DNA from: Anaerolineales bacterium
GTDB taxonomy: Bacteria > Chloroflexota > Anaerolineae > Anaerolineales > UBA11579
Length of the DNA: 64,000 bases
Reading direction: 5' to 3'
Assembly: GCA_021463845.1 (NCBI GenBank)
Contig: JAJTXV010000001.1
Location: 1 to 64,000, forward strand
A program made the translations under genes and the position numbers. The notes under the pieces were generated by a model. It did no database searches, had not been told where the DNA came from, and saw only the letters and a program-made list of their open reading frames with translations. This document shows positions 1 to 64,000 of this stretch, in pieces (position 1 is the stretch's first letter; each line of letters starts with the position of its first letter).

Positions 1-26
1 GGAAATGGCAAAGAGCAAAGTCCTAT

Positions 27-151
27 TTTTGAGTGTGGCGTTTGGGAGGGGACCCGCCGCCAGGGCGGGGAGGGTGCCCAAACGCTCACTCTCGAAAATT
101 ACTTTCCCGCTTTCTTCGGAAAGCAAGCACCCCCCGATACTAGCAGGGGGG
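27..151. other. Structured leader, candidate replication origin of the mobile element
   Basis: Two inverted-repeat arms at 27-46 and 77-98 (ttttgagtgtggcgtttggg and its imperfect complement) enclose a smaller cccgcc/ggcggg hairpin near 53-70. A separate perfect 6-bp C/G hairpin lies at 130-151. The block sits directly upstream of the Rep_trans-type gene, where rolling-circle replicons often carry the double-strand origin. No nick site can be named from sequence alone, so the origin role is inference. Confidence 0.35.
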
Positions 152-185
152 TGAAAGTTTCAAAATAAAGCAACTAAGGAGGAAA

Positions 186-1139
186 ATGGCAGTATTGTTC
201 CGCGTGCATTGGCTCTCGGTCACGATTTGGGGAGTGAGGGAATATGGCCTCAAAATGTGGCAGGAATGGTTTGAGGGGGTGTTGGGGCCAATGCAGGCAG
301 TAGGACACGGAGGGAGAGGATTTAAGAGCTTATACAAAGCTCTCCTGGAAGCGAAGCTATACGCAGACCCCATCGCCCAGGCAGGAATTGAGGGGAACCC
401 ATATTTTGGTTTGGAACTGCCAGGCTCGGCCTGTGATGCCGTGCCGGACAAGCTGTTGCAGGAATTTATAGTCGTGCTGGAGCGTTGGGAGAAAGCCAGG
501 ATCACCAGGTTGGATTTAGCCTGGGACGGCACGCCCTTCACTCCAGAACAGGTCAAAGAAGCTGTTGAGCTGGAGCAGATGCGCTCCTATCTGCGGCGGG
601 AGAAAATGCTGTACTCCATCTCGCCGTATGAGAAGCGCGAGGATGGCCAGATTGGCACCAGCTCCCTGCGGTTGGGTTCCAGCCAATCCACCCGCATGTT
701 GCGGGTATATGACAAGCACGGGCCGGTGCGCCTCGAAATGCAGACCCGTGCAGAACGGGCAGACATGATCGCCAGAGATGTGCTGGTCAAACTGCCTAGG
801 TTGTGGGTGGATAGGGCCATAGCTCATCTGCGAGATTATGTAGACTTCCTCGAGCAAGAAACGGAGAACTTGCTTCCTTGGTGGCATGCTTTTGTAAATA
901 ACCAAGCCAGGGCGATGAAGACAGTCTCGGATGCGCGCACCATCGAGCTAAATCGAATGTTGGCCTGGGTGGACAACCAGGTTTCCCCAACGCTGAGCGT
1001 GTTGGCCGATGTGGTCGGCAGCCAGGCGATAGAAGCCTTTGTGGTATCTGGCAGAAGAAAGCGCGGCCAGAAGTTCAATGTCTTGTTGGAAGCCAGCGGG
1101 AAGGGAGGGAAAGCACATGGCAGCTCAAAAGAAGACTAA
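186..1139 (+). CDS. Replication initiation factor-like protein (Rep_trans family)
   Basis: The 317-residue protein resembles the Rep_trans / replication initiation factor family found on rolling-circle plasmids, filamentous phages and integrative elements, which nick their origin through a catalytic tyrosine. The recognisable core is ITRLDLAWDGT near residues 100-110, then the SLRLGSSQSTRMLRVYDKHG stretch near 160-180 with a following basic and acidic RLEMQTR segment, typical of this fold. An AGGAGG ribosome site at 177-182 supports this start. It overlaps the next small gene and precedes a serine recombinase, which together suggest an integrative or mobilisable element. The catalytic tyrosine was not assigned. 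A relaxase-like or phage role is possible. Confidence 0.7.
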   Translation: MAVLFRVHWLSVTIWGVREYGLKMWQEWFEGVLGPMQAVGHGGRGFKSLYKALLEAKLYADPIAQAGIEGNPYFGLELPGSACDAVPDKLLQEFIVVLERWEKARITRLDLAWDGTPFTPEQVKEAVELEQMRSYLRREKMLYSISPYEKREDGQIGTSSLRLGSSQSTRMLRVYDKHGPVRLEMQTRAERADMIARDVLVKLPRLWVDRAIAHLRDYVDFLEQETENLLPWWHAFVNNQARAMKTVSDARTIELNRMLAWVDNQVSPTLSVLADVVGSQAIEAFVVSGRRKRGQKFNVLLEASGKGGKAHGSSKED

Positions 1140-1287
1140 ACGCCAACCTCCCAAGCTGGATAAAGCTGCTGTTCAACGGCTACTGGATTTGGCTCGCATC
1201 CTCAAAGAGGTAGCCAGCTCGGAAGACATCGAGCGCATCAAGCGCAGCTTGGCCACCTTGCAGAACCGTGAATCGCTAGTTTCTTGA
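1117..1287 (+). CDS. Small basic/helical protein of the mobile element
   Basis: This is a 56-residue ORF starting at ATG 1117 behind a good AAGGGAGGGA ribosome site and overlapping the end of the Rep gene by 23 bases, which suggests translational coupling. The sequence is lysine-rich at the N terminus (MAAQKKTKRQPPKLDK) and then predicted helical. I recognise no family. The size and position suit an accessory DNA-binding or recombination directionality protein, but nothing in the sequence proves this. Confidence 0.5.
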   Translation: MAAQKKTKRQPPKLDKAAVQRLLDLARILKEVASSEDIERIKRSLATLQNRESLVS

Positions 1288-1318
1288 CTTGCGATTCGAG
1301 GAAGTTTAAAATTTCCCT

Positions 1319-3133
1319 ATGAGCGACATTGCGATTTCTCCAGGCTGGGCCAGCTACCTGCGCGTCAGTGATGAGGACAAGCAAACACCGGAACGCTCGT
1401 TTGCCTTCCAGCGCAAGCACATTCAGGACAGCTTGCTGGCCAGCTCGAACGTCGAATTCAAGCGCGAATACTGTGACATGCTCACCGGCACCAGCCCGAA
1501 CCGCGCCGACTACCAGCAGATGTTGAGCGACGCCCAGGCTGGGAAGTTCTCCCACCTGGGTCTGTATCGGGCAGACCGCTTTGGCCGCAATGCAGTGGAG
1601 GGATTGCAGGCGGCCACCAAGCTGATTAGCTGGGGCATCAAGGTTAGGGTAGCCAACATGCCAACCCTCCAGCCGGAAACGCCGGATGGCTTCTTCATGT
1701 TCCTGCTGCAGATGGGCTTAGCGCAGCGTGAAGTCGATGTGCTGCGTGAACGCACACGGGATGGCATGGAAGCCAAAATGCGCATGGGCGGCTGGCCCAA
1801 CAAGGCTCCGTTTGGCTATGTGAACAGAGAGAAGCTGGTTTCCAGTAACAAGTATGACCGCTGGGTGGAGCAAGACCAGAACAGCATCCAAGCATTGAAG
1901 GATGCTTGGGATTTGCTGCTCACTGGCCGCTACACGCTGGACCAGATATGCGAAGAACTCACCCAGCGCGGCTACACCACCTACAGCGGCCGTCCCTGGG
2001 CATGGAATGACCCTAAAACAGGGCGTAGAGAGTACGCTGCCAACCGGCTGCACAAAATCCTGCACAACCCGTTCTATGCGGGCTGGGTGACCTCAAAGCG
2101 CTTTGGGATTGTGGCCGGAGAAGTTAGAGGCTCTTGGGAGGCGACCATCACTCCCAACCAGTTCCAGAAGGGTCTGGACATTCTCAGAAAGAACGGCTCT
2201 GAGAAATCCTACGAGCGCAAGAACTTTTACCTCCTGCGCGGCCTACTCTGGGCAGAAGTCGATGGTGAACGGTACAAGCTGCACGGCTCCACGCCCAGCG
2301 GGCGTTCACAGAGCTACTCCTACTACATCACCCATGCCAAGCCAGGCGGCACCAGCTTGCACATCCCTTCTAAGCTGGTGGATGGGCAGATGGTGGATTT
2401 ACTCCAGGGCATTGAGATTGACGCTGATTTGATTCCAGAAATCCGCAAGGTCTATGTCCAAGAAGTCCAGCAGTACACCAACCAGGACAGAGACAAGCAG
2501 GTGGCCGACATGCGCCAGCGGCTGGCTCAGCTCAAAGAGGAAGAGGCGCGGCTGGGTCGCTTGCTCATCACAGGCAAGATCACAGAAGCAGCCTATGACC
2601 AGTTGCGCCTGGAATGGCAGGAAAAGCTGCGGAATGTAGAGCTTGGTTTAGCAGAGCTGGAGCGGGATGCCAAGGTTCACCTTGACGATCTGGACTTGGC
2701 AATTGGGCTGCTGAGAGAGCTGGTGGACTACTACTTCTGGCTGGAGGATAAGCAGAAGAGTACCCTGCTTCAAATCCTGTTCAAGCGGTTGATTGTTGAC
2801 GAGAAGGGTCGCCTGGTGGACTATGAGTTTAACTCGCCCTTTGTGTATCTACGCTCCCTGGCTGACCGTTTTGGGCCGCCCTCGGAGCCGTCAAGCGGTT
2901 CGGTACACATCCGCGAAGGGGCATACGCAGCGCCTGGCGGCGCTGCTAGTGGAGTTGCTAGTCCGCTGCGCGGACTAACGCAACTCCAACGCGATGGTTC
3001 GGTACACATCCGCGAGGGGGCATATGCAGCGCCTGGCGGCGCTGCGCTCAGGAGTTGCTACCGAGCTTCGCTCGGTCACGCAACTCCACAATCTAAAAAA
3101 AGCCTGCACATTGTGCAGGCTTCTTTGTTTTAG
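1319..3133 (+). CDS. Large serine recombinase (resolvase/invertase-type integrase) with an aberrant C-terminal tail
   Basis: It catalyses site-specific DNA integration or excision through a serine nucleophile. The N-terminal resolvase domain has YLRVSDEDK with the candidate nucleophile S17 and LYRADRFGRN near residue 83. The recombinase domain starts around GGWPNKAPFGY (about 158-168) and a coiled coil follows near 385-450. The usual zinc ribbon is present only in outline, since its cysteines are missing around residues 305-345. The family-like sequence ends near residue 520 (LVDYEFNSPFVYLRSLADRFG). The remaining ~84 residues come from two DNA repeats with hairpins and from a terminator, and contain the duplicated SVHIREGAYAAPGG. 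The stop codon overlaps that of the convergent permease gene. The native stop was probably lost. Confidence 0.88.
   Translation: MSDIAISPGWASYLRVSDEDKQTPERSFAFQRKHIQDSLLASSNVEFKREYCDMLTGTSPNRADYQQMLSDAQAGKFSHLGLYRADRFGRNAVEGLQAATKLISWGIKVRVANMPTLQPETPDGFFMFLLQMGLAQREVDVLRERTRDGMEAKMRMGGWPNKAPFGYVNREKLVSSNKYDRWVEQDQNSIQALKDAWDLLLTGRYTLDQICEELTQRGYTTYSGRPWAWNDPKTGRREYAANRLHKILHNPFYAGWVTSKRFGIVAGEVRGSWEATITPNQFQKGLDILRKNGSEKSYERKNFYLLRGLLWAEVDGERYKLHGSTPSGRSQSYSYYITHAKPGGTSLHIPSKLVDGQMVDLLQGIEIDADLIPEIRKVYVQEVQQYTNQDRDKQVADMRQRLAQLKEEEARLGRLLITGKITEAAYDQLRLEWQEKLRNVELGLAELERDAKVHLDDLDLAIGLLRELVDYYFWLEDKQKSTLLQILFKRLIVDEKGRLVDYEFNSPFVYLRSLADRFGPPSEPSSGSVHIREGAYAAPGGAASGVASPLRGLTQLQRDGSVHIREGAYAAPGGAALRSCYRASLGHATPQSKKSLHIVQASLF
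2897..3087. repeat. Two tandem ~91-bp repeats, each ending in a 37-nt hairpin
   Basis: Copy 1 (2897-2987) and copy 2 (2996-3087) share ggttcggtacacatccgcga, then an almost identical gcagcgcctggcggcgctgc segment, and end in hairpins at 2951-2987 and 3051-3087. The outer stems (ggagttgc/gcaactcc) are identical. The inner stems differ in sequence but remain paired in both copies. The repeats are read as protein within the recombinase frame, although their structure suggests DNA or RNA selection. Confidence 0.85.
3099..3130. terminator. Bidirectional intrinsic terminator
   Basis: The hairpin gcctgcac/gtgcaggc is flanked by A and T runs. On the minus strand it lies directly after the permease stop codon with a seven-T tail, so it is most naturally the terminator of the metal transporter operon. 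The recombinase frame passes through it. Confidence 0.85.
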
Positions 3134-4242
3134 CGCTTGTCTGCCAGCATTGTGGTTGCCAGCCCGCGGCCGGCCTCCGTCAAGTGCAGGCTGCCATTTT
3201 CAAGCCGCACCAAGCCGCGTTCGTCGGCCCGCTGCACCACGTTGTGCGCAAAGGCCGGCTCCCAGCGCAAGTGATCCTGCAGATGGTCCAGGCGGTTCTC
3301 CACCTCGGCTTCGGGCGTACCCTCATGGTGCAGCAGGTGGATCGCCAGCATAGCTTGCGCAAACTCCCAGCGCTGCCGGCGTTGCCGGGCAGCCACTGCC
3401 AGCAGGCCGCGCTGGGGGGCGAACAGCAGGCACAGCAGGAATAACACGCCGATCATGGTCGCCATCGACCCGGCGATGTTGGCGTCCATCAGGTGCGCCA
3501 TCCAATAGCCGCCCACTGCGCCTGCGGCGCCTAAGCCCACGCTATACAGCAGCATACGCTCCAGCTTATCGGTGAGCAGATAGGCGGCGGCCGCTGGCGC
3601 CACCATGAAGGCCACAACCAGGATCGATCCCACCGCATCGAATGCACCCACAGCGGTGATCGAGACAAGGCCCATCAGCCCGTAATGGATCAAGGCCGGG
3701 GAAAAGCCCAGCGCAGCTGCGAGGCCGGCGTCAAAAGTGGCCAGCTTGAGCTCCTTGTAGAAGGCTGCTATGAAGACCAGGTTGACCAGCGCAATGGCCC
3801 CCATCACCACCAGGGAACGCGGCAGCAGGCTGCCGAACAGCATCAGACGGTCAAAGGGGGCAAAGGCCAGCTCGCCAAGCAGAACCGCATCCGTATCCAA
3901 ATGCACGCCGCGTGCGAAACGCGAGATGAGGATGACCGCGATACTGAACAGGGCAGGGAACACCAAGCCGATCGCCGCATCGTGCTTGACCAGGCGGGTG
4001 CGATTGAGCAGCTCTGTCAGGCTGACGGTTAGCAGACCCATGGCGGCCGCCCCAAACAGCAGCCAGGGGGACTCCAGGTCTCCGGTGGCCAGGAAGCCGA
4101 GCACAATCCCCAGCAGTACAGTGTGGCTGATGGCATCGCTCATCATGGCCATGCCGCGCAAAACCAGAAATACGCCAGGTAAGGCGCAGGCGGCCGCAAC
4201 CACAATGCCGATCAGTTGAATTTCAATTTGTGCACCGCTCAT
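3130..4242 (-). CDS. Metal ABC transporter permease 2 with C-terminal winged-helix-like extension
   Basis: This is an inner-membrane permease of the ABC-3 (ZnuB/MntB/TroD) family, importing Mn, Zn or Fe handed over by the binding protein. About eight or nine hydrophobic segments lie between residues 5 and 280, with the family motif MMSDAISHTVLLG near the N terminus. ATG 4242 was chosen because it has an upstream AAAGGA site and overlaps the previous stop as ATGA. At 370 residues it is about 90 longer than typical. The extra C terminus (AHNVVQRADERGLVRLENG...LTEAGRG) looks like a winged-helix domain of the DtxR type. It is the last gene of the four-gene operon. Confidence 0.88.
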   Translation of the reverse strand: MSGAQIEIQLIGIVVAAACALPGVFLVLRGMAMMSDAISHTVLLGIVLGFLATGDLESPWLLFGAAAMGLLTVSLTELLNRTRLVKHDAAIGLVFPALFSIAVILISRFARGVHLDTDAVLLGELAFAPFDRLMLFGSLLPRSLVVMGAIALVNLVFIAAFYKELKLATFDAGLAAALGFSPALIHYGLMGLVSITAVGAFDAVGSILVVAFMVAPAAAAYLLTDKLERMLLYSVGLGAAGAVGGYWMAHLMDANIAGSMATMIGVLFLLCLLFAPQRGLLAVAARQRRQRWEFAQAMLAIHLLHHEGTPEAEVENRLDHLQDHLRWEPAFAHNVVQRADERGLVRLENGSLHLTEAGRGLATTMLADKR

Positions 4243-5375
4243 GGTTGATCCTTTAGTGCTGGCTGCAAGCGCGCTTGCGCTGCTCGCACGCCTTCGGCGG
4301 TCAGCGACCATGTGTTGCCGCTGTGGGGTGTCGCCAAGCCGCGGCGCTGCAGCTCTTCCAGTGAGCGGCGCACATTGCCAGCGCCGCTCACGGCTTCGAG
4401 GGCGGTGACAGCGTGCGGATGGCTGGGATCATCGTGCTGCGAGCTCATCAGATAGAAGTTCTCCAGCACTGCCTCCGTGCGCAGACGGCCGCGGTTGCGC
4501 CATTGGCGCAAGTAGTTCCACAGCAGGCCGCGGTTAGGAGCCAGGATAAGCGAGATCAGCACGATCACACTGATGCACAGCACGATCACCGGCCCGGTGG
4601 AGAGACCAGTGCCCAGACTGCTGAGCAAGGCTCCGCTTACTCCCGCTATTGCACCAAAGAGCGCCGATAGCAGGGTCATGCGGCCCAGGTGATTGGTCCA
4701 CTGGCGGGCGGCCGCGCCCGGCGCCACCAGCATAGCGCTCATCAGCACCACACCCACGGCCTGTAGGCCGATCACTACAGCCACCACCAACAGGGTAGTG
4801 AGCAGAATGTCGATGCGCGGCATGGGCAGCCCCAAACTTGCGCCAAATTCGCGGTCAAAACTCAGCAGCTTGAACTCCTTCCAAAATACGATCACCAGCA
4901 GCACGGCCAGACCGCCGAAGATGGCCATCGCCATCACATCACGGGTGAGCAGCGTAGCCGCCTGGCCGAAGAGGAAGGTGTTGAGGCCGGCTTGGCGTGC
5001 ATCGGGGTTGCGCTGTAGAAAGGTGAGCAGAAGCAGGCCGAAGCCGAAGAATACCGAAAGCACAATACCCAACACGCTGTCTTCTTTTAGGCGCGTTTGG
5101 CGCGTGATATTGATCAATAGCAGAATGGCCAGAATGCCAGCCGCACCTGCGCCCAGCATCAGCACGATCGGCGATTTGCTCTGGGTAAGCATATAGGCAA
5201 TGGCTACGCCGGGCAGGGCCGCGTGCGAAAGCGCATCGCCCAGCAGACTTTGTTTGCGCAGCACCGCAAAGCTGCCCAACACGCCGCTGACAATACCCAG
5301 GGTGGCTGTGCCCAAGGCTACCGTGCGCACGGTGTGGTCAAACACCAGGCTGTGAAGCAGATCAAGCAGATTCAT
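4239..5375 (-). CDS. Metal ABC transporter permease 1 with C-terminal winged-helix-like extension
   Basis: This ABC-3 family permease is the partner of the following gene. The membrane part carries [13 protein letters not shown] and a hydrophobic pattern matching TroC/ZnuB proteins. The start at 5375 ([10 protein letters not shown]) is preferred over upstream in-frame ATGs because it matches the family N terminus and overlaps the ATPase gene by only 14 bases. The protein is 378 residues, with about 90 beyond the membrane domain. The tail has a helix-wing pattern ([16 protein letters not shown] then [11 protein letters not shown]), similar in layout to the tail of the second permease. Both tails face the cytoplasm if the topology is conventional. 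Whether they bind DNA, metal or the ATPase is unknown. Confidence 0.88.
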
Positions 5376-6120
5376 GATCTTGCCGCTTGTTGAGGAAGCC
5401 CACCCGGCCCCCATAGGCACTGCGTAGGTTCTCATCAGTGAAGACTTCATTAACCGGCCCGCTGGCAATGCGGCGCACATTCAACAGCAGCACCCAGTCA
5501 AAGTATTCGGGCACGGTTTGCAGGTCGTGATGCACGGCCAGTACGGTCTTGCCCTGAGCGCGCAGCTCCTTCAGCAAGTCCACAATCGCGCGCTCGGTGG
5601 TGGCGTCGACGCCCTGGAAAGGCTCGTCCATAAAATAAACCTGTGCATCCTGCATCAGGGCGCGTGCCAGAAAGGTGCGCTGTTGCTGGCCGCCAGAGAG
5701 CTGGCTGATCTGGCGGTCAGCGTAATCGGCCATGCCCACCTTCTCCAGCGCACTGAGGGCGGCCTTGCGGTCGGCTGCGCCGGGGCGGCGCAGCCAACCC
5801 AGCTTGCCATAGTTGCCCATCATGACTACATCCAGCACACTGGTGGGGAAGTCCCAGTCCACGCTGCCGCGCTGCGGCACGTAGCCCACCAGGCCGCGCT
5901 GCTGCTGGTATGGCTTGCCGAAGATGGATACATGCCCGGCGGCTGGCGTCAGCAAACCGAGGATGGCTTTGAGCATGGTGGTCTTGCCGGCTCCGTTTGG
6001 GCCGACGATTGCCATTAGCACGCCTTGTGGGACGTCGAGATCGACGTCCCACAAGACGGGCTTTTCCTGATATGCGACTGTAAGGTCAGCTACCTGGACT
6101 GCAAGTTGTTTTGTGTCCAT
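5362..6120 (-). CDS. Metal ABC transporter ATP-binding protein
   Basis: This is the cytoplasmic ATPase that powers the Mn/Zn/Fe importer. The 252-residue sequence has a Walker A motif GPNGAGKT at 40-47, a Q-loop region (VPQR near 81-84), the ABC signature LSGGQ at 141-145, Walker B VYFMDEP at 161-167 and the switch histidine in AVHHDLQ. Its length is typical of ZnuC/MntB/TroB proteins. It lies 6 bases after the binding-protein gene and overlaps the first permease gene, so the four genes are almost certainly one transcript. Confidence 0.93.
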
Positions 6121-6126
6121 AGATTC

Positions 6127-7047
6127 TCAATTCCCGCCCAGCAGCGCGCCGACGATGGTGTCAATGTTATGGCGCACCATGCCGAGGTAAGTGCCCTCAG
6201 GCGTGTTGGGTGAGCCCATCGCATCCGAGAACAGCTGGCCGCCGATGGCCACTTCGTGCCCACGGGCGCGTACGGCTTCCTGCAGGGCTTCGACGGTGCG
6301 CACCGGTACTGACGACTCAATGAAAACGGCGGGCACTTGGCGTTCAACGATGGCAGTCGCCAGATCCTGAACATCCGATGTGCTGGCTTCTGATTGGGTG
6401 CTGATACCCTGCAGGCCCATCACTTCAAAACCATACGCGCGTCCGAAGTAATTGAAGGCATCGTGGGCTGTGATCAGTATCCGTTGCTCAGCCGGCAGCC
6501 GCTCTGCTTGCTCCTTCACGTAGGCGTCCAACTCCTGAAGTTCAGCCAGGTACGCTGCAGCGTTGGCCTCAAACGCAGCGGCATTGGCAGGGTCGGCTTC
6601 CATAAGTGTGTCGCGCACCTGTTCAACCACAATGCTCCAAAGTTGAACATCGAACCACACGTGCGGGTCATGTTCGTCAGGATAAATGGGAGAGGCCAGC
6701 AGCTGCTCGGAAGGAATGCTCTCCGCGACAGCCACGACCGTCTTGTATTCGCTGATCTGCTCCATGATGCCAACCATCTGGGCTTCAAGATACAGGCCGT
6801 TGTACAGGATAACGTCGGCATTTTGCAGCGTCGTTACGTCACCCTCAGAGGCTACGTACAAGTGAGGGTCGACGCCGGGACCCATCAGGGGCTGCACATC
6901 GATCAAGTCGCCGCCGATGTTCATGGCCGCATCGCCGATCTGCCCGATGGTAGTAACCACCTGCAGTTTGCCGCTATCCGCGGCCGGGGTGGAACATGCA
7001 CTGAGCAACAAGCTCAGTACCAAGAGGATAAAAGTTTTGTGTTTCAC
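6127..7047 (-). CDS. Metal-binding lipoprotein of ABC importer (cluster A-I, TroA/ZnuA-like)
   Basis: This is an extracytoplasmic receptor for Mn, Zn or Fe. A lipoprotein signal ends in LLSAC with lipidated C18. The four candidate ligands follow the TroA pattern: H62 (GVDPHLY), H129 (DPHVWFD), H195 (TAHDAFNYF) and D275 (LFSDAMG). There is no long His-rich loop as in zinc-specific ZnuA, which leans toward manganese or mixed specificity, though sequence cannot settle this. It is the first gene of the operon, downstream of a strong promoter that carries a DtxR-type palindrome. Confidence 0.92.
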   Translation of the reverse strand: MKHKTFILLVLSLLLSACSTPAADSGKLQVVTTIGQIGDAAMNIGGDLIDVQPLMGPGVDPHLYVASEGDVTTLQNADVILYNGLYLEAQMVGIMEQISEYKTVVAVAESIPSEQLLASPIYPDEHDPHVWFDVQLWSIVVEQVRDTLMEADPANAAAFEANAAAYLAELQELDAYVKEQAERLPAEQRILITAHDAFNYFGRAYGFEVMGLQGISTQSEASTSDVQDLATAIVERQVPAVFIESSVPVRTVEALQEAVRARGHEVAIGGQLFSDAMGSPNTPEGTYLGMVRHNIDTIVGALLGGN

Positions 7048-7061
7048 TATCTCTCCGTAAT

Positions 7062-7104
7062 TTAGGAATGCCTAATTATAAGAGTGGTTTATGCCTAATG
7101 TCAA
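7062..7104 (-). promoter_or_regulatory. Promoter of the metal importer operon with DtxR-type operator
   Basis: On the minus strand TTGACA (7104-7099) and TATAAT (7080-7075) are separated by 18 bases. A perfect palindrome TTAGG-CATT-CCTAA (7075-7062) overlaps the end of the -10, and a further half-site TTAGGCAT lies just after the -35. TTAGG half-sites are characteristic of DtxR/IdeR/MntR-family repressors, so metal-dependent repression is expected. Confidence 0.82.
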
Positions 7105-7120
7105 TACCGAATCTCTAGTA

Positions 7121-7227
7121 TTGACAGGGCTGCAAAAATCGCTTTAGAATGGGAACGCTCCCAATATCTGACGAAATCGAGAGTTGTTTTCCTGTAATTT
7201 TTCCTTGCAAAAGTGGGAACGCTCTCA
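7121..7227 (+). promoter_or_regulatory. lacI promoter with two CebR-like operators
   Basis: TTGACA (7121-7126) and TAGAAT (7145-7150) are 18 bases apart. The perfect palindrome TGGGAACGCTCCCA (7150-7163) begins at the last base of the -10 and a near copy TGGGAACGCTCTCA sits at 7214-7227. The known CebR/CelR operator is TGGGAGCGCTCCCA. The second site lies within the longest possible lacI frame, arguing for a later start codon. Autoregulation is expected. Confidence 0.82.
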
Positions 7228-7240
7228 GAAAGTTGCGGAT

Positions 7241-8233
7241 TTGAGCACGATCGAAGAAATCGCCAAAGAAGCCGGGGTATCCCGCTCAACGGTTTCCCGG
7301 GTCATCAACAATGACCCGAATGTGAATGAGCAGACGCGCGAGCGTGTGCTTGAAGTGGTTAATTCAAACAACTACGTGCCCAATCGTGCAGCCCGCAAAC
7401 TTGCCGGAGGCCGCACCGGTGTCATCGGTCTGGTTATTCCTATCGGCGTTTCCCGCTTGTTCGTTGAACCCTTTTTCCCCATCCTCATTCAAAGCGTTAC
7501 CAATCGTTGTAATCAGGTCAATCGTTCCGTGATGTTTTGGTTGGGGGAGCCGGAATACGAGCGCAGGAGTATTACCCAGATCCTTAGCAATGACCTCCTT
7601 GACGGGGTCATTGTTTCGTCTCTGAAGGATCAAGACCCGATCGTGGCGGCCCTACACCATTCGCAGATCCCTTTTGTGCTCATCGGCCGTTATCGTGATC
7701 TACCGGTCAACTTTGTGGACATTGACAACGAAAAGTGCGCCCAGGTGGCGGTGAACTACCTACTGCAAACCGGGCGTAAGCGCATCGCCACCATCACGGG
7801 CGTGGCCGACACCATGGTGAGCCGCGAGCGCTTGGATGGCTACCGCGCCACCCTGGCCAAGGCTGGCTTTGCGGTCGACAACAACTTGATCGCCGAAGGC
7901 GGCTTTGTGGAAGAAGGCGGCTACGCCGCCATGGCCAAGATCTTCCCCCACAAGCCTGACGCAGTCTTTGCCACCAACGATGCCATGGCGGTGGGCGCCA
8001 TTCGCTTCCTGCGCGAGCAGGGCGTGCGCGTGCCGGAGGATGTAGGCGTGGTGGGCTTCGACGATGCACCCTTTGCCGCCAGCTATAAGCCGGCCCTCAC
8101 CACCATTGCCCAACCGATCGGCGAGCTTGGCCGCCGCGCGGTGGACATGCTGGTGAACGTCATTGAGCAGCAGCCCAATGACGTGATGAACGAGATCTTC
8201 GCCTCAGACTTAATTATCCGGGAATCGGCTTAG
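7241..8233 (+). CDS. LacI-family transcriptional regulator, CebR/CelR-like
   Basis: This is a DNA-binding repressor with a periplasmic-binding-protein-like sugar sensor. The helix-turn-helix is STIEEIAKEAGVSRSTVSRV at the N terminus, followed by the hinge (NRAARKLAGGRTGVIG) and the effector domain with the usual FVDIDNEK and VVGFDDAPFA elements. An ATG at 7184 is in frame, but one operator lies between it and the HTH. The family also normally starts a few residues before the HTH, so TTG 7241 is preferred (330 residues). The ribosome site is weak. It precedes importer and beta-glucosidase genes, and its operators resemble the cellobiose regulator site, so cello-oligosaccharide or beta-glucan control is likely. 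Confidence 0.85.
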   Translation: MSTIEEIAKEAGVSRSTVSRVINNDPNVNEQTRERVLEVVNSNNYVPNRAARKLAGGRTGVIGLVIPIGVSRLFVEPFFPILIQSVTNRCNQVNRSVMFWLGEPEYERRSITQILSNDLLDGVIVSSLKDQDPIVAALHHSQIPFVLIGRYRDLPVNFVDIDNEKCAQVAVNYLLQTGRKRIATITGVADTMVSRERLDGYRATLAKAGFAVDNNLIAEGGFVEEGGYAAMAKIFPHKPDAVFATNDAMAVGAIRFLREQGVRVPEDVGVVGFDDAPFAASYKPALTTIAQPIGELGRRAVDMLVNVIEQQPNDVMNEIFASDLIIRESA

Positions 8234-8258
8234 CAATGAAGAAGCCGATTCTTTTTTT
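8222..8258 (+). terminator. Intrinsic terminator overlapping the lacI stop
   Basis: A perfect 10-bp stem gaatcggctt/aagccgattc (8222-8231 and 8242-8251) is followed by a T run. It separates lacI from the importer genes. No separate operator was seen upstream of 8375, so the importer may depend on read-through or on an undetected promoter. Confidence 0.8.
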
Positions 8259-8374
8259 CTTGCTTATTTGTGAACCAACTTTTCAAACAAAAGGAGGTGG
8301 TTGCCCTATACCGCGGAATTTCAGGATCCGTTATTCAAAGTTTGTTTACTAACCTATCAAGAGGAGAAGTGTAC

Positions 8375-9820
8375 ATGAAGAAGCATTTGCTTACTTTGCT
8401 GTCGCTGCTGATGGTGGCCTCGTTTATCCTGGCCGCTTGTGGTGGTGGCGCTGCTCCCACTGCCGCTCCGGCCGAGACTGAGGCCGAGGACGACGGTGGC
8501 GTGATGGTGGAGCCGGATACGGCCCAAGCTGACCGCGTGCAGATCTACTGGTACATCGGTCTGGGCGCTGGCGCCCAGCCCCAGCAGATCCCGCTGCAGC
8601 GTGAGTTCGTGGAGAAGTTCAACGACTCTCAGGACCACATTCAGCTGATCATGATCGTGGTGGACAACCAGTTTGCCCGTGACAACCTGACCGCTCAGAT
8701 CGCGGCCGGTAACGCTCCGGACATCGTTGGCCCCGTGGGTACCGAAGGCCGTGGTTTCTTCCCCGGCGCGTTCCTGGACCTGCAGCCCCTGGTCGACCAG
8801 TTCGAATATGACACCAGCGACATTGACCCTGCTTTCCTGGAGTTCTACAAGGACCAGGGCGAGTTGGTCGGTCTGCCGTTCGCCATCTTCCCGTCTGCCG
8901 TGTTCTACAACCGTGCCCTGTTTGATGAGGCCGGCCTGGCTTATCCCCCGCACGAAGTGGGTGAACCCTACGTGCTGGATGGCGCTGAGGTAGAGTGGAA
9001 CTTCGACACCCTGGCTGAAGTTGCCCGCCGCTTGACGGTGGACGCCAACGGTAACGATGCCACCAGCGCTGACTTTGACAGCAGCAACATCGTTCAGTAC
9101 GGCTTTGACTTCCAGTGGACCAAGGACAGCCCGCGCTGGTTCAGCGCCTACTTTGAGCCGCACTACCCTGTGGCTGCTGACGGCACCGCCGAGCTCTCGG
9201 CTGGCCAGGTTGACGCCATCAAGTGGTACTACGATGCCATGTGGGGCGCTCAGCCCTTCCTGCCGACCCAGGCTGCCATGGACAGCGATCTGATCAGTGG
9301 TAACTCCTTCAGCTCGGGCAAGGTTGCCATGGGTCTGACCCACTTGTGGTACACCTGCTGTATCGACAAGGCTTCCGTGCCCAGCTGGGACGTGGCCGTG
9401 GTTCCCTCCTACAACGGTGTGACCACCGCCAAGATGCATGGCGACACCTTCGCCATCATGAACACCACTCAGTACCCGGAAGAGGCCTTCGAGGTCTACT
9501 CCTACATGCTGGGTGAGGGTTCTGCTGACCTGTACGCCATCTACGGTGGCTTGCCGGCTCGCACTTCGCAGCAGGCTGCCTTCTTTGAAGGCCAGGCTGC
9601 CAACTTCGCCCCCAACGTAGTGGATTGGGACGTCTTCCTGCGTATGATCCCGTACCTGGAAGTCCCCGGCCACGAGTTGGTGCTGCCCAACATTGCCAAG
9701 TCGCATGACGCGTTCCTGCAGTTTGGTAGTGACCTGCGCAGCAACCCGGGCCTGGACATCGACGCTCGTATCGATCAGTTCCTGACCGATCTGACCGCGA
9801 TCTACCAGGAAGCTCAGTAA
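8375..9820 (+). CDS. Sugar ABC transporter substrate-binding lipoprotein (CebE-like)
   Basis: This is the extracellular receptor of a carbohydrate importer (CUT1 class, family 1 binding proteins). The lipoprotein signal ends SFILAACGGG, and the lipidated Cys is followed by an Ala/Thr/Glu-rich linker. The mature part shows the usual FNDSQDHIQLIMIV, FARDNLTAQIAAGNAPDIVG and VAMGLTHLWY patterns. ATG 8375 is preceded by GAGGAG (8361-8366). The position after a CebR-like regulator and before two permeases and beta-glycosidases points to cello-oligosaccharides or other beta-glucans. A very stable hairpin follows the gene, which usually leaves the binding protein transcript more abundant than those of the permeases. 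Confidence 0.9.
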   Translation: MKKHLLTLLSLLMVASFILAACGGGAAPTAAPAETEAEDDGGVMVEPDTAQADRVQIYWYIGLGAGAQPQQIPLQREFVEKFNDSQDHIQLIMIVVDNQFARDNLTAQIAAGNAPDIVGPVGTEGRGFFPGAFLDLQPLVDQFEYDTSDIDPAFLEFYKDQGELVGLPFAIFPSAVFYNRALFDEAGLAYPPHEVGEPYVLDGAEVEWNFDTLAEVARRLTVDANGNDATSADFDSSNIVQYGFDFQWTKDSPRWFSAYFEPHYPVAADGTAELSAGQVDAIKWYYDAMWGAQPFLPTQAAMDSDLISGNSFSSGKVAMGLTHLWYTCCIDKASVPSWDVAVVPSYNGVTTAKMHGDTFAIMNTTQYPEEAFEVYSYMLGEGSADLYAIYGGLPARTSQQAAFFEGQAANFAPNVVDWDVFLRMIPYLEVPGHELVLPNIAKSHDAFLQFGSDLRSNPGLDIDARIDQFLTDLTAIYQEAQ

Positions 9821-9833
9821 CCTTCAACTTGAT

Positions 9834-9879
9834 AATTGTCTGGCGGGCTGCAGTTTGGCCCGCCAGACAATTCTTTCTC
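9834..9879 (+). terminator. Stable intercistronic hairpin after binding-protein gene
   Basis: A perfect 15-bp stem (9834-9848 with 9858-9872) with a 9-nt loop is followed by a pyrimidine-rich stretch. Such hairpins often protect or partly terminate the binding-protein transcript relative to the permease genes. Confidence 0.8.
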
Positions 9880-9890
9880 TGAGGTGTAGG

Positions 9891-10850
9891 ATGGCAGACA
9901 CAACCCAAACCATGGCCGCGGCCCCGGCCAAGACAAAAGAAGGCAAGCCGCGCAATAATTTGATGCGGCGTGAGATCCGTTGGGGCTTGTTATTTCTAAG
10001 CCCGTGGTTGGTGGGTTTCCTCATCTTTACCCTGTTGCCAACCTTGGCCTCGCTTGCCTTTTCATTCACCAACTACAACCCCCTGCATCCCGACCAGATC
10101 AGTTTTGCAGGTCTATCCAACTACCAGCGTTTGTTCACTGACCCCTTCTTTCGCCAAGCCATTGGCGTGACGCTGCGTTTCGTCGCTATTTCAGTTCCAT
10201 TTGGAATCATTATTCCGCTGGGCTTGGCCCTGTTGGTTAATTCTGAGCACCTGTTAGGCAAGAACATCTACCGGGCGCTCTTTTTTATGCCCTCCATGAT
10301 CCCTGTAGTGGTCAATGTGATGGTGTGGCGCGGCATCATGAGCACCGAGACGGGTTGGCTCAACCGCATGCTGGGCGTCTTCAGCATTCAAGGCCCCAGC
10401 TGGTTTCAGGATGAGCGCTGGGTGCTGCCCGCCCTGACCCTAATGGGCGTGTGGGGTGTGGGCAACGCCATGATCATTATGCTGGCGGGTCTGCAGAACG
10501 TACCCACCGAGCTTTACGATGCAGCCAAGGTGGATGGGGCCACCGGTCTGCAGCGTTTCCGCCATGTGACTTTGCCCATCATTTCCCCCATCATCTTCTA
10601 TCAATTGGTGCTGGCCCTGATCGGCTCGTTCCAATACTTCACCCAGGCATACATCGTAAGCAATGGGCGTGGAGATCCAAACGGATCCACCATGTTCTAC
10701 AACTTGTATCTCTACCGCACGGCATTTAACTTTCTCGACATGGGCTACGGCGCAACTCTGGCGTGGGTGATGTTCGTGGTCGTGCTGCTGATCACTATCT
10801 TCCTTTTCCGCACGCAGCAACGCTGGGTGTACTACGCAGGAGGCGAATAA
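9891..10850 (+). CDS. Sugar ABC transporter permease (MalF/CebF-like)
   Basis: This is an inner-membrane permease of the binding-protein-dependent MalFG class. Six hydrophobic segments are visible, beginning with WGLLFLSPWLVGFLIFTLLP. The cytoplasmic EAA loop that docks the ATPase reads YDAAKVDGATGLQRFRHVTL near residues 205-225. The start at 9891 has an upstream GAGGTG site and avoids the hairpin lying in the longer frame. The protein is 319 residues and is followed after 3 bases by its partner permease. No ATPase gene is present in the locus, so a shared MsiK-type ATPase elsewhere is likely. Confidence 0.92.
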   Translation: MADTTQTMAAAPAKTKEGKPRNNLMRREIRWGLLFLSPWLVGFLIFTLLPTLASLAFSFTNYNPLHPDQISFAGLSNYQRLFTDPFFRQAIGVTLRFVAISVPFGIIIPLGLALLVNSEHLLGKNIYRALFFMPSMIPVVVNVMVWRGIMSTETGWLNRMLGVFSIQGPSWFQDERWVLPALTLMGVWGVGNAMIIMLAGLQNVPTELYDAAKVDGATGLQRFRHVTLPIISPIIFYQLVLALIGSFQYFTQAYIVSNGRGDPNGSTMFYNLYLYRTAFNFLDMGYGATLAWVMFVVVLLITIFLFRTQQRWVYYAGGE

Positions 10851-10853
10851 CTC

Positions 10854-11930
10854 ATGGCCAGCCAGACCCTTAGCGTGCCGGCAAAGCCGCGTTTTCAGTT
10901 CAAACCGCGCTTCCGCAAACTGTTGCCTTATATCGGCATTTCCGCCCTCGGCTTGGTGATCTTGCTGTTGTTCCTGGCGCCGCTGGGCTACATGTCGTTG
11001 ACCGCTTTCAAGACCATTGTGCAGGTGCGTGACCCGCACTCGCAGTGGCTGCCTGCCAGCCCGATCAACTTCACGTATGAGGGGGTGGAGTACCCGCTGC
11101 TGATGGTGCCTACCGAAGACGGCGTGCGCGAGCTGGCGCTGGTGAAGCCCGGCCGCGAAGAGAGCGACTATGTTGACCCACAGAACCCAGACGCAGGCGT
11201 CTTTACTGTCCAGGGTCGCTGGCGCACCTTTGACCCGGTCTACGACTTCAACCCCACGCTGGATAACTTTCCCACTTCATGGGAGCAGGTGAACCTCGGA
11301 AGGCTGTTCCGCAACACCATCTTCATCGCCACTCTGGGAACGATAGGCACTTTGCTGTCCTCTATCCTGGTGGCCTATGGCTTCGCTCGCTTCCGCGTTC
11401 CGGGCATCGGCATTCTGTTCATCATCTTGATCTCCACCATCATCCTGCCGCGCCAGGTAACCCTGATCCCTACCTACATCTTCTTCCGCACCATCGGGTG
11501 GGGCGGTACCTGGCTGCCGCTCATCGTGCCGCACTTCTTTGCCAACGCCTACAACGTGTTCCTGCTGCGCCAATACTTCCGCTCCATCCCGCGTGACTTG
11601 GATGAAGCAGCTACCTTGGATGGCGCTACTCCTTGGCAGGTGTTGTGGCATGTCATTCTGCCGCAGTCCATCCCGGCCTTGATCGCAGTGGGCTTGTTCC
11701 ACTTCTTCTTCGCATGGAATGACTTCTTTGAACCCTTGGTTTACCTGCAAGGCCGTGAAGACCTCTACACTATCTCCATCGGTATGACCCAGTTCAACAA
11801 CATCTTCAATACCCAGCCCGGTTTGGCGATGGCTGCTTCCATGATGGCCATTGCGTTGCCGCTGATCATGTTCTTCCTGGCTCAACGGGTGTTCGTACAG
11901 GGCATCGTGGTTACCGGTGTGGAGAAATGA
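10854..11930 (+). CDS. Sugar ABC transporter permease (MalG/CebG-like) with enlarged first loop
   Basis: This is the second membrane subunit of the importer. The EAA loop is DEAATLDGATPWQVLWHVIL. At 358 residues it is about 80 longer than common MalG proteins. The extra length lies between the first membrane segment (ISALGLVILLLFLAPLGYMSL) and the second (FIATLGTIGTLLSSILVAYG) as a hydrophilic region, residues ~50-140, that should face outside the cytoplasm. The extra loop could contact the lipoprotein receptor, which is inference. The gene ends overlapping the start of the next one (ATGA), indicating an operon. Confidence 0.9.
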   Translation: MASQTLSVPAKPRFQFKPRFRKLLPYIGISALGLVILLLFLAPLGYMSLTAFKTIVQVRDPHSQWLPASPINFTYEGVEYPLLMVPTEDGVRELALVKPGREESDYVDPQNPDAGVFTVQGRWRTFDPVYDFNPTLDNFPTSWEQVNLGRLFRNTIFIATLGTIGTLLSSILVAYGFARFRVPGIGILFIILISTIILPRQVTLIPTYIFFRTIGWGGTWLPLIVPHFFANAYNVFLLRQYFRSIPRDLDEAATLDGATPWQVLWHVILPQSIPALIAVGLFHFFFAWNDFFEPLVYLQGREDLYTISIGMTQFNNIFNTQPGLAMAASMMAIALPLIMFFLAQRVFVQGIVVTGVEK

Positions 11931-13303
11931 GGCGGCTGGCCCAGATTCCTGTTGGCTGCCTGCTAGCGAGCCTGAGTGTTGTAATGCTGTTGGCGGCCTG
12001 CGCCCCGGCAGCCCAGGCCCCTGGCACGGAGGCCGCTGAGGCGACCGAAGACGGGCCGCAGCCGCTGCCCACCTGGACCCCAACCGTTCCGGTCACACAA
12101 CCCGGCCTGTTCGTCGATGCAAACGTGCCGGCAGGCTCGGTCAGCCCGCATGTGTATGGCACCAACTACGGCCCCTGGCTGTTTGTGCCGCTGCAAATGC
12201 AGCCGGCCGCCGAGGCCGCCAACCTGAGTGTGATCCGTTACCCCGGCGGCAACTGGGGTGACCGCAATGACATGGACGAATGGAATCTCGACCAGTACAT
12301 CATGCTCACCCGCCAGTTCGGCGCCGAGCCGTATATCCATGTCCGTCTGCTCAACGGCACGGCTGAGCGCGCCGCTGAGGTTGTGCGCATGCTGAATGTG
12401 GACAAAGGCTACAACGTGCGCTTCTGGTCCATTGGCAATGAGCCCAACCTGTTCGGCGATGGCTACGAAACCGAGCAGTTTGTGCGTGAGTGGCGTGAAT
12501 GGGCCGAAGCCATGCGTGCCGTGGACCCCAGCATCATCCTGATCGGCCCTGAGATCAACCAGTTCTATGCCAACCCTACCCAGCAACATCAGATGGAGCT
12601 GGAACGCTGGATGATCGAATTCCTCAAAGCGAACGGCGATATGGTGGATGTAGTTTCCTTCCACCGCTATCCTTTCCCCTCATCGCAATTGGCTGGCCCG
12701 CCCAGCGCCGATGAACTGCGCCATGCCTCCGCCGAGTGGGACACCCTCATCCCCTACGCGCGTGACTTGGTGCGTGAATACACCGGGCGCGACCTGCCGA
12801 TCGCCGTCACCGAGGCCAACTCCAGCTGGGCCGCCAGCAGCGGCGGCGACACCACCATGGATTCGCACCTCAATGCGATTTGGTGGGGCGATGCCCTGGG
12901 GCGCATGATTCGCAATGGCGTATATATGGTCAACCAGTTCGCCATCATTGGCCAGTTCGGCCTGATGGGCAACTACGAAGTCAAGCCGATCTACAACGTC
13001 TACCTGATGTACAAGGAATTTGGCGACGAGCTGCTCTATGCCTCCTCAGATGAAGAGCTGGTTTCAGTCTTTGCGTCCGTGCGAGAAGACGGCGCGCTGG
13101 CTGTGATGGTCAATAACCTGGCCGCCGAAGCCAAGCAAGTTCCGCTCGTTCTTAGCAGCTGGGACTATTCCGGTGAGGCCCAGGTATTACTTTTTGATAA
13201 AGAGCACGCCGCCACTGCACAGCCGGACATTCAGGTTGGTCCTGAGACCATGCTCACGCTAAGTCCAGAGTCCATGCTCTTGCTCATTATTCCTGCTCCA
13301 TAA
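11927..13303 (+). CDS. Secreted lipoprotein glycoside hydrolase, clan GH-A
   Basis: This 458-residue surface-anchored enzyme has a lipoprotein signal ending LLAAC (C25) and a Pro/Thr-rich linker to residue ~60. The fold is a (beta/alpha)8 barrel of clan A: RYPGGNWGDRND at 104-115, the acid/base WSIGNEPNLF with E172, and the nucleophile in AVTEANSSW with E296. The C terminus resembles a small beta-sandwich. The exact family is uncertain. It shares features with GH44, GH39 and GH51 enzymes, so endo-glucanase, xylanase or arabinofuranosidase activity is possible. It overlaps the permease gene by 4 bases, so hydrolysis outside the cell is coupled to uptake. Confidence 0.8.
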   Translation: MRRLAQIPVGCLLASLSVVMLLAACAPAAQAPGTEAAEATEDGPQPLPTWTPTVPVTQPGLFVDANVPAGSVSPHVYGTNYGPWLFVPLQMQPAAEAANLSVIRYPGGNWGDRNDMDEWNLDQYIMLTRQFGAEPYIHVRLLNGTAERAAEVVRMLNVDKGYNVRFWSIGNEPNLFGDGYETEQFVREWREWAEAMRAVDPSIILIGPEINQFYANPTQQHQMELERWMIEFLKANGDMVDVVSFHRYPFPSSQLAGPPSADELRHASAEWDTLIPYARDLVREYTGRDLPIAVTEANSSWAASSGGDTTMDSHLNAIWWGDALGRMIRNGVYMVNQFAIIGQFGLMGNYEVKPIYNVYLMYKEFGDELLYASSDEELVSVFASVREDGALAVMVNNLAAEAKQVPLVLSSWDYSGEAQVLLFDKEHAATAQPDIQVGPETMLTLSPESMLLLIIPAP

Positions 13304-13311
13304 GTAATCAT

Positions 13312-14553
13312 ATGACGCCGACACCCCAACCTTTTATTCTTGGCGCCAATTACTGGCCGCGCCGCAAAGCCATGTACTGGTGGAGCCAGTTTGATGCCGG
13401 TGAAGTGCGCGAGGACTTTGCCCTGCTGCACGAGCTGGGCATGAGCGTGGCGCGCATCTTCCTGCTGTGGGATGACTTTCAACCCCAGCCAGACCGCGTG
13501 TCGCCTGAGGCGCTCGCCAACCTGGAAACTGTTTGCAATATTGCTGTAGAAACGGGCATCCAGCTCGATGTCACCTTCTTCACCGGCCACATGAGCGGCC
13601 CGAACTGGTCGCCGCGTTGGCTGCTGGGCGGCCCGCTGCCGCATCACAAATGGATACGGCAGGTTGTCAGCGAGGGCCGCGTGCAAAGCGGCGGCTACCG
13701 CAACTTCTTCAATGACCCTGTCGCCCTCGACGCCGAGCGTCTGCTGTTGCGTACGGTAGTCGAGCGCTTCAAGCAGCACGAAGCCATATGGATGTGGAAC
13801 CTCGGCAACGAGCCCGATCTGTTTGCCTGGCCCTCCTCTAATGCCGAAGGGCGCGCTTGGACGCGTGAGATGACACAGCTCATTAAGGATATTGATGCTA
13901 TGCATCCGGTCACCTTGGGTTTGCATGGCGGCAGCCTGCATGAGCGCAACGGCTTGATGATCAGTGATGTCTACGCCGAAACTGATGTCGCCGTCATGCA
14001 CTCGTACCCCATGTATGTGGACTGGTCTCGCTATCCACTTGACCCGGATTTCGTGCCCTACACCTGTGCGCTCACGGCTGCTTTGTCTGGCAAGCCTGTC
14101 TTGATGGAAGAGTTCGGCGGCTGCACTGCCGCCCCCGGCCAGGCTTCCTACGATTGGGAATGGGACGCGCTTGGCCAGCACTACAAGCGCTTCATGGCAT
14201 CCGAAGAAGACCTGGCTGAATACTTCCGCTTGGTGCTGCCCAAGCTGCAGCAGATCGGCACCACGGGTGCTATCACTTGGTGCTTTGCCGACTATGTAGA
14301 GGACCTGTGGGAAAAGCCTCCCTGCGACTCCAGCCGCCACGAACGATTCTTTGGCCTTGTACGGCCGGATGGCAGCCTCAAACCGCATGCTGAGGCCATC
14401 AAGCAGTTCGCCGCCACCAAGCCCACCGTGCAACCCATCCCTGAATGGGCCAAGCTGTCCGTAGATGCAGACGAATTCAACCAAGACCCCAACAAGCACG
14501 TACGCGCCTTGTATCCAGACTACTTGAAGGCGTTGGAAGAAGCGAAAAGCTAG
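13312..14553 (+). CDS. Cytoplasmic glycoside hydrolase, clan GH-A (cellulase/mannanase-like)
   Basis: This is a 413-residue enzyme without signal peptide. The clan-A catalytic pair is visible as WNLGNEPDLF with E167 (acid/base) and VLMEEFGG with E267 (probable nucleophile). Conserved barrel motifs include GANYWPRR at the N terminus and HSYPMYVD near 230. The overall layout matches GH5-type and related beta-glycosidases acting on oligosaccharides. It probably trims imported beta-linked oligosaccharides together with the GH3 enzyme downstream. It starts 8 bases after the previous stop. Substrate (gluco-, manno- or xylo-) cannot be read from the sequence. Confidence 0.78.
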   Translation: MTPTPQPFILGANYWPRRKAMYWWSQFDAGEVREDFALLHELGMSVARIFLLWDDFQPQPDRVSPEALANLETVCNIAVETGIQLDVTFFTGHMSGPNWSPRWLLGGPLPHHKWIRQVVSEGRVQSGGYRNFFNDPVALDAERLLLRTVVERFKQHEAIWMWNLGNEPDLFAWPSSNAEGRAWTREMTQLIKDIDAMHPVTLGLHGGSLHERNGLMISDVYAETDVAVMHSYPMYVDWSRYPLDPDFVPYTCALTAALSGKPVLMEEFGGCTAAPGQASYDWEWDALGQHYKRFMASEEDLAEYFRLVLPKLQQIGTTGAITWCFADYVEDLWEKPPCDSSRHERFFGLVRPDGSLKPHAEAIKQFAATKPTVQPIPEWAKLSVDADEFNQDPNKHVRALYPDYLKALEEAKS

Positions 14554-14596
14554 TGTGCCTTCGGGTGCGCATATCACAGCTGTTATTAGGAGACAC

Positions 14597-16399
14597 ATGC
14601 AATCTGCACAGAACGTAAGCACTACCGCCAACATGACCCGCGTGGAAGCCTTGCTGGGCCAGATGACCCTGGCCGAGAAAATAGGCCAGCTGACTCTGGT
14701 GGAGAAGAACAGCATCACATTGGATGATGTGGAAACTTACTTCATCGGTGGCTTGTTGAGCGGAGGCGGTGGGTATCCTAATCCCAATACAGCTGAAAAC
14801 TGGGGTGCGATGGTCAATGACTTCCAAAAGCGCGCCCTGAACACTCGTCTGGCCATTCCCATGATCTATGGTGTCGATGCTGTGCATGGGCACAACAATG
14901 TCTTCGGCGCCACCATCTTCCCCCACAATATTGGCTTGGGGGCCACCCGCAACCCGGATCTGGTGCGTCGTATCGCCCGCGCCACCGCGGTGGAGGTAGC
15001 CGCCACAGGCATCTACTGGAACTATGCGCCGGCGCTCTCCGTTCCGCAGGACCTGCGCTGGGGCCGCGCCTTCGAAGGTTTCAGCGAGCGCACCGAGCTG
15101 GTAGCTGAGATGGCCGTGGCCTACTTGCAGGGTCTGCAGAACCCGGATGGCGAGCCTGACCTAGCCGCGCCGACTGCCGTGCTGGGCACGCCCAAGCACT
15201 TTGTGGGGGATGGCGGCACCGCCTTCGGTTCCTCCACCACGTTCATCGCTGTGCAGTACCTGCTTGACCAGGGCATTACCGATGTCGACGAGGCCATGCT
15301 GCGCTCGTTGCATCTGGCGCCATACTTCGATGTATTGGCCGCCGGCGCACGCTGCATCATGGCCTCTTTCTCCAGTTGGGGCGGCATGAAGATGCACGCC
15401 AACCGCTACCTGCTCACGGATGTGCTCAAAGGGGAGATGGGCTTTGACGGCTTCATCGTCACTGACTGGGAGGCCATCAATCAAATTTCGGGTGACTACT
15501 ATGAAGCTGTCGTCACTGCGTACAACGCCGGCATTGATATGAATATGGTGCCGTTTGACTACAAGAAGTTCATCCACACCCTGACGCAAGCCGTCAACAA
15601 GGGCGATGTCAGCATGGAGCGCATTGATGACGCCGTGCGCCGTATCCTCAAAGTCAAGCTGGAGCTTGGCTTGTTTGACCGACCCTATGCCGACAAGTCC
15701 CTCCTGCCGCATGTCGGCAGCCAGGAGCACCGCCAGCTGGCCCGCGAGGCCGTGGCCCAGTCCGCCGTGCTGCTCAAGAATGATGGTAACCTGCTGCCGC
15801 TGTCCAAGGACACTCGCCTGATCTTCCTGGCTGGCGAAGGCAACGACATCGGCCTGCAGTCCGGCGGCTGGACCATCGAATGGCAGGGCAAGCCTGGCCC
15901 CAGCACTACGGGCACCACGGTGCTGGACGCCTTCCTCGACAGTGACTCGACCGACAGCCTGGTGGTCTTCGACCGCTTCGGTAACTTTGATGACCAGGTG
16001 ACCGCCGATGGCAAGCCCCTCCAAGCGGATGTGGCCGTGCTGGTCCTGGCCGAGCATCCCTACGCTGAAGGCCGCGGTGACCGCGAGTCGCTCATGCTGT
16101 CCGACGCCGACCGCGAACTCGTAGCCCGTGTGCGCGCCCGCGCCAAGAAGCTGGTTATCGTGCTGCTCTCCGGCCGCCCGCTCATCATCACTGATGAGCT
16201 CAAGCAGGCCGACGCCTTTGTGGCTGCTTTCTGGCCCGGCACCGAAGCCGCTGGCATCACTGATGTGTTGCTTGGTGACAAGCCCTTCACCGGCAAGCTA
16301 TCCTTTACTTGGCCGCGCAGCATGGACCAGGTTCCGCTCAATGGCGCCAAGGATAAAGGTGAGCCGCTCTTCCCGTTCGGCTTTGGCCTCACAACCTAG
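14597..16399 (+). CDS. Glycoside hydrolase family 3 beta-glucosidase
   Basis: This 600-residue enzyme hydrolyses beta-linked disaccharides from the non-reducing end. The N-terminal barrel has the nucleophile D290 in GFIVTDWEAI and the substrate-binding KHF at 200-202. The C-terminal alpha/beta domain supplies QSGGWTIEWQG and the acid/base region near EHPYAEGRGDR. ATG 14597 is chosen for its AGGAGA ribosome site. An upstream in-frame ATG at 14555 lacks one. No signal peptide is present, so it acts in the cytoplasm on imported oligosaccharides, closing the operon that begins with the LacI regulator. Confidence 0.92.
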   Translation: MQSAQNVSTTANMTRVEALLGQMTLAEKIGQLTLVEKNSITLDDVETYFIGGLLSGGGGYPNPNTAENWGAMVNDFQKRALNTRLAIPMIYGVDAVHGHNNVFGATIFPHNIGLGATRNPDLVRRIARATAVEVAATGIYWNYAPALSVPQDLRWGRAFEGFSERTELVAEMAVAYLQGLQNPDGEPDLAAPTAVLGTPKHFVGDGGTAFGSSTTFIAVQYLLDQGITDVDEAMLRSLHLAPYFDVLAAGARCIMASFSSWGGMKMHANRYLLTDVLKGEMGFDGFIVTDWEAINQISGDYYEAVVTAYNAGIDMNMVPFDYKKFIHTLTQAVNKGDVSMERIDDAVRRILKVKLELGLFDRPYADKSLLPHVGSQEHRQLAREAVAQSAVLLKNDGNLLPLSKDTRLIFLAGEGNDIGLQSGGWTIEWQGKPGPSTTGTTVLDAFLDSDSTDSLVVFDRFGNFDDQVTADGKPLQADVAVLVLAEHPYAEGRGDRESLMLSDADRELVARVRARAKKLVIVLLSGRPLIITDELKQADAFVAAFWPGTEAAGITDVLLGDKPFTGKLSFTWPRSMDQVPLNGAKDKGEPLFPFGFGLTT

Positions 16400-16423
16400 A
16401 TCGCATATAGCCTACGCTTCCTA

Positions 16424-16476
16424 TTGAACTCCCTCGGGCGGGCATGATAGACTGAGAGCTATCTTGCCCGCCCGAG
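16424..16476 (+). promoter_or_regulatory. Promoter with perfect 12-bp inverted repeat upstream of SET gene
   Basis: TTGAAC (16424-16429) and an extended -10 TGATAGACT (16445-16453) form a plausible promoter. A perfect inverted repeat ctcgggcgggca/tgcccgcccgag (16433-16444 and 16465-16476) straddles the -10. It has no T run, so it may be an operator or a Rho-independent-like mRNA end for the GH3 gene. Confidence 0.45.
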
Positions 16477-16489
16477 CCATTTCCCTCCC

Positions 16490-17017
16490 ATGACAAAAAC
16501 AGAAGACTACAGCCTGCCCTATCCCAATTCGTGGCTTTCCCCCAAGTTGGAGATCCGCCAGGAGAAAACAGTAGAAGGCCGCGGCATGTTTGCCGTGCAG
16601 CCCATCAACAAAGGCGAAATCGTCACCATTTGGGGCGGCGATGTGGTGCCCACCGCCATCTTCAAGGACCTTGGTGAGCATCAGAAACGTCAAAGCGCCC
16701 AGGTGGCGGATGGCTTTTACCTGGTTTCCAGCAAGCCTGGCCCGGGCGACTACATCAATCACAGTTGCGATGCAAACGCTGGCATTCGTGGGCAGGTTGT
16801 GATCGTCGCCATGCGCAATATTGCTGCCGGCGAAGAAGTCTGCATTGATTACGCCATGTGCGACAGCACCCCCGGTGAAGACTTTGAATGCGCCTGCGGC
16901 GCGGCCAACTGCCGCGACACCATCACCAGTGAAGACTGGAAGCTGCCTGAGTTGCGCCAGCGCTATGCAGGCTACTTCTCCACGTACTTGCAGGACAAGA
17001 TTGATGCGCTTACCTAG
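16490..17017 (+). CDS. SET-domain protein
   Basis: SET domains transfer methyl groups from S-adenosylmethionine to lysine side chains. The 175-residue protein has the core signatures in order: GRGMFA at 30-35, NHSCDAN at 90-96 (the pseudoknot core), EEVCIDY at 115-121 and a post-SET zinc cysteine cluster CACGAANC at 134-141. It is essentially a stand-alone SET plus post-SET protein without a pre-SET region. The substrate is unknown. Bacterial examples may modify ribosomal or DNA-binding proteins. The next gene starts 13 bases later. Confidence 0.88.
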   Translation: MTKTEDYSLPYPNSWLSPKLEIRQEKTVEGRGMFAVQPINKGEIVTIWGGDVVPTAIFKDLGEHQKRQSAQVADGFYLVSSKPGPGDYINHSCDANAGIRGQVVIVAMRNIAAGEEVCIDYAMCDSTPGEDFECACGAANCRDTITSEDWKLPELRQRYAGYFSTYLQDKIDALT

Positions 17018-17030
17018 GGCGGCCGGCACG

Positions 17031-17348
17031 ATGAGCTGGGTTATTTTGTTTGTTGCTGGCGTGATGGAAGTGTTTTGGGCGCTGATGCTCAAGCAATCAG
17101 ATGGCCTCACCAAGCCAGCCTACACCGCCGCCTTCGTCATTGGTCTGGTGGTCAGCATGGGCCTGCTCTCACAGGCCATCAAGGTGCTCCCGGTCGGCAC
17201 CGCCTACGCCGTATGGACTGGCATCGGCGCGGCTGGCACGGCCATTTTTGGCATGCTGTGGCTCGATGAGCCGCGTGACGCCATAAAGCTTGTCTCGCTG
17301 GTGCTATTGATTGCCGGCATTATTGGCCTGCGCTTGTCTGCCGAATAA
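17031..17348 (+). CDS. sugE: Small multidrug resistance family exporter, SugE/Gdx type
   Basis: This 105-residue membrane protein has four transmembrane helices and works as an antiparallel dimer with proton antiport. The start MSWVILFVAGVMEVFWALML carries the essential glutamate (E13). The GTAYAVWTGIG motif matches SMR proteins. The W-A-L-M-L-K segment after the glutamate and the overall match to SugE place it with guanidinium exporters rather than broad quaternary-ammonium pumps. No ykkC guanidine riboswitch is visible upstream, so regulation differs from the classic systems. Confidence 0.88.
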   Translation: MSWVILFVAGVMEVFWALMLKQSDGLTKPAYTAAFVIGLVVSMGLLSQAIKVLPVGTAYAVWTGIGAAGTAIFGMLWLDEPRDAIKLVSLVLLIAGIIGLRLSAE

Positions 17349-17366
17349 GCTTTTTACAGAGGAACT

Positions 17367-17765
17367 ATGCTCAAAGAATTCAAAGAATTTGCTACTCGTG
17401 GGAACGCAGTTGACCTAGCCGTGGGTCTCATCCTCGGCACCGCCTTCACCGGCATCGTCAATACCCTGGTCAATGGCGTGCTCATGCCGCCCCTGGGCCT
17501 GTTGCTCGGCGGGGCGGATTTCAAAGACCTGTACGTGCTCCTAAAGCCGGGTGACCCTGCTGGCCCGTACGCCTCGCTGGAGGCGGCCCAGGCCGCAGGC
17601 GCCGTCACCTTGAACTATGGTGAATTTGCCAATGCCCTGATCCACTTCCTGATCGTGGCGGTCGCCCTGTTCTTCCTGGTTCGTGGCCTCAACCGCCTGT
17701 ACAGCATGGGCCGCTCGGCGCCTGCGCCCGCCAAAGCCAAGGGCAAAACCGCCAAAAAGAAATAG
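17367..17765 (+). CDS. mscL: Large-conductance mechanosensitive channel MscL
   Basis: MscL is a pentameric membrane channel that opens under high membrane tension during hypo-osmotic shock. The N-terminal amphipathic helix and first membrane helix (MLKEFKEFATRGNAVDLAVG) are diagnostic. TM2 is ALIHFLIVAVALFFLVRGLN and the C terminus is short, basic and Ala/Lys-rich. The 132-residue length is typical. The GAGGAAC site precedes ATG 17367, 18 bases after the SMR gene. Confidence 0.95.
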   Translation: MLKEFKEFATRGNAVDLAVGLILGTAFTGIVNTLVNGVLMPPLGLLLGGADFKDLYVLLKPGDPAGPYASLEAAQAAGAVTLNYGEFANALIHFLIVAVALFFLVRGLNRLYSMGRSAPAPAKAKGKTAKKK

Positions 17766-17785
17766 GCCAGAGCCGCTCCAATCGC

Positions 17786-17791
17786 TATAAT
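17786..17791 (+). promoter_or_regulatory. -10 element close to the start codon (leaderless transcript)
   Basis: A perfect TATAAT ends 8 bases before ATG 17800, so transcription should start at or next to the start codon. Confidence 0.6.
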
Positions 17792-17799
17792 TTCTACAT

Positions 17800-18348
17800 A
17801 TGCTTCAAGCACTACGCTCCCGATTTAGATGGTCCCGACTGCGTTCAGGGCAGGGTATGGTGGAATTTGCACTCGCCATCCCCATCCTGCTGTTGATCAT
17901 GGTCGGCATCTTTGAGGCTGGGCGCGCCATCTACGTGTATCAAGCCATCAGCAGCGCCAGCCGGGAGGCCGCTCGCCTGGGTTCCGGCTCCAGTGATGTC
18001 AGCGGCACGCCGCCCTACATCAACTGCACCGCCATCCGCAACCGCGCCGTGCAGATCGGCCGCCCCGGCAATGTGACCGCTGCCAACGTGCTCATCAGCT
18101 ATGACCGCGGCCCCAGCACCAGCTCCCTTGGCAATTGCCCGGTGAGTGCGTCCACCATCGCATTGGGCGACCGCATCATTGTCCAGGTCACCGGCACCTT
18201 TACGCCCGGGGCACCCATGCCCATCTTCCGTTTTCCGACCATGACATTCACCACGATCACCCGCCGCACGATTGTCAAAGGTGTGGATCTGAGCAGCTGG
18301 GTTCCTATGCTGGCCTCGTTGGAGATCAGTTTTGAGGAGTCCGAATAG
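17800..18348 (+). CDS. TadE-like pseudopilin/assembly protein
   Basis: This is a 182-residue membrane-anchored protein of the TadE/TadG type. The N-terminal signature GQGMVEFALAIPILLLIMVGIFEAGRAIY (positions ~18-46) contains the glutamate and hydrophobic helix typical of class III-like pilin-related proteins. The remaining part is secreted and carries two cysteines. Tad ATPase, prepilin peptidase and other Tad genes are absent here. The second TadE-like gene follows after 1 base, so the two probably function as a pair. Confidence 0.85.
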   Translation: MLQALRSRFRWSRLRSGQGMVEFALAIPILLLIMVGIFEAGRAIYVYQAISSASREAARLGSGSSDVSGTPPYINCTAIRNRAVQIGRPGNVTAANVLISYDRGPSTSSLGNCPVSASTIALGDRIIVQVTGTFTPGAPMPIFRFPTMTFTTITRRTIVKGVDLSSWVPMLASLEISFEESE

Positions 18349-18349
18349 C

Positions 18350-18808
18350 ATGCGCGCCCCTGGCAGCCGCCGTGAGCGCGGCCAAAGCCTCACCGAGCTT
18401 GCCATCTCGTTTGTGGCGCTGTTGATGGTGCTTTCCGTCGGTGTTGATGCCGGCCGTGCCTACTTTTCGCTGATCTCGCTGCGTGAAGCTGCCGAAGAAG
18501 GCGCGATCTTTGGCTCGTTCAGCCCCATCAACTCGACCAACATTATCTCTCGCGTACGTAGCAGTTCCAGCGCGCCTGTCAACCTGGCAGACACCACCAA
18601 CGTCACCGTCACGGTCAGTATTTGCAACGCCACCGGCAGCTGCCCAACTGGTTCGCCGCCAGCCGCCTGCGCCGGGCGGCGCCTGCTTGTGCAGGTCACC
18701 CATCAGTTCCGCTTAACGATGCCGTTCCTCGGCGCCATCATCGGTACGCAGACAATACCCATATCCGTGTCCTCGACCAGCACAATCTTGCGCCCTCCTT
18801 GTCCGTAG
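18350..18808 (+). CDS. Second TadE-like protein
   Basis: This 152-residue protein starts at ATG 18350, one base after the preceding stop, with GAGGAG about 10 bases upstream. The N terminus RGQSLTELAISFVALLMVLSVG repeats the TadE glutamate-plus-helix signature, with the conserved DAGRAYF that follows. Two cysteine pairs (CNATGSC and CAGRR) lie in the external part. It is followed by a strong bidirectional terminator. Confidence 0.82.
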   Translation: MRAPGSRRERGQSLTELAISFVALLMVLSVGVDAGRAYFSLISLREAAEEGAIFGSFSPINSTNIISRVRSSSSAPVNLADTTNVTVTVSICNATGSCPTGSPPAACAGRRLLVQVTHQFRLTMPFLGAIIGTQTIPISVSSTSTILRPPCP

Positions 18809-18814
18809 GCCACT

Positions 18815-18847
18815 AAAAAAGCCCGCCATTTCGGCGGGCTTTTTTTA
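18815..18847. terminator. Bidirectional intrinsic terminator
   Basis: The hairpin agcccgcc/ggcgggct is flanked by A6 and T7 runs between the convergent tadE-like and pepF genes. Confidence 0.9.
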
Positions 18848-18863
18848 TGCTTGTTGCAGTAGG

Positions 18864-20849
18864 CTAGGCCTTGAGGTTCACGTACTCTTCAATTTGCGCA
18901 CCAATAACCGCCAGGCTATCCTGCCAGAATTTCTTCTCGCGGATGTTGATGCCAAAGCGCTGCGCCAAAGTGGCTGCATCGCCCAGGCCCGTGCTGGCCA
19001 GCAGGTCGCGGTAGTCTTTGGTGAACTCTGCGCCGCGTTGCTGGTAGATGGCGTACAGGCCGGTGCCGAACAGCAAACCGAAAGCATACGGGTAGTTGTA
19101 GAACGAGAAGCCCGCATAGTAGTAGTGCGGTTTCCAGGTCCACATGTATTTGTGCAGCTGTTCGGGGTCCAGGCCATCGCCATAGGTGGCCAGTTGAGCG
19201 CGTTCCATGATCTCGCACAACTCGTCGGCCGAAAGTTCGGCCTTGGCGCGGCGCTCAAACACTTCCTTCTCAAACAGGAAGCGCGAGGTGATGTCCACGA
19301 TTACCTGTGAGGCATTGAGTAGCTGGCTCTCCAGGATGGCCAGCTTCTCACCTGGCGTCTGAGCCAGCTTGATCGACGCGTTGGTGATGATGGTCTCACA
19401 CATGATCGAGGCCGTCTCGGCTAGCGTCATGGGCGTGATCGCCTGCAGATACGGCTTGCCCACCAGGCATTCGTTGTGATACGCATGGCCCAGTTCGTGC
19501 GCCAGCGTGCTCAACTGCTCCATCGAGCCGTCAAAGTTCGCCAGAATGCGCGACTCGTCCACGCCGGGCACATCCATGCAGAACGCGCCTGCGCTCTTGC
19601 CTTCGCGCATCTCGGCGTCGATCCAGTTCTTGTCAAAGGCGCGCTGCGCCAGCTCGCGCAGATCATCCGAGAAAGTGCCGAACTGCTCCAGAATGAAGTC
19701 GCGGGCTTCCTCGTACTTATATACGCGGTCCATGCTGCCCATCGGCGCATATAGATCCCACCAGGCCAGCGAGTTCTTGCCCAGGCGCTTCGCCTTGGAC
19801 TTGAAGTATTTGCGGAACATGGGGAAGCTGTCTTGCATCGCTTCCATCATCGCGTCCAAGGTCTGGCGGTCGATACGCGATGTGTCGATGGATGAATGCA
19901 GTGCATCGCTGCGGCCGCGGCGTGTATTGAGCGTCGCCACTTCGCCTTTTACGCCGTTCATTGCTGCTGCATACACTTCCTTCACACCGTCGAACGCGGC
20001 CATCTCGGCTTCGTAGCCGCGGCGGCGCACATCTGCGTCGGCATGGCTGCGTAAGTTGATCAGGGCTGGCATCGGCAGCTTCTGCACCTTGCCATCCAGC
20101 TTGAACTCCACGCTCAATTGCGAGTTGGTGGTGTTCTGCAGCTTGCCCCATGCGTTCGACCCGCTGAGTGAGAGCTCAGCCGCCAGGGCTTCCTGCTCAG
20201 ACTCCATCAGGTACTTGCTCTGTTCGTGCAGCTCCTTCAGGTAGAAGGCGTGTCCGGCCAGCGTGCCGGGGCGCTGGCTGATCTCGGCCAGCTGGCTGCT
20301 GCTCAGGCTGCCCACCCAGCCGCTGATGGCTACATCGATCTTTTGCAGATTTACGCCATACTGCTCCACCTCAGATTCGATCCGGCGGGCGGTCTGGTTG
20401 TAAGAGTCGGTCGTGGTGTATGAGGCGATGTAGGCGCGCAGCGTGCCGTACAAGCGCGCCACCGCGTTCACCTTGTCCAGCAGGGTCGAAAGCACGTTGG
20501 CCTGCTCGTCCGTACTGGTCTGGGCCGGGCCGCTGGGGTTCTTGCGGATCTGGTGCTCGCCCAGATAGGCTTCGATCCCTTCCAGTTGAGCCTGCAAGTC
20601 CGCTATGCCAGCCTTGAATTGCTCGCTCTCCAGCCCCATGTATACGTTGCTCAGGTCCCAGCGCGGCACATTGCCCAGGTTCGGGGCCGCGGCTGCCCTC
20701 GCTTTGCGTGGGGCTGCCTTCTTGGCCGCGGGTTTGCGCACTGCTTTCTTGACGGTCTTCTTGGTTACTTTGGCCTTTACCTTGGCGCTCTTCTTGGCCT
20801 TGGCTTTAGCTATGGCCTTCTTTGCGGGTTTCTTTTTCTTTGTAGCCAT
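18864..20849 (-). CDS. pepF: Oligoendopeptidase F (M3 family) with a lysine/alanine-rich N-terminal tail
   Basis: This zinc metallopeptidase cleaves short peptides in the cytoplasm. The M3 active site is HELGH at 451-455, with E478 in the LAETAS segment as the likely third zinc ligand. The C-terminal region GFSFYNYPYAFGLLFG is typical of PepF. ATG 20849 fits the GAAAGG ribosome site better than ATG 20855 six bases upstream. Residues 2-55 are an unusual tail of KKA/AKK/PAKKA repeats resembling histone H1-like or bacterial nucleoid proteins. The family core starts near LGNVPRWDLSNVY. The tail may anchor the enzyme to nucleic acid or be a disordered extension. Confidence 0.92.
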   Translation of the reverse strand: MATKKKKPAKKAIAKAKAKKSAKVKAKVTKKTVKKAVRKPAAKKAAPRKARAAAAPNLGNVPRWDLSNVYMGLESEQFKAGIADLQAQLEGIEAYLGEHQIRKNPSGPAQTSTDEQANVLSTLLDKVNAVARLYGTLRAYIASYTTTDSYNQTARRIESEVEQYGVNLQKIDVAISGWVGSLSSSQLAEISQRPGTLAGHAFYLKELHEQSKYLMESEQEALAAELSLSGSNAWGKLQNTTNSQLSVEFKLDGKVQKLPMPALINLRSHADADVRRRGYEAEMAAFDGVKEVYAAAMNGVKGEVATLNTRRGRSDALHSSIDTSRIDRQTLDAMMEAMQDSFPMFRKYFKSKAKRLGKNSLAWWDLYAPMGSMDRVYKYEEARDFILEQFGTFSDDLRELAQRAFDKNWIDAEMREGKSAGAFCMDVPGVDESRILANFDGSMEQLSTLAHELGHAYHNECLVGKPYLQAITPMTLAETASIMCETIITNASIKLAQTPGEKLAILESQLLNASQVIVDITSRFLFEKEVFERRAKAELSADELCEIMERAQLATYGDGLDPEQLHKYMWTWKPHYYYAGFSFYNYPYAFGLLFGTGLYAIYQQRGAEFTKDYRDLLASTGLGDAATLAQRFGINIREKKFWQDSLAVIGAQIEEYVNLKA

Positions 20850-20898
20850 CGTCATCCTTTCAACCACTATCCCTGAAACCGTATTCAGGTGCGCGAAA

Positions 20899-20926
20899 TT
20901 GTAACAGCCATGCAAGCGGCTATAAT
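20899..20926 (+). promoter_or_regulatory. Promoter of the GAF-ANTAR gene, leaderless
   Basis: TTGTAA (20899-20904) and a perfect TATAAT (20921-20926) are 16 bases apart. The GTG start at 20935 lies 8 bases after the -10, so the message probably begins at the start codon. Confidence 0.65.
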
Positions 20927-20934
20927 CCGTGCCC

Positions 20935-21648
20935 GTGACGCAAGACGAAGTTGCCAAGCTGCAAAAAGAGCTGGCCCTGCTCTACCGGGTGACCCGCGAC
21001 GTATTTCGCCTGGAGCTCGACGAAGTCCTCAAAGAGATAGTTTCTGTGGCCGAGGAGGTCAGTGCGGCTGACTCGGTGCTGGTGTATGTGGTCTCGGGCA
21101 GCGCCAGAGACCTGGTGCTGCGTGCCTCCAAGAACCCGCACCCGGCCCTGCTGCAGCAAGTCAGCCTGAAGCAAGGGGAGGGCATTACTGGCTGGGTGGC
21201 CAGCCAGCAGCAGCCCGTGGCGCTGGATCAGGGCGCCGGCCAGGACCCCCGTTTCAAACACTTCCGCAACTTGCCAGAAGACCGCTACGAAGCCTTCCTC
21301 TCGGTGCCCATCATTGGCAAGCGTGGAGTGGTGGGCGTCATTAACGTCCAGCACCAGCAGCCCCATGCTCACTCTGAGATGGAAGTCAATCTGCTTACTG
21401 CCGTGGGCCGTCTGGTCGGCGCGGCCGTGGAAAATGCCCTGCTTATCGAAGAGACCCTCGCACTCAAGGAAGCTTTGGAGTTGCGCAAACTGGTCGAGCG
21501 CGCCAAGGGCATCCTGATGAAACGCCGCAGCCTGGATGAAGAAGAGGCCTATAAGCTCATCCAGCGAGAAAGCATGGACCGCCGTAAGTCCCTCAAGGAG
21601 ATCTGCGAGGCGATCCTGCTGATGGATCAGCTGGAACCCAAGCAGTAG
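20935..21648 (+). CDS. GAF-ANTAR RNA-binding antiterminator, probable regulator of glnA
   Basis: ANTAR proteins bind pairs of hexaloop RNA hairpins and prevent intrinsic termination. Residues ~15-170 form a GAF sensor domain (LKQGEGITGWVA, FLSVPIIGKRGVVGVINV). Residues ~183-235 form the ANTAR helices (LVERAKGILMKRRSLDEEEA and KSLKEICEAILLMD). No receiver or histidine-kinase domain is present, so sensing is presumably direct, through a ligand of the GAF domain. The GTG at 20935 is preferred since a -10 lies 8 bases upstream. A GTG at 20929 is possible. It is followed by glnA, whose leader has a matching RNA target. Confidence 0.87.
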   Translation: MTQDEVAKLQKELALLYRVTRDVFRLELDEVLKEIVSVAEEVSAADSVLVYVVSGSARDLVLRASKNPHPALLQQVSLKQGEGITGWVASQQQPVALDQGAGQDPRFKHFRNLPEDRYEAFLSVPIIGKRGVVGVINVQHQQPHAHSEMEVNLLTAVGRLVGAAVENALLIEETLALKEALELRKLVERAKGILMKRRSLDEEEAYKLIQRESMDRRKSLKEICEAILLMDQLEPKQ

Positions 21649-21670
21649 TGTTTGCGCTTGGATTTGCCTG

Positions 21671-21699
21671 TTGACAAGCGTCTGGAATTTTCGTACTAT
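21671..21699 (+). promoter_or_regulatory. glnA promoter
   Basis: TTGACA (21671-21676) and TACTAT (21694-21699) are 17 bases apart. Transcription would begin near 21706, exactly where the first regulatory hairpin starts. Confidence 0.75.
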
Positions 21700-21705
21700 C
21701 ATTTC

Positions 21706-21790
21706 TTATTCGCAACGGCGCGGATAACTAAATACTAGGAAGACAATGGAGTCTCCCGAGGGTGTATTTGCCACCTCGGGAGACTTTTTT
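21706..21790 (+). promoter_or_regulatory. ANTAR-responsive attenuator in the glnA leader
   Basis: Hairpin P1 (21706-21727) has an 8-bp stem with one G-U pair and hexaloop AACGGC. Hairpin P2 (21738-21757) has hexaloop AATGGA with one A-C mismatch in its stem. Both loops have A at position 1 and G at position 4, the known ANTAR recognition bases. The 3' strand of P2 (21751-21757) is also the 5' arm of an 11-bp terminator hairpin (21751-21761 with 21774-21784) followed by T6. P2 and the terminator are therefore mutually exclusive. Confidence 0.88.
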
Positions 21791-21814
21791 GTTGCCCAAC
21801 ATCAAGGAGCTTGA

Positions 21815-23251
21815 ATGGCACTGCCCGCGAACATCGAGAAGTTGATCAAGACCCACTCCCCCAAAATGGTAGACGTGCGTTTTACAGACCCGCTCGGGGT
21901 CTGGCAGCACTGCTCAGTACCCATTGATGAACTTGAAGGCGCGCTCAAAAGCGGCATTGGTTTTGACGGCTCAAGCATCAAAGGCTTCCAGCAGATCTAT
22001 GACTCGGATTTGTTGCTGACACTGCAGCCTGATAGCGCCCAGCTGGATCCGTTCTACCAGGTGCCCACGCTCACTTTCATCGCCACCATCCATGACCCGG
22101 AGCAGGGCAAGCGTTACAGTCGTGACCCGCGCTACATTGCCGAGAAGGCTGAGGCCTTCTTGAAGGAAAGCGGCATCGCCGAGACCAGCTATTGGGGTCC
22201 AGAGGCCGAGTTCTTCTTGTTCTCACATCTCTCGTACTCCATCGAGCCGCACAGCATGGGCTTTGACATTGATAGCCCCGAGGCCAGCTGGAACACCGGC
22301 GCCCGCGAGGACATGACCAACCTCGGCTACCGCGTGCCCACCAAGGGCGGCTATTTCCCCGTGGCTCCGGTGGATACCTTGCAGGATGTGCGCAGTGAGA
22401 TCGCATTGACCCTGGATGCCCTTGGCGCCAAGGTCGAGATGCACCATCACGAAGTTGCCTCAGCCGGGCAGTGCGAAGTGGATCTGCGCTTTGACAGTCT
22501 GGTCTCCATGGCAGACAAGCTGCTCACCTACAAATACGTGGTTCGCAATGTCGCCAAGGCCCACGGCCTCACCGCCACTTTCATGCCCAAGCCGTTGTTT
22601 GGTGATAACGGCTCTGGCATGCATGTCCACAACAGCCTGTGGAGCGGCGGCAAGAACCTGTTCTTCGGCAAGGGTTCGTATGCCGAGCTGTCTGAACTGG
22701 CCCTGCATTACATCGGCGGCATCCTCACCCATGTCGACAGCTTACTAGCCTTCTGCGCTCCCACCACCAACTCTTACCGTCGCCTGGTGCCTCACTACGA
22801 AGCCCCGGTCAACGTAGCCTTCTCCAAGCGCAACCGCAGCGCTATCGTGCGTATCCCCATGTATGCCAGCGGCGAAGAGAACGCCAAAGCCAAGCGCATT
22901 GAATTCCGCGCCCCGGATCCGACTGCCAACCCGTACCTGGCTTTCTCAGCCATCCTGATGGCCGGCCTGGATGGCGTCAAGCGCAAGATCGATCCCACCA
23001 AGGCTGGCTATGGCCCGCTCGACAAGAACATCTGGGAGCTTGGCGAGGAAGAGAAGCAGGGCATCCGCAGTGTGCCCGGCAGCCTCAACGAGAGCGTGGC
23101 CGCACTCGAAAAAGACCACGACTATCTACTCGAAGGTGGCGTATTCACCGAAGATGTTCTCACCATGTGGAAAGACTTGAAGCAAAGCGAGATCCACGAA
23201 GTTGCCCTGCGCCCATCCCCCTACGAATTCCACCTTTATTCAGCCATCTAG
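21815..23251 (+). CDS. glnA: Glutamine synthetase, type I
   Basis: This enzyme makes glutamine from glutamate, ammonia and ATP as a dodecamer. The 478-residue sequence has the beta-Grasp segment FDGSSIKGF, the EAEFFLF metal site near 130-136, MHHHEVASAGQCEVD at 209-223, GDNGSGMHVH at 263-272 and NRSAIVRIP at 340-348. The position equivalent to the adenylylated tyrosine of GSI-beta enzymes is W407 (KNIWELGEEE), so GlnE-type covalent control should be impossible. That fits control at the RNA level by the attenuator directly upstream. AAGGAG precedes ATG 21815. Confidence 0.96.
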   Translation: MALPANIEKLIKTHSPKMVDVRFTDPLGVWQHCSVPIDELEGALKSGIGFDGSSIKGFQQIYDSDLLLTLQPDSAQLDPFYQVPTLTFIATIHDPEQGKRYSRDPRYIAEKAEAFLKESGIAETSYWGPEAEFFLFSHLSYSIEPHSMGFDIDSPEASWNTGAREDMTNLGYRVPTKGGYFPVAPVDTLQDVRSEIALTLDALGAKVEMHHHEVASAGQCEVDLRFDSLVSMADKLLTYKYVVRNVAKAHGLTATFMPKPLFGDNGSGMHVHNSLWSGGKNLFFGKGSYAELSELALHYIGGILTHVDSLLAFCAPTTNSYRRLVPHYEAPVNVAFSKRNRSAIVRIPMYASGEENAKAKRIEFRAPDPTANPYLAFSAILMAGLDGVKRKIDPTKAGYGPLDKNIWELGEEEKQGIRSVPGSLNESVAALEKDHDYLLEGGVFTEDVLTMWKDLKQSEIHEVALRPSPYEFHLYSAI

Positions 23252-23265
23252 CTCACTCCAAGCAA

Positions 23266-23299
23266 TAAAAAGCCTCGCTCTTAGAGCGAGGCTTTTTTG
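23266..23299 (+). terminator. Intrinsic terminator of glnA
   Basis: The hairpin agcctcgct/agcgaggct is followed by T6 directly after the gene. Confidence 0.88.
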
Positions 23300-23435
23300 T
23301 TGCTTGCATCTTCTTTAAACGAACGCGTTTGTCCAGTAGCTTGACGCGCCCTTGCGCTGGGATGTGGTTGAAGTTATAGATGCCAGCATGAGCTGCATCC
23401 CGCCCGGCCGCGGTTTCACCCCAGCCAAGTTCTGT

Positions 23436-23492
23436 GCAAAGTTGTTACTTATTAGTTTTAACCCCCTCCCTGTTAAAAACTAATAACTTTGC
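23436..23492. repeat. AT-rich imperfect inverted repeat
   Basis: The arms 23436-23462 and 23472-23492 both read gcaaagtt...attagttt(t)taac toward a C-rich loop. One arm carries a 6-7-base insertion. The AT-rich sequence contrasts with its surroundings. It lies between the convergent glnA and channel genes and could be a small mobile-element remnant or a terminator. The stretch 23300-23435 shows nothing recognisable. Confidence 0.6.
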
Positions 23493-23498
23493 AGTGGG

Positions 23499-24656
23499 TT
23501 ACCCGCTCAGGCTGCTGCCAAAACTGGTGAAGTCGGCGCCGGTCGGGTTCTGGAATACCCGCAGCCCGAACTCCGGCACGATCGCCAGCAAGTGGTCAAA
23601 GATGCTGGCCTGTATCGCCTCGTACTGCTCCCACGCGGTTGTGGAGGTGAAGATATAGATCTCGATCGGCAGCCCCGTTGGGCCGGGGTCCAGTTGGCGC
23701 ACCATGATGGTCTGGTCCTTCTTCACATCCGGGCGCTGGCGCAGGTACGCTTCCACATAGGCCATGAAGACAGACACATTCGTCAGTTGGCTTGGCTTGT
23801 TGGCAAAGAAATCCTTCAGCAGGTCCATCTGCTTGAGTTTTGCCATTTCTTTGTCATTGCAGAAGCGCACGCTTTGGATATCCAGCGAGATCGAGCGTTT
23901 GACCCGGCGTCCGCCGCTTTGGCTCATGCCGCGCCAGTTTTTGAACGAGACCTCAAGCAGCTTGTGCGTGGGGATTACCGTGAAGGTCTTGTCAAAGTTC
24001 TGGATCTTGACCGTATGCAGCGACATGTTGGTCACATCCCCATCGGCATTGAAGGCCGGCACTTCGATCCAATCGCCTTCCTTCACCAGATCATTGGCCG
24101 CGATCTGCACGCTGGCCACCAACCCAAGGATCGTGTCCTGGAAGATGAGCAGCAGGATCGCTGTCAGCGCCCCCAGGCCTCCCAGCAGCAGCAGCGGGGA
24201 GCGCCCCGTGAAGACCGAGATGCTCAGGATGATGCCCACGCCAATGATCAGGATCTTGCCCAGGTCCAGATAGCCCTGGATGGCAACGCCGGTGTAGTTG
24301 GCCCGGCTTTCGTAAATGATGTTGGCCGCCGAAAGCAGCGCGTTCAGGGTCAGTACCAGGATCCACAGAATAATGAAAAGCGAGACGGACTGCAGCGTAC
24401 GTGCGTACTGCGGCCAGATGTACGCAAAAATGTAGATTATGGCCAGCGGCGCCACCCACGACAGGCGGTTGGGCCGCATGTGCTTCACCAGCACGTCGTC
24501 CCACTGGTTCTTCGTGCTGCGCGCCAGCCAGGTCAGCCCGCGGCCCACCACATAGCGGGCAATGATGAAGCTGAACAGTACCGCGCCAAGCACCACCCAG
24601 GGGGCAATGGCTTCGTTGGCGGCCATCCAAAGTCTGATGCTGTTGATCGTGATCAT
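23499..24656 (-). CDS. MscS-family mechanosensitive channel, YbdG-like
   Basis: This 385-residue inner-membrane protein is related to the miniconductance channel YbdG. Five hydrophobic segments cover residues ~15-190. The pore helix and following beta domain are LLLIFQDTILGLVASVQIA and GDWIEVPAFNADGDVTNMSL. The segment FTVIPTHKLLEVSFKNWRGM, then GGRRVKRSI, is characteristic of YbdG rather than small MscS. It starts 3 bases after the stop of the flavin-reductase gene, so it is probably co-transcribed with the tyrosine catabolic genes. A functional link is not evident. Confidence 0.9.
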   Translation of the reverse strand: MITINSIRLWMAANEAIAPWVVLGAVLFSFIIARYVVGRGLTWLARSTKNQWDDVLVKHMRPNRLSWVAPLAIIYIFAYIWPQYARTLQSVSLFIILWILVLTLNALLSAANIIYESRANYTGVAIQGYLDLGKILIIGVGIILSISVFTGRSPLLLLGGLGALTAILLLIFQDTILGLVASVQIAANDLVKEGDWIEVPAFNADGDVTNMSLHTVKIQNFDKTFTVIPTHKLLEVSFKNWRGMSQSGGRRVKRSISLDIQSVRFCNDKEMAKLKQMDLLKDFFANKPSQLTNVSVFMAYVEAYLRQRPDVKKDQTIMVRQLDPGPTGLPIEIYIFTSTTAWEQYEAIQASIFDHLLAIVPEFGLRVFQNPTGADFTSFGSSLSG

Positions 24657-24659
24657 AGC

Positions 24660-25289
24660 TTAGCTCGTAAGTTGCGAAGGTGGGCGTTTCATGTCAAATG
24701 TGTCAGTCGTGCGGGTATAGCCGAAGCCGGACAGGCGGCCGATCGCGCCAAGCTTCTGTGCGTCGATATAGAACTTCTCATTGATGATGTCATCGGCTAC
24801 ATGAATATAGACGATCTCACCGATCATGATCCAAGAGGAGCCCGGCGTGCCATCCCCAATCGGTACCACCTGGCGCAGCTCGCACTCAAAGCTCACCGGG
24901 CTTTCCGCCACACGTGGTGCGATCACCCGCACCGAGGGCGCCGCGGTCAGGCCGGCCACCTCAAACTCGTTCCGCTCCGGTGGCAACTCGGTCGAGCTCA
25001 GGTTCATGGCCTCGGCCAGAGGCTCTGTGGCAATGTTGATGACGTACTGTTTGGTGGCCATGATGTTCTTGTACGTATCCTTGACCCCGCCATCCGTGCC
25101 GCGCACTTCCACGCAAAACAGCAGGGTCGGCGGCTTGTGCGCGGCTACATTGAAGAACGAGAACGGCGCCAGATTGGGCACGCCGTTGGCGTCCACGCTG
25201 GAAACCCAGGCGATGGGGCGGGGGACGACGGAGCCATTGATGATCTTGCTCAGCGCGCCAGCCGGAGCAGTCTGCGGGTCGAATTGCAT
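24660..25289 (-). CDS. Flavin reductase-like domain protein (FMN-binding split barrel)
   Basis: This 209-residue protein of the flavoredoxin / flavin reductase-like family binds FMN and commonly reduces flavin with NAD(P)H for a partner oxygenase. Recognisable elements are GSVVPRPIAWVSSVDANGVP at 19-38, NLAPFSFFNV and the central ESPVSFECELRQV. It is 6 bases downstream of a small membrane protein in the homogentisate operon, so it might serve an aromatic oxygenase, although HppD and HmgA do not need flavin. Confidence 0.85.
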   Translation of the reverse strand: MQFDPQTAPAGALSKIINGSVVPRPIAWVSSVDANGVPNLAPFSFFNVAAHKPPTLLFCVEVRGTDGGVKDTYKNIMATKQYVINIATEPLAEAMNLSSTELPPERNEFEVAGLTAAPSVRVIAPRVAESPVSFECELRQVVPIGDGTPGSSWIMIGEIVYIHVADDIINEKFYIDAQKLGAIGRLSGFGYTRTTDTFDMKRPPSQLTS

Positions 25290-25295
25290 AGCTGG

Positions 25296-25940
25296 CTATC
25301 TGCGCGAGCGCTGGTGAAAGTTCCAGGCCAGCAGGCACAGCCCCACCAGCATGAACACAAAGCGGGCCAGCGTAAACCACGGGCTCGGGAAGGCGTACAC
25401 GAGTATGCCCACCAGCACATACCCAACCCATAGGCTCCAACGCAGGGCGCGCTCCAGCATGGTCTTGTCGGGCAGCACAAACGCCATCAGAAAGAAGCTG
25501 ATGTAGCTACTATGGAACTTGATCGCGCTCCACAAAGCACGGGCATGCACTGCTTCAGCGCTGGGCAGCACACCTTGCTTGGCCGCCTGGATGAATACCA
25601 GCAGCTCATTGTTCTCGTGCACATCCAGATAGGTCGTGATCAGCAGCGCACCCAGGCCGGCGGCTACCAACCAGACGTTGTCGGCGTTCTTGAGCGCCAT
25701 CGCCAGCAGCACGAACAGCGCCGTGTAGAAGATGACAAAAAAACTGTCGAGGGCCACATAAGTCCGCACCGCGGTTTCATGCTCCACCAGATTGTTTGCA
25801 TACTGCGCCGGCGGCATGAACGAGTCGAACGAGGTGTCCGCCGAACCCTGCAGCACCATCGCGGCCAGCATGGCCGCCAGTGCCAGGCCGGCGGCCAGCG
25901 CCATGCGCGCAATGTTTCGGTCGAGCGCTTTGCCCTTCAT
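25296..25940 (-). CDS. Membrane protein of unknown function
   Basis: This 214-residue protein has six or seven predicted transmembrane segments, starting MALAAGLALAAMLAAMVLQG and including FFVIFYTALFVLLAMAL. The acidic loop TTYLDVHENNELL lies mid-protein. I do not recognise a family. Its start codon overlaps the hmgA stop by one base, so translation is likely coupled. Confidence 0.72.
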   Translation of the reverse strand: MKGKALDRNIARMALAAGLALAAMLAAMVLQGSADTSFDSFMPPAQYANNLVEHETAVRTYVALDSFFVIFYTALFVLLAMALKNADNVWLVAAGLGALLITTYLDVHENNELLVFIQAAKQGVLPSAEAVHARALWSAIKFHSSYISFFLMAFVLPDKTMLERALRWSLWVGYVLVGILVYAFPSPWFTLARFVFMLVGLCLLAWNFHQRSRR

Positions 25941-27106
25941 TACTCGCCGTCGCCTTCCAGCCAGCTGTCTTGGTACTCAGGCTTCTCCATCTCCAGCGCA
26001 GCGGTGGTGACGTGCAGCGGGTGGAAGGTATCCACCATCACCGCCAGCTCATCCGTGCGCTCTTTGCCGATCGAGGCTTCAGTGGCGCCGGGCTGCGGGC
26101 CGTGCGGCAGGCCAAACGGGTGCATGGAGATATCGCAGCGGTCAATGCCCTTGCGAGACATGAACTCGCCCTCGGCGTAGTAAATGACTTCGTCTGACTG
26201 GACATTGGAGTGGTTGTAGGGCGCCGGGATGGCGTCCGGGTGGAAGTCATACAAGCGCGGTACGAACGAGCACAGCACAAAGCCGCGCCCCGAGAATGTT
26301 TGGTGGGTAGGCGGCGGCAAATGCAGTGCGCCGGTGCGCGGCTCAAAATCGTTGATGTTGAAGATCCACGGGTACAAGTACCCGTCCCAGCCCACAACAT
26401 CGTGCGGGTGGTGATCCAGAATATGGCGGCTGATCGTGTCGCGCACTTTCACGCGCACTTCAAAATCGCCGCGGTCGGTATGCGTGTCCAGCTGGGTGGG
26501 CACGCGGATGTCGCGTTCGGTATAGGGTGCATGCTCCAGCAGCTGGCCGTATTCGTTGCGGTAGCGCTTGGGCGGCTCAATGTGCGAGGGGGTCTCGACC
26601 ACCAGGAAGCGCGCTTCCGGCCCGGAGAGTTCCAGCTTCCAGGTGACGCCAAATGGGATCACCAGGTAGTCGCCCTCATGGAACTCCAGCACGCCAAACT
26701 GGCTGCGCAACACGCCGCTGCCCTCGTGCACGAACCAGCATTCATAGGCCTGCGCGTTGCGATAGAAGTACTCCATGCTCTTGGTGGGGCGGCTGAGGCC
26801 GATGGTGACATCGTTGTTGCCCAGCAGCACCCGGCGGGCCGCCACCGGGTCGCCGCCCGCTGGCATGTCCGCCGTGCGGAAGGCGCGGTGGCGGATGGCG
26901 CCATAATCTACATATTCAGCTTTGGCACTGCCGAGCAACTCCACCTTCTTGATGCGCGGGGGGAGAAAATGATGGTACAGCAGGGATTGGATGCCGGAGA
27001 AGCCCTCCAAACCCATGACTTCTTCGCGGTACAGGTTGCCATTGGGCTTGCGGAACTGCACATGGCGCTTTTGCGGAAATTCACCAAGGGAGTGATAGAA
27101 AGGCAT
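25940..27106 (-). CDS. hmgA: Homogentisate 1,2-dioxygenase
   Basis: This enzyme opens the homogentisate ring to maleylacetoacetate with a mononuclear iron(II). The 388-residue cupin protein shows the family segments HPHDVVGWDGYLYPWIFN, NHSNVQSDEVIYYAEGEF and HPFGLPHGPQPG, which carry the His and Glu iron ligands of the family. It is somewhat shorter than the ~440-residue mammalian and Pseudomonas enzymes, resembling the shorter bacterial branch. AAAGGAG precedes ATG 27106. It acts after HppD and before the fumarylacetoacetate hydrolase encoded upstream in the same operon. Confidence 0.92.
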   Translation of the reverse strand: MPFYHSLGEFPQKRHVQFRKPNGNLYREEVMGLEGFSGIQSLLYHHFLPPRIKKVELLGSAKAEYVDYGAIRHRAFRTADMPAGGDPVAARRVLLGNNDVTIGLSRPTKSMEYFYRNAQAYECWFVHEGSGVLRSQFGVLEFHEGDYLVIPFGVTWKLELSGPEARFLVVETPSHIEPPKRYRNEYGQLLEHAPYTERDIRVPTQLDTHTDRGDFEVRVKVRDTISRHILDHHPHDVVGWDGYLYPWIFNINDFEPRTGALHLPPPTHQTFSGRGFVLCSFVPRLYDFHPDAIPAPYNHSNVQSDEVIYYAEGEFMSRKGIDRCDISMHPFGLPHGPQPGATEASIGKERTDELAVMVDTFHPLHVTTAALEMEKPEYQDSWLEGDGE

Positions 27107-27120
27107 TTCTTAGCTCCTTT

Positions 27121-27516
27121 AGCTGTCAGCGGTCAGCCTTCAGCTTTGCTAATAAGCGAACTGAGCATCTTTTTTACTTCGACTACATCGCTACTCAATC
27201 CAGCGTAGGCGTCATCGCCAATGAATTTTAGCTCAAATGCAAGGAGTAGTTGATACTCCACCTCACTGGCGGAACCGAATGAGATCTGCAGCAACCGTCG
27301 CATGTCTGCATCACTGCCACGCCCGACGCCTTCTGCAATGTTTGACGGAATAGAAACGGCAGCTCGCCTAAGTTGGCTTGTCAGTCCGTATAGTTCTGTG
27401 CTTGGAAATTTGCTTGTAACTTGATAGATTGCGAGTACAAGCCTGTGCGACTTCTCCCAAACTTGCAACCTTCGAAAATCTTTCATCACCCACCTGAAAG
27501 CTGATTGCTGACAGCT
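27121..27516. mobile_element. Four-helix-bundle gene unit with inverted-repeat flanks
   Basis: The outer sequences 27121-27141 and 27496-27516 are inverted repeats matching at 18 of 21 positions (agctgtcagc...). They enclose one short gene that is visibly less GC-rich than its neighbours and interrupts the fah-hmgA operon. No transposase is encoded. Confidence 0.65.
27133..27489 (-). CDS. Four-helix bundle protein (S23/bAvd-like)
   Basis: This 118-residue protein belongs to the four-helix bundle family first described from intervening sequences in 23S rRNA genes and related to the accessory protein of diversity-generating retroelements. The family pattern DFRRLQVWEKSHRLVLAIYQ at the N terminus and QLRRAAVSIPSNIAEG in the middle is clear. 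No reverse transcriptase is nearby. The gene lies in the same direction inside the homogentisate operon, flanked by inverted repeats. Function of free-standing members is unknown. Confidence 0.9.
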   Translation of the reverse strand: MMKDFRRLQVWEKSHRLVLAIYQVTSKFPSTELYGLTSQLRRAAVSIPSNIAEGVGRGSDADMRRLLQISFGSASEVEYQLLLAFELKFIGDDAYAGLSSDVVEVKKMLSSLISKAEG

Positions 27517-27519
27517 TGG

Positions 27520-28428
27520 CTAAACAATCTTGTTGAATAGCTTCCCAATCTGACTAACTTCCAACTCCACCGTGTCTCCGGGCTGCAGCCACGGGCCTTC
27601 GGCTTTGGTGAGTTCAAGCAGGCAGCCTGTGCCTACCGTTCCCGAGCCGATCACATCCCCAGGCTGCAGGGTGACTCCTTGCGAGGCACGCGCAATGATC
27701 TCGCCAAATGAGTAGTGAATATCACCCCAATTGCCGCGCGAAAGCTCTTTGCCGTTCACACGAGCCTTCATTTCAAGGTTGAACACGCCCGGGCGGCCTG
27801 TGCTGGCGTTTTCCAGTTCATCCGGCGTCACGATCACCGGCCCCAGGCTGGTGGCGAAGTCTTTGCCCTTGGCCGGGCCAAGACCGACTTTCATTTCCTT
27901 GCGCTGCACATCCCGGGCCGACCAGTCGTTCATGATCGTAAAGCCGAAGATGTGCTCCGTTGCCTTCTCGGCCGGAATATCCTTGCCGGGTTTCCCAATG
28001 ATGGCGGCCACTTCCAGCTCATAGTCCAGCGCCTGGGTGTAGCCTGGCTTCTCGACCTCATCATCCGGGCCAAACACGGTGGTGGGGTTGGTGAAGTAGA
28101 AGACGGGAAACTCGTACCACTCGGCCGGCACTTCGCGCCCGCGGTTCTGGTTGGCGGTGCGCACATGCTGCTCGAACGCGTACGCATCGCGAATGCTGGG
28201 CGGATTTTGCAACGGGGCCAGCAGGCGCACGTCCGCCAGCGGCCACACCGTCTGGGTCTGGCGCGCAACCTGGGCGGCCAGCGCCCAGGTCTGCGCACCA
28301 GCCCGGATGAAGCTCAGCATGTCCTGTGGCAGGTCGCCGCGGCCCAGTGAGACCACGCGGTCTTCTGCAATGAGCGCCCCCAAACGGGGGCGCTCATCAC
28401 CAGGTGCTTTGAAGGTCAGGTATCGCAT
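27520..28428 (-). CDS. Fumarylacetoacetate hydrolase family protein
   Basis: This 302-residue enzyme of the FAH family would cleave fumarylacetoacetate to fumarate and acetoacetate. Family motifs: YFTNPTTVFGPDD, the metal-binding LDYELEVAAIIGK, FTIMNDWSARDVQ, DFATSLGPVIVTPDE and the C-terminal LQPGDVIGSGTVGTG. The location between hpd and hmgA makes the tyrosine pathway role likely. No maleylacetoacetate isomerase gene is present in the window, so isomerisation must be done elsewhere or maleylacetoacetate is used directly. Confidence 0.92.
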   Translation of the reverse strand: MRYLTFKAPGDERPRLGALIAEDRVVSLGRGDLPQDMLSFIRAGAQTWALAAQVARQTQTVWPLADVRLLAPLQNPPSIRDAYAFEQHVRTANQNRGREVPAEWYEFPVFYFTNPTTVFGPDDEVEKPGYTQALDYELEVAAIIGKPGKDIPAEKATEHIFGFTIMNDWSARDVQRKEMKVGLGPAKGKDFATSLGPVIVTPDELENASTGRPGVFNLEMKARVNGKELSRGNWGDIHYSFGEIIARASQGVTLQPGDVIGSGTVGTGCLLELTKAEGPWLQPGDTVELEVSQIGKLFNKIV

Positions 28429-28433
28429 CAGGC

Positions 28434-29570
28434 TTACAAGTTGCCGCGGCGGTCCTGCTCTGCTTCCAGGGCCTCGAACAGGGCTTTGAAGTTGCCCTTA
28501 CCGAAGCCGCGGCTGCCGCGGCGCTGGATTACCTCGATGAACGCGGTGGGGCGGTCCTGAATGGGGCGCGAGAACACTTGCAGCAGGTAGCCCTCGTCGT
28601 CCTTATCCACCAGAATACCCAGTTCATTGATCTTGTCGAGCGGCTCTTTCACAATGTCGCCCACGCGCTCAGGCAGCAACTCGTAGTACTCATCCGGCAC
28701 ACGCAGGAACTCGATGCCATTGGCCTTGAGCTGCGTGATCGTCTCGATGATGTCACCCGTGGAGAGCGCCAGATGCTGCACGCCTGGCCCCAGGTAATAG
28801 TCCAGGTATTCTTCGATCTGGCTGCGGCGCTTGCCGTCGGCGGGCTCGTTGATGGGCAGCTTGATGCGCCCGTTGCCGTTCTCCATCACCTTGGACATCA
28901 GGGCCGAGTATTCCGTGCTGATGTCTTCGTCATCAAAATGCTGCAGCTGACGGAAGCCCATCACCTTGTGATAGAAGTTCACCCAGTGGTTCATCTTGCC
29001 CAGCTGCACGTTGCCCACAATGTGGTCAACTGCGGCCAGGCCGGTGCTGTTGGCCTCGCGCACATGCGGGTGGTAGCCCGGGGCAAACGGCCCCTTATAG
29101 TCGCTACGGTCCACAAACATGTGCAGCACTTCACCATAGGTGTGGATTGCCGAGGTGCGCAGGATGCCGTATTCGTCCTTCTCCTCACGGGGCGCCCAGG
29201 CAATCTGACCGCCGCGTGAAGTCGTTTCCTTGAAGGCTTTCTCTACATCCTCTACCTGCAGCGCCACAACTTTGACCCCGTCGCCGTGAGCCAGGTGGTG
29301 CCCGGCGATCTCGTGGCTTGGCCCATAGGCGGCCGACACCACGATGCGGATCTTGCCAGACTCCAAAACGTAAGAGGCAAATTCGCGGTTGCCCGTCTCC
29401 AGGCCGGAGTAGGCCACGGGTTTAAAGCCCATGCCCTTCCACCAATAGTGCATGGCCTGTTTTGCGTTGCCTACGTAGAAATGTAAATGGTCAATGCCTT
29501 GGATCGGCAGAAAATCGCCTTCTTCGGTCATAGGGCGTGTTTCGGTCTTGGTTTCCTTTACTTGCACCAT
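28434..29570 (-). CDS. hpd: 4-Hydroxyphenylpyruvate dioxygenase
   Basis: This enzyme converts 4-hydroxyphenylpyruvate to homogentisate with Fe(II) and oxygen. The 378-residue protein has two vicinal oxygen chelate domains: GIDHLHFYVGNAKQA in the first, then AVDHIVGNVQLG and GVQHLALST supplying the two iron histidines, and FIEVIQRRG carrying the glutamate ligand. The C-terminal helix GFGKGNFKALFEALE is typical. ATG 29570 has an AAGGAG site. Longer in-frame starts would read through the promoter. It is the first gene of the operon and implies aerobic growth on tyrosine or phenylalanine. Confidence 0.94.
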   Translation of the reverse strand: MVQVKETKTETRPMTEEGDFLPIQGIDHLHFYVGNAKQAMHYWWKGMGFKPVAYSGLETGNREFASYVLESGKIRIVVSAAYGPSHEIAGHHLAHGDGVKVVALQVEDVEKAFKETTSRGGQIAWAPREEKDEYGILRTSAIHTYGEVLHMFVDRSDYKGPFAPGYHPHVREANSTGLAAVDHIVGNVQLGKMNHWVNFYHKVMGFRQLQHFDDEDISTEYSALMSKVMENGNGRIKLPINEPADGKRRSQIEEYLDYYLGPGVQHLALSTGDIIETITQLKANGIEFLRVPDEYYELLPERVGDIVKEPLDKINELGILVDKDDEGYLLQVFSRPIQDRPTAFIEVIQRRGSRGFGKGNFKALFEALEAEQDRRGNL

Positions 29571-29598
29571 GGCACACTCCTTAGAATGGGGTTGTTTC

Positions 29599-29628
29599 AT
29601 TATAGTACTTTCGCACCCGGCCAAGCAA
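29599..29628 (-). promoter_or_regulatory. hpd operon promoter
   Basis: On the minus strand a perfect TATAAT (29604-29599) is preceded by TTGCTT at 18 bases. The start codon at 29570 lies about 22 bases after the expected start of transcription. Confidence 0.55.
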
Positions 29629-29677
29629 AGGCCAGACTGAGCCTGCATGTTAAAATCACCTTTACGCATTAAAAAAT

Positions 29678-31084
29678 ATGGCACGGCGCAAACACCTTGC
29701 TTTGATACTCATTCTCGGGCTCATGCTTGCCGCCTGCGCCAGTTCACGCGCGGATGCACCTGCTACCCCCATGCCATACACTATTGAGCCGGTTTTTGAG
29801 GAGTTCTATACCTTCCTGGGCGGCCCGCAGCGCGCCGGCGCGGTGATCTCGCCTGGCATCGTTGATGGCAATATCCAGAAGCAATATATCGAAGCCGGCC
29901 TGATGGTCTACAACCCTGCTCTGGCGCCCAGCGAACAATACAGTCTCGCCCCACTCGGCCAACAATTGGGCGTGTGGGACGCGCCGCTGCCGGATGCCAA
30001 CCTGCCCGACGTGATGTTCGTGGATGGCTACATCATCTACGAAGGCTTTGAGGATCTGTACCGCCAGCTGGGTGGGCCGCGCTATCTGGGCAGACCGCTT
30101 ACGGGCGTGCGCTTTGTAGAAGAGCAGAGCCGTGTAGAGCAATATTTTGAGAACCTGGGCTTGTACATCGACTTGGACGAGCCGCAAACCGGCGTGCGCC
30201 TGATGGATTATGGCCGCCAGGTCTGCGGCCAAGGCTGCGGCGTGCCCGCCAGCAGCCCGGCCGCCGTCATCCAGTCCCAGTTGGCGTACGGCGAGCCATT
30301 CACTAGTGCTGTGGCTGCTTTTGGGGAGCCTGTGGTCGGCCAGCGCCTGGCTGGTCCTTACCAGTTGGCTGACGGCAGCATCGAGGTCATCTACCAGAAC
30401 ATTGTGCTGTATGCTCCCGCAGCCCAGCCCGGCAGCGTGCTGCCGCGCCCGGTCACGGCCCTGCTCGGCATCCTGCCTGAACCGCGTACCACCCGCCTGG
30501 AGAACGCCAACTTGATCTTCTACCCACTGGAGGGCGACTTTGGCTACAACGTGCCATCCGTGTTCAATGACTACATCACGCAGCGCGGCGGCTATGAGCT
30601 CTTCGGTGCACCGATCGCCGAACTGCAAGCCACCGATGGCGGCGCCAGCCAGTGCTTTGTCAATGCCTGCCTGCGTTATCTGAACGGGCAGGTTAGCCTG
30701 CTTCCGCTTGGGCTGGAATACCGCACAAAGTTCTACGACCAGGCCTCGCCGCAAGTCCAGGCCGCCTTCGAGCAGATCCGCATTGATGTGTGGGAGGCGC
30801 GCTCGCAAGTCTCCTCCACCGAAGGCCAGACCATATATGCCAGCCTGCATGCCAATGGCCAGTTGCTGGCCGGCTTGCAACCTTATCTGGAGCTCACGCC
30901 GCCGTCCGGCGAGGGCCAGCGCTACACCTTCCCACCTACAGATGCCAATGGGCAAACCCAGCTCAGCCTGCCGCCCGTGCAAGGCCAGAACTGGGAGCTG
31001 GTGGTCTACAAAGTCTGCCTCGACGGCCTGCACGAATCTACGCGTTGCACAACTGACTCGTACCGCATCTGGGGTAATCCCTGA
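29678..31084 (+). CDS. Lipoprotein of unknown function with FGxP-type repeats
   Basis: This 468-residue surface lipoprotein has a signal ending MLAACAS. The mature part contains at least three similar segments in which an FLGGP/LGGPRYLGRP/FGAPI core follows a Phe- or Tyr-rich stretch, a layout common in Chloroflexota lipoproteins of unknown role. Two cysteine pairs (CGQGC and CFVNAC) may form disulfides. The last ~110 residues look like a separate beta-sandwich. It is divergent from hpd and 14 bases upstream of the coiled-coil gene. Confidence 0.75.
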   Translation: MARRKHLALILILGLMLAACASSRADAPATPMPYTIEPVFEEFYTFLGGPQRAGAVISPGIVDGNIQKQYIEAGLMVYNPALAPSEQYSLAPLGQQLGVWDAPLPDANLPDVMFVDGYIIYEGFEDLYRQLGGPRYLGRPLTGVRFVEEQSRVEQYFENLGLYIDLDEPQTGVRLMDYGRQVCGQGCGVPASSPAAVIQSQLAYGEPFTSAVAAFGEPVVGQRLAGPYQLADGSIEVIYQNIVLYAPAAQPGSVLPRPVTALLGILPEPRTTRLENANLIFYPLEGDFGYNVPSVFNDYITQRGGYELFGAPIAELQATDGGASQCFVNACLRYLNGQVSLLPLGLEYRTKFYDQASPQVQAAFEQIRIDVWEARSQVSSTEGQTIYASLHANGQLLAGLQPYLELTPPSGEGQRYTFPPTDANGQTQLSLPPVQGQNWELVVYKVCLDGLHESTRCTTDSYRIWGNP

Positions 31085-31098
31085 CATAGGAGAAAGAA

Positions 31099-31497
31099 AT
31101 GACCAACGAAGAGATCCTGAGCCTGATGAACCAGTATGTTGAAATGAACGCGCAAGCCGCCCAGCATGAATCAGAGAAGCAGCGCCTGATCGAAGACACC
31201 CTGCCGCCCGATGTACGCCAGCGCGTCGCTGAGATCGAGGCTGAGTTTGCCGGCAAGAGCCAGGCCGCCGAAGAAGCGCTGGCCCAACTGGAAGAGAAGA
31301 TCAAAGCGGCCGTCGTGGCGGCCCAGGCCAACGTAGCCGTTGAAGGCATGAAAGCTTCGTATCACTCTGGGCGTGTCACCTGGGATTCCAAGGGTTTGGA
31401 CGAGGCCATGGCCAGCGATCCCCAGATCGCCGAAGCCATCGGGCAGTACAAGAAACAGGGTAAGGACTACGCTTCGTTCACATTTCCAAAGGCCTAG
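31099..31497 (+). CDS. Coiled-coil protein, possibly phage-derived
   Basis: This 132-residue protein is mostly helical. Residues 1-85 are a charged coiled coil with many Ala, Glu and Lys. The end (SYHSGRVTWDSKGLD...GQYKKQGKDYASFTF) resembles in pattern the C-terminal segment of small prophage accessory proteins of the Gp157/host-nuclease-inhibitor kind, a weak similarity. An AGGAGAAAG site precedes ATG 31099. It converges with the RNA methyltransferase gene, with 6 bases between the stops. Confidence 0.65.
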   Translation: MTNEEILSLMNQYVEMNAQAAQHESEKQRLIEDTLPPDVRQRVAEIEAEFAGKSQAAEEALAQLEEKIKAAVVAAQANVAVEGMKASYHSGRVTWDSKGLDEAMASDPQIAEAIGQYKKQGKDYASFTFPKA

Positions 31498-31503
31498 CGC
31501 TGC

Positions 31504-32289
31504 CTAGGCAAGGACCGTATACAGCCAGATCCCCGCTGCCACCGCCAGGTTGAGCGAAGTCACCCGCCCGCGCATCGGCATACCCACCACCTGCGTGCAG
31601 GCCGCCAGTTGCTCGGGGCTCAGCCCCTCGCGCTCGCTGCCCAGCAGCAGCGCGGCTGGGCGCGTATAGCTGGCCTGGCGGTACGGCAGTTCTGCTTTGG
31701 CAGAACTGCCGTAGATATCCACACCCTCGGCCGCAGCCCACACCACGAAGTCTGCGAAACTCGCCTGCACGATCGGCTTGGTGAAGTGCGCGCCCATGCC
31801 GGCCCGCACCGACTGCGGGTGCCACGGGTCGGTGCCACCTTCCAGCAGCAGCAAACCGGCCCCGCCGGCGGCATCCAGCGTGCGCAGCAGACTGCCCACG
31901 TTGCCAGGGTCCTGCGGCGCCACTGCGGCCAGATATACACCCGCCGCTTCCACTGGCAAGCTGGCGAGGCTGATTGTCTCTTGCCGCGCCACTGCCAGGA
32001 TGCCCTGTGGGTTGTCCTTGTCGCTCAGGCTGGCCATCACATCCTGGCTCACCTCCAGCGTTTCCACGCCTGCCTGCTGTAACCGCTGCGGCAGCCCGTG
32101 GGCAAACTCGCCGCGCAGCAGGCTGGGGGCATACAGCCCTAGTTCAAGCGCCGCGCCAGATTCCAATGCCGCGCCGATGTGAAACACGCCCTCGACCAGG
32201 AACAAGCCGCTTTCCTGGCGCGCTTTGCGCTCATGCAGGCTGCGCACGAGTTTCACTTTTGGATTGCTGCGGCTGGTGATGGCGCTCAT
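31504..32289 (-). CDS. TrmH/SpoU-family RNA methyltransferase
   Basis: This SAM-dependent 2'-O-ribose methyltransferase acts on rRNA or tRNA. The 261-residue protein has an N-terminal substrate-binding domain (ITSRSNPKVKLVRSLHERKA, then FLVEGV) and the knotted SPOUT domain with APQDPGNVGSLLRTLDAAG, ALLLGSEREGLS and RVTSLNLAVAAGIWLY. ATG 32289 matches the family N terminus. Longer frames run through a terminator. The target base is unknown. A 14-bp perfect hairpin sits inside the coding sequence at 31682-31713. Confidence 0.92.
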   Translation of the reverse strand: MSAITSRSNPKVKLVRSLHERKARQESGLFLVEGVFHIGAALESGAALELGLYAPSLLRGEFAHGLPQRLQQAGVETLEVSQDVMASLSDKDNPQGILAVARQETISLASLPVEAAGVYLAAVAPQDPGNVGSLLRTLDAAGGAGLLLLEGGTDPWHPQSVRAGMGAHFTKPIVQASFADFVVWAAAEGVDIYGSSAKAELPYRQASYTRPAALLLGSEREGLSPEQLAACTQVVGMPMRGRVTSLNLAVAAGIWLYTVLA

Positions 32290-32318
32290 GCGGTGATTAT
32301 ACGGGTCAGTGTAGCAAC

Positions 32319-32351
32319 AAAAAAAGCTGGCCGAGCGGCCAGCTTTTTTTG
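32319..32351. terminator. Bidirectional intrinsic terminator
   Basis: The hairpin agctggcc/ggccagct is flanked by A and T runs. It ends the minus-strand lipoprotein transcript before the methyltransferase gene. Confidence 0.85.
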
Positions 32352-32362
32352 TTTTGTTGCGC

Positions 32363-33313
32363 TTACATCCCCAGACAGTTGAACGCGCCTTGGATGGGGA
32401 AGGTGCTGCCATCCGGGCGCCGGCCTTCGCCATAGTAGGAGCCAGATAGCTGATCTGGGTTGATGGTGACATTGAGCCAATTGGTGCCGTACTCCACACC
32501 GCCCACACGCCAACTCAACCCGCCGCTCGCCACCGCACCTGGCGCGGCGCCTGGCTCCACCATGAACAAAGCGGCATTCTCACCGCTGCGCCCGCTGCTG
32601 ATCATGATCTGCGGGACGGTTTCGCACTGCGCGCCGGTCAGGTCGACCGGGTGCTCGCCATACACGCGCAGCAAACCTGCGATGCAGTTGAACACGCCGT
32701 GGACTTCAATAACTTCCTGCACAGGCACGCCTTCCACCACCCGGTGGGCTGTGCCGTCAAAGCGGCCGGAGAAATGGTCGTCATTCAGCGTGATCACGAA
32801 TAAGTCCTGCGTTGATACCAGCGCGCTGTCGGTTGCCGCGTCGCTGGATGCCCATACAAGATAACCGCTGCGCAGGTTGCCCTCGTCTGAAGACGCGTAG
32901 ATGACCAGCGAGGCATACGGAGGCGGCGCATCGGCGACAGGCGGAGCGCTGATATAGGTTTCACCATCCAGCGTGGAGCAAGACCCGCCGCTCACCGTCA
33001 GCGGCAGCCCGCCAGCGATCGCGATCGTGGCCGTATTCTCCGCCACGGTTTCGCTGGCTATCGGGCTGCTGGGCCGGCTTGCGGGCGGCACAGCGCCAAC
33101 TGGCGCTGTGCCAAATTCAGGGGCGCCCAGCCCTGTGGCTGCGTCCAGGCTTCCGGTTGTGCCAGCGTCAGCCGGCGCACCGCCTGCCGTGTCACCACCG
33201 CCGCTGGGCAGGGTGGGGGTGCTGGTTGGCGCGGCGCTGCTCGTTCCACAGGCTGCCAGCAACAGCGCACAAACGCCAATTAATCCAAGATAAGAGCGGT
33301 TGAAGGGTTTCAT
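32363..33313 (-). CDS. Lipoprotein of unknown function
   Basis: This 316-residue lipoprotein has a signal ending LLLAACG and a low-complexity Gly/Ala/Thr/Pro linker to about residue 95. The mature part contains two related segments, each with a GSCSTLDGETY or QCETVP-like start and an ending of the form FNCIAG or FNCLG, suggesting a duplicated beta domain with paired cysteines. No catalytic motif was recognised. It is divergent from the mevalonate genes. Confidence 0.75.
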   Translation of the reverse strand: MKPFNRSYLGLIGVCALLLAACGTSSAAPTSTPTLPSGGGDTAGGAPADAGTTGSLDAATGLGAPEFGTAPVGAVPPASRPSSPIASETVAENTATIAIAGGLPLTVSGGSCSTLDGETYISAPPVADAPPPYASLVIYASSDEGNLRSGYLVWASSDAATDSALVSTQDLFVITLNDDHFSGRFDGTAHRVVEGVPVQEVIEVHGVFNCIAGLLRVYGEHPVDLTGAQCETVPQIMISSGRSGENAALFMVEPGAAPGAVASGGLSWRVGGVEYGTNWLNVTINPDQLSGSYYGEGRRPDGSTFPIQGAFNCLGM

Positions 33314-33412
33314 GGGTATCTCCTGAGGCAGGATTCTTGCAGAGGAGCGGGTTTTTGGCCTCGTTTTTACTTGATAGCTTTTGCAAGTAGTCGTGCGTAT
33401 TAATTAGAGTGT

Positions 33413-34705
33413 ATGAGTTCGCCCAACGCCCAAACATCCCGCATTCCAGGCTTTTACAACCTTTCTATAGAAGAGCGCCACCAGCGCCTGCGTGACCTCG
33501 GCATCCTGACTGAGGAACAGCTCAGCGCGCTGGCGCAGGGTGGTATCCGCGCTGAGGCCGCCGACCATATGGTCGAGAATGCCATCGGCGTGCACAGCTT
33601 GCCGCTCGGCCTGGGGCTCAACTTCGTGGTCAATGGCCGCGAGGTGTTGGTGCCCATGGCCGTCGAGGAACCCTCGGTCGTAGCCGGCGCGTCCTTCATG
33701 GCCAGGCTGGCCCGTGCGGCTGGCGGTTTCACCGCCAGCACCGACGCGCCGCACATGATCGGCCAGATGCAGCTACTCGACGTAGATGACCTCGAAGCGG
33801 CCACTGCCGCCATCCAGGCCGCCACGCCCGACCTGCTGGCCGAGGCGGCTCAGATCGACCCGGTGCTACTGAAACTGGGCGGCGGCCCGCAGGAACTGCT
33901 CGTCCGCCGCATTGACGATTCGCCCATAGGCTCTTTCCTGGTGCTGCACTTGGTCTACGACGTACGCGATGCCATGGGCGCCAATGCCATCAACACCGCC
34001 TGTGAGCGCCTGGCGCCGCGCATTGAGGCGCTGACCGGCGGCCGCGTCCATCTGCGCATCCTCAGCAACCTGGCCGACCGCCGCCTGGCGCGCGCCGCCT
34101 GTGCCATCAAGCTCAGCGAGCTCGCCTTTGGCGATTTCACCGCCGAGCAGGTGCGTGACGGCATCGTCGAGGCCTGGGCCTTCGCCGCGGCTGACCCATA
34201 CCGCGCCGCCACCCACAACAAGGGCATCATGAACGGCATTGACGCCGTGGTCATCGCCACCGGCAATGATTGGCGTGCAGTCGAAGCTGGTGCCCATGCC
34301 TACGCTGCCCGCAGCGGCCGCTACACCTCGCTCAGCACCTGGGGCGTCTCGCCCGAGGGCGACCTTGTCGGCAGCCTGGAGCTGCCGATGGCGGTCGGCA
34401 TTGTGGGCGGCGCCACCAAAGTACACCCCACCGCCCAGGCCGCCCTCAAGCTGATGGGCGTCACCACCGCCGCTGAGCTGGCCGAGATCATTACCGCTGT
34501 CGGCTTGGCCCAGAACCTGGCCGCCCTGCGGGCACTGGCCACCGAGGGCATCCAGCGCGGCCACATGAGCCTGCATGCCCGCCAGGTAGCCATCGCCGCA
34601 GGCGCACAAGGCGACCAGGTCGAGAAGCTGGCCGCCCAGTTGGTCTCCGAAAAAACCGTGCGCATTGACCGCGCCGAGGAAGTATTAAAGGAATGGTCGC
34701 AATGA
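33413..34705 (+). CDS. mvaA: HMG-CoA reductase, class II type
   Basis: This enzyme interconverts HMG-CoA and mevalonate. The 430-residue protein follows the class II layout: [16 protein letters not shown] at the N terminus, the catalytic glutamate in VEEPSVVA (E85/E86), [12 protein letters not shown], the lysine of [10 protein letters not shown] and the C-terminal catalytic histidine in [11 protein letters not shown]. Class II enzymes are called degradative in Pseudomonas, but the adjacent HMG-CoA synthase makes a biosynthetic role in isoprenoid formation likely here. It overlaps the next gene by 4 bases. Confidence 0.95.
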
Positions 34706-35787
34706 CAGAGCACCCCCACGAGCATGAAACTGCCCGGCTACTCAAGCCGGAGCACCCGGTTGGCATCGTAGGCTACGGCGCCTACGTGCCGCGCTACCGC
34801 CTGCCCGCCAAGGAAGTAGCCCGCGTCTGGACGGACGGCACGGCCGGCCTGCCCATCGTTGAGAAATCCGTTCCTGGTCTGGACGAAGATGTCATCACCA
34901 TGTCCATCGAGGCGGCCCGCAACGCGGTGGCCCGCGCCCAGGTGCCGGTCAAGGACCTGCGCGCCATCTGGGTTGGCTCAGAGTCGCATCCCTATGCTGT
35001 CAAACCCAGTTCGACCTTGGTGGCCGAAGCCATCGGCGCCTCCACCAGCATCCAGGCCGCTGACTGGGAATTTGCCTGCAAAGCAGGTACCGAGGCGATG
35101 GTGGCAGCCATGGGCTTCGTGGGCTCACGCATGGCGCAGTACGCCATGGCCATCGGCATGGATACGGCCCAGGGCCGTCCGGGCGATGCGCTGGAGTACA
35201 CCGCCGGGGCGGGTGGGGCGGCTTTCATCATTGGCCCCGCGGAAGAATCCGTAGCTGAGATCGAGTGCACCTACTCCTTCGTCACGGACACGCCAGACTT
35301 TTGGCGTCGCCAGTATGCCAAGTACCCGGAGCACGGCCAGCGTTTCACTGGCGAACCGGCTTATTTCAAACACATCACCACTGCCGGCCAGGCCATGTTC
35401 GAGGCTACCAACACCAAGCCCGAAGACTATGCCTACGCCGTCTTCCACCAGCCCAACGCCAAGTTCCCGCAGCGCGCCGGCCAGATGCTCGGCTTTACCC
35501 CGGAGCAGATCAAGACCGGCCTGCTGGTGCCGCGCATCGGCAACACGTACTCCGGCGCGGCCATCATTGGCCTGACCGCCATTTTGGATATTGCCAAGCC
35601 GGGTGACCGTATCATGCTGGTCTCCTTCGGCTCCGGCGCCGGCTCGGATGCGATGGTGCTGCGCGTCACCGACAAGATCGCCGGTAAGCCCCAGCTCGCC
35701 ACCACCACCGAGCAGTACATCGAGCGCCGCACCGAGATCGACTATGCTGCGTATGTAAGGATGCGTGGGAAGTTGGCAATGAAATGA
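34702..35787 (+). CDS. HMG-CoA synthase, archaeal type
   Basis: This enzyme condenses acetoacetyl-CoA with acetyl-CoA to form HMG-CoA. The 361-residue protein has the archaeal-style N terminus [14 protein letters not shown], the active-site cysteine C126 in [11 protein letters not shown], and [11 protein letters not shown] with the catalytic histidine. ATG 34702 overlaps the reductase stop (ATGA) and follows an AAAGGA site. ATG 34693 is also in frame. In archaea this enzyme forms a complex with a thiolase and a DUF35 protein, and both partners are encoded downstream. Confidence 0.93.
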
Positions 35788-35804
35788 GAACGAGAACCGG
35801 AAAA

Positions 35805-35852
35805 GAGATTAGAGACTTGAGATTGGAGACCGAATCTCTAGTCTCTAATCTC
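35805..35852. repeat. Intergenic 13-bp inverted repeat, member of a dispersed family
   Basis: Perfect arms gagattagagact (35805-35817) and agtctctaatctc (35840-35852) enclose a second smaller gagatt/aatctc hairpin. Related sequences occur at 7106-7119, 53793-53829 and 56566-56584. This copy lies between the HMG-CoA synthase and thiolase genes. Confidence 0.75.
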
Positions 35853-35887
35853 AAGTCGCTGATTTCTCAAACTGAGGATTTGCATAA

Positions 35888-37051
35888 ATGACCAACGTGA
35901 TCATTGCTGGTATCGGGCTTACCCCCGTCAACGAACACTGGAACACCTCGCTGCGCGAGCTGGCCTTCCACGCTATGGAAGCTGCCATGCAGGATGCCGG
36001 CGGCCTGCGCCCGAACGCGCTCTACGTCGGCAATATGCTCGCCGGCCAGCTGTCCAAGCAGGCCCAGCTCGGCACGCTGCTGGCCGACTTTGCTGGCCTG
36101 ACCGGCATTGAAGCTGCCACCATCGAAGCCGCTGGCGCTTCCGCCGCCATGGCCCTGCGGGTCGGCATGCTTGCGGTTGCCAGCGGCCAGGTGGACGTTG
36201 CCATGGTGCTCGGCGTCGAGAAACTCAGTGAGCAGGTACCTGCTGAGGTTGAAGCCGCCTTGGCCATGGGCTCTGACACGGATTACGAAGCCGAGCAGGG
36301 GCTGACCCTCACCGCCCAGGCAGCGCTGCTGGCGCAGCGCTACCTGCATGAGCACCAACTGGCCCAGGATGTGCTGGCTGGCTTTCCGCTCACCGCCCAT
36401 GCCAACGGCGCTCACAATCCCAACGCCATGTTTCAGAAGGCGGTCAAGCCCGAGACCTATGCCAAAGCCGGCATGGTCAGCGCGCCGCTCAATATGTTTG
36501 ACGTTGCCCCGAATGCGGATGGCGCTGCCGCCCTCATCCTGACCCGCCGTGAGTTGCTGCCGCCCAAGTTCTCCCATCCGCTCGTGGAGATCATCGGCTC
36601 CAGCGCCGTTTCTGACACCCTGGCGCTGCACGACCGCCCGGACCCCCTCACCTTCAACGCGGCCCGGCTCTCGATCGAGCGCGCCTGTGCCCAGGCCGGC
36701 ATCCTGCCCAAAGATGCCGACCTGTTCGAGCTGTTCGATGCCTTCTCCATTTATAGCGCCCTCTCGATGGAGGCCGCCGGCCTGGCGGCCCGCGGCGAGG
36801 GCTGGAAGTGGGCCCAGAACGGGGCCATCTCGCTCACCAGCGAGATGCCCATCGCCACCCTGGGCGGCCTGAAAGCCCGCGGCTTCCCCGGCGGCGCTAC
36901 CGGCGCCTACCAGGCCGCCGAGGCCGCCCTGCAACTGCGCAGCCAGGCGGGCGGGGCGCAGGTAGCGGATGCCAAGACTGCCCTGGTGCAGAGTCTGGGC
37001 GGCCCGGCGGCAACCGCCGTCACGCATGTGTTGCGCCGTGTAGAGGACTAA
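35888..37051 (+). CDS. Thiolase-like protein lacking the catalytic Cys and His
   Basis: This 387-residue protein has the thiolase fold and the archaeal acetoacetyl-CoA thiolase gene context. Matching parts include the N-terminal VIIAGIGLTPV, AQAALLAQRYLHEH and GGLKARG..GGATGAYQ near the C terminus. The nucleophilic Cys, normally in an EAACASG-type motif, is Gly83 here (IEAAGASAAM). The catalytic GHP histidine is Phe333 (KARGFPGG), and the usual HDAF is FDAF. It is therefore unlikely to perform thiolysis or Claisen condensation. A scaffold role in the HMG-CoA synthase/DUF35 complex is inferred. It overlaps the next start by one base. Confidence 0.88.
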   Translation: MTNVIIAGIGLTPVNEHWNTSLRELAFHAMEAAMQDAGGLRPNALYVGNMLAGQLSKQAQLGTLLADFAGLTGIEAATIEAAGASAAMALRVGMLAVASGQVDVAMVLGVEKLSEQVPAEVEAALAMGSDTDYEAEQGLTLTAQAALLAQRYLHEHQLAQDVLAGFPLTAHANGAHNPNAMFQKAVKPETYAKAGMVSAPLNMFDVAPNADGAAALILTRRELLPPKFSHPLVEIIGSSAVSDTLALHDRPDPLTFNAARLSIERACAQAGILPKDADLFELFDAFSIYSALSMEAAGLAARGEGWKWAQNGAISLTSEMPIATLGGLKARGFPGGATGAYQAAEAALQLRSQAGGAQVADAKTALVQSLGGPAATAVTHVLRRVED

Positions 37052-37482
37052 TGGAACTGCTGTCGACGCGCCTGGACAAGGCAACCAGTCTGACCAACGC
37101 CTTGGCTGCCACGCTCACCAGCGAGCAGCTCAAAAGCCACAATGGTGAAGCGCCATCCAACAGTATCGGTGCCCAGTTTTGGTGCGTAGTCGGTGCGCGC
37201 GAGAGCTATGCGCGCGCCTTCGAAGCTGGCGCCTGGCAGGGTTTCAGTTGCAGCCTCAAGGAGCCTGAGGTTCCTGCCATCGTGCAGGCAGCCCTGGCTA
37301 CCTCCCAGGCGGCCTTGCAGGCCGCTCTGGCCGCCGCCAGCCAGCCGTGGGACGAAGCGCGCCAGCACATTCTCTATGATCTGCTGGAGCACGAAGCCCA
37401 GCACCAGGGCCAGCTCATCCGCTATTTCTACGCCAACCGCATCGCCTTCCCACCAGACTTTGCCAAGCGCTACGCGTTGTAG
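37051..37482 (+). CDS. DinB-like protein
   Basis: This 143-residue four-helix protein of the DinB/YfiT type may bind a divalent metal through histidines. HEAQHQGQLIRYFY near residues 108-121 carries the typical HxxxH pair. The first His of the family triad is less clear. Its ATG overlaps the thiolase stop (TAATG), so it is part of the mevalonate operon. A role there is unknown. Confidence 0.78.
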   Translation: MELLSTRLDKATSLTNALAATLTSEQLKSHNGEAPSNSIGAQFWCVVGARESYARAFEAGAWQGFSCSLKEPEVPAIVQAALATSQAALQAALAAASQPWDEARQHILYDLLEHEAQHQGQLIRYFYANRIAFPPDFAKRYAL

Positions 37483-37505
37483 TCTCTGCTGAAGCATCCC
37501 CAAGC

Positions 37506-37537
37506 CAAAAAAGCCCGCCGGATGGTGGGCTTTTCTC
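37506..37537. terminator. Bidirectional intrinsic terminator
   Basis: The hairpin agcccgcc/ggtgggct is flanked by A6 and TTTTC, between the convergent dinB-like and map genes. Confidence 0.75.
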
Positions 37538-38282
37538 AAGCTTGGGTCAGGATGATGGGCTTGCCCTGTGTGATCACGATCGTGTGCTCAAACTGAGCCG
37601 CAATGCTGCGGTCCAGCGTGCGCAGTGACCAGCCGTCGCGCTCTTCGGTGATGCGCCCGGAGCCCGCCGTCAGGAACGGCTCCAGCGCCAGCACCAGTCC
37701 TTCGGTCAGCACGCGCTTGTCACGCGGGTTGGGCACGTTCAGCACATCACTGGGATATTCGTGCAGCTTACGCCCGATCCCGTGACTGGCCAGCTCGGCG
37801 ATCGTGTTGTAGCCGTGTGCGCGCGCCTCGCTCTGCATCGTGCGCCCCAGTTCGCTGATCAACACGCCAGCCTTGGCGGCGGCGAGTGTCTTTTTGAGCG
37901 TGGCCTTGGTTGCCTCCAGCAGAGCAGTCACATCCTTCGTCCGCTTGCCCACCTGCATCGAGGCGCCCGTGTCGGCAAAATAGCCGTCCTTCTCGGCCGA
38001 GACATCGATGTGGATCAGGTCGCCAGTCTTCAGTACATAGTCGCCCGGTATGCCGTGGGCGATCACCGGCGTCACGCTGATGCAGGTGGCCCCGGGGAAT
38101 TGGTACATAACTTCCGGCGCTGACTGGGCGCCTCGGCTATTGAGATAGCTGCGACCCAGATCATCCAGCTCCCGGGTGCTAATGCCGGGAGCCGCTGCGG
38201 CTAGCATCTTGCGCAGCCCAACCGCACAGATCCTGCCGATCGCCTTCAGGCGTTGCAGCTGCTCGTCAGTCTCTACCGTCAT
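37536..38282 (-). CDS. map: Methionine aminopeptidase, type I
   Basis: This enzyme removes the N-terminal methionine from new proteins. The 248-residue protein has the pita-bread fold signatures: VIAHGIPGDYVL with the substrate histidine, IDVSAEKDGYFADTG with two metal aspartates, SHGIGRKLHEYP with a metal histidine, LALEPFLTAG and the final glutamate in HTIVITQG. A minus-strand TATAAT (38296-38291) ends 8 bases before the ATG, so the mRNA is probably leaderless. Confidence 0.94.
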   Translation of the reverse strand: MTVETDEQLQRLKAIGRICAVGLRKMLAAAAPGISTRELDDLGRSYLNSRGAQSAPEVMYQFPGATCISVTPVIAHGIPGDYVLKTGDLIHIDVSAEKDGYFADTGASMQVGKRTKDVTALLEATKATLKKTLAAAKAGVLISELGRTMQSEARAHGYNTIAELASHGIGRKLHEYPSDVLNVPNPRDKRVLTEGLVLALEPFLTAGSGRITEERDGWSLRTLDRSIAAQFEHTIVITQGKPIILTQA

Positions 38283-38375
38283 AGCGCTGGATTATAGGCT
38301 CATTAATCGTCTTACATCCTGATAGTTTCTGAGAGTCTGGCCGGGCTACAGTAAGCTCGACAGGAGAAATAAAAG

Positions 38376-38783
38376 ATGGATATTCCGCGCCATTGGAGAC
38401 TAAAAAAGCAGCGCTACTCGCTCACCGGCGAGGTATGCGAGCATTGTGACGCCAAGCTGTTCCCGCCGCGTGACATCTGCCCCGAATGTGGCGAAGAGGC
38501 CAAGACCCTCTTCCAGTTCAGCGGCAAGGGCGAGGTCTATTCCTTCACGACCGTCTACGACGCCCCTGAAGGCTATGCCGAGCAGGCGCCCTACACCCTG
38601 GCCATGGTCAAGCTGGTCGAAGGCCCTCTGGTCACCGCCCAGCTCACTGACCTCGGCGAGCAGCAGCCCGCCATCGGCATGCCGGTGGAAATGGTCACCC
38701 GCTTGCTGCGCTCCGCTACTGATGAGCGCGGCATGCTGATCTACGGTTACAAGTTCCGCCCGGCTGTAGCTCAAGCGGGCTGA
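38376..38783 (+). CDS. DUF35 zinc-ribbon/OB-fold protein, partner of HMG-CoA synthase
   Basis: DUF35 proteins bind CoA thioesters and hold archaeal thiolase and HMG-CoA synthase together. The 135-residue protein has an N-terminal rubredoxin-like zinc ribbon with C21, C24, C35 and C38, followed by an OB fold (GKGEVYSFTTVYDAPEG ... APYTLAMVKL). An AGGAG site precedes ATG 38376. It is separated from the other mevalonate genes by the opposite-strand map gene. Confidence 0.92.
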   Translation: MDIPRHWRLKKQRYSLTGEVCEHCDAKLFPPRDICPECGEEAKTLFQFSGKGEVYSFTTVYDAPEGYAEQAPYTLAMVKLVEGPLVTAQLTDLGEQQPAIGMPVEMVTRLLRSATDERGMLIYGYKFRPAVAQAG

Positions 38784-38796
38784 TCAAAAAGTTATC

Positions 38797-38830
38797 CAAA
38801 AAAGCGCAGCCGCGGCTGCGCTTTTTTGTT
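38797..38830 (+). terminator. Intrinsic terminator
   Basis: The palindrome gcgcagccgcggctgcgc is flanked by A6 and T6 directly after the DUF35 gene. Confidence 0.9.
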
Positions 38831-38843
38831 TCCATAATCATCA

Positions 38844-38849
38844 TATAAT
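38844..38849 (+). promoter_or_regulatory. -10 element close to the start codon (leaderless transcript)
   Basis: A perfect TATAAT ends 6 bases before GTG 38856. No good -35 is visible because the region is occupied by the preceding terminator. Confidence 0.6.
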
Positions 38850-38855
38850 TGCTTT

Positions 38856-40148
38856 GTGCCTACTAGGACGCTTACACAAGCTGTGCGGCTGGTTACGTTA
38901 GTAGCCATTGTGGCCAGCACCCTGGTAACGGCAACGCCAGCCTATGCCGCGCCCGGCCCCTGCGACGGCACTCCAGCCAACGATCCTCCCATCACATGCT
39001 CAACAGATCCCACCCCTGATGACCAGGTTGGCCTTGGTTTGGGCGATGACACCTATGTCCAGGATGCCGGCGTAACCTCGGATTATGTTGGCGGTGACGC
39101 CGACGAAGACGGCCTGGAAAGCAGCGGCAACGGCGGTAATGACCACATCACGATCAATGGCATCGTGACCTCGTGTGTGGATGGCGATAATGTCGATGGG
39201 GATGGCGGGAACGATACGATCATCATCAATGGCGAAGTGCAGTGTGAAGTTGCCGGTGATTATGCCGGTGGTAATGGCGGCGACGACACGATCACGATCA
39301 ACGGCGAAGTCTACTCGTCAGTCTCGGGTGACATAGCTTTGCTTGACGGCGGGGATGACATCATCACCATCAACGGAGATGTTGGCGGGGATGTATATGG
39401 AGACGAAAGCGGCGGAGATGGTGGGAATGACAGGATCACGCTGGCTTCGGGCGGCACCATCGGTGGGGATGTGTATGGAGATTCCTCAGGTGGAAACGGC
39501 GGCAATGACACCATCACGATTAACGGCGTTGTCGCCGGTGATGTCTACGGGGATTGGGCGGACGGCGATGGAGGCAATGACACCATTGTCATCAATGGAA
39601 CCGTAACAGGCGATATCTATGCGGATGCCGTTCTTGGAACCGGAGGCGATGACCGCGTGGAGCTTGGCGCCGGCGCCAGTGTGGGCGGCGTTATTTATGG
39701 TGAAGACGGCTTTGACACACTTGTCTTCACATTCCTGTTACAGAGCCAACTCAATGGTCTCGACCCGGCCAATGGCTCCCTAACCCACAATGGGCAGACG
39801 TATACCTGGGCAAACTTTGAGCGCTTGCTGGGCACTCTGATAGCAGCCCTCAAAGATTCACTGGCACAACTCCTGTTCGCAGGCTCGGGCTTCACGGCCG
39901 CCGATGTGGGTGGCGGCATCATGATCCTGCGCGGCGATACCCTGATTGCATTTGCGCCTCACACAACACTGCGCTCGCTCGCCCAAGGGGATGAGCCCCT
40001 ACGCTTTCAAGCGGAAGGGCAGGAGTGGTACGTGACCGTAGTTAACCTGGGCTCCACAGCCGAGCAGCCGTATCGTGAAACCATGCAGGTGACGATCTTC
40101 TCCCCAGCAGGCGATCTGGCTGCCCAGTTCATGTTTCTGGAGCAGTAA
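38856..40148 (+). CDS. Secreted repeat protein, predicted beta-solenoid
   Basis: This 430-residue protein has a signal peptide ending near residue 31 (TPAYAA). Residues ~58-288 form about nine repeats of 24-26 residues with the core GGNDTITING and GDVYGD, rich in Gly, Asp and Asn. The GGNDTI element resembles half of an RTX calcium-binding nonapeptide, but the period is longer, so a right-handed beta-helix with one repeat per turn is more likely. The C-terminal ~140 residues are a separate domain I do not recognise. The GTG start is supported by the -10 placed 6 bases upstream. No RTX-type secretion genes are nearby. Confidence 0.78.
   Translation: MPTRTLTQAVRLVTLVAIVASTLVTATPAYAAPGPCDGTPANDPPITCSTDPTPDDQVGLGLGDDTYVQDAGVTSDYVGGDADEDGLESSGNGGNDHITINGIVTSCVDGDNVDGDGGNDTIIINGEVQCEVAGDYAGGNGGDDTITINGEVYSSVSGDIALLDGGDDIITINGDVGGDVYGDESGGDGGNDRITLASGGTIGGDVYGDSSGGNGGNDTITINGVVAGDVYGDWADGDGGNDTIVINGTVTGDIYADAVLGTGGDDRVELGAGASVGGVIYGEDGFDTLVFTFLLQSQLNGLDPANGSLTHNGQTYTWANFERLLGTLIAALKDSLAQLLFAGSGFTAADVGGGIMILRGDTLIAFAPHTTLRSLAQGDEPLRFQAEGQEWYVTVVNLGSTAEQPYRETMQVTIFSPAGDLAAQFMFLEQ
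39027..39719 (+). repeat. Tandem coding repeats of ~75 bp
   Basis: About nine diverged units, each encoding a 24-26-residue GGxD-TITING-GDVYGD element, lie within the secreted protein gene. Confidence 0.75.
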
Positions 40149-40235
40149 ACTTCCGACGAAACCCGATAGCTGAATAGGGCGCGGTTATTCTTAGCCGCAT
40201 GGGCATAGTGTGTCTGTTACTCTCTAGGTGAACTC

Positions 40236-41231
40236 ATGGAACAATTCATCAAAGACCGCTTCACCGATAGCATTCTGCACCAGGCCGCCCAGCGCTACGG
40301 CGTTGAGCCGTCCGCGGTCAAAGTGCTGGACAGCTTTGAGAGCTTCATCTTCGAATTCCCGCGGGATGGCAAGGAATACATATTGCGCATTGGCCACAGC
40401 CACCGCCGCAACCAGACCCTGATCGAGGGCGAGACGGAATGGATCAACTACCTCGTCGCCGGTGGCGTCTCCGCGGCCCAGGCCATTCAGTCCGTCAATG
40501 ACAAGCTCGTCGAACCGATTGCCGACGGCCATGGCGGTGACTTCCTGGCGGTTGCCTTCGTCAAAGCCCCCGGAGGCCCGGCCCGCGGCCTCAATTGGAC
40601 CCCAAAGCTGTATCAGACCTATGGCGAGACGATTGGCCGCATGCACAAGCTCACTCAGGCCTACACTGCGCCCCGCAAGCGGCCGGAATGGGATGACCCA
40701 GTGTTTGACTTCGTCAACACCTTTCTGCCGGATAGCGAAAGCGAGATCAAGCACAAATACAACCAAGTGTGTGACTATGTGCGCACGCTGCCCAAGGACC
40801 CACAGTCTTACGGCCTCACCCATCAGGATGCGCACAGTGGCAACCTTTTTATCGATGAGGATGGCCGCATTACCTTGTTCGACTTTGACGATTGTGGCTA
40901 TAACTGGCTGGTCAACGATATTGCCATGGTGCTCTTCTATATGGCCAGCACTGCCGAGGATAAAGCCGCCTTCACCGCTGAGTTTATGCCGCCCTTTCTG
41001 CGCGGCTACGCCAGCCAGTGCAGGCTCGACCCCAAATGGCTGCGAGAGATGCCGCACTTCATGAAGATCCGGGAGCTGGAGCTGTACGCGGTCATCCACC
41101 GGGATTTTGATGTCGATAACATTGACAATCCCTGGATCGCCAACTTCATGCGCGGTCGCCGCGAGCGCATCCTGGCAGATCAGCCCTATATTGAATTCGA
41201 CTTCACTACATTGGAGTCGCTGCTCGCCTAG
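40236..41231 (+). CDS. Aminoglycoside phosphotransferase-fold kinase
   Basis: This 331-residue protein has the protein-kinase-like APH fold shared by aminoglycoside, choline and homoserine kinases. The catalytic loop is HQDAHSGN at 196-203 with D198, and the metal site is FDFDDC around 215-220. The N-lobe lysine is in KEYILRIGHS. The C terminus is rich in aromatic and acidic residues as in spectinomycin or homoserine kinase-like family members. Substrate is unknown, and antibiotic resistance should not be assumed. Confidence 0.85.
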   Translation: MEQFIKDRFTDSILHQAAQRYGVEPSAVKVLDSFESFIFEFPRDGKEYILRIGHSHRRNQTLIEGETEWINYLVAGGVSAAQAIQSVNDKLVEPIADGHGGDFLAVAFVKAPGGPARGLNWTPKLYQTYGETIGRMHKLTQAYTAPRKRPEWDDPVFDFVNTFLPDSESEIKHKYNQVCDYVRTLPKDPQSYGLTHQDAHSGNLFIDEDGRITLFDFDDCGYNWLVNDIAMVLFYMASTAEDKAAFTAEFMPPFLRGYASQCRLDPKWLREMPHFMKIRELELYAVIHRDFDVDNIDNPWIANFMRGRRERILADQPYIEFDFTTLESLLA

Positions 41232-41388
41232 CTATGCCCCCAAGTTGCACCCAGGCGGAAAACTGACCTCAATCGGCAGTGAACAGCCGCTTGCCGTGCC
41301 AACAAACCTGTAATAACCCGCATGCCTAGATTTACATAAACCCTCGGCGCATACTGCTCCTTATCTTAGCCTTTACAAGGAGTAGTAC

Positions 41389-42435
41389 ATGTCCAAACGC
41401 AGCACCTTAGTCTCACTTTTATTCATCCTGGCGCTTCTGGCCGCTGCATGCGGCGCCCCGGCGCCAGCTGCTACATCCGCGCCGGCCGAGCCCGCCGCGG
41501 CCACCGAGGCGCCCGCGGTAGAGCCCACCGCAGACCCTGCCTTCCCGGTGACCATTGAGCACAAGCATGGCAGCACTACCATCGAGGCCGCACCCGAGCG
41601 CATCGTTTTGGTTGGCCTTAACGAACAGGATGCGCTGCTGGCTTTGGGTGTCGTACCCGTGGCTACGCGCGAGTGGTACGGTGAGCGCCCAGGCGCCGTG
41701 TTTGAATGGGGGCAGGATGAGCTGGCCGCGCTGGGCGGCGAGACTCCCGTAGTGCTCAGCGGCGGGGCGCTGAACTTCGAAGAGATCGCCGCGCTGGAGC
41801 CTGACGTCATCATCGGCTTGTATTCCGGCTTGACCGTGGAGGAATACGCCACCCTCAGCCAGATCGCGCCTACTGTGGCCCAACCGGCTGATTACGTTGA
41901 CTGGGGTGTGCCCTGGCAGCAGGTTACACTCACCGTAGGCCAGATCCTGGGCAAAACTACCGAGGCCGAAGCGCTGATCGCCGGGGTTGAAGCTCGCTTT
42001 GCCGCCGCCCGTGAGCAGTTCCCGGCTGTGCAGGGCGTTGAAGGTGTAGTCGCCACGCCGTGGGGCTATCCCACCACTTACTATGTCTACGGTTCACAAG
42101 ATTCGCGTGGCCGCTTCCTCACCAGCCTGGGTTTTGCGTACCCGCCCATCATTGATGAGTTGGCCGGCGAGGATTTCGGGGCATCGATCTCCTACGAACG
42201 CTTCGACATCATTGATATCGACTTCCTGATCTGGATCGACACCCTGCCGGCGGACCTGCTGGCCAACCCGCTCTACGCCAATTTGGCCATTGTCCAGGAA
42301 GGGCGGGTGGTCTACCTGGAAAACACCAACCCGGTCTATGACGCACTGAATTTCTCCACTGTGCTCAGCATTCCCTTTGCGATTGATGAGCTCACCCCGG
42401 CGCTGGAGCAACTGAACCAGACTCTGAGCAACTAA
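41389..42435 (+). CDS. Iron-siderophore/cobalamin-type substrate-binding lipoprotein
   Basis: This 348-residue lipoprotein of the FepB/FhuD/BtuF class (TroA-like fold with a rigid helix) has a signal ending LLAAACG, followed by an Ala/Pro/Glu linker to residue ~50. The mature domain has the usual TIEAAPERIVLVGLNEQDALLALG start, LEPDVIIGLYSG and WGVPWQQVTLTVG. ABC permease and ATPase genes are not adjacent, so it is an orphan receptor. No cobalamin riboswitch or clear iron box was recognised in 41232-41388. Confidence 0.88.
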   Translation: MSKRSTLVSLLFILALLAAACGAPAPAATSAPAEPAAATEAPAVEPTADPAFPVTIEHKHGSTTIEAAPERIVLVGLNEQDALLALGVVPVATREWYGERPGAVFEWGQDELAALGGETPVVLSGGALNFEEIAALEPDVIIGLYSGLTVEEYATLSQIAPTVAQPADYVDWGVPWQQVTLTVGQILGKTTEAEALIAGVEARFAAAREQFPAVQGVEGVVATPWGYPTTYYVYGSQDSRGRFLTSLGFAYPPIIDELAGEDFGASISYERFDIIDIDFLIWIDTLPADLLANPLYANLAIVQEGRVVYLENTNPVYDALNFSTVLSIPFAIDELTPALEQLNQTLSN

Positions 42436-42456
42436 GCCCGTTTGCTACCCAAAAAA

Positions 42457-42488
42457 GCAGCCCGCGGCACTGCAGCGGGCTGCTTTGT
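42457..42488 (+). terminator. Intrinsic terminator
   Basis: The hairpin gcagcccg/cgggctgc is followed by TTTGTT directly after the binding-protein gene. Confidence 0.75.
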
Positions 42489-42531
42489 TAATGTGCGCTG
42501 AGCAGCCGCGCACATTCATAGCCAGCTTCGC

Positions 42532-42560
42532 TTGACGCTCAATTTTGCGTATGCTAGTAT
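42532..42560 (+). promoter_or_regulatory. Promoter of LysM lipoprotein gene
   Basis: TTGACG (42532-42537) and TAGTAT (42555-42560) are separated by 17 bases. Confidence 0.6.
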
Positions 42561-42592
42561 CGCGCACTGACTGGAATGGATGTTCTGACAAG

Positions 42593-43228
42593 ATGAAAAA
42601 ACGCTCGTTCGCGCTTCTTATCGCACTCCTCGGCTTGCTGTTGGCCGCCTGTACCCGCTCCGCCACCACGGACCCGGTTGGCGGCTCGGCCACCGAAGAC
42701 CCGTTCGTGTCCATTTTCAACACCATGGCCACCCAGACCGCATTGGCTGGCCAGGACAAGGCCGGCACGCTGCCCACGCTGGAGCTCAGCCCCACGCCCT
42801 TGTTTGGCGATACGGCCACCGTCCAGCCCAGTGCCACGCCCGAAGCAACCGCTACCACCACCCCCGCGCCCATCACCCAGCTGGCCGTGCCCAGCAGCTA
42901 CACCCTGCATGAGGGCGAATGGCCCTATTGCCTGGCGCGCCGCTTTGATGTCAATCCAGATGCGCTGTTGTCTGCCAACGGCCTCAACGCCAACAACGCC
43001 AACAGCCTTAGTGTCGGCACCACCATCACCATCCCCAGTGGGGTGGGCAGCTTCGGTGGAGTGCGCTCGCTGCGCTCGCACCCCACCACCTATGTCGCCT
43101 CGGGCGCGGATACCTTCTACAGCATCGCCTGCGCGTTTGGTGACGTGTGGCCTGAGCACATTGCTGAGGCCAACAGCATGAGCCTCGACCACGCCATTCC
43201 TGGCGGCACTCAGCTGCATATCCCCTAG
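42593..43228 (+). CDS. LysM-domain lipoprotein
   Basis: This 211-residue lipoprotein has a signal ending LLLAAC and a Thr/Pro/Ala linker to about residue 100. A LysM module follows (SYTLHEGEWPYCLARRFDVN then LLSANGLNANNANSLSVGTT), which normally binds peptidoglycan N-acetylglucosamine. The last part (FYSIACAFGDVWPEHIAEAN) resembles a second, shorter LysM. ATG 42593 is preferred over a longer frame because it begins the signal peptide (MKKRSFALL). Confidence 0.85.
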   Translation: MKKRSFALLIALLGLLLAACTRSATTDPVGGSATEDPFVSIFNTMATQTALAGQDKAGTLPTLELSPTPLFGDTATVQPSATPEATATTTPAPITQLAVPSSYTLHEGEWPYCLARRFDVNPDALLSANGLNANNANSLSVGTTITIPSGVGSFGGVRSLRSHPTTYVASGADTFYSIACAFGDVWPEHIAEANSMSLDHAIPGGTQLHIP

Positions 43229-43250
43229 ACCCAAAAATAAACCCAAGTTC

Positions 43251-43284
43251 AAAAGGGCTGGAACAATCCAGCCCTTTTGTTTTG
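43251..43284 (+). terminator. Intrinsic terminator
   Basis: A 12-bp perfect stem aaaagggctgga/tccagccctttt is followed by GTTTT. Confidence 0.85.
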
Positions 43285-43308
43285 GGCAAGTATGTTAGAA
43301 CAGTCCTT

Positions 43309-45900
43309 ATGAAGAGCCCTGCCCATCGCTGGTTGCGCACCTGGCTGCTGGCCGCCGCGTGCGGCGCCTTGCTGGCCATTGGGCTGGTCTTCGCCCAGCC
43401 CAGCCAACAGGAAGCGGCGCTGTTGCTCGGCCTCTCCGCCGCCCGGTGGGCGCTGGTGGGCCTGCTGCTGGTGCTGGCCGCAGCCTGTGCGGCCTTGGCC
43501 CGCGCCGAATCCTGGCTGTCGAAGCTTACCCAGCGCTTGCTGGCGCGTCCGCGGCTCTTGAACGTACTCCTCGGGCTTGCCCTCATTATCTTTGTGCTGG
43601 CGCTCTATCTTGTGCTCTTTAGCTTGCGCATCACCGATGCGTTCGCCCAGGCGCGCTTGCTGCGCCTGCTGCCGCTCACGGCCTGGCTGGCCTGGTCGGC
43701 GGCCAGCGGTGCCGTAATTCTGCCACTAATGCGCCCAGCCAGCGGCTGGGCGCAGGAGCGCAGCGTGCTGCGGGCCGCGCTGCCGGCCTTCGCCATCATG
43801 GTGGCAGTCGTGCTCCTGATGGTGCTGACGGGCTTTGGGCTCACACCGGATCGCACCGGTTGGGATACACCCGGCGCTCCCATCCTCAATACGCAGGTCT
43901 TGCTGGCTTGGTCTGTTACCGTGCTGCTGGCTGCGGCCGGCGCCTGGGCCGCCCGCCGCTTTGGCTGGCGCCTCAGCCGCCTGGACCTTGCCGTTGCGAT
44001 TGGCTTGTGGCTGCTGGCTGCCCTGCTGTGGAGCGCCGAACCGCTGCGGCCGACTCACTTCTCGCCCGCGCCCTCCGCGCCCAACTGGGAGTATTACCCC
44101 AACTCAGACGCCGCCACCCTGGACATTGCCGCACAGAGCTTCCTCACCGGCAACCGCTTCACCGACATCATCGAGAAACCGCTGTACGGGATCTTTCTCG
44201 TGGCTTTGCATGCTGTCGCCGGGCAGGACTATGCCGCGGTAGTGAATGCACAGATCCTATTCTTGGCGCTTTTCCCGGTAGCACTTTACTTTATTGCCAC
44301 CCACTTGCATCACCGCTTCTCCGGCATTTTCCTGGCACTGCTCATCATCTTTAGAGAAGTCAACACCCTGGCGCTCTCGAACCGCGTCCTGGTTTCGCAC
44401 TCCAAGCTGCTCATGACCGACCTGCCCACCGCGCTCGGTCTGGCGGCGCTGACCCTGCTTGTGCTGCACTGGTTGCAGCACAAGCCACACAGCCCGCGCG
44501 CCGCGCTGGGAGCGGGGGCCGCGCTGGGGCTGCTGCTGCTGTTGCGCTCGCAAACGCTGATCTTTTTGCCCTTCCTGCTGTTGCTGGTCGCCCTCCGCAT
44601 TCCCGGCGGCTGGCGCAGTGCTTCCGCTTGGCGCACCCGCGCGCCCCTGGCGGGGCTGGTGCTGCTCGGCTTTGTGCTCGCTGCTGTGCCCTGGATGCTG
44701 CGCAACGGTGCCCGCACCGGCGAGTTCGGTTACTCGCAGCCATACCAGGCCCTCTACATGGCGCGCCAGTACAGCCTCACCCCAGAGACCGGCGATCCTG
44801 GTTTTGATGTCCAAGCCACTGATGTGGACGAATACGTTGCTCTAGGTTTTGCCCGCGTGCGCCAGTTCGTGCTGCAGCACCCCGGCGAAGTAGCCCGCTT
44901 TGTTACCGCTCACTTCCTGCACAATGAAGTCGCTTCCTTCCTTGCGTTGCCGGCTCGCTTTGACCTGACCGACCGTTTGGTCGAGTTCTACAACCTGCGC
45001 CCGTATTGGCCAGAGCGGGAAGCTCAACTCTGGGCCGAATGCTGCTCCTTGAGCGCGTATATTGACAACACGCTCTATTGGGCGGGCTGGGATGGCATCA
45101 TTCCCTCAGACCTGGTGTGGCCGTTGGTCTTGAATATTGCGCTGGTCGCGCTGGGCATCGGCGCCGCCTGGCGCAAGGTGGGCTGGCTCGCGCTGATCCC
45201 GCTTGGCATGCATCTGCTGTACAGCGCCAGTACGGCGCTGGCGCGTGTTTCCGGCTGGCGTCTCATCCTCCCGGCTGACTGGGTGCTCATTCTCTTCTAC
45301 GCTCTCGGCATTGGCCAGCTCACGCTGTGGGCCGCCCGTTTCCTGTTCGGCTTCGTCGCCAGCGCACAGGCGCCTCAGGCTGCCGAAGCTCCGGCCCACC
45401 TCACTTTCAACCGCGGCCTGGCGCTGGCCACCTTGCTGGCCCTGCTGGCGGGCAGCTTCATTCCGCTGGCGGAGAATCTGCTCCCCAATCGCTATGCTTA
45501 CCTGGATCGAGCTGGCGCGCTCGCCAGCCTACGCTCTTCGTCCGTCATCGCGGCCAGCGGGCTGGACCCGGACGCCTTTCTGGCCCAACCGGGCGCTCAG
45601 CTGTATTGGGGCCGCGCCATGTACCCCCGTCACCATGCGGCCGGCACGCCCGCAGAAATTGCCGCAGGCGACGGCCTGGCCTTTGCCCACACCGAGTTTC
45701 GTCTGGTTGGCCCGCAAGGCCCCTTCCTGATGGTCCTACCCGGCGGGGTCCATCCGTTCCCCAATGCTGTCGATGTGCTGGTGTTGGCCTGCTCACAGCC
45801 AGGCTACTCTTACGCCGTCGCGGTGCACTTCCTTAATGACGAGGCGACCGACGCGTTGGCTCCCCATGCCGCAACCTTGCAATGCAACGCATTACGCTAG
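43309..45900 (+). CDS. Integral membrane glycosyltransferase-like protein (ArnT/PMT-like)
   Basis: This 863-residue protein has about a dozen hydrophobic segments. A loop between membrane helices contains NSDAATLDIAAQSFLTGNRFTD, reminiscent of the first periplasmic loop with catalytic Asp in GT-C transferases such as ArnT and PMT family enzymes, which use polyprenol-phosphate sugars. A large external region occurs around residues 480-590 and another after residue 730. A GT2 polyprenol-phosphate mannosyltransferase-like gene lies three genes downstream and could supply the lipid-linked donor. The acceptor is unknown. No clear ribosome site precedes ATG 43309. Confidence 0.72.
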   Translation: MKSPAHRWLRTWLLAAACGALLAIGLVFAQPSQQEAALLLGLSAARWALVGLLLVLAAACAALARAESWLSKLTQRLLARPRLLNVLLGLALIIFVLALYLVLFSLRITDAFAQARLLRLLPLTAWLAWSAASGAVILPLMRPASGWAQERSVLRAALPAFAIMVAVVLLMVLTGFGLTPDRTGWDTPGAPILNTQVLLAWSVTVLLAAAGAWAARRFGWRLSRLDLAVAIGLWLLAALLWSAEPLRPTHFSPAPSAPNWEYYPNSDAATLDIAAQSFLTGNRFTDIIEKPLYGIFLVALHAVAGQDYAAVVNAQILFLALFPVALYFIATHLHHRFSGIFLALLIIFREVNTLALSNRVLVSHSKLLMTDLPTALGLAALTLLVLHWLQHKPHSPRAALGAGAALGLLLLLRSQTLIFLPFLLLLVALRIPGGWRSASAWRTRAPLAGLVLLGFVLAAVPWMLRNGARTGEFGYSQPYQALYMARQYSLTPETGDPGFDVQATDVDEYVALGFARVRQFVLQHPGEVARFVTAHFLHNEVASFLALPARFDLTDRLVEFYNLRPYWPEREAQLWAECCSLSAYIDNTLYWAGWDGIIPSDLVWPLVLNIALVALGIGAAWRKVGWLALIPLGMHLLYSASTALARVSGWRLILPADWVLILFYALGIGQLTLWAARFLFGFVASAQAPQAAEAPAHLTFNRGLALATLLALLAGSFIPLAENLLPNRYAYLDRAGALASLRSSSVIAASGLDPDAFLAQPGAQLYWGRAMYPRHHAAGTPAEIAAGDGLAFAHTEFRLVGPQGPFLMVLPGGVHPFPNAVDVLVLACSQPGYSYAVAVHFLNDEATDALAPHAATLQCNALR

Positions 45901-45975
45901 TGCGCGATACTCTAGAGTCGCCTAGGTATAATTAACCTTCGTATTGATTTGCGCACCGTGTAGGGCGCGCTTTTT

Positions 45976-47457
45976 ATGTCAGTTCTGCTTATTAATCCCA
46001 ACCTGGTTGCCCAACGCAACGATCCGCTGACCACCGGCATCGTTTATATGCCCATCAGCTTGGCCTACCTGGCCGCCAGCCTGCGGACTGCCGGCCACCC
46101 AGTGCAGGTGCTGGACGCCTACGCCGCCGCGCCGCGCCAGGCCCGCACCCAGGGCAACTTCCATATCTACGGCCTCTCCCAGGCTAAGGTGCTGGCCCAG
46201 ATCGCGCCAGACACCCGCGTCGTCTTCGTCTACGCCATTAATCTCACCAACCATCTCTCTACCCTCGAGATGGTGCGCGCCGCCCGCCAGGCTGCCCCGC
46301 AGGCCACCGTGGTTGTGGTGGAAAACACGCAAGCCGTCACCGCCTACGCACTTACCCTTGTCGCTGCTGAGTTCTACGCCGCCGGGGCACACTACATCCT
46401 CACCGGTGAGCCGGAGCGCCGCGCCCAGCGCCTGCTGGAGGCGCTGCACGCAGGCGACCAGCAAGCTGTACGTGCCATTGATGGGGTGGGTGGGCCGGAC
46501 TTCTACAACCTGCCCGCCGGCTTCATGGATGAAGCCGAGCTCAGTTCGCTCCCATTCCCCGCTTGGGACCTTTTCCCGCTCGAGCACTACTGGAGCCTGG
46601 GCTTCGCCCACGGCCCGCTGTCCGCCACTCGCTACCTGCCGCTGCTCACGTCGCGTGGCTGCCCATATCCGTGCGGCTTCTGTGTGGTGCCTGCCACCAA
46701 CCGCCAGCGCTGGCGCCCGCGCAGCCCCCACAATGTCGTCGACGAGATCGAGCACTTCCAGCGCACCCTCGGCGTCAGCGAATTCCACATTGAGGATCTC
46801 GACCCAACCATCTCAGACGAGCGCATTCGCGCCATCTGCGCTGAGATCATTCGTCGCGGCCTCAAGATCACTTGGAAGATCGCCGCTGGCACCAAAGTCG
46901 AGACCATGCTCGACGAAGAGACCATTGACCAAATGGCCGCCGCCGGCTGCCGCTACATCTCCATCTCGCCCGAAACCGGCTCGCCGCGCTTGCTCAAGCT
47001 CATGCGCAAGCCCTTCAATCTGGGCCACGCCGTGCGCCTGGTAAAGCGCATGAACCAGGTCGGCATCCGTTCGCAGGCCTGCTTCGTGCTCGGCTACCCG
47101 GGCGAAACGCCCGAGGATCTGCAAATGACTTGGGACATGGTGCGCGATCTCACCCGCGTCGGCGTCGACGAAGTTGCCCTTTTCATCATTACCCCCGTGC
47201 CCGGCTCCTCGATCTATGACCAGTTCCAGGGCTATAGCAACCTGTCCGAGCTCAACTTCAGCCCCACCTGGCGTCAGGACTATAAGGCGCTGGCCGCCTT
47301 CCGTTTCCGTCTGTACGCCAGTTTCCTGCTGTGGAAACTGCGTTATCATCCCCTCAAGCTCTTGTCGCAGCCGTTCAACTTCTTGCGCCGTAACTTCCAA
47401 ACCAAGATGGAGATGGTGCCCTACCGGGCGCTCGCCCTCCGTTGGTTTGCACGCTAA
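45976..47457 (+). CDS. B12-binding domain radical SAM protein
   Basis: This 493-residue protein has an N-terminal cobalamin-binding-like Rossmann domain (MSVLLINPNL, residues 1-160) and a radical SAM barrel with C229, C233 and C236 (RGCPYPCGFC) binding the 4Fe-4S cluster. ISISPETGSPRLLKLMRKPF and ACFVLGYPGETPEDL are typical of the class B methyltransferase / BchE-like group. Such enzymes methylate unreactive carbons or rearrange lipids and natural products. The substrate may be the lipid or glycan made by the adjacent enzymes. A TATAAT at 45926-45931 suggests its own promoter. Confidence 0.88.
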   Translation: MSVLLINPNLVAQRNDPLTTGIVYMPISLAYLAASLRTAGHPVQVLDAYAAAPRQARTQGNFHIYGLSQAKVLAQIAPDTRVVFVYAINLTNHLSTLEMVRAARQAAPQATVVVVENTQAVTAYALTLVAAEFYAAGAHYILTGEPERRAQRLLEALHAGDQQAVRAIDGVGGPDFYNLPAGFMDEAELSSLPFPAWDLFPLEHYWSLGFAHGPLSATRYLPLLTSRGCPYPCGFCVVPATNRQRWRPRSPHNVVDEIEHFQRTLGVSEFHIEDLDPTISDERIRAICAEIIRRGLKITWKIAAGTKVETMLDEETIDQMAAAGCRYISISPETGSPRLLKLMRKPFNLGHAVRLVKRMNQVGIRSQACFVLGYPGETPEDLQMTWDMVRDLTRVGVDEVALFIITPVPGSSIYDQFQGYSNLSELNFSPTWRQDYKALAAFRFRLYASFLLWKLRYHPLKLLSQPFNFLRRNFQTKMEMVPYRALALRWFAR

Positions 47458-47459
47458 CC

Positions 47460-48392
47460 ATGCCGGTCAAACGCACCCCCGCACGCACTCGCATCGCTGT
47501 GGCTGTTCCCTGCCACAACGAGGCCACCACCATTGCCAAAGTGGTGGCCGATTTTCGCAAGAATTTGCCGCGTGCCACGGTCTACGTCTTTGACAATGCC
47601 TCCACCGATAACAGTATCGCCCTCGCTGCCAAAGCAGGCGCCGAGGTGCGCCGCGTCGGGGCTCTCGGCAAAGGCAATGTCATCCGCGCCATCTTTGACC
47701 AGCTCCAAGAAGAAGTCATCGTCATGGTCGACGGCGACGATACCTACTTCGCCGAAGATGTCCATACGCTCCTGGCCCCTGTCATGGACGGCACTGCCGA
47801 TATGGCCGTCGGCCACCGCATGGGTGGCGCCACCGACGCCAACATGAAGCGCCTCAACCAGTTCGGCAACCGCATGATCGTCGCTTACATCAACCGCCTC
47901 TTTGGCACCCGCTTTGAGGATGTGCTCTCCGGCTACCGCGCCTTCAACCGCCGCTTCATTGAAAGCGTGCCAGTCCTCACCACCGGCTTCGAGGTCGAGA
48001 CCGAGATCACCATCCAGGCCTTGGCCGAAGGCCTCCACATCGTCGAGGTGCCCACCCGCTACCGCAGCCGCCCGGCTGACAGCAATTCCAAGCTACGCCC
48101 CTTTGCCGATGGTTACCGCATCATCCTCACTGCCGCCATCCTGCTGCGAGACCACCGCCCCCTGCGCCTGTTCGGCGCTGTAGCGCTGGTCTTCTGGCTG
48201 TTGGCCTTGGCTGCCGGTATCCTGCGCTTGTTCAGTTTTGTGGGGCAGGGTACCCTTCCGGATAGCATATTGGGCGGCATCGTCCTGCTCGGCGTGCCCA
48301 CTGGCCTGATGGCGCTCGGCATCGGCCTCTCACTTAATGCCATCAACACCCGTTTTCAAGGTATCAAGACCTATCTAAGGCGAAGCAAATAA
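47460..48392 (+). CDS. Family 2 glycosyltransferase (polyprenol-phosphate mannosyltransferase-like)
   Basis: This 310-residue enzyme has a GT-A domain (AVAVPCHNEATTIAKVVADF, VYVFDNASTDNS, MVDGDDTY as the metal-binding DxD, VLSGYRAFNRRF) and two C-terminal membrane helices (residues ~235-295). This is the dolichol/polyprenol-phosphate mannose synthase-like layout, making lipid-linked sugar donors on the cytoplasmic face. It follows the radical SAM gene after 2 bases and abuts the methyltransferase gene, so one operon is likely. Confidence 0.9.
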   Translation: MPVKRTPARTRIAVAVPCHNEATTIAKVVADFRKNLPRATVYVFDNASTDNSIALAAKAGAEVRRVGALGKGNVIRAIFDQLQEEVIVMVDGDDTYFAEDVHTLLAPVMDGTADMAVGHRMGGATDANMKRLNQFGNRMIVAYINRLFGTRFEDVLSGYRAFNRRFIESVPVLTTGFEVETEITIQALAEGLHIVEVPTRYRSRPADSNSKLRPFADGYRIILTAAILLRDHRPLRLFGAVALVFWLLALAAGILRLFSFVGQGTLPDSILGGIVLLGVPTGLMALGIGLSLNAINTRFQGIKTYLRRSK

Positions 48393-49325
48393 ATGCAGAA
48401 CAATGTAGAAGCGTACAAAGCGCTGCTGGAACACGTGAAGTGCAACCTGTGTGGTGCGGATGACTATGAAGTCGTTTACCCCCCGCGCTATGAGGACGCC
48501 AAACCGGACGAAATTGCCAACACCTTCCGTTCCTCAGGCGACGAAGTGTTGCTCGACCAGCTGGTGCATTGCAAGCAGTGCGGCCTCATGTACCTTAACC
48601 CACGCCTGCGCTCTGACGTTGTCATCGGCGGCTATAGCGAAGGCACTGATGAGCTGTTTGTCTCCCAGGCCGCTGGGCGCGAGCGCACCTTCGCCGGCTC
48701 GCTTAAGCTTATCGAGCGCCTGCGCCCGCAGCGTGGCACCTTGCTGGACGTCGGCACCGCTGGCGGCTCCTTCATGGCCGTCGCCCAGCGCGCCGGCTGG
48801 CAGGTGGCCGGCTGTGAGCCAAATCGCTGGATGTCCACCTGGGCCAAAGAGCACTATGGGCTGGATGTGTTCCCCGGCACCATCGAGGACATGAAACTGG
48901 CCGACGCCAGTTTCGATGTCGTCAGCCTGTGGGATGTGCTCGAGCACACGCCTGACCCCAAAGCCACCTTGCAGGAGTGCATCCGCGTGCTCAAACCCGG
49001 CGGCCTGCTGGTGGTCAACTATCCTGACATCCATTCACTGGTCGCCCGCCTCATGGGCCGGCGCTGGGTCTTCCTGCTCTCTGTCCATCTCTACTACTTC
49101 ACCATCCCCACGCTGACCCGCATGCTCAACGAGCTTGGCCTCGAGCTGCGCGTCCAGCGCGCCCATTGGCAAAGCCTGGAGCTGGGCTATGTGCTCTTCC
49201 GCATGGAAGCCTACATTCGCCCGCTAGCCCGTGCCGCGGGCTGGGTCGTCAAGCGTCTGGGCATGTATCACTGGCAGATCCCGTATTGGATGGGCCAGAT
49301 GCTGGTCGTGGCAGAGAAGAAATAA
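48393..49325 (+). CDS. Class I SAM methyltransferase with N-terminal zinc-binding motif
   Basis: This 310-residue protein has a CxxC...CxxC module (C17, C20, C60, C63) common in sugar or polyketide C-methyltransferase-like enzymes. The SAM-binding motif I is LLDVGTAGGSF near 116-126, followed by LWDVLEHTPDP and LKPGGLLVVNYP. It begins directly after the stop codon of the GT2 gene. It probably methylates a glycan or glycolipid, but the acceptor is unknown. Confidence 0.88.
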   Translation: MQNNVEAYKALLEHVKCNLCGADDYEVVYPPRYEDAKPDEIANTFRSSGDEVLLDQLVHCKQCGLMYLNPRLRSDVVIGGYSEGTDELFVSQAAGRERTFAGSLKLIERLRPQRGTLLDVGTAGGSFMAVAQRAGWQVAGCEPNRWMSTWAKEHYGLDVFPGTIEDMKLADASFDVVSLWDVLEHTPDPKATLQECIRVLKPGGLLVVNYPDIHSLVARLMGRRWVFLLSVHLYYFTIPTLTRMLNELGLELRVQRAHWQSLELGYVLFRMEAYIRPLARAAGWVVKRLGMYHWQIPYWMGQMLVVAEKK

Positions 49326-49364
49326 TCCTGTATCTCAAACCGTCTATGCTTTGGAGTGATTCAC

Positions 49365-50786
49365 TTGTCTAATAAAGAAAAGATCGTGGTGCTAGGCGCC
49401 GGTGTCGGCGGCCTGGCCGCTGGCTACTTCCTCGCCCGCACCGGCAAATATGATGTCACTGTGCTGGAGAAAGAGGCCGTCATTGGCGGCCTGTGTGCCA
49501 GCTTCGAGCACAATGGCTTTGTGCTCGATTATGGCGCCCACAAGCTCTACTCCATCATCCCCGGTGTACTGGATGAAGCCACCGCCCTGATGGGTGACCG
49601 CCTCATTCAGTTGCCCAAGAAGAACCGCCTCTATCTCGAAGGCAAGCTGGTGGATTACCCGCTCAAGCTGGGCAACCTGGCCAAAGCGCTCGGCCCGCTA
49701 CGCTTTTTGCAGATCGGCTTTGGCTACGGAATCGAGGTGCTCAAAGGCATCTTCAACCGCAAGTCGCCTGGTTCCTACAAGGATTACATCATCCGCCGCT
49801 TCGGGCGCCCAACCTATGAGCTCGTCTTCGAGCCCCTGGCCGACAAGGTGTGGGGTGACCCGGCCACTCTCCACCCTGAGATGGCCCGCACTCGCCTGCC
49901 GGCTTCCGGCGGCCTGGAGTTGGTGCTGAAGCTGCTCGGCCTCAAGAAAGAAACTGCAGACACCAACGCTGAGTTCTTCTACTATCCCAAAGCCGGTTTC
50001 GGTGACTGGCCGCAGGCATTGGCCGAAGGCATCCAGGCTCACGGCGGGCAGGTGCTTACCAGCGTAGATGTGCAGGGCCTTGAGATGCAAGACGGCCGCG
50101 TGCGCAGCGTCAAAACCGCCGTGGCGGGCAAGCCGCAGTCGTTCGCGTGCGACTACCTGGTTTCCTCGCTACCGCTCCCGCTTATCGGCCGTATGGTGTT
50201 CGGCGGCAGTGACGAGCAGTTCAATAAAGCCGTCACAGGCCTGCAGTTCCGTCACCTGGTGCTGGTCTACGTGTGGATAAAGCGCCCCATGGTCATGGAG
50301 GACCAGTGGGTCTTCTTCCCTCAGCGTAATGTGGTCTTCAGTCGCCTCTTCGAGCAGAAGCAGATGAACCCCGCCCTCGGTCCGGCCGATAGCACCGTCA
50401 TCACCGCTGACTTCACCGCCGCTGAAGGCAGCGCCCTCTGGCAGTCCAGCGATGAGCAGCTCACGCAACGCGTGATCGATGGCCTGGTTGAGATCGGCCT
50501 CACCAACCGCGACGAGGTCACCGGCAGCTTGGTCATCCGCAAGCCCAACTTCTACCCCCGCTACGACCTGGCATACGCTGACAAAATGAAACTGGTCAGC
50601 GACAAGCTGCGCCAGGTCCCCAACCTGCTCACTACCGGCCGCATTGGCATGTACAACTACAACAACTCTGACCACTGTGCAGACATGGGCCGCTTCATTG
50701 CCGAGCATTTGGCGGCCGGCGAAGCCGCGCCTGACATTTGGCGTGCCCTTGAGCAGCGCGTGGCTGACTACAAGATCGTGGACTAA
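49365..50786 (+). CDS. FAD-dependent amine oxidase/protoporphyrinogen oxidase-like protein
   Basis: This 473-residue flavoprotein has an N-terminal dinucleotide-binding site (VVLGAGVGGLAAGYFLARTG) and the GGLCASFEHNGFVLDYGAHK region, where substrate-side residues sit in protoporphyrinogen oxidase and UDP-galactopyranose mutase-like proteins. The end TGRIGMYNYNNSDHCADMGR matches the C-terminal FAD contact. TTG 49365 has a GGAG site at the right distance. A GTG at 49356 is also in frame but overlaps that site. Context with GT2 and methyltransferase suggests a sugar or lipid oxidoreductase rather than heme synthesis. Confidence 0.8.
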   Translation: MSNKEKIVVLGAGVGGLAAGYFLARTGKYDVTVLEKEAVIGGLCASFEHNGFVLDYGAHKLYSIIPGVLDEATALMGDRLIQLPKKNRLYLEGKLVDYPLKLGNLAKALGPLRFLQIGFGYGIEVLKGIFNRKSPGSYKDYIIRRFGRPTYELVFEPLADKVWGDPATLHPEMARTRLPASGGLELVLKLLGLKKETADTNAEFFYYPKAGFGDWPQALAEGIQAHGGQVLTSVDVQGLEMQDGRVRSVKTAVAGKPQSFACDYLVSSLPLPLIGRMVFGGSDEQFNKAVTGLQFRHLVLVYVWIKRPMVMEDQWVFFPQRNVVFSRLFEQKQMNPALGPADSTVITADFTAAEGSALWQSSDEQLTQRVIDGLVEIGLTNRDEVTGSLVIRKPNFYPRYDLAYADKMKLVSDKLRQVPNLLTTGRIGMYNYNNSDHCADMGRFIAEHLAAGEAAPDIWRALEQRVADYKIVD

Positions 50787-51326
50787 ATGGCGACCTACAA
50801 GACCATTAGCAGTGAATTGGCCTATCGCGGCCAGAAATTCTCAGTGCGCCGTGATGTGCTCGAAAGCACAGATGGCCGCGAGCTGATCTTTGACACCGTC
50901 GAGCACATTGGCGCCGTTGCCCTGGTGCCTGTCGACGCCGAGGGCAAGATCCTGCTCGTGCGTCAGTACCGCCACTCCACCGGCAAACAGCTCCTCGAGC
51001 TGCCCGCCGGCACTCTTGAGCCCGGCGAACCCGTAGAGGAAACCGCCCAGCGCGAGCTGCGCGAAGAAGTTGGCATGGCCGCCGGCTCGCTCACCCCGCT
51101 GGCTGAGTTCTACCTGGCCCCCGGCTACTCCACCGAGCGCATGTGGATCTTCCTCGCCCAGGACCTGCGGCCGGATGCCCTGCCGCCCGATCAGGACGAG
51201 GAGCTGGAAGTTGTCAGCCTGAGCCTTGACGAATGCATGGCTGCCATCGCCAGTGGCGAAATTGAGGACGCCAAAACCATGCTGGGCCTGTTCATGGCGC
51301 GCCAGGTTTTGCCGCCGCGCATGTAA
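50787..51326 (+). CDS. Nudix hydrolase, ADP-ribose pyrophosphatase-like
   Basis: This 179-residue enzyme hydrolyses nucleoside diphosphates linked to another moiety. The Nudix box spans 75-97 with G75, E81, R89, E90, E93, E94 and G96 in the canonical spacing. The upstream LLVRQYRHSTGKQLLELPAG and the downstream APGYSTERMWIFLA (near 111-124) are typical of ADP-ribose or ADP-sugar pyrophosphatases. It starts directly after the flavoprotein stop. Confidence 0.92.
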   Translation: MATYKTISSELAYRGQKFSVRRDVLESTDGRELIFDTVEHIGAVALVPVDAEGKILLVRQYRHSTGKQLLELPAGTLEPGEPVEETAQRELREEVGMAAGSLTPLAEFYLAPGYSTERMWIFLAQDLRPDALPPDQDEELEVVSLSLDECMAAIASGEIEDAKTMLGLFMARQVLPPRM

Positions 51327-51334
51327 ACTCCTGC

Positions 51335-51510
51335 TTGCCCGCTAATACCTTTCCCGTTATAATTCTTTGCGTATTCCCCCTGAAACTTTTTTGGTTACAA
51401 CTCGCATATTCCACTAACCTGCAGACACACCTAGTCCTGTACTGCCCGGGGCATTAGGCAGCTATCCGTACGCATTTATACCTATCATCGTTGCTAGCAG
51501 AGATAAATCC
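51335..51510 (+). promoter_or_regulatory. rho promoter and C-rich leader
   Basis: TTGCCC (51335-51340) and TATAAT (51358-51363) are 17 bases apart. The leader from about 51370 to 51510 has a C-rich, G-poor stretch (51373-51450) resembling a Rho loading site, which fits Rho autoregulation by early termination as known for E. coli rho. Confidence 0.6.
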
Positions 51511-52788
51511 ATGAACATTCTAGAACTTGAAACTACTTCCCTCAATGACTTGCGCAAGCAAGCCAAGGACCTCGGCGTGGAGCGCGCTGCCCGCCTGAAA
51601 CGCGAAGACCTGGTCATCACCATCGCCCAGGTCATGGCCAGCAAACAGGGCCGCGAGGTGCGCGGCGGCATCCTCGAGATCATGAATGAGGGCGTCGGCT
51701 TCCTGCGCTCCGAGCACTACCAGGGCGGCCCGGGCGACGTCTACGTCTCCCAGACCCAGATCCGCCGCTACGGTTTGCGCAATGGCGACCTCATCATTGG
51801 CGAAGCCCGCCCGCCGCGCGAATCCGAGAAACACTTCGGCCTGGTGAAAGTGGAGTCCGTCAACGGGATGGACCCCGAGAAGGCCAAGACCCGCCCCCGC
51901 TTTGAAAACCTGACCCCCATCTTCCCCGACCAGCGTTTTGACCTCGAGACCGACAAGCGCGGCCTGGCCATGCGCATGATCAACCTTGTGGCCCCCGTGG
52001 GCCGCGGCCAGCGTGGCCTCATCGTTTCACCGCCCAAGTCTGGCAAGACCACCATCCTCAAAGAGATGGCCAACTCCATCTCCACCAACTACAAAGATGT
52101 GCACCTTGTCGTCGCCCTCATCGGTGAGCGCCCTGAAGAAGTTACCGATATGGACCGCTCGGTGGATGCCGAAGTCATCTCTTCCACCTTTGATGAGCCC
52201 GTAACCTCGCACGTGCGCGCCGCCGAAATGGTGCTCGAGCGCTCCAAGCGCCTCGTCGAGATCGGCCGTGACGTCGTGATCCTGATGGACTCCATCACCC
52301 GCCTGGCGCGTGCCTATAACCTGGTGGTCACGCCCTCCGGCCGCACACTCTCCGGCGGTATCGACCCCTCGGCGCTCTACCCGCCCAAGCGCTTCTTCGG
52401 CGCCGCCCGCAATATTGAAGAGGGCGGTTCGCTCACCATCATCGCCACCTGCCTTGTCGATACCGGCTCGCGCATGGATGATGTGGTTTATGAAGAATTC
52501 AAGGGTACCGGCAACATGGAGTTGCACCTCTCGCGCAAGATGCAGGAGCGCCGCATATTCCCGGCCATTGACATCGAGCGCTCCTCCACCCGTCGTGAAG
52601 AACTGCTGCTCGGCCCCGACATCACCCAGCGCGTCTGGCTGATGCGCCGCATGTACGGCACCATGATCGCCGAGCCGCCCCACGGCGCGGGCATGGACAC
52701 CACCAACGCCATGGAAGCCATGCTGCAGCGCATGGGCAAGACCGACAGCAACCAGGAATTTCTCGAGACCCTTATCGATCAGGACTAA
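51511..52788 (+). CDS. rho: Transcription termination factor Rho
   Basis: Rho is a hexameric RNA-dependent ATPase ending transcription. The 425-residue protein has the N-terminal Rho domain (SLNDLRKQAKDLGVERAARL), the RNA-binding cold-shock-like fold (GILEIMNEGVGFLRS, then DVYVSQTQIRRYGLR), Walker A SPPKSGKTT at 173-181, Walker B VVILMDSITRLARAYN and the Q/R-loop GGSLTIIATCLVDTGSRMD. It lacks the long N-terminal insertions seen in Actinobacteria. The C-terminal end GKTDSNQEFLETL is typical. Confidence 0.97.
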   Translation: MNILELETTSLNDLRKQAKDLGVERAARLKREDLVITIAQVMASKQGREVRGGILEIMNEGVGFLRSEHYQGGPGDVYVSQTQIRRYGLRNGDLIIGEARPPRESEKHFGLVKVESVNGMDPEKAKTRPRFENLTPIFPDQRFDLETDKRGLAMRMINLVAPVGRGQRGLIVSPPKSGKTTILKEMANSISTNYKDVHLVVALIGERPEEVTDMDRSVDAEVISSTFDEPVTSHVRAAEMVLERSKRLVEIGRDVVILMDSITRLARAYNLVVTPSGRTLSGGIDPSALYPPKRFFGAARNIEEGGSLTIIATCLVDTGSRMDDVVYEEFKGTGNMELHLSRKMQERRIFPAIDIERSSTRREELLLGPDITQRVWLMRRMYGTMIAEPPHGAGMDTTNAMEAMLQRMGKTDSNQEFLETLIDQD

Positions 52789-52807
52789 CTCAAGTCCTGC
52801 CCTGGCT

Positions 52808-53794
52808 ATGAACACACACACTCAGCAGGCTCGGCGCACTCTATGCTCGAGCCTGCTGTTGTTTTTGCTGGCCGCCTGCGGCGCCCAGCCCACGGCCATC
52901 GTTGAGCCCACGCTCTCGCTCGAGCTTACGCCCTCGCCGTTGCCCGGCACGCCCACGCCGCAGCCCACCGCAACGCCCATGCCGCGCCTGGAGGTCGAGA
53001 CTTACACCGTCCAACCCGGCGACACCCTGCGGAGCATCGCCGCCGCCTACAACCTGCAGCCGGAGACCATACTGTGGGCCAATTACGACGCGCTGCTGGA
53101 CATTCCTGACTTTCTTTTCGAAGGCATGCAGCTCACTATCCTGCCGGTGGATGGCGTCTATCACCAAGTCGGCGGGGGCGATACGGTCGAGAACATCGCC
53201 GCCTTCTTCGCAACCAGCCCTCAGGCGATCTTCAACTGGGGTCCCAACGCCATTGACCCTGCCAATGCCGTCATCCTGCCCGGTCAATGGCTCGTGGTAC
53301 CCGATGGGCAGCGCAGCCTGCGCCGCCGCACCATGCCCAACCTGCCGCGCACTGCCATGGCCGTAGACTTCATGGAGTTCGGCGCCGGCGCCTGCCCACT
53401 GAACGTTGAGGGCGGAGCGGTGGGTGATGGCGTCTACGCGCCGCCCGTCTCTCCGCTGGATGTGATCGGCGAGGACTTCTGGTCAGCCCATACCGGGGTT
53501 GACCTGGCCGCTCAGCCCGGCGAGCCCGTGTTGGCCGCCGATGACGGCGTAGTCACTTTCTCCGGCTGGTCCAACTTCGGCTATGGCTACGCCGTCATGC
53601 TGGATCATGGCAACGGCCAGTTCAGCCTCTACGCCGGCCTGGCCGAAGCGCAGGCGCTGTGCGGTGCATCCGTCGCCCAGGGCGAGCCGCTGGGCTCGGC
53701 GGGCATTATTGGCCACCCGGCCGGCACCTTTGTGCACTTTGAAATTCGGCAGGGTGGGGCGGGGGTGGATCCGTTAGAACTATTACGAGAATAG
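52808..53794 (+). CDS. LysM/M23 lipoprotein with degenerate peptidase site
   Basis: This 328-residue lipoprotein has a signal ending FLLAACG, a Thr/Pro linker, two LysM modules (TYTVQPGDTLRSIAAAYNLQ near 65-110 and YHQVGGGDTVENIAAFFATS near 118-165) and a C-terminal M23 domain. The HTGVDLA segment keeps the first zinc His and Asp, but the position of the YxHL histidine reads LYAGL and the HxH pair reads FVHFE, so one zinc ligand and one catalytic His are lost. It is probably a peptidoglycan-binding activator of other hydrolases (as EnvC or NlpD), not an enzyme. Confidence 0.87.
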   Translation: MNTHTQQARRTLCSSLLLFLLAACGAQPTAIVEPTLSLELTPSPLPGTPTPQPTATPMPRLEVETYTVQPGDTLRSIAAAYNLQPETILWANYDALLDIPDFLFEGMQLTILPVDGVYHQVGGGDTVENIAAFFATSPQAIFNWGPNAIDPANAVILPGQWLVVPDGQRSLRRRTMPNLPRTAMAVDFMEFGAGACPLNVEGGAVGDGVYAPPVSPLDVIGEDFWSAHTGVDLAAQPGEPVLAADDGVVTFSGWSNFGYGYAVMLDHGNGQFSLYAGLAEAQALCGASVAQGEPLGSAGIIGHPAGTFVHFEIRQGGAGVDPLELLRE

Positions 53795-53829
53795 AGACTG
53801 GAGATTTCACTGCTAATCTCTAATCTCTT
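53793..53829. repeat. Dispersed repeat copy at the convergent gene ends
   Basis: agagactggagatt and aatctctaatctct form an imperfect inverted repeat related to the element at 35805-35852. It covers the stop codon region of the M23 gene and the end of the DinB gene. Confidence 0.5.
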
Positions 53830-54311
53830 GTTAGCTTTATCGGCATATCGTTGGCGAAGAAGAAATAATCTTGTGCGAAGGTCGGTGCGCCCAGCGAATG
53901 CAGCCCGGCCAGCATTTGGGAGCGGTGGTCTGTGCCATGGTTCAGCACATGGAACAGGATCTGCCATACCTTCACTCCCGGCATAAAGTCCTCGTTCAGT
54001 GCCACATCCTTCAACTCAGCCAAATACTCGCGCATGCCGGCTTCCACCGCATCCCACTTGCTGCGCACGCTGGCAAAATCCGTATACGGTTGCGGGTCGG
54101 CAAAATCCGGCAGCGGCAGCCCGCGCAGCCCGCTGAACCAACGTTCGTCAATGTTCAGCAGGTGAACGCATTGATTGCGCATGGAGCCGATCGAGTAGTT
54201 GACCTCTTGCAAAAATTGGTCTGGGGTGAGAGTGGTGATGCAGTGCTCCCACAGTTCGCGGTTGCGGGTAAAGTGATATTCAAACAGGTTTCTAAAGCCG
54301 TTTGCGTCCAT
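53820..54311 (-). CDS. DinB-family protein
   Basis: This 163-residue four-helix bundle has the DinB metal histidine pattern: QCVHLLNIDERWF near 47-59 and HVLNHGTDHRSQML near 122-135. The overall layout matches uncharacterised DinB/YfiT hydrolase- or thiol-transferase-like proteins. A minus-strand TATAAT (54333-54328) lies about 16 bases before ATG 54311. Confidence 0.88.
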   Translation of the reverse strand: MDANGFRNLFEYHFTRNRELWEHCITTLTPDQFLQEVNYSIGSMRNQCVHLLNIDERWFSGLRGLPLPDFADPQPYTDFASVRSKWDAVEAGMREYLAELKDVALNEDFMPGVKVWQILFHVLNHGTDHRSQMLAGLHSLGAPTFAQDYFFFANDMPIKLTRD

Positions 54312-54426
54312 GCCAGCCTCCGGCTAGATTATAGGTATTGGCCGTACCTGTCGGGAACTTTTGGACGGCAGATTCGTTATGCCAATAAGCGGGCACAGCC
54401 CGCAATTGGAAAAGGAATGGTGAATT

Positions 54427-55158
54427 ATGGTTAAGAAGAGTATTGTATTTGTCGCTTTGGCTGGTTTGCTGCTGGCCGCCTGCGGCGCCGCCGCCCCCAC
54501 CTCCGTTGCCCCCGGGCCCAACGTGCCCGTCTCGGGCATCACGGTTGCCGGGCATGGCGAGGTGCGCCTGGTGCCCAACATCGCCACGGTGACGATTGGC
54601 GTGCGCACTAACGGCGCCAACGTCTCCGAAGTGGTGGCTGAGAATGCCGCCAGCGTCTCCTCCGTCATGCAGGCCCTCTCCAACCTGGGCATTGCTCCCG
54701 AGGATATGCAGACCTCCAACTTCAACGTCTACGCCAACCAGGGCTACGACCCGGTGACCGGTTTGCCCGGTGAGATCACCACCTACTCGGTGGAGAACAC
54801 CGTCAACGTCACCGTGCGTGACCTGGCCAGCCTGGGCGAGTTGCTCGACCGTGCGGTCAGCGCCGGCGCCAACTCCATCTGGGGCGTCAGCTTTGACGTA
54901 GACGACAAGTCCTCGGCTCAGGCTGAGGCCCGCGACATCGCCGTGCAAAAGGCCATGGCCGAAGCGCAGGCGCTGGCTGCTGCGGCTGGCGTCACCCTGG
55001 GTGACATCATCTCCATCAGCTACACGCCCACCGGCTACTACTACGGCCCCATGTTCGGCATGGGTGGCGGCGGCGCTGCGGCTGAGTCCAGCACCAGCAT
55101 CGTCCCTGGCCAGATCACCGTCGGCGCCGATGTGTCCATCACTTTCGCGCTGAAGTAG
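54427..55158 (+). CDS. SIMPL-domain (DUF541) lipoprotein
   Basis: This 243-residue lipoprotein has a signal ending LLLAACG. The SIMPL/DUF541 domain is shown by ISVAG-like ITVAGHGEVRLVPNIATVTI, TSNFNVYANQGYD, YSVENTVNVTVRDL and the KAMAEAQALAAAAGV helix. The family forms oligomeric shells in the cell envelope and its role is uncertain (oxidative stress in some bacteria). A Gly/Ala-rich stretch precedes the last strand. Confidence 0.92.
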   Translation: MVKKSIVFVALAGLLLAACGAAAPTSVAPGPNVPVSGITVAGHGEVRLVPNIATVTIGVRTNGANVSEVVAENAASVSSVMQALSNLGIAPEDMQTSNFNVYANQGYDPVTGLPGEITTYSVENTVNVTVRDLASLGELLDRAVSAGANSIWGVSFDVDDKSSAQAEARDIAVQKAMAEAQALAAAAGVTLGDIISISYTPTGYYYGPMFGMGGGGAAAESSTSIVPGQITVGADVSITFALK

Positions 55159-55180
55159 CCTTAGTCGAAGCACAATCATC

Positions 55181-55210
55181 AAAAAGCCCCGCCTTGGCGG
55201 GGCTTTTTGG
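55181..55210 (+). terminator. Intrinsic terminator
   Basis: The hairpin agccccgcc/ggcggggct is flanked by A5 and T5 after the SIMPL gene. Confidence 0.88.
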
Positions 55211-55211
55211 T

Positions 55212-55284
55212 TTGCAATGAATATTGCAAATTATGGGCGTTTGTGCAATGAATATTGCTGCCACTCGCTCACCTGCTTTATACT
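55212..55284 (+). promoter_or_regulatory. chrA promoter with two palindromic operators
   Basis: TTGCAAT-GAAT-ATTGCAA (55212-55229, perfect 7-bp arms) and GCAAT-GAAT-ATTGC (55245-55258) share the same core and are spaced 31 bp apart, three helical turns. The second overlaps the -35 TTGCTG (55255-55260). TATACT (55279-55284) ends 8 bases before ATG 55293. A repressor of unknown family, perhaps MarR-like, is expected. Confidence 0.72.
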
Positions 55285-55292
55285 CGCCGACG

Positions 55293-56387
55293 ATGCGTGA
55301 ACTGGTGCGCCTTTGCCTCCAACTCGGCTTCACCGCCTTCGGCGGGCCAGCCGCTCACATCGCCATGCTGCGCGACGAAGCCGTGACCCGCCGCGGCTGG
55401 CTGACCGACCAGCACTTTCTCGACCTGCTAGGCGCCACCAATCTGATCCCCGGCCCCAACTCCACTGAGATGGTTTTGCACATCGGCTACCTGCGCCGCG
55501 ACTGGCCCGGGCTGCTGGTGGCCGGCCTGTGCTTCATCAGCCCGGCCGCGCTGGCAGTGCTGGCGCTGGCCTGGCTCTACCAGGCCTACGGCAGCCTGCC
55601 GCAGGCCGCCTGGCTGCTCTACGGCGTGAAGCCGGTAGTCATCGTGCTCATCGTCCAAGCCCTGTGGCTGCTGGGGCGCACTGCGGCCCGCAACTTGTGG
55701 TCGGCGTTGGTGGGCGCATCCGTCTTCCTGCTCTATCTGCTTGGCGTCAACGAAATTGCATTGTTGTTCGGCGCGGCGTTGCTTGTTACGCTGGCTGCCA
55801 ATGCTGGCCGCGGCCTGCCGTCCGCGGCGGTCTTGCTTACCCCGCTGGCAGCGCTGCCTGCGTTGCCTTTCACGCTTTCCGGTTTGTTTTGGACCTTCCT
55901 TAAGATCGGTAGCGTGCTCTACGGCAGTGGTTACGTGCTGTTCGCCTTCATGCAGGCCGAGTTCGTCACCCGCCTGGGCTGGCTGAGCCAACAGCAGCTC
56001 ATCGATGCCATTGCCGTGGGGCAGCTGACACCCGGCCCGCTCTTCACCAGCGCCACCTTCGTGGGCTATATATTGGGCGGCTTGCCCGGCAGCCTGGTGG
56101 CCACTATTGGCATCTTTCTGCCATCCTTCCTGCTCGTCGGGCTCACCGCCCGCTGGCTGCCGCGCCTGCGCCAGTCTGCCTGGGCTTCCGCTTTCCTGGA
56201 TGGCGTCAATATCGCCTCGGTAGGCCTGATGGCTGCGGTGGCCTGCCAGCTGGGCGCCACTGCGCTGATCGACCTGCCTACCATTGGCATCGCTGTGCTT
56301 GCGGCTGTATTGCTGCGCTCCAAAGTGAATTCTGCCCTGCTGGTACTCGGCGGAGCGCTGGCCGGGCTATTGGTTTCTTTGCTGTAA
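55293..56387 (+). CDS. chrA: Chromate transporter, bidomain ChrA type
   Basis: This 364-residue membrane protein exports or transports chromate or a related anion. Two CHR domains are visible: LGFTAFGGPAAHIAML with NLIPGPNSTEM in the first, and KIGSVLYGSGYVLFAF with GQLTPGPLFTSATF in the second. ATG 55293 is chosen since a -10 ends 8 bases upstream and the family begins at this point. In-frame ATGs at 55224 and 55248 lie upstream of the promoter or in the operators. Confidence 0.93.
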   Translation: MRELVRLCLQLGFTAFGGPAAHIAMLRDEAVTRRGWLTDQHFLDLLGATNLIPGPNSTEMVLHIGYLRRDWPGLLVAGLCFISPAALAVLALAWLYQAYGSLPQAAWLLYGVKPVVIVLIVQALWLLGRTAARNLWSALVGASVFLLYLLGVNEIALLFGAALLVTLAANAGRGLPSAAVLLTPLAALPALPFTLSGLFWTFLKIGSVLYGSGYVLFAFMQAEFVTRLGWLSQQQLIDAIAVGQLTPGPLFTSATFVGYILGGLPGSLVATIGIFLPSFLLVGLTARWLPRLRQSAWASAFLDGVNIASVGLMAAVACQLGATALIDLPTIGIAVLAAVLLRSKVNSALLVLGGALAGLLVSLL

Positions 56388-56572
56388 TATCTTCTCCTCG
56401 CTGTCCGAGTAGCGGCCAAAGTTATTATTGCGCGGATGGGGAGAGGGGGTGAAATTATATTAATAACAACTGCCGTTCCCCCATTTTTAAATGGCTCATG
56501 CTGGGCTTATAGCATACTGAGGTGTCTAAGTGGATATTTGGGGCTGGTTGTCAAGGTAGAAGTATCGAATCT
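56388..56572. other. AT-rich intergenic spacer
   Basis: This spacer lies between convergent chrA and rimO. It contains a short ccattt/aaatgg hairpin near 56479-56493 but no clear gene or T-rich terminator. Confidence 0.4.
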
Positions 56573-56584
56573 CTACTCTCTAAT
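56566..56584. repeat. Dispersed repeat copy spanning the rimO stop codon
   Basis: cgaatctctactctctaat matches 18 of 19 bases of 35831-35849. It supplies the last codons and stop of rimO. Confidence 0.6.
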
Positions 56585-57967
56585 TTCCAACCCTTCCAGG
56601 GTGATCACACTACGGCTCACGTCAACCGTGCCGCTCAAGTCATACGGCATGGCTCCGGTAATGCGCACCGGCACAATTTCGCCCACCGGCGCGCCGCCTT
56701 CCACGAACACCAGCCCGTCGATCTCAGGCGCGTCGCGGTAGCTGCGGCCCACGGCGATCGGCTCGTCGCTGCCTTCCACTTCGCCGGTGCCTTCGATCAG
56801 CACATCGATCGTCTGGCCCACCAGGGCCTGATTGTTCTCCAGCGAGATGCGTTGCTGGGCTTCCATGACCTGCGCTTTGCGGGCTTCTTTGACCTCTTCG
56901 GGAACAGGGTCGCCCAGCGGTTCACTGCTGGTGCCTGGCTCGAACGAGAAGGTGAACACGCCCACGCGGTCAAAGCGGATCTCTTCGATGAAATCCATCA
57001 GGGCCTGAAACTCTTCGTCGGTCTCGCCGGGGTAGCCCACAATGAACGTAGAGCGCAGCGCCAGGCCGGGCAGTTTGGTGCGCATCTTATCCAGCGTGCG
57101 GTGCACCCAGTCCATGTTGGCCGGGCGGCGCATGCGCTTCAGCGTGGCCGGGTGGGCGTGCTGCAGCGGCATATCCAGATAGGGGATCAGCTGCTTGTGC
57201 GCCGCCATGGTGTCGATCTGGCGGTCGGTCACCGACCCGGGGAAGTTGTACAGGATGCGGATCCAATCCACATGCGGCACTTCCTGCACCAGGCCTTCCA
57301 GCAGGCTGGCCAGGCCGTCTTTCATGCCCAGTTCGTGCCCCCAGTCCGTGCTGTCCTGGGCGATCAGGTTGATCTCGCGTACACCCGCCGCCTGCAGGGC
57401 GCGGGCCTCCGCCAATATGCTCTCCAGCGGGCGGCTGACCAGGGTGCCCTTGATCAGCGGGATGGCGCAGAACGCACAGGGGCGGCGGCAGCCGTCAGCG
57501 ATCTTCAAATAAGCGCTGTAGCCCTGCTTGGAGATACGCAACACATCCTGCTCGTCGCGGCCCACAGTGATGGCTTCGTCAGGCAGGTGGTAGAGCGGCT
57601 CGGGGCTGGTGCGGCGGCGCAGCTTGTCGATCAGCTGGAGCACATCCATCCAGCGGCGGGTGCCCAGCAAGGCATCCACACCGGGCACGCGCTCGATCAC
57701 TTCGGCGCCGTAACGCTGGCTCAGACAGCCGGCGGCGATCAGCCACTGGTCGCTGCGTTTGTTGGCCGCCAGCTCGCTCAGCGCCTGGTATGACTCTTCC
57801 TTGGCCGGCCCTATGAAGCCGCAGGTGTTCACGATCAACACCTCGGCCGCATCTGCCACCAGGCTGGGCTGGTAGCCCTCGCGCTGCAGCAATTGCGCCA
57901 TCGATTCAGAATCCACGGTGTTCTTGGCGCAGCCTAAAGACACCAGGTGAAAGTTTTTCTCTGCCAT
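56573..57967 (-). CDS. rimO: Ribosomal protein S12 methylthiotransferase RimO
   Basis: This radical SAM enzyme adds a methylthio group to an aspartate of S12. The 464-residue protein has the RimO signature VSLGCAKNTVDSE with C13, C49 and C81 binding the auxiliary cluster, C160, C164 and C167 (GCRRPCAFC) for the radical SAM cluster, and a C-terminal TRAM domain (ending EGLEIRE). ATG 57967 matches the family start. Longer frames would run back to the rodZ stop. The gene lies 25 bases downstream of rodZ. Confidence 0.95.
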   Translation of the reverse strand: MAEKNFHLVSLGCAKNTVDSESMAQLLQREGYQPSLVADAAEVLIVNTCGFIGPAKEESYQALSELAANKRSDQWLIAAGCLSQRYGAEVIERVPGVDALLGTRRWMDVLQLIDKLRRRTSPEPLYHLPDEAITVGRDEQDVLRISKQGYSAYLKIADGCRRPCAFCAIPLIKGTLVSRPLESILAEARALQAAGVREINLIAQDSTDWGHELGMKDGLASLLEGLVQEVPHVDWIRILYNFPGSVTDRQIDTMAAHKQLIPYLDMPLQHAHPATLKRMRRPANMDWVHRTLDKMRTKLPGLALRSTFIVGYPGETDEEFQALMDFIEEIRFDRVGVFTFSFEPGTSSEPLGDPVPEEVKEARKAQVMEAQQRISLENNQALVGQTIDVLIEGTGEVEGSDEPIAVGRSYRDAPEIDGLVFVEGGAPVGEIVPVRITGAMPYDLSGTVDVSRSVITLEGLEIRE

Positions 57968-57992
57968 GCGGGGGTGATTGTAACCGTAGGCT

Positions 57993-59330
57993 CTACGGCT
58001 CAGGGGTGCCGGTGGGCTCAAGGGTGGGCGTGGCTTCCGCCGTGGCCGTGAGCACCGCCGGGTCGATGGTCGGCGTGGGCGAAGGGGTGGGGGTGGCCGC
58101 GCCCTGGGCGTTGAAGATCACGCTGACCACCTCGCCAAACAGGCCGATGATGCCCATGTCCTGCTCGTTGAGGAAGGCCCGCAGGCCTGCCCCGTTGCCG
58201 GTCAGCAGCAGTATCTGCCCATTGGCGCTGTAGGAATAATTCTGGCCGGGATTGGTGCGCCCATCGAACTGGACCTGGCCATCCACCGTTACGCGCATCC
58301 ACACTCGCTGCAGCGAGAGCAGGCGCAAATTGATATTGCCCGTGGCGCCTGCCTCCACAGTCGTTGCGCCCAGCAGCACCGCCGTAGCCGTGGGGGTGGG
58401 GCTGCCCAACAGGTTGATCGATTCGCCGCCGCTGGCCACCGCCGAGGGATCCGGCGTGTTGGTAGGCAGAGCCAGGCTGCCCAGCGGGGGCGCGGTGGGC
58501 TCAATACTCTGCGCAGCCTGCGTATCGAGCACGCGGCCGATACTGAAGGTAATGAACGCCAGCAGGATCACGCCCGCCAGCGCGCCAAAGGCAATGTCGC
58601 GGGTCAGCAGCGGCTGAGCCCAGGCTGGCAGGCGGAACTTGAGCGGGGGCAGGGCAGGGCGGGCAGCCTTGGGTTTGGGCTTGGCAGCGGCCGCCGCCCG
58701 CTGCTGGAAGCGCGCTTGCAGCGCTTCGGCATATTGCAGCAGCAGCGCTTCGCTCTCCAGCCCCAGGAACTCGGCGTAATTGCCCAACATGCCGCGTGCC
58801 TGGGTGGGGGAGGGGAAGCTTTCAAAATCGCCGCGCTCCAGGCGCTGCAGATAGTGCGCCGGGATGTGGGTGTTTTGCTCCACCTCGTCCAGGGTCAGTT
58901 CGGTCTGCTGGCGGCGGGCACGCAGTTGTGCGCCGATGGCGGCGTAATCATCGCCAGGGTCTGGCGCGGGCGCGGCGGCAACCGCCAGCGCCGGAGCTTC
59001 GGCGACCGCTGGAGCTTCGGCGACCGCTTCGGCTGGCTGCTCGGCCGCTGCCGGGCTGGCTGGCTCGGCTGCAGCAGCAGGCGCCTCGGCGGCGGGCCGC
59101 AACAGGCCCAGCACCGCGTCAGGGTCAAGCTCCAGGAAGCTGGCATAGGCGCGCAGAAAGCCGCGCACTTGCGCCGCCGAAGGCAGGGCGCCAAAGTCGC
59201 CTTCTTCCAACGCCTGCAAGTAATGCTTGCGGATGTGGGTGGCTTCGGATGCTCTTTCGAGCGTGATGCCGCGCTGTTCGCGTTGTTTGCTCAGGGCGCG
59301 GCCGACAGTCTGTGGGGTCATCTTAAACAA
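57993..59330 (-). CDS. rodZ: RodZ-like protein with two helix-turn-helix domains
   Basis: RodZ links cytoplasmic MreB to the cell wall machinery. This 445-residue protein has two cytoplasmic HTH domains of the RodZ type, residues ~6-76 (LSKQREQRGITLERASEATH) and ~131-202 (LRARRQQTELTLDEVEQNTH), separated by an Ala/Pro/Glu linker, then one membrane helix at 246-266. The external part includes a DUF4115-like beta domain at ~330-410 and a Thr/Pro tail. Standard RodZ has a single HTH. It precedes rimO, as in several other phyla. Confidence 0.85.
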   Translation of the reverse strand: MFKMTPQTVGRALSKQREQRGITLERASEATHIRKHYLQALEEGDFGALPSAAQVRGFLRAYASFLELDPDAVLGLLRPAAEAPAAAAEPASPAAAEQPAEAVAEAPAVAEAPALAVAAAPAPDPGDDYAAIGAQLRARRQQTELTLDEVEQNTHIPAHYLQRLERGDFESFPSPTQARGMLGNYAEFLGLESEALLLQYAEALQARFQQRAAAAAKPKPKAARPALPPLKFRLPAWAQPLLTRDIAFGALAGVILLAFITFSIGRVLDTQAAQSIEPTAPPLGSLALPTNTPDPSAVASGGESINLLGSPTPTATAVLLGATTVEAGATGNINLRLLSLQRVWMRVTVDGQVQFDGRTNPGQNYSYSANGQILLLTGNGAGLRAFLNEQDMGIIGLFGEVVSVIFNAQGAATPTPSPTPTIDPAVLTATAEATPTLEPTGTPEP

Positions 59331-59362
59331 ATCAGCCTGCCTATTGTATCGGCAGGCTGATT
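59325..59362 (-). terminator. Intrinsic terminator after rplI
   Basis: The minus-strand hairpin atcagcctgcc/ggcaggctgat is followed by TTGTTT. It separates rplI from rodZ. Confidence 0.75.
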
Positions 59363-59378
59363 AATATTGAATGATGCG

Positions 59379-59981
59379 TTATTCGGCGGCGGGCTCTTCG
59401 TCAGCAGCTTCGGCTTCTGCCTCAGCGGCCACTTCCTCAGCCAGCGGCTCCAGCACCTCTTCCACTGGCTTGGGCTGGTTGGCCTCGGCCGAGGCGGCCA
59501 GCTCGCTGGCGGCCACCATGTAGTTCTCGGGGCTCTCGCCCTCACGGTACACCACCGCTTCGAAGGCCGGGATCACATCCAGGGTCAGGCGCACGGCCAC
59601 CTTGTGCATGCCCAGCAGGCGCAGCGGCTGCACGTCGATCTGGCGGCGGTCAAAGGTCACGCCCAGCTTCTCACCCAGCTGCTCGGCGATCATCTGCGTG
59701 GTGATCGAGCCGTACAGCTTGCCGGTCTCGCCGGCGCGGGCCGGGAACAGCAACTGCAAGCCCTGCATCTTGTCCGCCAGGGCCTGAGCCTCAGCGTTGC
59801 GGGTGTCGCGCTGCTTGTCAGCGTTGGCGGCGATCTTCTCGGCCATCTTGATCGCATTGGGGGTGGCGGGGATCGCCAGACCCTGAGGGATCAAGTAGTT
59901 GCGGCCGTAGCCGTTGGCAACTTTCTTGATCTGGCCGGCGCGGCCCAACTTATGAACATCTTGTAACAGTAAAACCTGCAT
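59379..59981 (-). CDS. rplI: Ribosomal protein L9
   Basis: This large-subunit protein binds 23S rRNA. The N-terminal domain MQVLLLQDVHKLGRAGQIKK...GYGRNYLIPQGLA is diagnostic, followed by the long connecting helix and the C-terminal domain (LYGSITTQMIAEQLGEK). At 200 residues it is about 50 longer than E. coli L9 because of an acidic Glu/Ala-rich tail. It is not next to rpsF/rpsR/ssb, so this L9 gene stands alone. Confidence 0.96.
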   Translation of the reverse strand: MQVLLLQDVHKLGRAGQIKKVANGYGRNYLIPQGLAIPATPNAIKMAEKIAANADKQRDTRNAEAQALADKMQGLQLLFPARAGETGKLYGSITTQMIAEQLGEKLGVTFDRRQIDVQPLRLLGMHKVAVRLTLDVIPAFEAVVYREGESPENYMVAASELAASAEANQPKPVEEVLEPLAEEVAAEAEAEAADEEPAAE

Positions 59982-60010
59982 GCTTCACATCCTTATGGAG
60001 TTCAAAATTT

Positions 60011-60045
60011 CGCCCGGCAAGGTTACCGGGCAAGGCCGAATTGTA
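60011..60045 (-). terminator. Possible terminator after DUF389 gene
   Basis: The minus-strand hairpin gcccgg/ccgggc is followed by GAAATTTTG. The stem is short and the T run interrupted. Confidence 0.4.
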
Positions 60046-60061
60046 CCAGACGGCACACAGT

Positions 60062-61222
60062 CTAGGGTTGCGGGGTGGTGGTGGCCAGCAGGCTTTGCAA
60101 GATCCAGCCGGTGACGTCGCGGCCCGGCAGGCGTACGTGCAGCCACAGCTGCCCACCCGCCTCTTGCGGCGGGTCGGGCAGCAGTTCCACCACCCGCCCG
60201 TTGAGGATCGTCGTGATCGCCACGCCGGCCGGCTCCTCACGGACGACGGCGCCGTTGCCCTGCGAGTTGATCACTGCCAGCTGGGGCGTTGCCGTGGGGC
60301 TGGGGGTCAGGGTTGGTGTGCGCGTCGGTGTGCGCGATGGCGTAGCTGAGGGTTGTGGCGTGGGCGTGATCGAGGGCGTCGGCGTCACACTCGCCGTCAG
60401 GGTGGGGCTGGGCGTCAGAGTGGGCAGCCCGATGCGCGCCCCGAAAGCCGCGCCGGCCCCAGTGAAGCCAATGAAGAGCAGCACGCCTGCCAACGCCACC
60501 GCCGCGCTGAACGAATAGCCATACCAGGCCGGCGGGCGAAAGCCAATGGCGGCCAGCGCGCCCGCACCGCTCAGGGTTGCCACCGCCAGGTGAATGGCAA
60601 ATACTACGAGTCCGTGCGGCCAAAGGTGCAGCTGCCCGCTGCTCAGGCCAAAACCGGCCACCGCCAGCGGCACATACAAGCCATAGCTCAACAGCAGGCT
60701 AGCCGCGCTGGGGTTGTGCTCGCGGATCAGCGAGGCCGCCGTCAGCGCGCCCGCTGCCGCCATGGCCAGCAGGCCGGTGCCGCTTAGCAGGGCGTGCAAC
60801 CCGGCCACGCCGTTGGTCTGCGGTTCAGCCGTGTTGAACAGGCCAGCCACCGCGCCCATGGCAAATACGAACGCACCAGCCAGCAGCAGGGCGCTGAGGT
60901 TGCGCCCAAAATGCTTGCTGGAGCCCAACGCCGTGCCCAGCGCGATGCCGACGGCGGGCGCCATCAGCGGCGCCAGCAGTGCGCCCAGCACCAGCAGCAG
61001 CGGCGAGTCAAACAGCACGCCCAGGCTGATGACGGCGCCAGCCAACAGCGAATACAAAAAGAAATCGAAGCTGGCCGTGGTCCTGCGCGCCATCGCTTCC
61101 AGCGCCAGGCTGCGCTCGTCCACGCCCAACGGGCCAAACAAGCTCCGGCGCGCGTGCCGCCGGCGTGCGGCAGGCAGTTGCGGGTCGTCTTCAGGCTGTG
61201 TTTGGTTGGGGGGCAGTGTCAT
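60062..61222 (-). CDS. DUF389 membrane protein fused to a bacterial SH3-like domain
   Basis: This 386-residue protein has an N-terminal membrane domain of the DUF389 type (FFLYSLLAGAVISLGVLFDSP and GALLAPLMAPAVGIALGTAL near 50-100, about six or seven helices to residue 265). A Thr/Pro/Ser linker (~270-315) and an SH3b-like domain (GNGAVVREEPAGVAITTILN, then WLHVRLPGRDVTGWI) follow. The linker and SH3 should be outside the membrane, where SH3b domains often bind cell-wall peptides. Function of DUF389 is unknown. Confidence 0.85.
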   Translation of the reverse strand: MTLPPNQTQPEDDPQLPAARRRHARRSLFGPLGVDERSLALEAMARRTTASFDFFLYSLLAGAVISLGVLFDSPLLLVLGALLAPLMAPAVGIALGTALGSSKHFGRNLSALLLAGAFVFAMGAVAGLFNTAEPQTNGVAGLHALLSGTGLLAMAAAGALTAASLIREHNPSAASLLLSYGLYVPLAVAGFGLSSGQLHLWPHGLVVFAIHLAVATLSGAGALAAIGFRPPAWYGYSFSAAVALAGVLLFIGFTGAGAAFGARIGLPTLTPSPTLTASVTPTPSITPTPQPSATPSRTPTRTPTLTPSPTATPQLAVINSQGNGAVVREEPAGVAITTILNGRVVELLPDPPQEAGGQLWLHVRLPGRDVTGWILQSLLATTTPQP

Positions 61223-61225
61223 TTT

Positions 61226-61254
61226 TTGTCAGATAAGGCTGTGGCGGTTATTAT
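61226..61254 (+). promoter_or_regulatory. Promoter of the BMP-like lipoprotein, leaderless
   Basis: TTGTCA (61226-61231) and TATTAT (61249-61254) are 17 bases apart. GTG 61261 is 6 bases after the -10. Confidence 0.55.
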
Positions 61255-61260
61255 ACAGGA

Positions 61261-62226
61261 GTGAAAATCGCCTATTTTTTGCTGGCCTTGCTGTTGAGCG
61301 CGTGCTCTCTGGGCGCTGCTGAGCCCACGCCGACCCTTGAACTCCCCACCGCCGTTCCCGCTTCGCCCACTCCGCTGCCCGGCGTGCTGCTGCTGATCGC
61401 GCCCGAAGGCGCTGACGGCGGCCTGCTGGCCGAGGCGCAGGCCGCCGCCAGCGCCTTCGCCGCGCAGGGCTTGCAGTTCGAGCAGCGCGCCGCCCTCGCC
61501 GCAGCTGAGCTGCCGGCCAACCTGCAGGCCGTGATCCTGCTGGCCGACACCGGCCTGCAGGAGCTGGCCGCTGCGGCACCGCAAGTGCGCTTCATTACTA
61601 TAGGCTTCGCGCCCACCGAACCACTGCCCAATGTCACCAGCCTGTCGGCTGGCGCAGCGGCCGGCAGCCAGGATGCGGCTTTCATCGCCGGCTACATGGC
61701 CGCCATGTCGGCCAATGATTGGCGCACCGGTATGCTCTACGGCGCGGGGGACGCGGCCCTGGTGGCGCCATACCGCGCCGGCGCGGCCTACTTTTGCGGA
61801 GCTTGCGTGCCCCCTGGCCCGCCTAATAGCATTTATCCGATAGCGGTCCAGGCCGCGCCGGACAACTGGCAGGCCGCCATCGACCAGTTCATGATCAACT
61901 TCGTGCGCGTGGTCTACATCACTCCTGAAATGGAGAACAGCGGGGCGGCCCAGCACCTGGCCAGTTTGGGGGTCATGCTCATTGGCACCTCCGCCCCGCC
62001 GGCCGAGGCCGCCCATCAGTGGATCGCCTCGGTGGCGGCCCGCTCCGGCGATAGCCTGCAGACCCAGCTCCAGCAGGCCCTGGCCGGGCAGACTCCCACT
62101 GCGGCGTCCGGCATTGGTATCGAGCACCTTAATCCATCCTTGTTCAGCCAGTCTCGTCTCGATTTCATTCAGATCACCATCGATGAATTGCTCAGCGGCG
62201 TTCTGGTTTGGCAAACCGGGCAGTAA
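61261..62226 (+). CDS. BMP-type periplasmic-binding-like lipoprotein
   Basis: This 321-residue lipoprotein has a signal ending LLLSACS and a Pro/Thr linker. The mature part resembles a shortened BMP/PnrA nucleoside-binding domain, with the AAGSQDAAFIAGYMAAM element that in family members reads GSLQAAYLAGYLAG, and PIAVQAAPDNWQAAIDQFM. It has weaker conservation than the neighbouring BMP gene, so ligand binding may be altered. The GTG start is supported by the promoter 6 bases upstream. Confidence 0.75.
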   Translation: MKIAYFLLALLLSACSLGAAEPTPTLELPTAVPASPTPLPGVLLLIAPEGADGGLLAEAQAAASAFAAQGLQFEQRAALAAAELPANLQAVILLADTGLQELAAAAPQVRFITIGFAPTEPLPNVTSLSAGAAAGSQDAAFIAGYMAAMSANDWRTGMLYGAGDAALVAPYRAGAAYFCGACVPPGPPNSIYPIAVQAAPDNWQAAIDQFMINFVRVVYITPEMENSGAAQHLASLGVMLIGTSAPPAEAAHQWIASVAARSGDSLQTQLQQALAGQTPTAASGIGIEHLNPSLFSQSRLDFIQITIDELLSGVLVWQTGQ

Positions 62227-62262
62227 ACAGGTTAAAGATTTCGGCCTTTTAAGCCCGGCTCA

Positions 62263-62291
62263 TTTACACCCGAATTTCTTCGTGATAGACT
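62263..62291 (+). promoter_or_regulatory. Promoter of nucleoside-importer binding protein
   Basis: TTTACA (62263-62268) and an extended -10 TGATAGACT (62283-62291) are 17 bases apart. The same TGATAGACT occurs upstream of the SET gene. Confidence 0.6.
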
Positions 62292-62371
62292 CGCTCAACC
62301 TAACTGAGGTGCGGAACTAGCGCGTCAGCGCCTAGCCGTGCCTAAGAGACCTTCCAGGAGGAAGAGAGTAT

Positions 62372-63472
62372 ATGAACAAGAAGCTGTATTCTTTGTTCGG
62401 TCTGCTGCTCGTGGCCGCCCTCGTGCTGGCCGCTTGTGGTGGTGCAGCCCCCGCTGCGACCGAAGCCCCGGTCGAAGAAGCTCCGGCTGAAGCGACCGAA
62501 GCCCCGGCTGAAGAAGCCCCGGCCGAGGCTGTTGCCCTCGCGTGTCAGGTGACTGACGTGGGCGGTATTGATGACAAGTCGTTCAACGCCACCGCGTACA
62601 AGGGCATCACCGATGCCGTTGCCGCTCTGGGCGTTGAGGGCCAGTACCTGGAATCTCAGGAACAGGCTGACTACGAGACCAACATCAACGCCTTCGTTGA
62701 CCAGGGTTGCGATCTGATCGTGACCGTGGGCTTCCTGCTGGGCGATGCCACCTACGCCGCTGCTGACGCCAACCCGGGTCAGAAGTTCGCCATCGTGGAC
62801 TACGGCAGCAACTTTGACGGCAACACCCGCGAGAACCTGGTCGGCCTGAACTTCGCCACCCAGGAAGCCGCCTTCCTGGCTGGCTACGTGGCTGCTGCCA
62901 GCACCCAGACCGGCGTTGTCGCCACCTTCGGTGGCCTCAACATCCCGCCCGTTACCGCCTTCATGGATGGTTTCTGGCACGGCGTGAACTACTACAACGC
63001 TGAGAACGGCACCTCCGTGCGCGTGCTCGGTTGGGACGCCAACACCCAGGACGGTCTGTTCGTGGGTAACTTCGAAAGCACCGATGACGGCCGCACCATG
63101 GGCGAGAGCCTGCTGGATGAAGGCGCCGACATCATCATGCCCGTCGCTGGCCCCGTTGGCCTGGGCACCGCCGCTGCTGTTACCGAGCGCGGCAACGCCT
63201 GGATCATCGGTGTGGACACCGACTGGACCGTGAGCGCCGCCGAGTACACCCCGGTCATCCTGACCTCCGTGTTGAAGAACATGGACATCGCCGTGTACGG
63301 CCAGATCGAAGCTGTTGTCAACGGCACCTATGCCGGTGGCGACTACCTCGGCACCCTGGCTAACGGTGGCGTCGGCCTGGCTGGCAGCTTCCCCGATCTG
63401 CAGGCTGCTCTGGACGTGATTGCGGCCGGCATTGCTGACGGCAGCATCCAGACCATCGGTGCTCCTCAGTAA
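62372..63472 (+). CDS. BMP family ABC transporter substrate-binding lipoprotein
   Basis: This 366-residue nucleoside-type receptor (PnrA/BmpA family) has a signal ending LVLAACGG and a repeated APAEEAP linker. Family motifs include DVGGIDDKSFNATAYKGI, ADYETNINAFVDQGCDLIVT, NLVGLNFATQEAAFLAGYVA and GTAAAVTERGNAWIIGVDTDW. An AGGAGG site precedes ATG 62372. A strong terminator follows, then an ATPase gene, the usual order for a nucleoside importer. Confidence 0.93.
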   Translation: MNKKLYSLFGLLLVAALVLAACGGAAPAATEAPVEEAPAEATEAPAEEAPAEAVALACQVTDVGGIDDKSFNATAYKGITDAVAALGVEGQYLESQEQADYETNINAFVDQGCDLIVTVGFLLGDATYAAADANPGQKFAIVDYGSNFDGNTRENLVGLNFATQEAAFLAGYVAAASTQTGVVATFGGLNIPPVTAFMDGFWHGVNYYNAENGTSVRVLGWDANTQDGLFVGNFESTDDGRTMGESLLDEGADIIMPVAGPVGLGTAAAVTERGNAWIIGVDTDWTVSAAEYTPVILTSVLKNMDIAVYGQIEAVVNGTYAGGDYLGTLANGGVGLAGSFPDLQAALDVIAAGIADGSIQTIGAPQ

Positions 63473-63490
63473 GCTTGTAATGCAGTAAGT

Positions 63491-63529
63491 AAAAAGAGGC
63501 TCGGCGAAAACGCCGAGCCTCTTTTTTTT
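63491..63529 (+). terminator. Intrinsic terminator
   Basis: The hairpin gaggctcggcg/cgccgagcctc is flanked by A5 and T8. Confidence 0.9.
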
Positions 63530-63606
63530 GTGCATCAGAAGGGCGTGAGGGCATTCATGTTAGAATGCCCTCGCTCACTAGCAAACCCCTATTTTCTGAG
63601 GTGTGC

Positions 63607-64000
63607 ATGGCTCCTGTGCTTGAGTTGCGCGGAATCACAAAACGTTTTCCCGGTGTGTTGGCCAATGATCGGATTGACCTCACCCTCAATGCAGGAGAAG
63701 TTCACGCCCTGTTGGGCGAGAATGGCGCCGGCAAATCCACCCTGATGAATATCCTCTACGGCTTGTACAAGCCGGACGAGGGCGAAATCATTGTCAAAGG
63801 CCAAAAGCTGGAGATGCAATCTCCTACCGATGCCATCCGCGCCGGCATCGGCATGGTCCACCAGCACTTCATGCTCATCCCGGTATTCACCGTCACCGAG
63901 AACGTCATGCTCGGTGATGAGACCACCAAACTGGGCGGCGTGTTGGACCGCGCCGCCGCAGCCAAGCGCATCCGCGAGATCTCCGAAGCGTACCAACTCG
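63607..64000 (+). CDS. ABC transporter ATP-binding protein, nucleoside/simple-sugar type (partial)
   Basis: This is the N-terminal 131 residues of an ATPase of the RbsA/NupA class. Walker A is GENGAGKS within HALLGENGAGKSTLMNILYG, and the Q-loop MVHQHFMLIPVFTVTENVML is typical of the tandem-domain ATPases that work with BMP-family receptors. GAGGTG precedes ATG 63607. The gene runs off the window end, so the second ATPase domain and permeases are not visible. Confidence 0.93.
   Translation, partial: MAPVLELRGITKRFPGVLANDRIDLTLNAGEVHALLGENGAGKSTLMNILYGLYKPDEGEIIVKGQKLEMQSPTDAIRAGIGMVHQHFMLIPVFTVTENVMLGDETTKLGGVLDRAAAAKRIREISEAYQL

Follow-up and report, generated by a model that had tools for sequence, protein, structure and literature searches.

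A GAF-ANTAR gene and a two-hairpin terminator leader in front of glnA: a candidate antitermination switch in an Anaerolineales bacterium and in Patescibacteria

The window considered here, i.e. the whole 64-kb stretch of Anaerolineales DNA that was analysed, carries between positions 20899 and 23300 a compact locus on the plus strand, in which a promoter, a gene for a GAF-ANTAR protein, a second promoter, two hairpins termed P1 and P2, an intrinsic terminator, an AAGGAG motif, the glutamine synthetase gene glnA and a further terminator follow each other (Table 1). The locus begins with the -35 box of the GAF-ANTAR gene's own promoter. For this gene, a start at GTG 20935 is more likely than one at 20929, and as its -10 box TATAAT ends 8 nt before that GTG (20921-20935 in all), the mRNA may be leaderless. 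NCBIfam places the product of glnA with the type I glutamate-ammonia ligases. The space that separates glnA from the following gene holds an imperfect 20-nt inverted repeat (85%) with a 19-nt loop at 23435-23493.

Table 1. Features of the glnA locus in window coordinates.
Feature	Position	Strand	Details and basis
GAF-ANTAR gene promoter, TTGTAA-16-TATAAT	20899..20926	+	10/12 consensus matches; -35 box at 20899
GAF-ANTAR regulator gene	20935..21648	+	Pfam, AlphaFold2 model, start codon aligned with orthologues
glnA promoter, sigma-70-type, TTGACA-17-TACTAT	21671..21699	+	TTGACA 21671-21676, TACTAT 21694-21699
Hairpin P1	21706..21727	+	hexaloop AACGGC 21714-21719; sequence, folding, covariation
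Hairpin P2 (proposed antiterminator)	21741..21754	+	hexaloop AATGGA 21745-21750; sequence, folding, alignment
Intrinsic terminator	21751..21790	+	arms 21751-21761 / 21774-21784 (11 bp), T-run 21785-21790 (six T)
AAGGAG, ribosome-binding site of glnA	21804..21809	+	sequence
glnA, type I glutamine synthetase, 478 aa	21815..23251	+	Pfam; NCBIfam TIGR00653, 596 bits
Intrinsic terminator 3' of glnA	23267..23297	+	

The leader of glnA contains P1 as TTATTCGC-AACGGC-GCGGATAA with a stem of 8 bp, and P2 as AGAC-AATGGA-GTCT with a stem of 4 bp that is continued by GG/CC past one mismatch. A preliminary description of this DNA had read A1 and G4 in both hexaloops, which is exact, as are the positions it gave for them and for the terminator, and it had placed P1 at the predicted transcription start, which agrees with P1 beginning 6 nt 3' of the -10 box TACTAT. 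Also the seven bases that P2 had been said to share with the 5' arm of the 11-bp terminator were found again: GTCTCCC (21751-21757) is common to the 3' side of P2 and to that arm. The pattern of the ANTAR dual hexaloop RNAs, i.e. two hairpins of at least 3 bp whose hexaloops have A1 and G4, is present in this leader exactly, and the hairpins end about 50 nt 5' of the ribosome-binding site of glnA. The full 85-nt leader folds into the terminator state (-35 kcal/mol, z -5.7), whereas a leader truncated 5' of the terminator's 3' arm folds as P1 plus P2, and the default state of the leader is thus likely 'off', with an antiterminator that must be helped. Single hairpins with A..G.. hexaloops and at least 4 bp are common, with 85 and 83 on the two strands of the 64 kb; two such hairpins with a terminator that overlaps the second occur only once in the window, namely in the glnA leader, and the same ordered arrangement was found once in 60 simulated 64-kb sequences when both strands were counted. 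The hairpin-terminator arrangement is real and far above chance. An Rfam search of the leader, glutamine riboswitches included, gave no match over threshold, and the sub-threshold matches were at chance level; a known riboswitch or Rfam element was ruled out, as no match exceeded its gathering score and none came close.

A covariance search for tandem A1/G4 hairpins before glnA and beside a GAF-ANTAR gene, which the preliminary description had proposed as a check, turned out positive, with hexaloops and stem pairing conserved in relatives. A covariance model (R1) was built from 13 leaders, and 22 leaders, among which these 13 training leaders are counted, were then aligned with it. G4 is invariant in both loops of all 22 leaders and A1 is present in 40 of the 44 loops (21 and 19 of 22; the other four have G), whereas the loop positions 3, 5 and 6 are variable. 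At the eight modelled stem pairs, 99.4% of the cells pair, compared with 90.3% after shuffling and 26 to 53% after sliding, and these counts lean toward the structure of the model because the alignment was fitted to it. In P1, both-sided changes were found at three of the four inner pairs (20 distinct leaders). Three of the four P2 pairs never vary, hence there is no covariation support for P2; such an invariance is expected if the same bases also serve the terminator, and by itself it is no evidence for P2. RNAalifold recovered the same two stems on the 22-leader alignment. The 3' arm of P2 lies within the terminator in all 22 leaders, of which 21 were recognised by script and one (L123), where a T-run in the loop misled the script, was judged by eye, and P2 and the terminator are mutually exclusive in every one of them. 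A TTGACA-17/18-TAnnAT promoter precedes 19 of the 22 leaders, with P1 lying 5 to 17 nt 3' of the -10 box, and the length of the P1-P2 linker varies by group.

The glnA leader of a Roizmanbacteria genome (L015) is an exception to the two-hairpin rule, having P2 and the terminator without a clear P1. More distant GAF-ANTAR genes before glnA (L105 and L109/L119) are without a clear terminator; at L105 (G555), where glnA follows the distant GAF-ANTAR gene, two hexaloop hairpins end just 5' of the start codon, an arrangement hinting at translational control. In Gottesmanbacteria (L083 ~1501, G321:C130), a promoter, two hexaloop hairpins and a terminator occur in identical layout with no clear gene behind them, and the loops, AATTGC and AACTAA, have a T at position 4 where G stands elsewhere, so that this may be a decayed or altered target. 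At L114 (1501-1539; G368:C1:1056379-1056417), two ANTAR-type hairpins overlap a terminator right 3' of a D-alanyl-D-alanine carboxypeptidase-like gene. This match (E 1.4e-6) was rejected as marking a regulated gene, as it has neither a promoter nor a co-directional gene behind it, but it still forms one of the 22 rows; the RNA is possibly a decoy or a coincidence.

The gene upstream of glnA had been described as coding for an ANTAR protein with a GAF domain, and Pfam bears this out with 75.1 bits for ANTAR (PF03861, gathering score 27.3) and 68 bits for GAF. By Pfam, the GAF is the only sensor domain, and a receiver is absent. An AlphaFold2 model based on 30 sequences, orthologues and homologues taken together (mean pLDDT 89.9, pTM 0.78) consists of an N-terminal helix, the GAF domain, a 51-residue helix and a three-helix ANTAR domain. 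In EutV, Arg142, Lys149 and Glu160 hold G4, on which Tyr164 stacks (PMC8934654). The equivalents of the three former residues are invariant in 19 of 19 aligned orthologues, and at the place of Tyr164, 15 of them have Tyr and four have Phe. The contact set that was mapped comprises Arg142, Lys143, Lys147, Lys149, Glu160, Tyr164, Arg168, Met172, Asn173, Arg175 and Arg177 of EutV; seven of these 11 residues are identical in the window's protein, in which Lys147 is replaced by Arg, Arg168 by Gln, Asn173 by Asp and Arg177 by Ser.

Orthologues of the regulator were found 21 times; seven belong to the window's family and 14, at 55-65% identity, to Microgenomates (Patescibacteria), including Candidatus Gottesmanbacteria and Roizmanbacteria. 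For 20 of the 21, the contig also carries glnA, at most about 2 kb further downstream and usually as the adjoining gene, and the 21st orthologue is at a contig end in a genome whose glnA, on another contig, carries the leader. At L007, a 1-kb insertion splits the regulator from glnA, which has kept the leader, and at L015 there is a small gene between the two. Among the 24 genomes of the window's family, the leader is found in all seven that have the protein (E 5.5e-10 or better), and in the 17 without it the covariance search gave no leader match below about E 0.046. Of 374 Microgenomates genomes, 14 bear an orthologue (that of G471 is cut off by the contig end), and the leader was detected in 12 of these at E 0.001 or better, the misses being G327 (P2 only) and G423 (E 0.004). 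No leader was detected at E 0.001 in eight further Microgenomates genomes with a more distant GAF-ANTAR protein, and among the about 350 without any GAF-ANTAR match there is a single leader match, inside coding sequence. Within the window's genus, a glutamine synthetase is encoded in each of the six genomes that have the protein, and in the five without it (G005, G006, G007, G009 and G012, some assembled into as few as one to three contigs) no Pfam Gln-synt_C gene was found; these organisms may import glutamine or make it otherwise. As those genus members that lack the protein also lack glnA altogether, the co-occurrence there is partly a matter of the whole cassette being gained or lost, and it is not independent evidence for regulation.

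In the window's genome, there is only one ANTAR gene, and glnA is its only strong leader target, the next best covariance match (E 0.40) having been taken as noise. Extra leader matches that fall within coding sequence were rejected for that reason, both in G015 and in G014 (E 0.003 to 0.03) as well as in G506 (E 8e-4). Gottesmanbacteria G321 has a second leader (L077, E 2.2e-6) with promoter, both hairpins and terminator, located directly 5' of a gene that was named by eye, from its sequence, as an ammonium transporter gene. More remote relatives from family f42 of the window's class (37-41% identical to the window's protein) were rejected as glnA systems; at most of their loci (L040-L048) the neighbours of the GAF-ANTAR gene are not glnA but genes for an FTR1-like iron permease and for an MntR/IdeR-like regulator, and perhaps iron or manganese is what this ANTAR system deals with.

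The glutamine synthetases behind the leader fall into two clades that are separated by long, fully supported branches. The first contains the window's enzyme, those of its genus and those of the Patescibacteria G494, G321 and G398, and the second most of the Microgenomates enzymes. The window's glnA is 72% identical to that of G494, with which it is grouped at 100/100 support, and shares only 37-52% identity with the remaining enzymes of the family to which it belongs. In the tree of the regulators, those of the window's group form one clade amid the orthologues from Patescibacteria. A horizontal transfer of the cassette between the phyla is the simplest reading of these trees, and with both of them rooted at midpoint only, it perhaps went out from Patescibacteria.

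It is thought probable, at roughly 85%, that the GAF-ANTAR protein is the dedicated antitermination factor of glnA, and it is its membership in the ANTAR family that points to RNA binding and antitermination. Transcription would start at or just 5' of P1. With the regulator inactive, the strong hairpin at 21751-21784 would form and RNA polymerase would halt at the T-run. When nitrogen is scarce, the GAF domain would switch the dimer to an RNA-binding state, the two ANTAR domains of the dimer would clamp the hexaloops of P1 and P2 via the invariant G4, and as P2 is held, GTCTCCC would be withheld from the terminator and glnA be transcribed. No partner kinase and no NasS-like sensor was seen by eye among the ORFs around the GAF-ANTAR gene, and a one-component regulator that senses its signal directly is plausible.

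As to this signal, the closest counterpart of the GAF domain, by sequence and by fold, is found in EI-Ntr (PtsP). In the sequence profile comparison, 3ci6 scores E 1.9e-34, tied with 3e0y (a Geobacter GAF domain), and by fold it ranks first in Foldseek and in VIA-align (Z 22.1, rmsd 2.0 over 156 residues), followed there by 3trc (Z 21.5) and then by a Z of 19.4. The first NCBIfam match of the regulator is PRK11061. A PII gene was detected in none of 11 genomes of the window's genus by a search that was positive in 13 of 14 controls, and this common nitrogen sensor thus seems to be absent from the genus. For Sinorhizobium meliloti, binding of glutamine by the EI-Ntr GAF has been reported, and in Caulobacter this domain has been linked to glutamine inhibition (PMC4848567), from which glutamine suggests itself by homology as an uncertain candidate for the ligand, acting as the off signal; such a kinship is no proof of the same ligand. 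Tentatively, and as a serious possibility rather than a probable one, the system may be a PII-independent switch in which an EI-Ntr-type GAF senses glutamine directly and the ANTAR domain of the same protein opens the terminator of glnA and, in one lineage, of an ammonium transporter gene, with the cassette travelling between Patescibacteria and the window's phylum.

The hairpins may also be the ANTAR target while the GAF reads something else, i.e. 2-oxoglutarate, a cyclic nucleotide, redox or free methionine sulfoxide, or mainly dimerises. This can well be imagined, if at somewhat less than an even chance, since GAF domains as a class bind many ligands, GAFs that bind cAMP or cGMP and fRMsr turn up further down among the structural matches, and the second NCBIfam match of the regulator is NifA. 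The GAF of NifA is linked to 2-oxoglutarate. However, the top matches of known identity, in sequence as in fold, are the EI-Ntr GAFs that are reported to bind glutamine (PMC4848567), and the genes behind the leaders are glnA and that of an ammonium transporter. It appears quite unlikely that the sign is reversed or the level a different one, so that the protein represses, for example through a block of translation or a more stable terminator, or has translation as its main point of action. Many actinobacterial ANTAR RNAs indeed overlap the ribosome-binding site (PMC8164766), and the distant homologues before glnA have their hexaloop hairpins near the start codon and no clear terminator (L105), but the window's hairpins end well 5' of the ribosome-binding site and overlap a strong terminator, and P2 and terminator exclude each other in each of the 22 leaders.

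Very unlikely is also a leader that acts without protein, be it by simple attenuation or as a riboswitch for a small molecule, with the ANTAR gene working elsewhere: the competition of P2 and the terminator can attenuate by itself, but no Rfam family comes near threshold, the ANTAR-specific G4 is kept in 22 of 22 leaders while positions 3, 5 and 6 vary, leader and protein co-occur in two phyla, and the window's genome offers the protein no other strong leader. That the conservation reflects recent shared descent or contaminated metagenome bins instead of selection is hardly credible. Most of the genomes compared are MAGs, and the window's glnA is close to one from Patescibacteria; against this, orthologues that are only 55-65% identical between groups, compensatory changes in P1 and group-specific P1-P2 linker lengths leave contamination no explanation, the cassette is present in G011, a relative assembled as a single contig of 2.24 Mb, and the leader stands alike before glutamine synthetase genes of two deep clades.

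The preliminary description had supposed that the system may be undescribed, and this stands for the GAF form and for its lineages: in the open-access literature, with subscription journals mostly outside, no paper was found on a GAF-ANTAR protein with glnA and none on ANTAR in Patescibacteria. It does not stand for the type of leader, as leaders of the ANTAR type that precede genes for glutamine synthetase, glutamate synthase, PII and ammonium transporters have been published (Ramesh 2012, PMC3369931; commentary PMC3369936), namely from Actinobacteria, Bacteroidetes, Firmicutes and Proteobacteria. These are of the same RNA class and have the same target functions, whereas no GAF form was assigned there, and as of 2012 no ANTAR protein with GAF was characterised (PMC3369931). 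As of 2020, two one-component ANTAR proteins were, NasR and PAL (PMC7496416). New are the GAF-sensing form with its putative RNA target, its lineages, the two deeply different glutamine synthetases, the apparent transfer between phyla and the fact that the window's genus has no PII gene that could be detected.

The class of GAF-ANTAR proteins is recognised, and the window's system gives one of them a defined putative RNA partner and target, together with a strong guess for the signal, possibly glutamine, that can now be tested. It is a candidate for nitrogen control in lineages of which the gene regulation is poorly known, i.e. in the ultra-small Patescibacteria and in a genus without detectable PII. 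Sensor and two-hairpin leader, having the same form in both groups, would make a portable on/off switch for nitrogen assimilation, and they would be a clear case of a cis-acting RNA and its trans-acting factor moving jointly between phyla and being joined to two different glutamine synthetases.

Among the known systems, NitR of Clostridium saccharobutylicum is a receiver-type response regulator. In PMC6316151, which cites Stutz 2007, it is an ANTAR protein that induces GS/GOGAT genes under nitrogen limitation by antitermination, much as is proposed for the window's protein and glnA; it is described in that paper only as an ANTAR-family RNA-binding regulator and belongs to another phylum, whereas the window's protein has a GAF where a receiver would stand. 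The RNA resembles that of EutV, with two A1/G4 hexaloop hairpins of which the second overlaps the terminator, and the contact residues are largely kept (PMC3369931, PMC8934654), but EutV is the phosphorylated response regulator of the EutVW two-component system and answers ethanolamine, whereas the window's protein has neither a receiver nor an adjoining kinase. Like NasR (PMC7496416), the window's protein would be a one-component regulator with a sensor fused to ANTAR and a nitrogen operon as its target; NasR, however, has a NIT domain, nitrate and the target nasF where the window's system has a GAF and glnA. The closest relative of this GAF, that of EI-Ntr (PtsP; PDB 3ci6, 3trc), is a reported glutamine binder (PMC4848567) whose output is a PEP-dependent autophosphorylation, whereas the predicted output of the window's protein is RNA binding.
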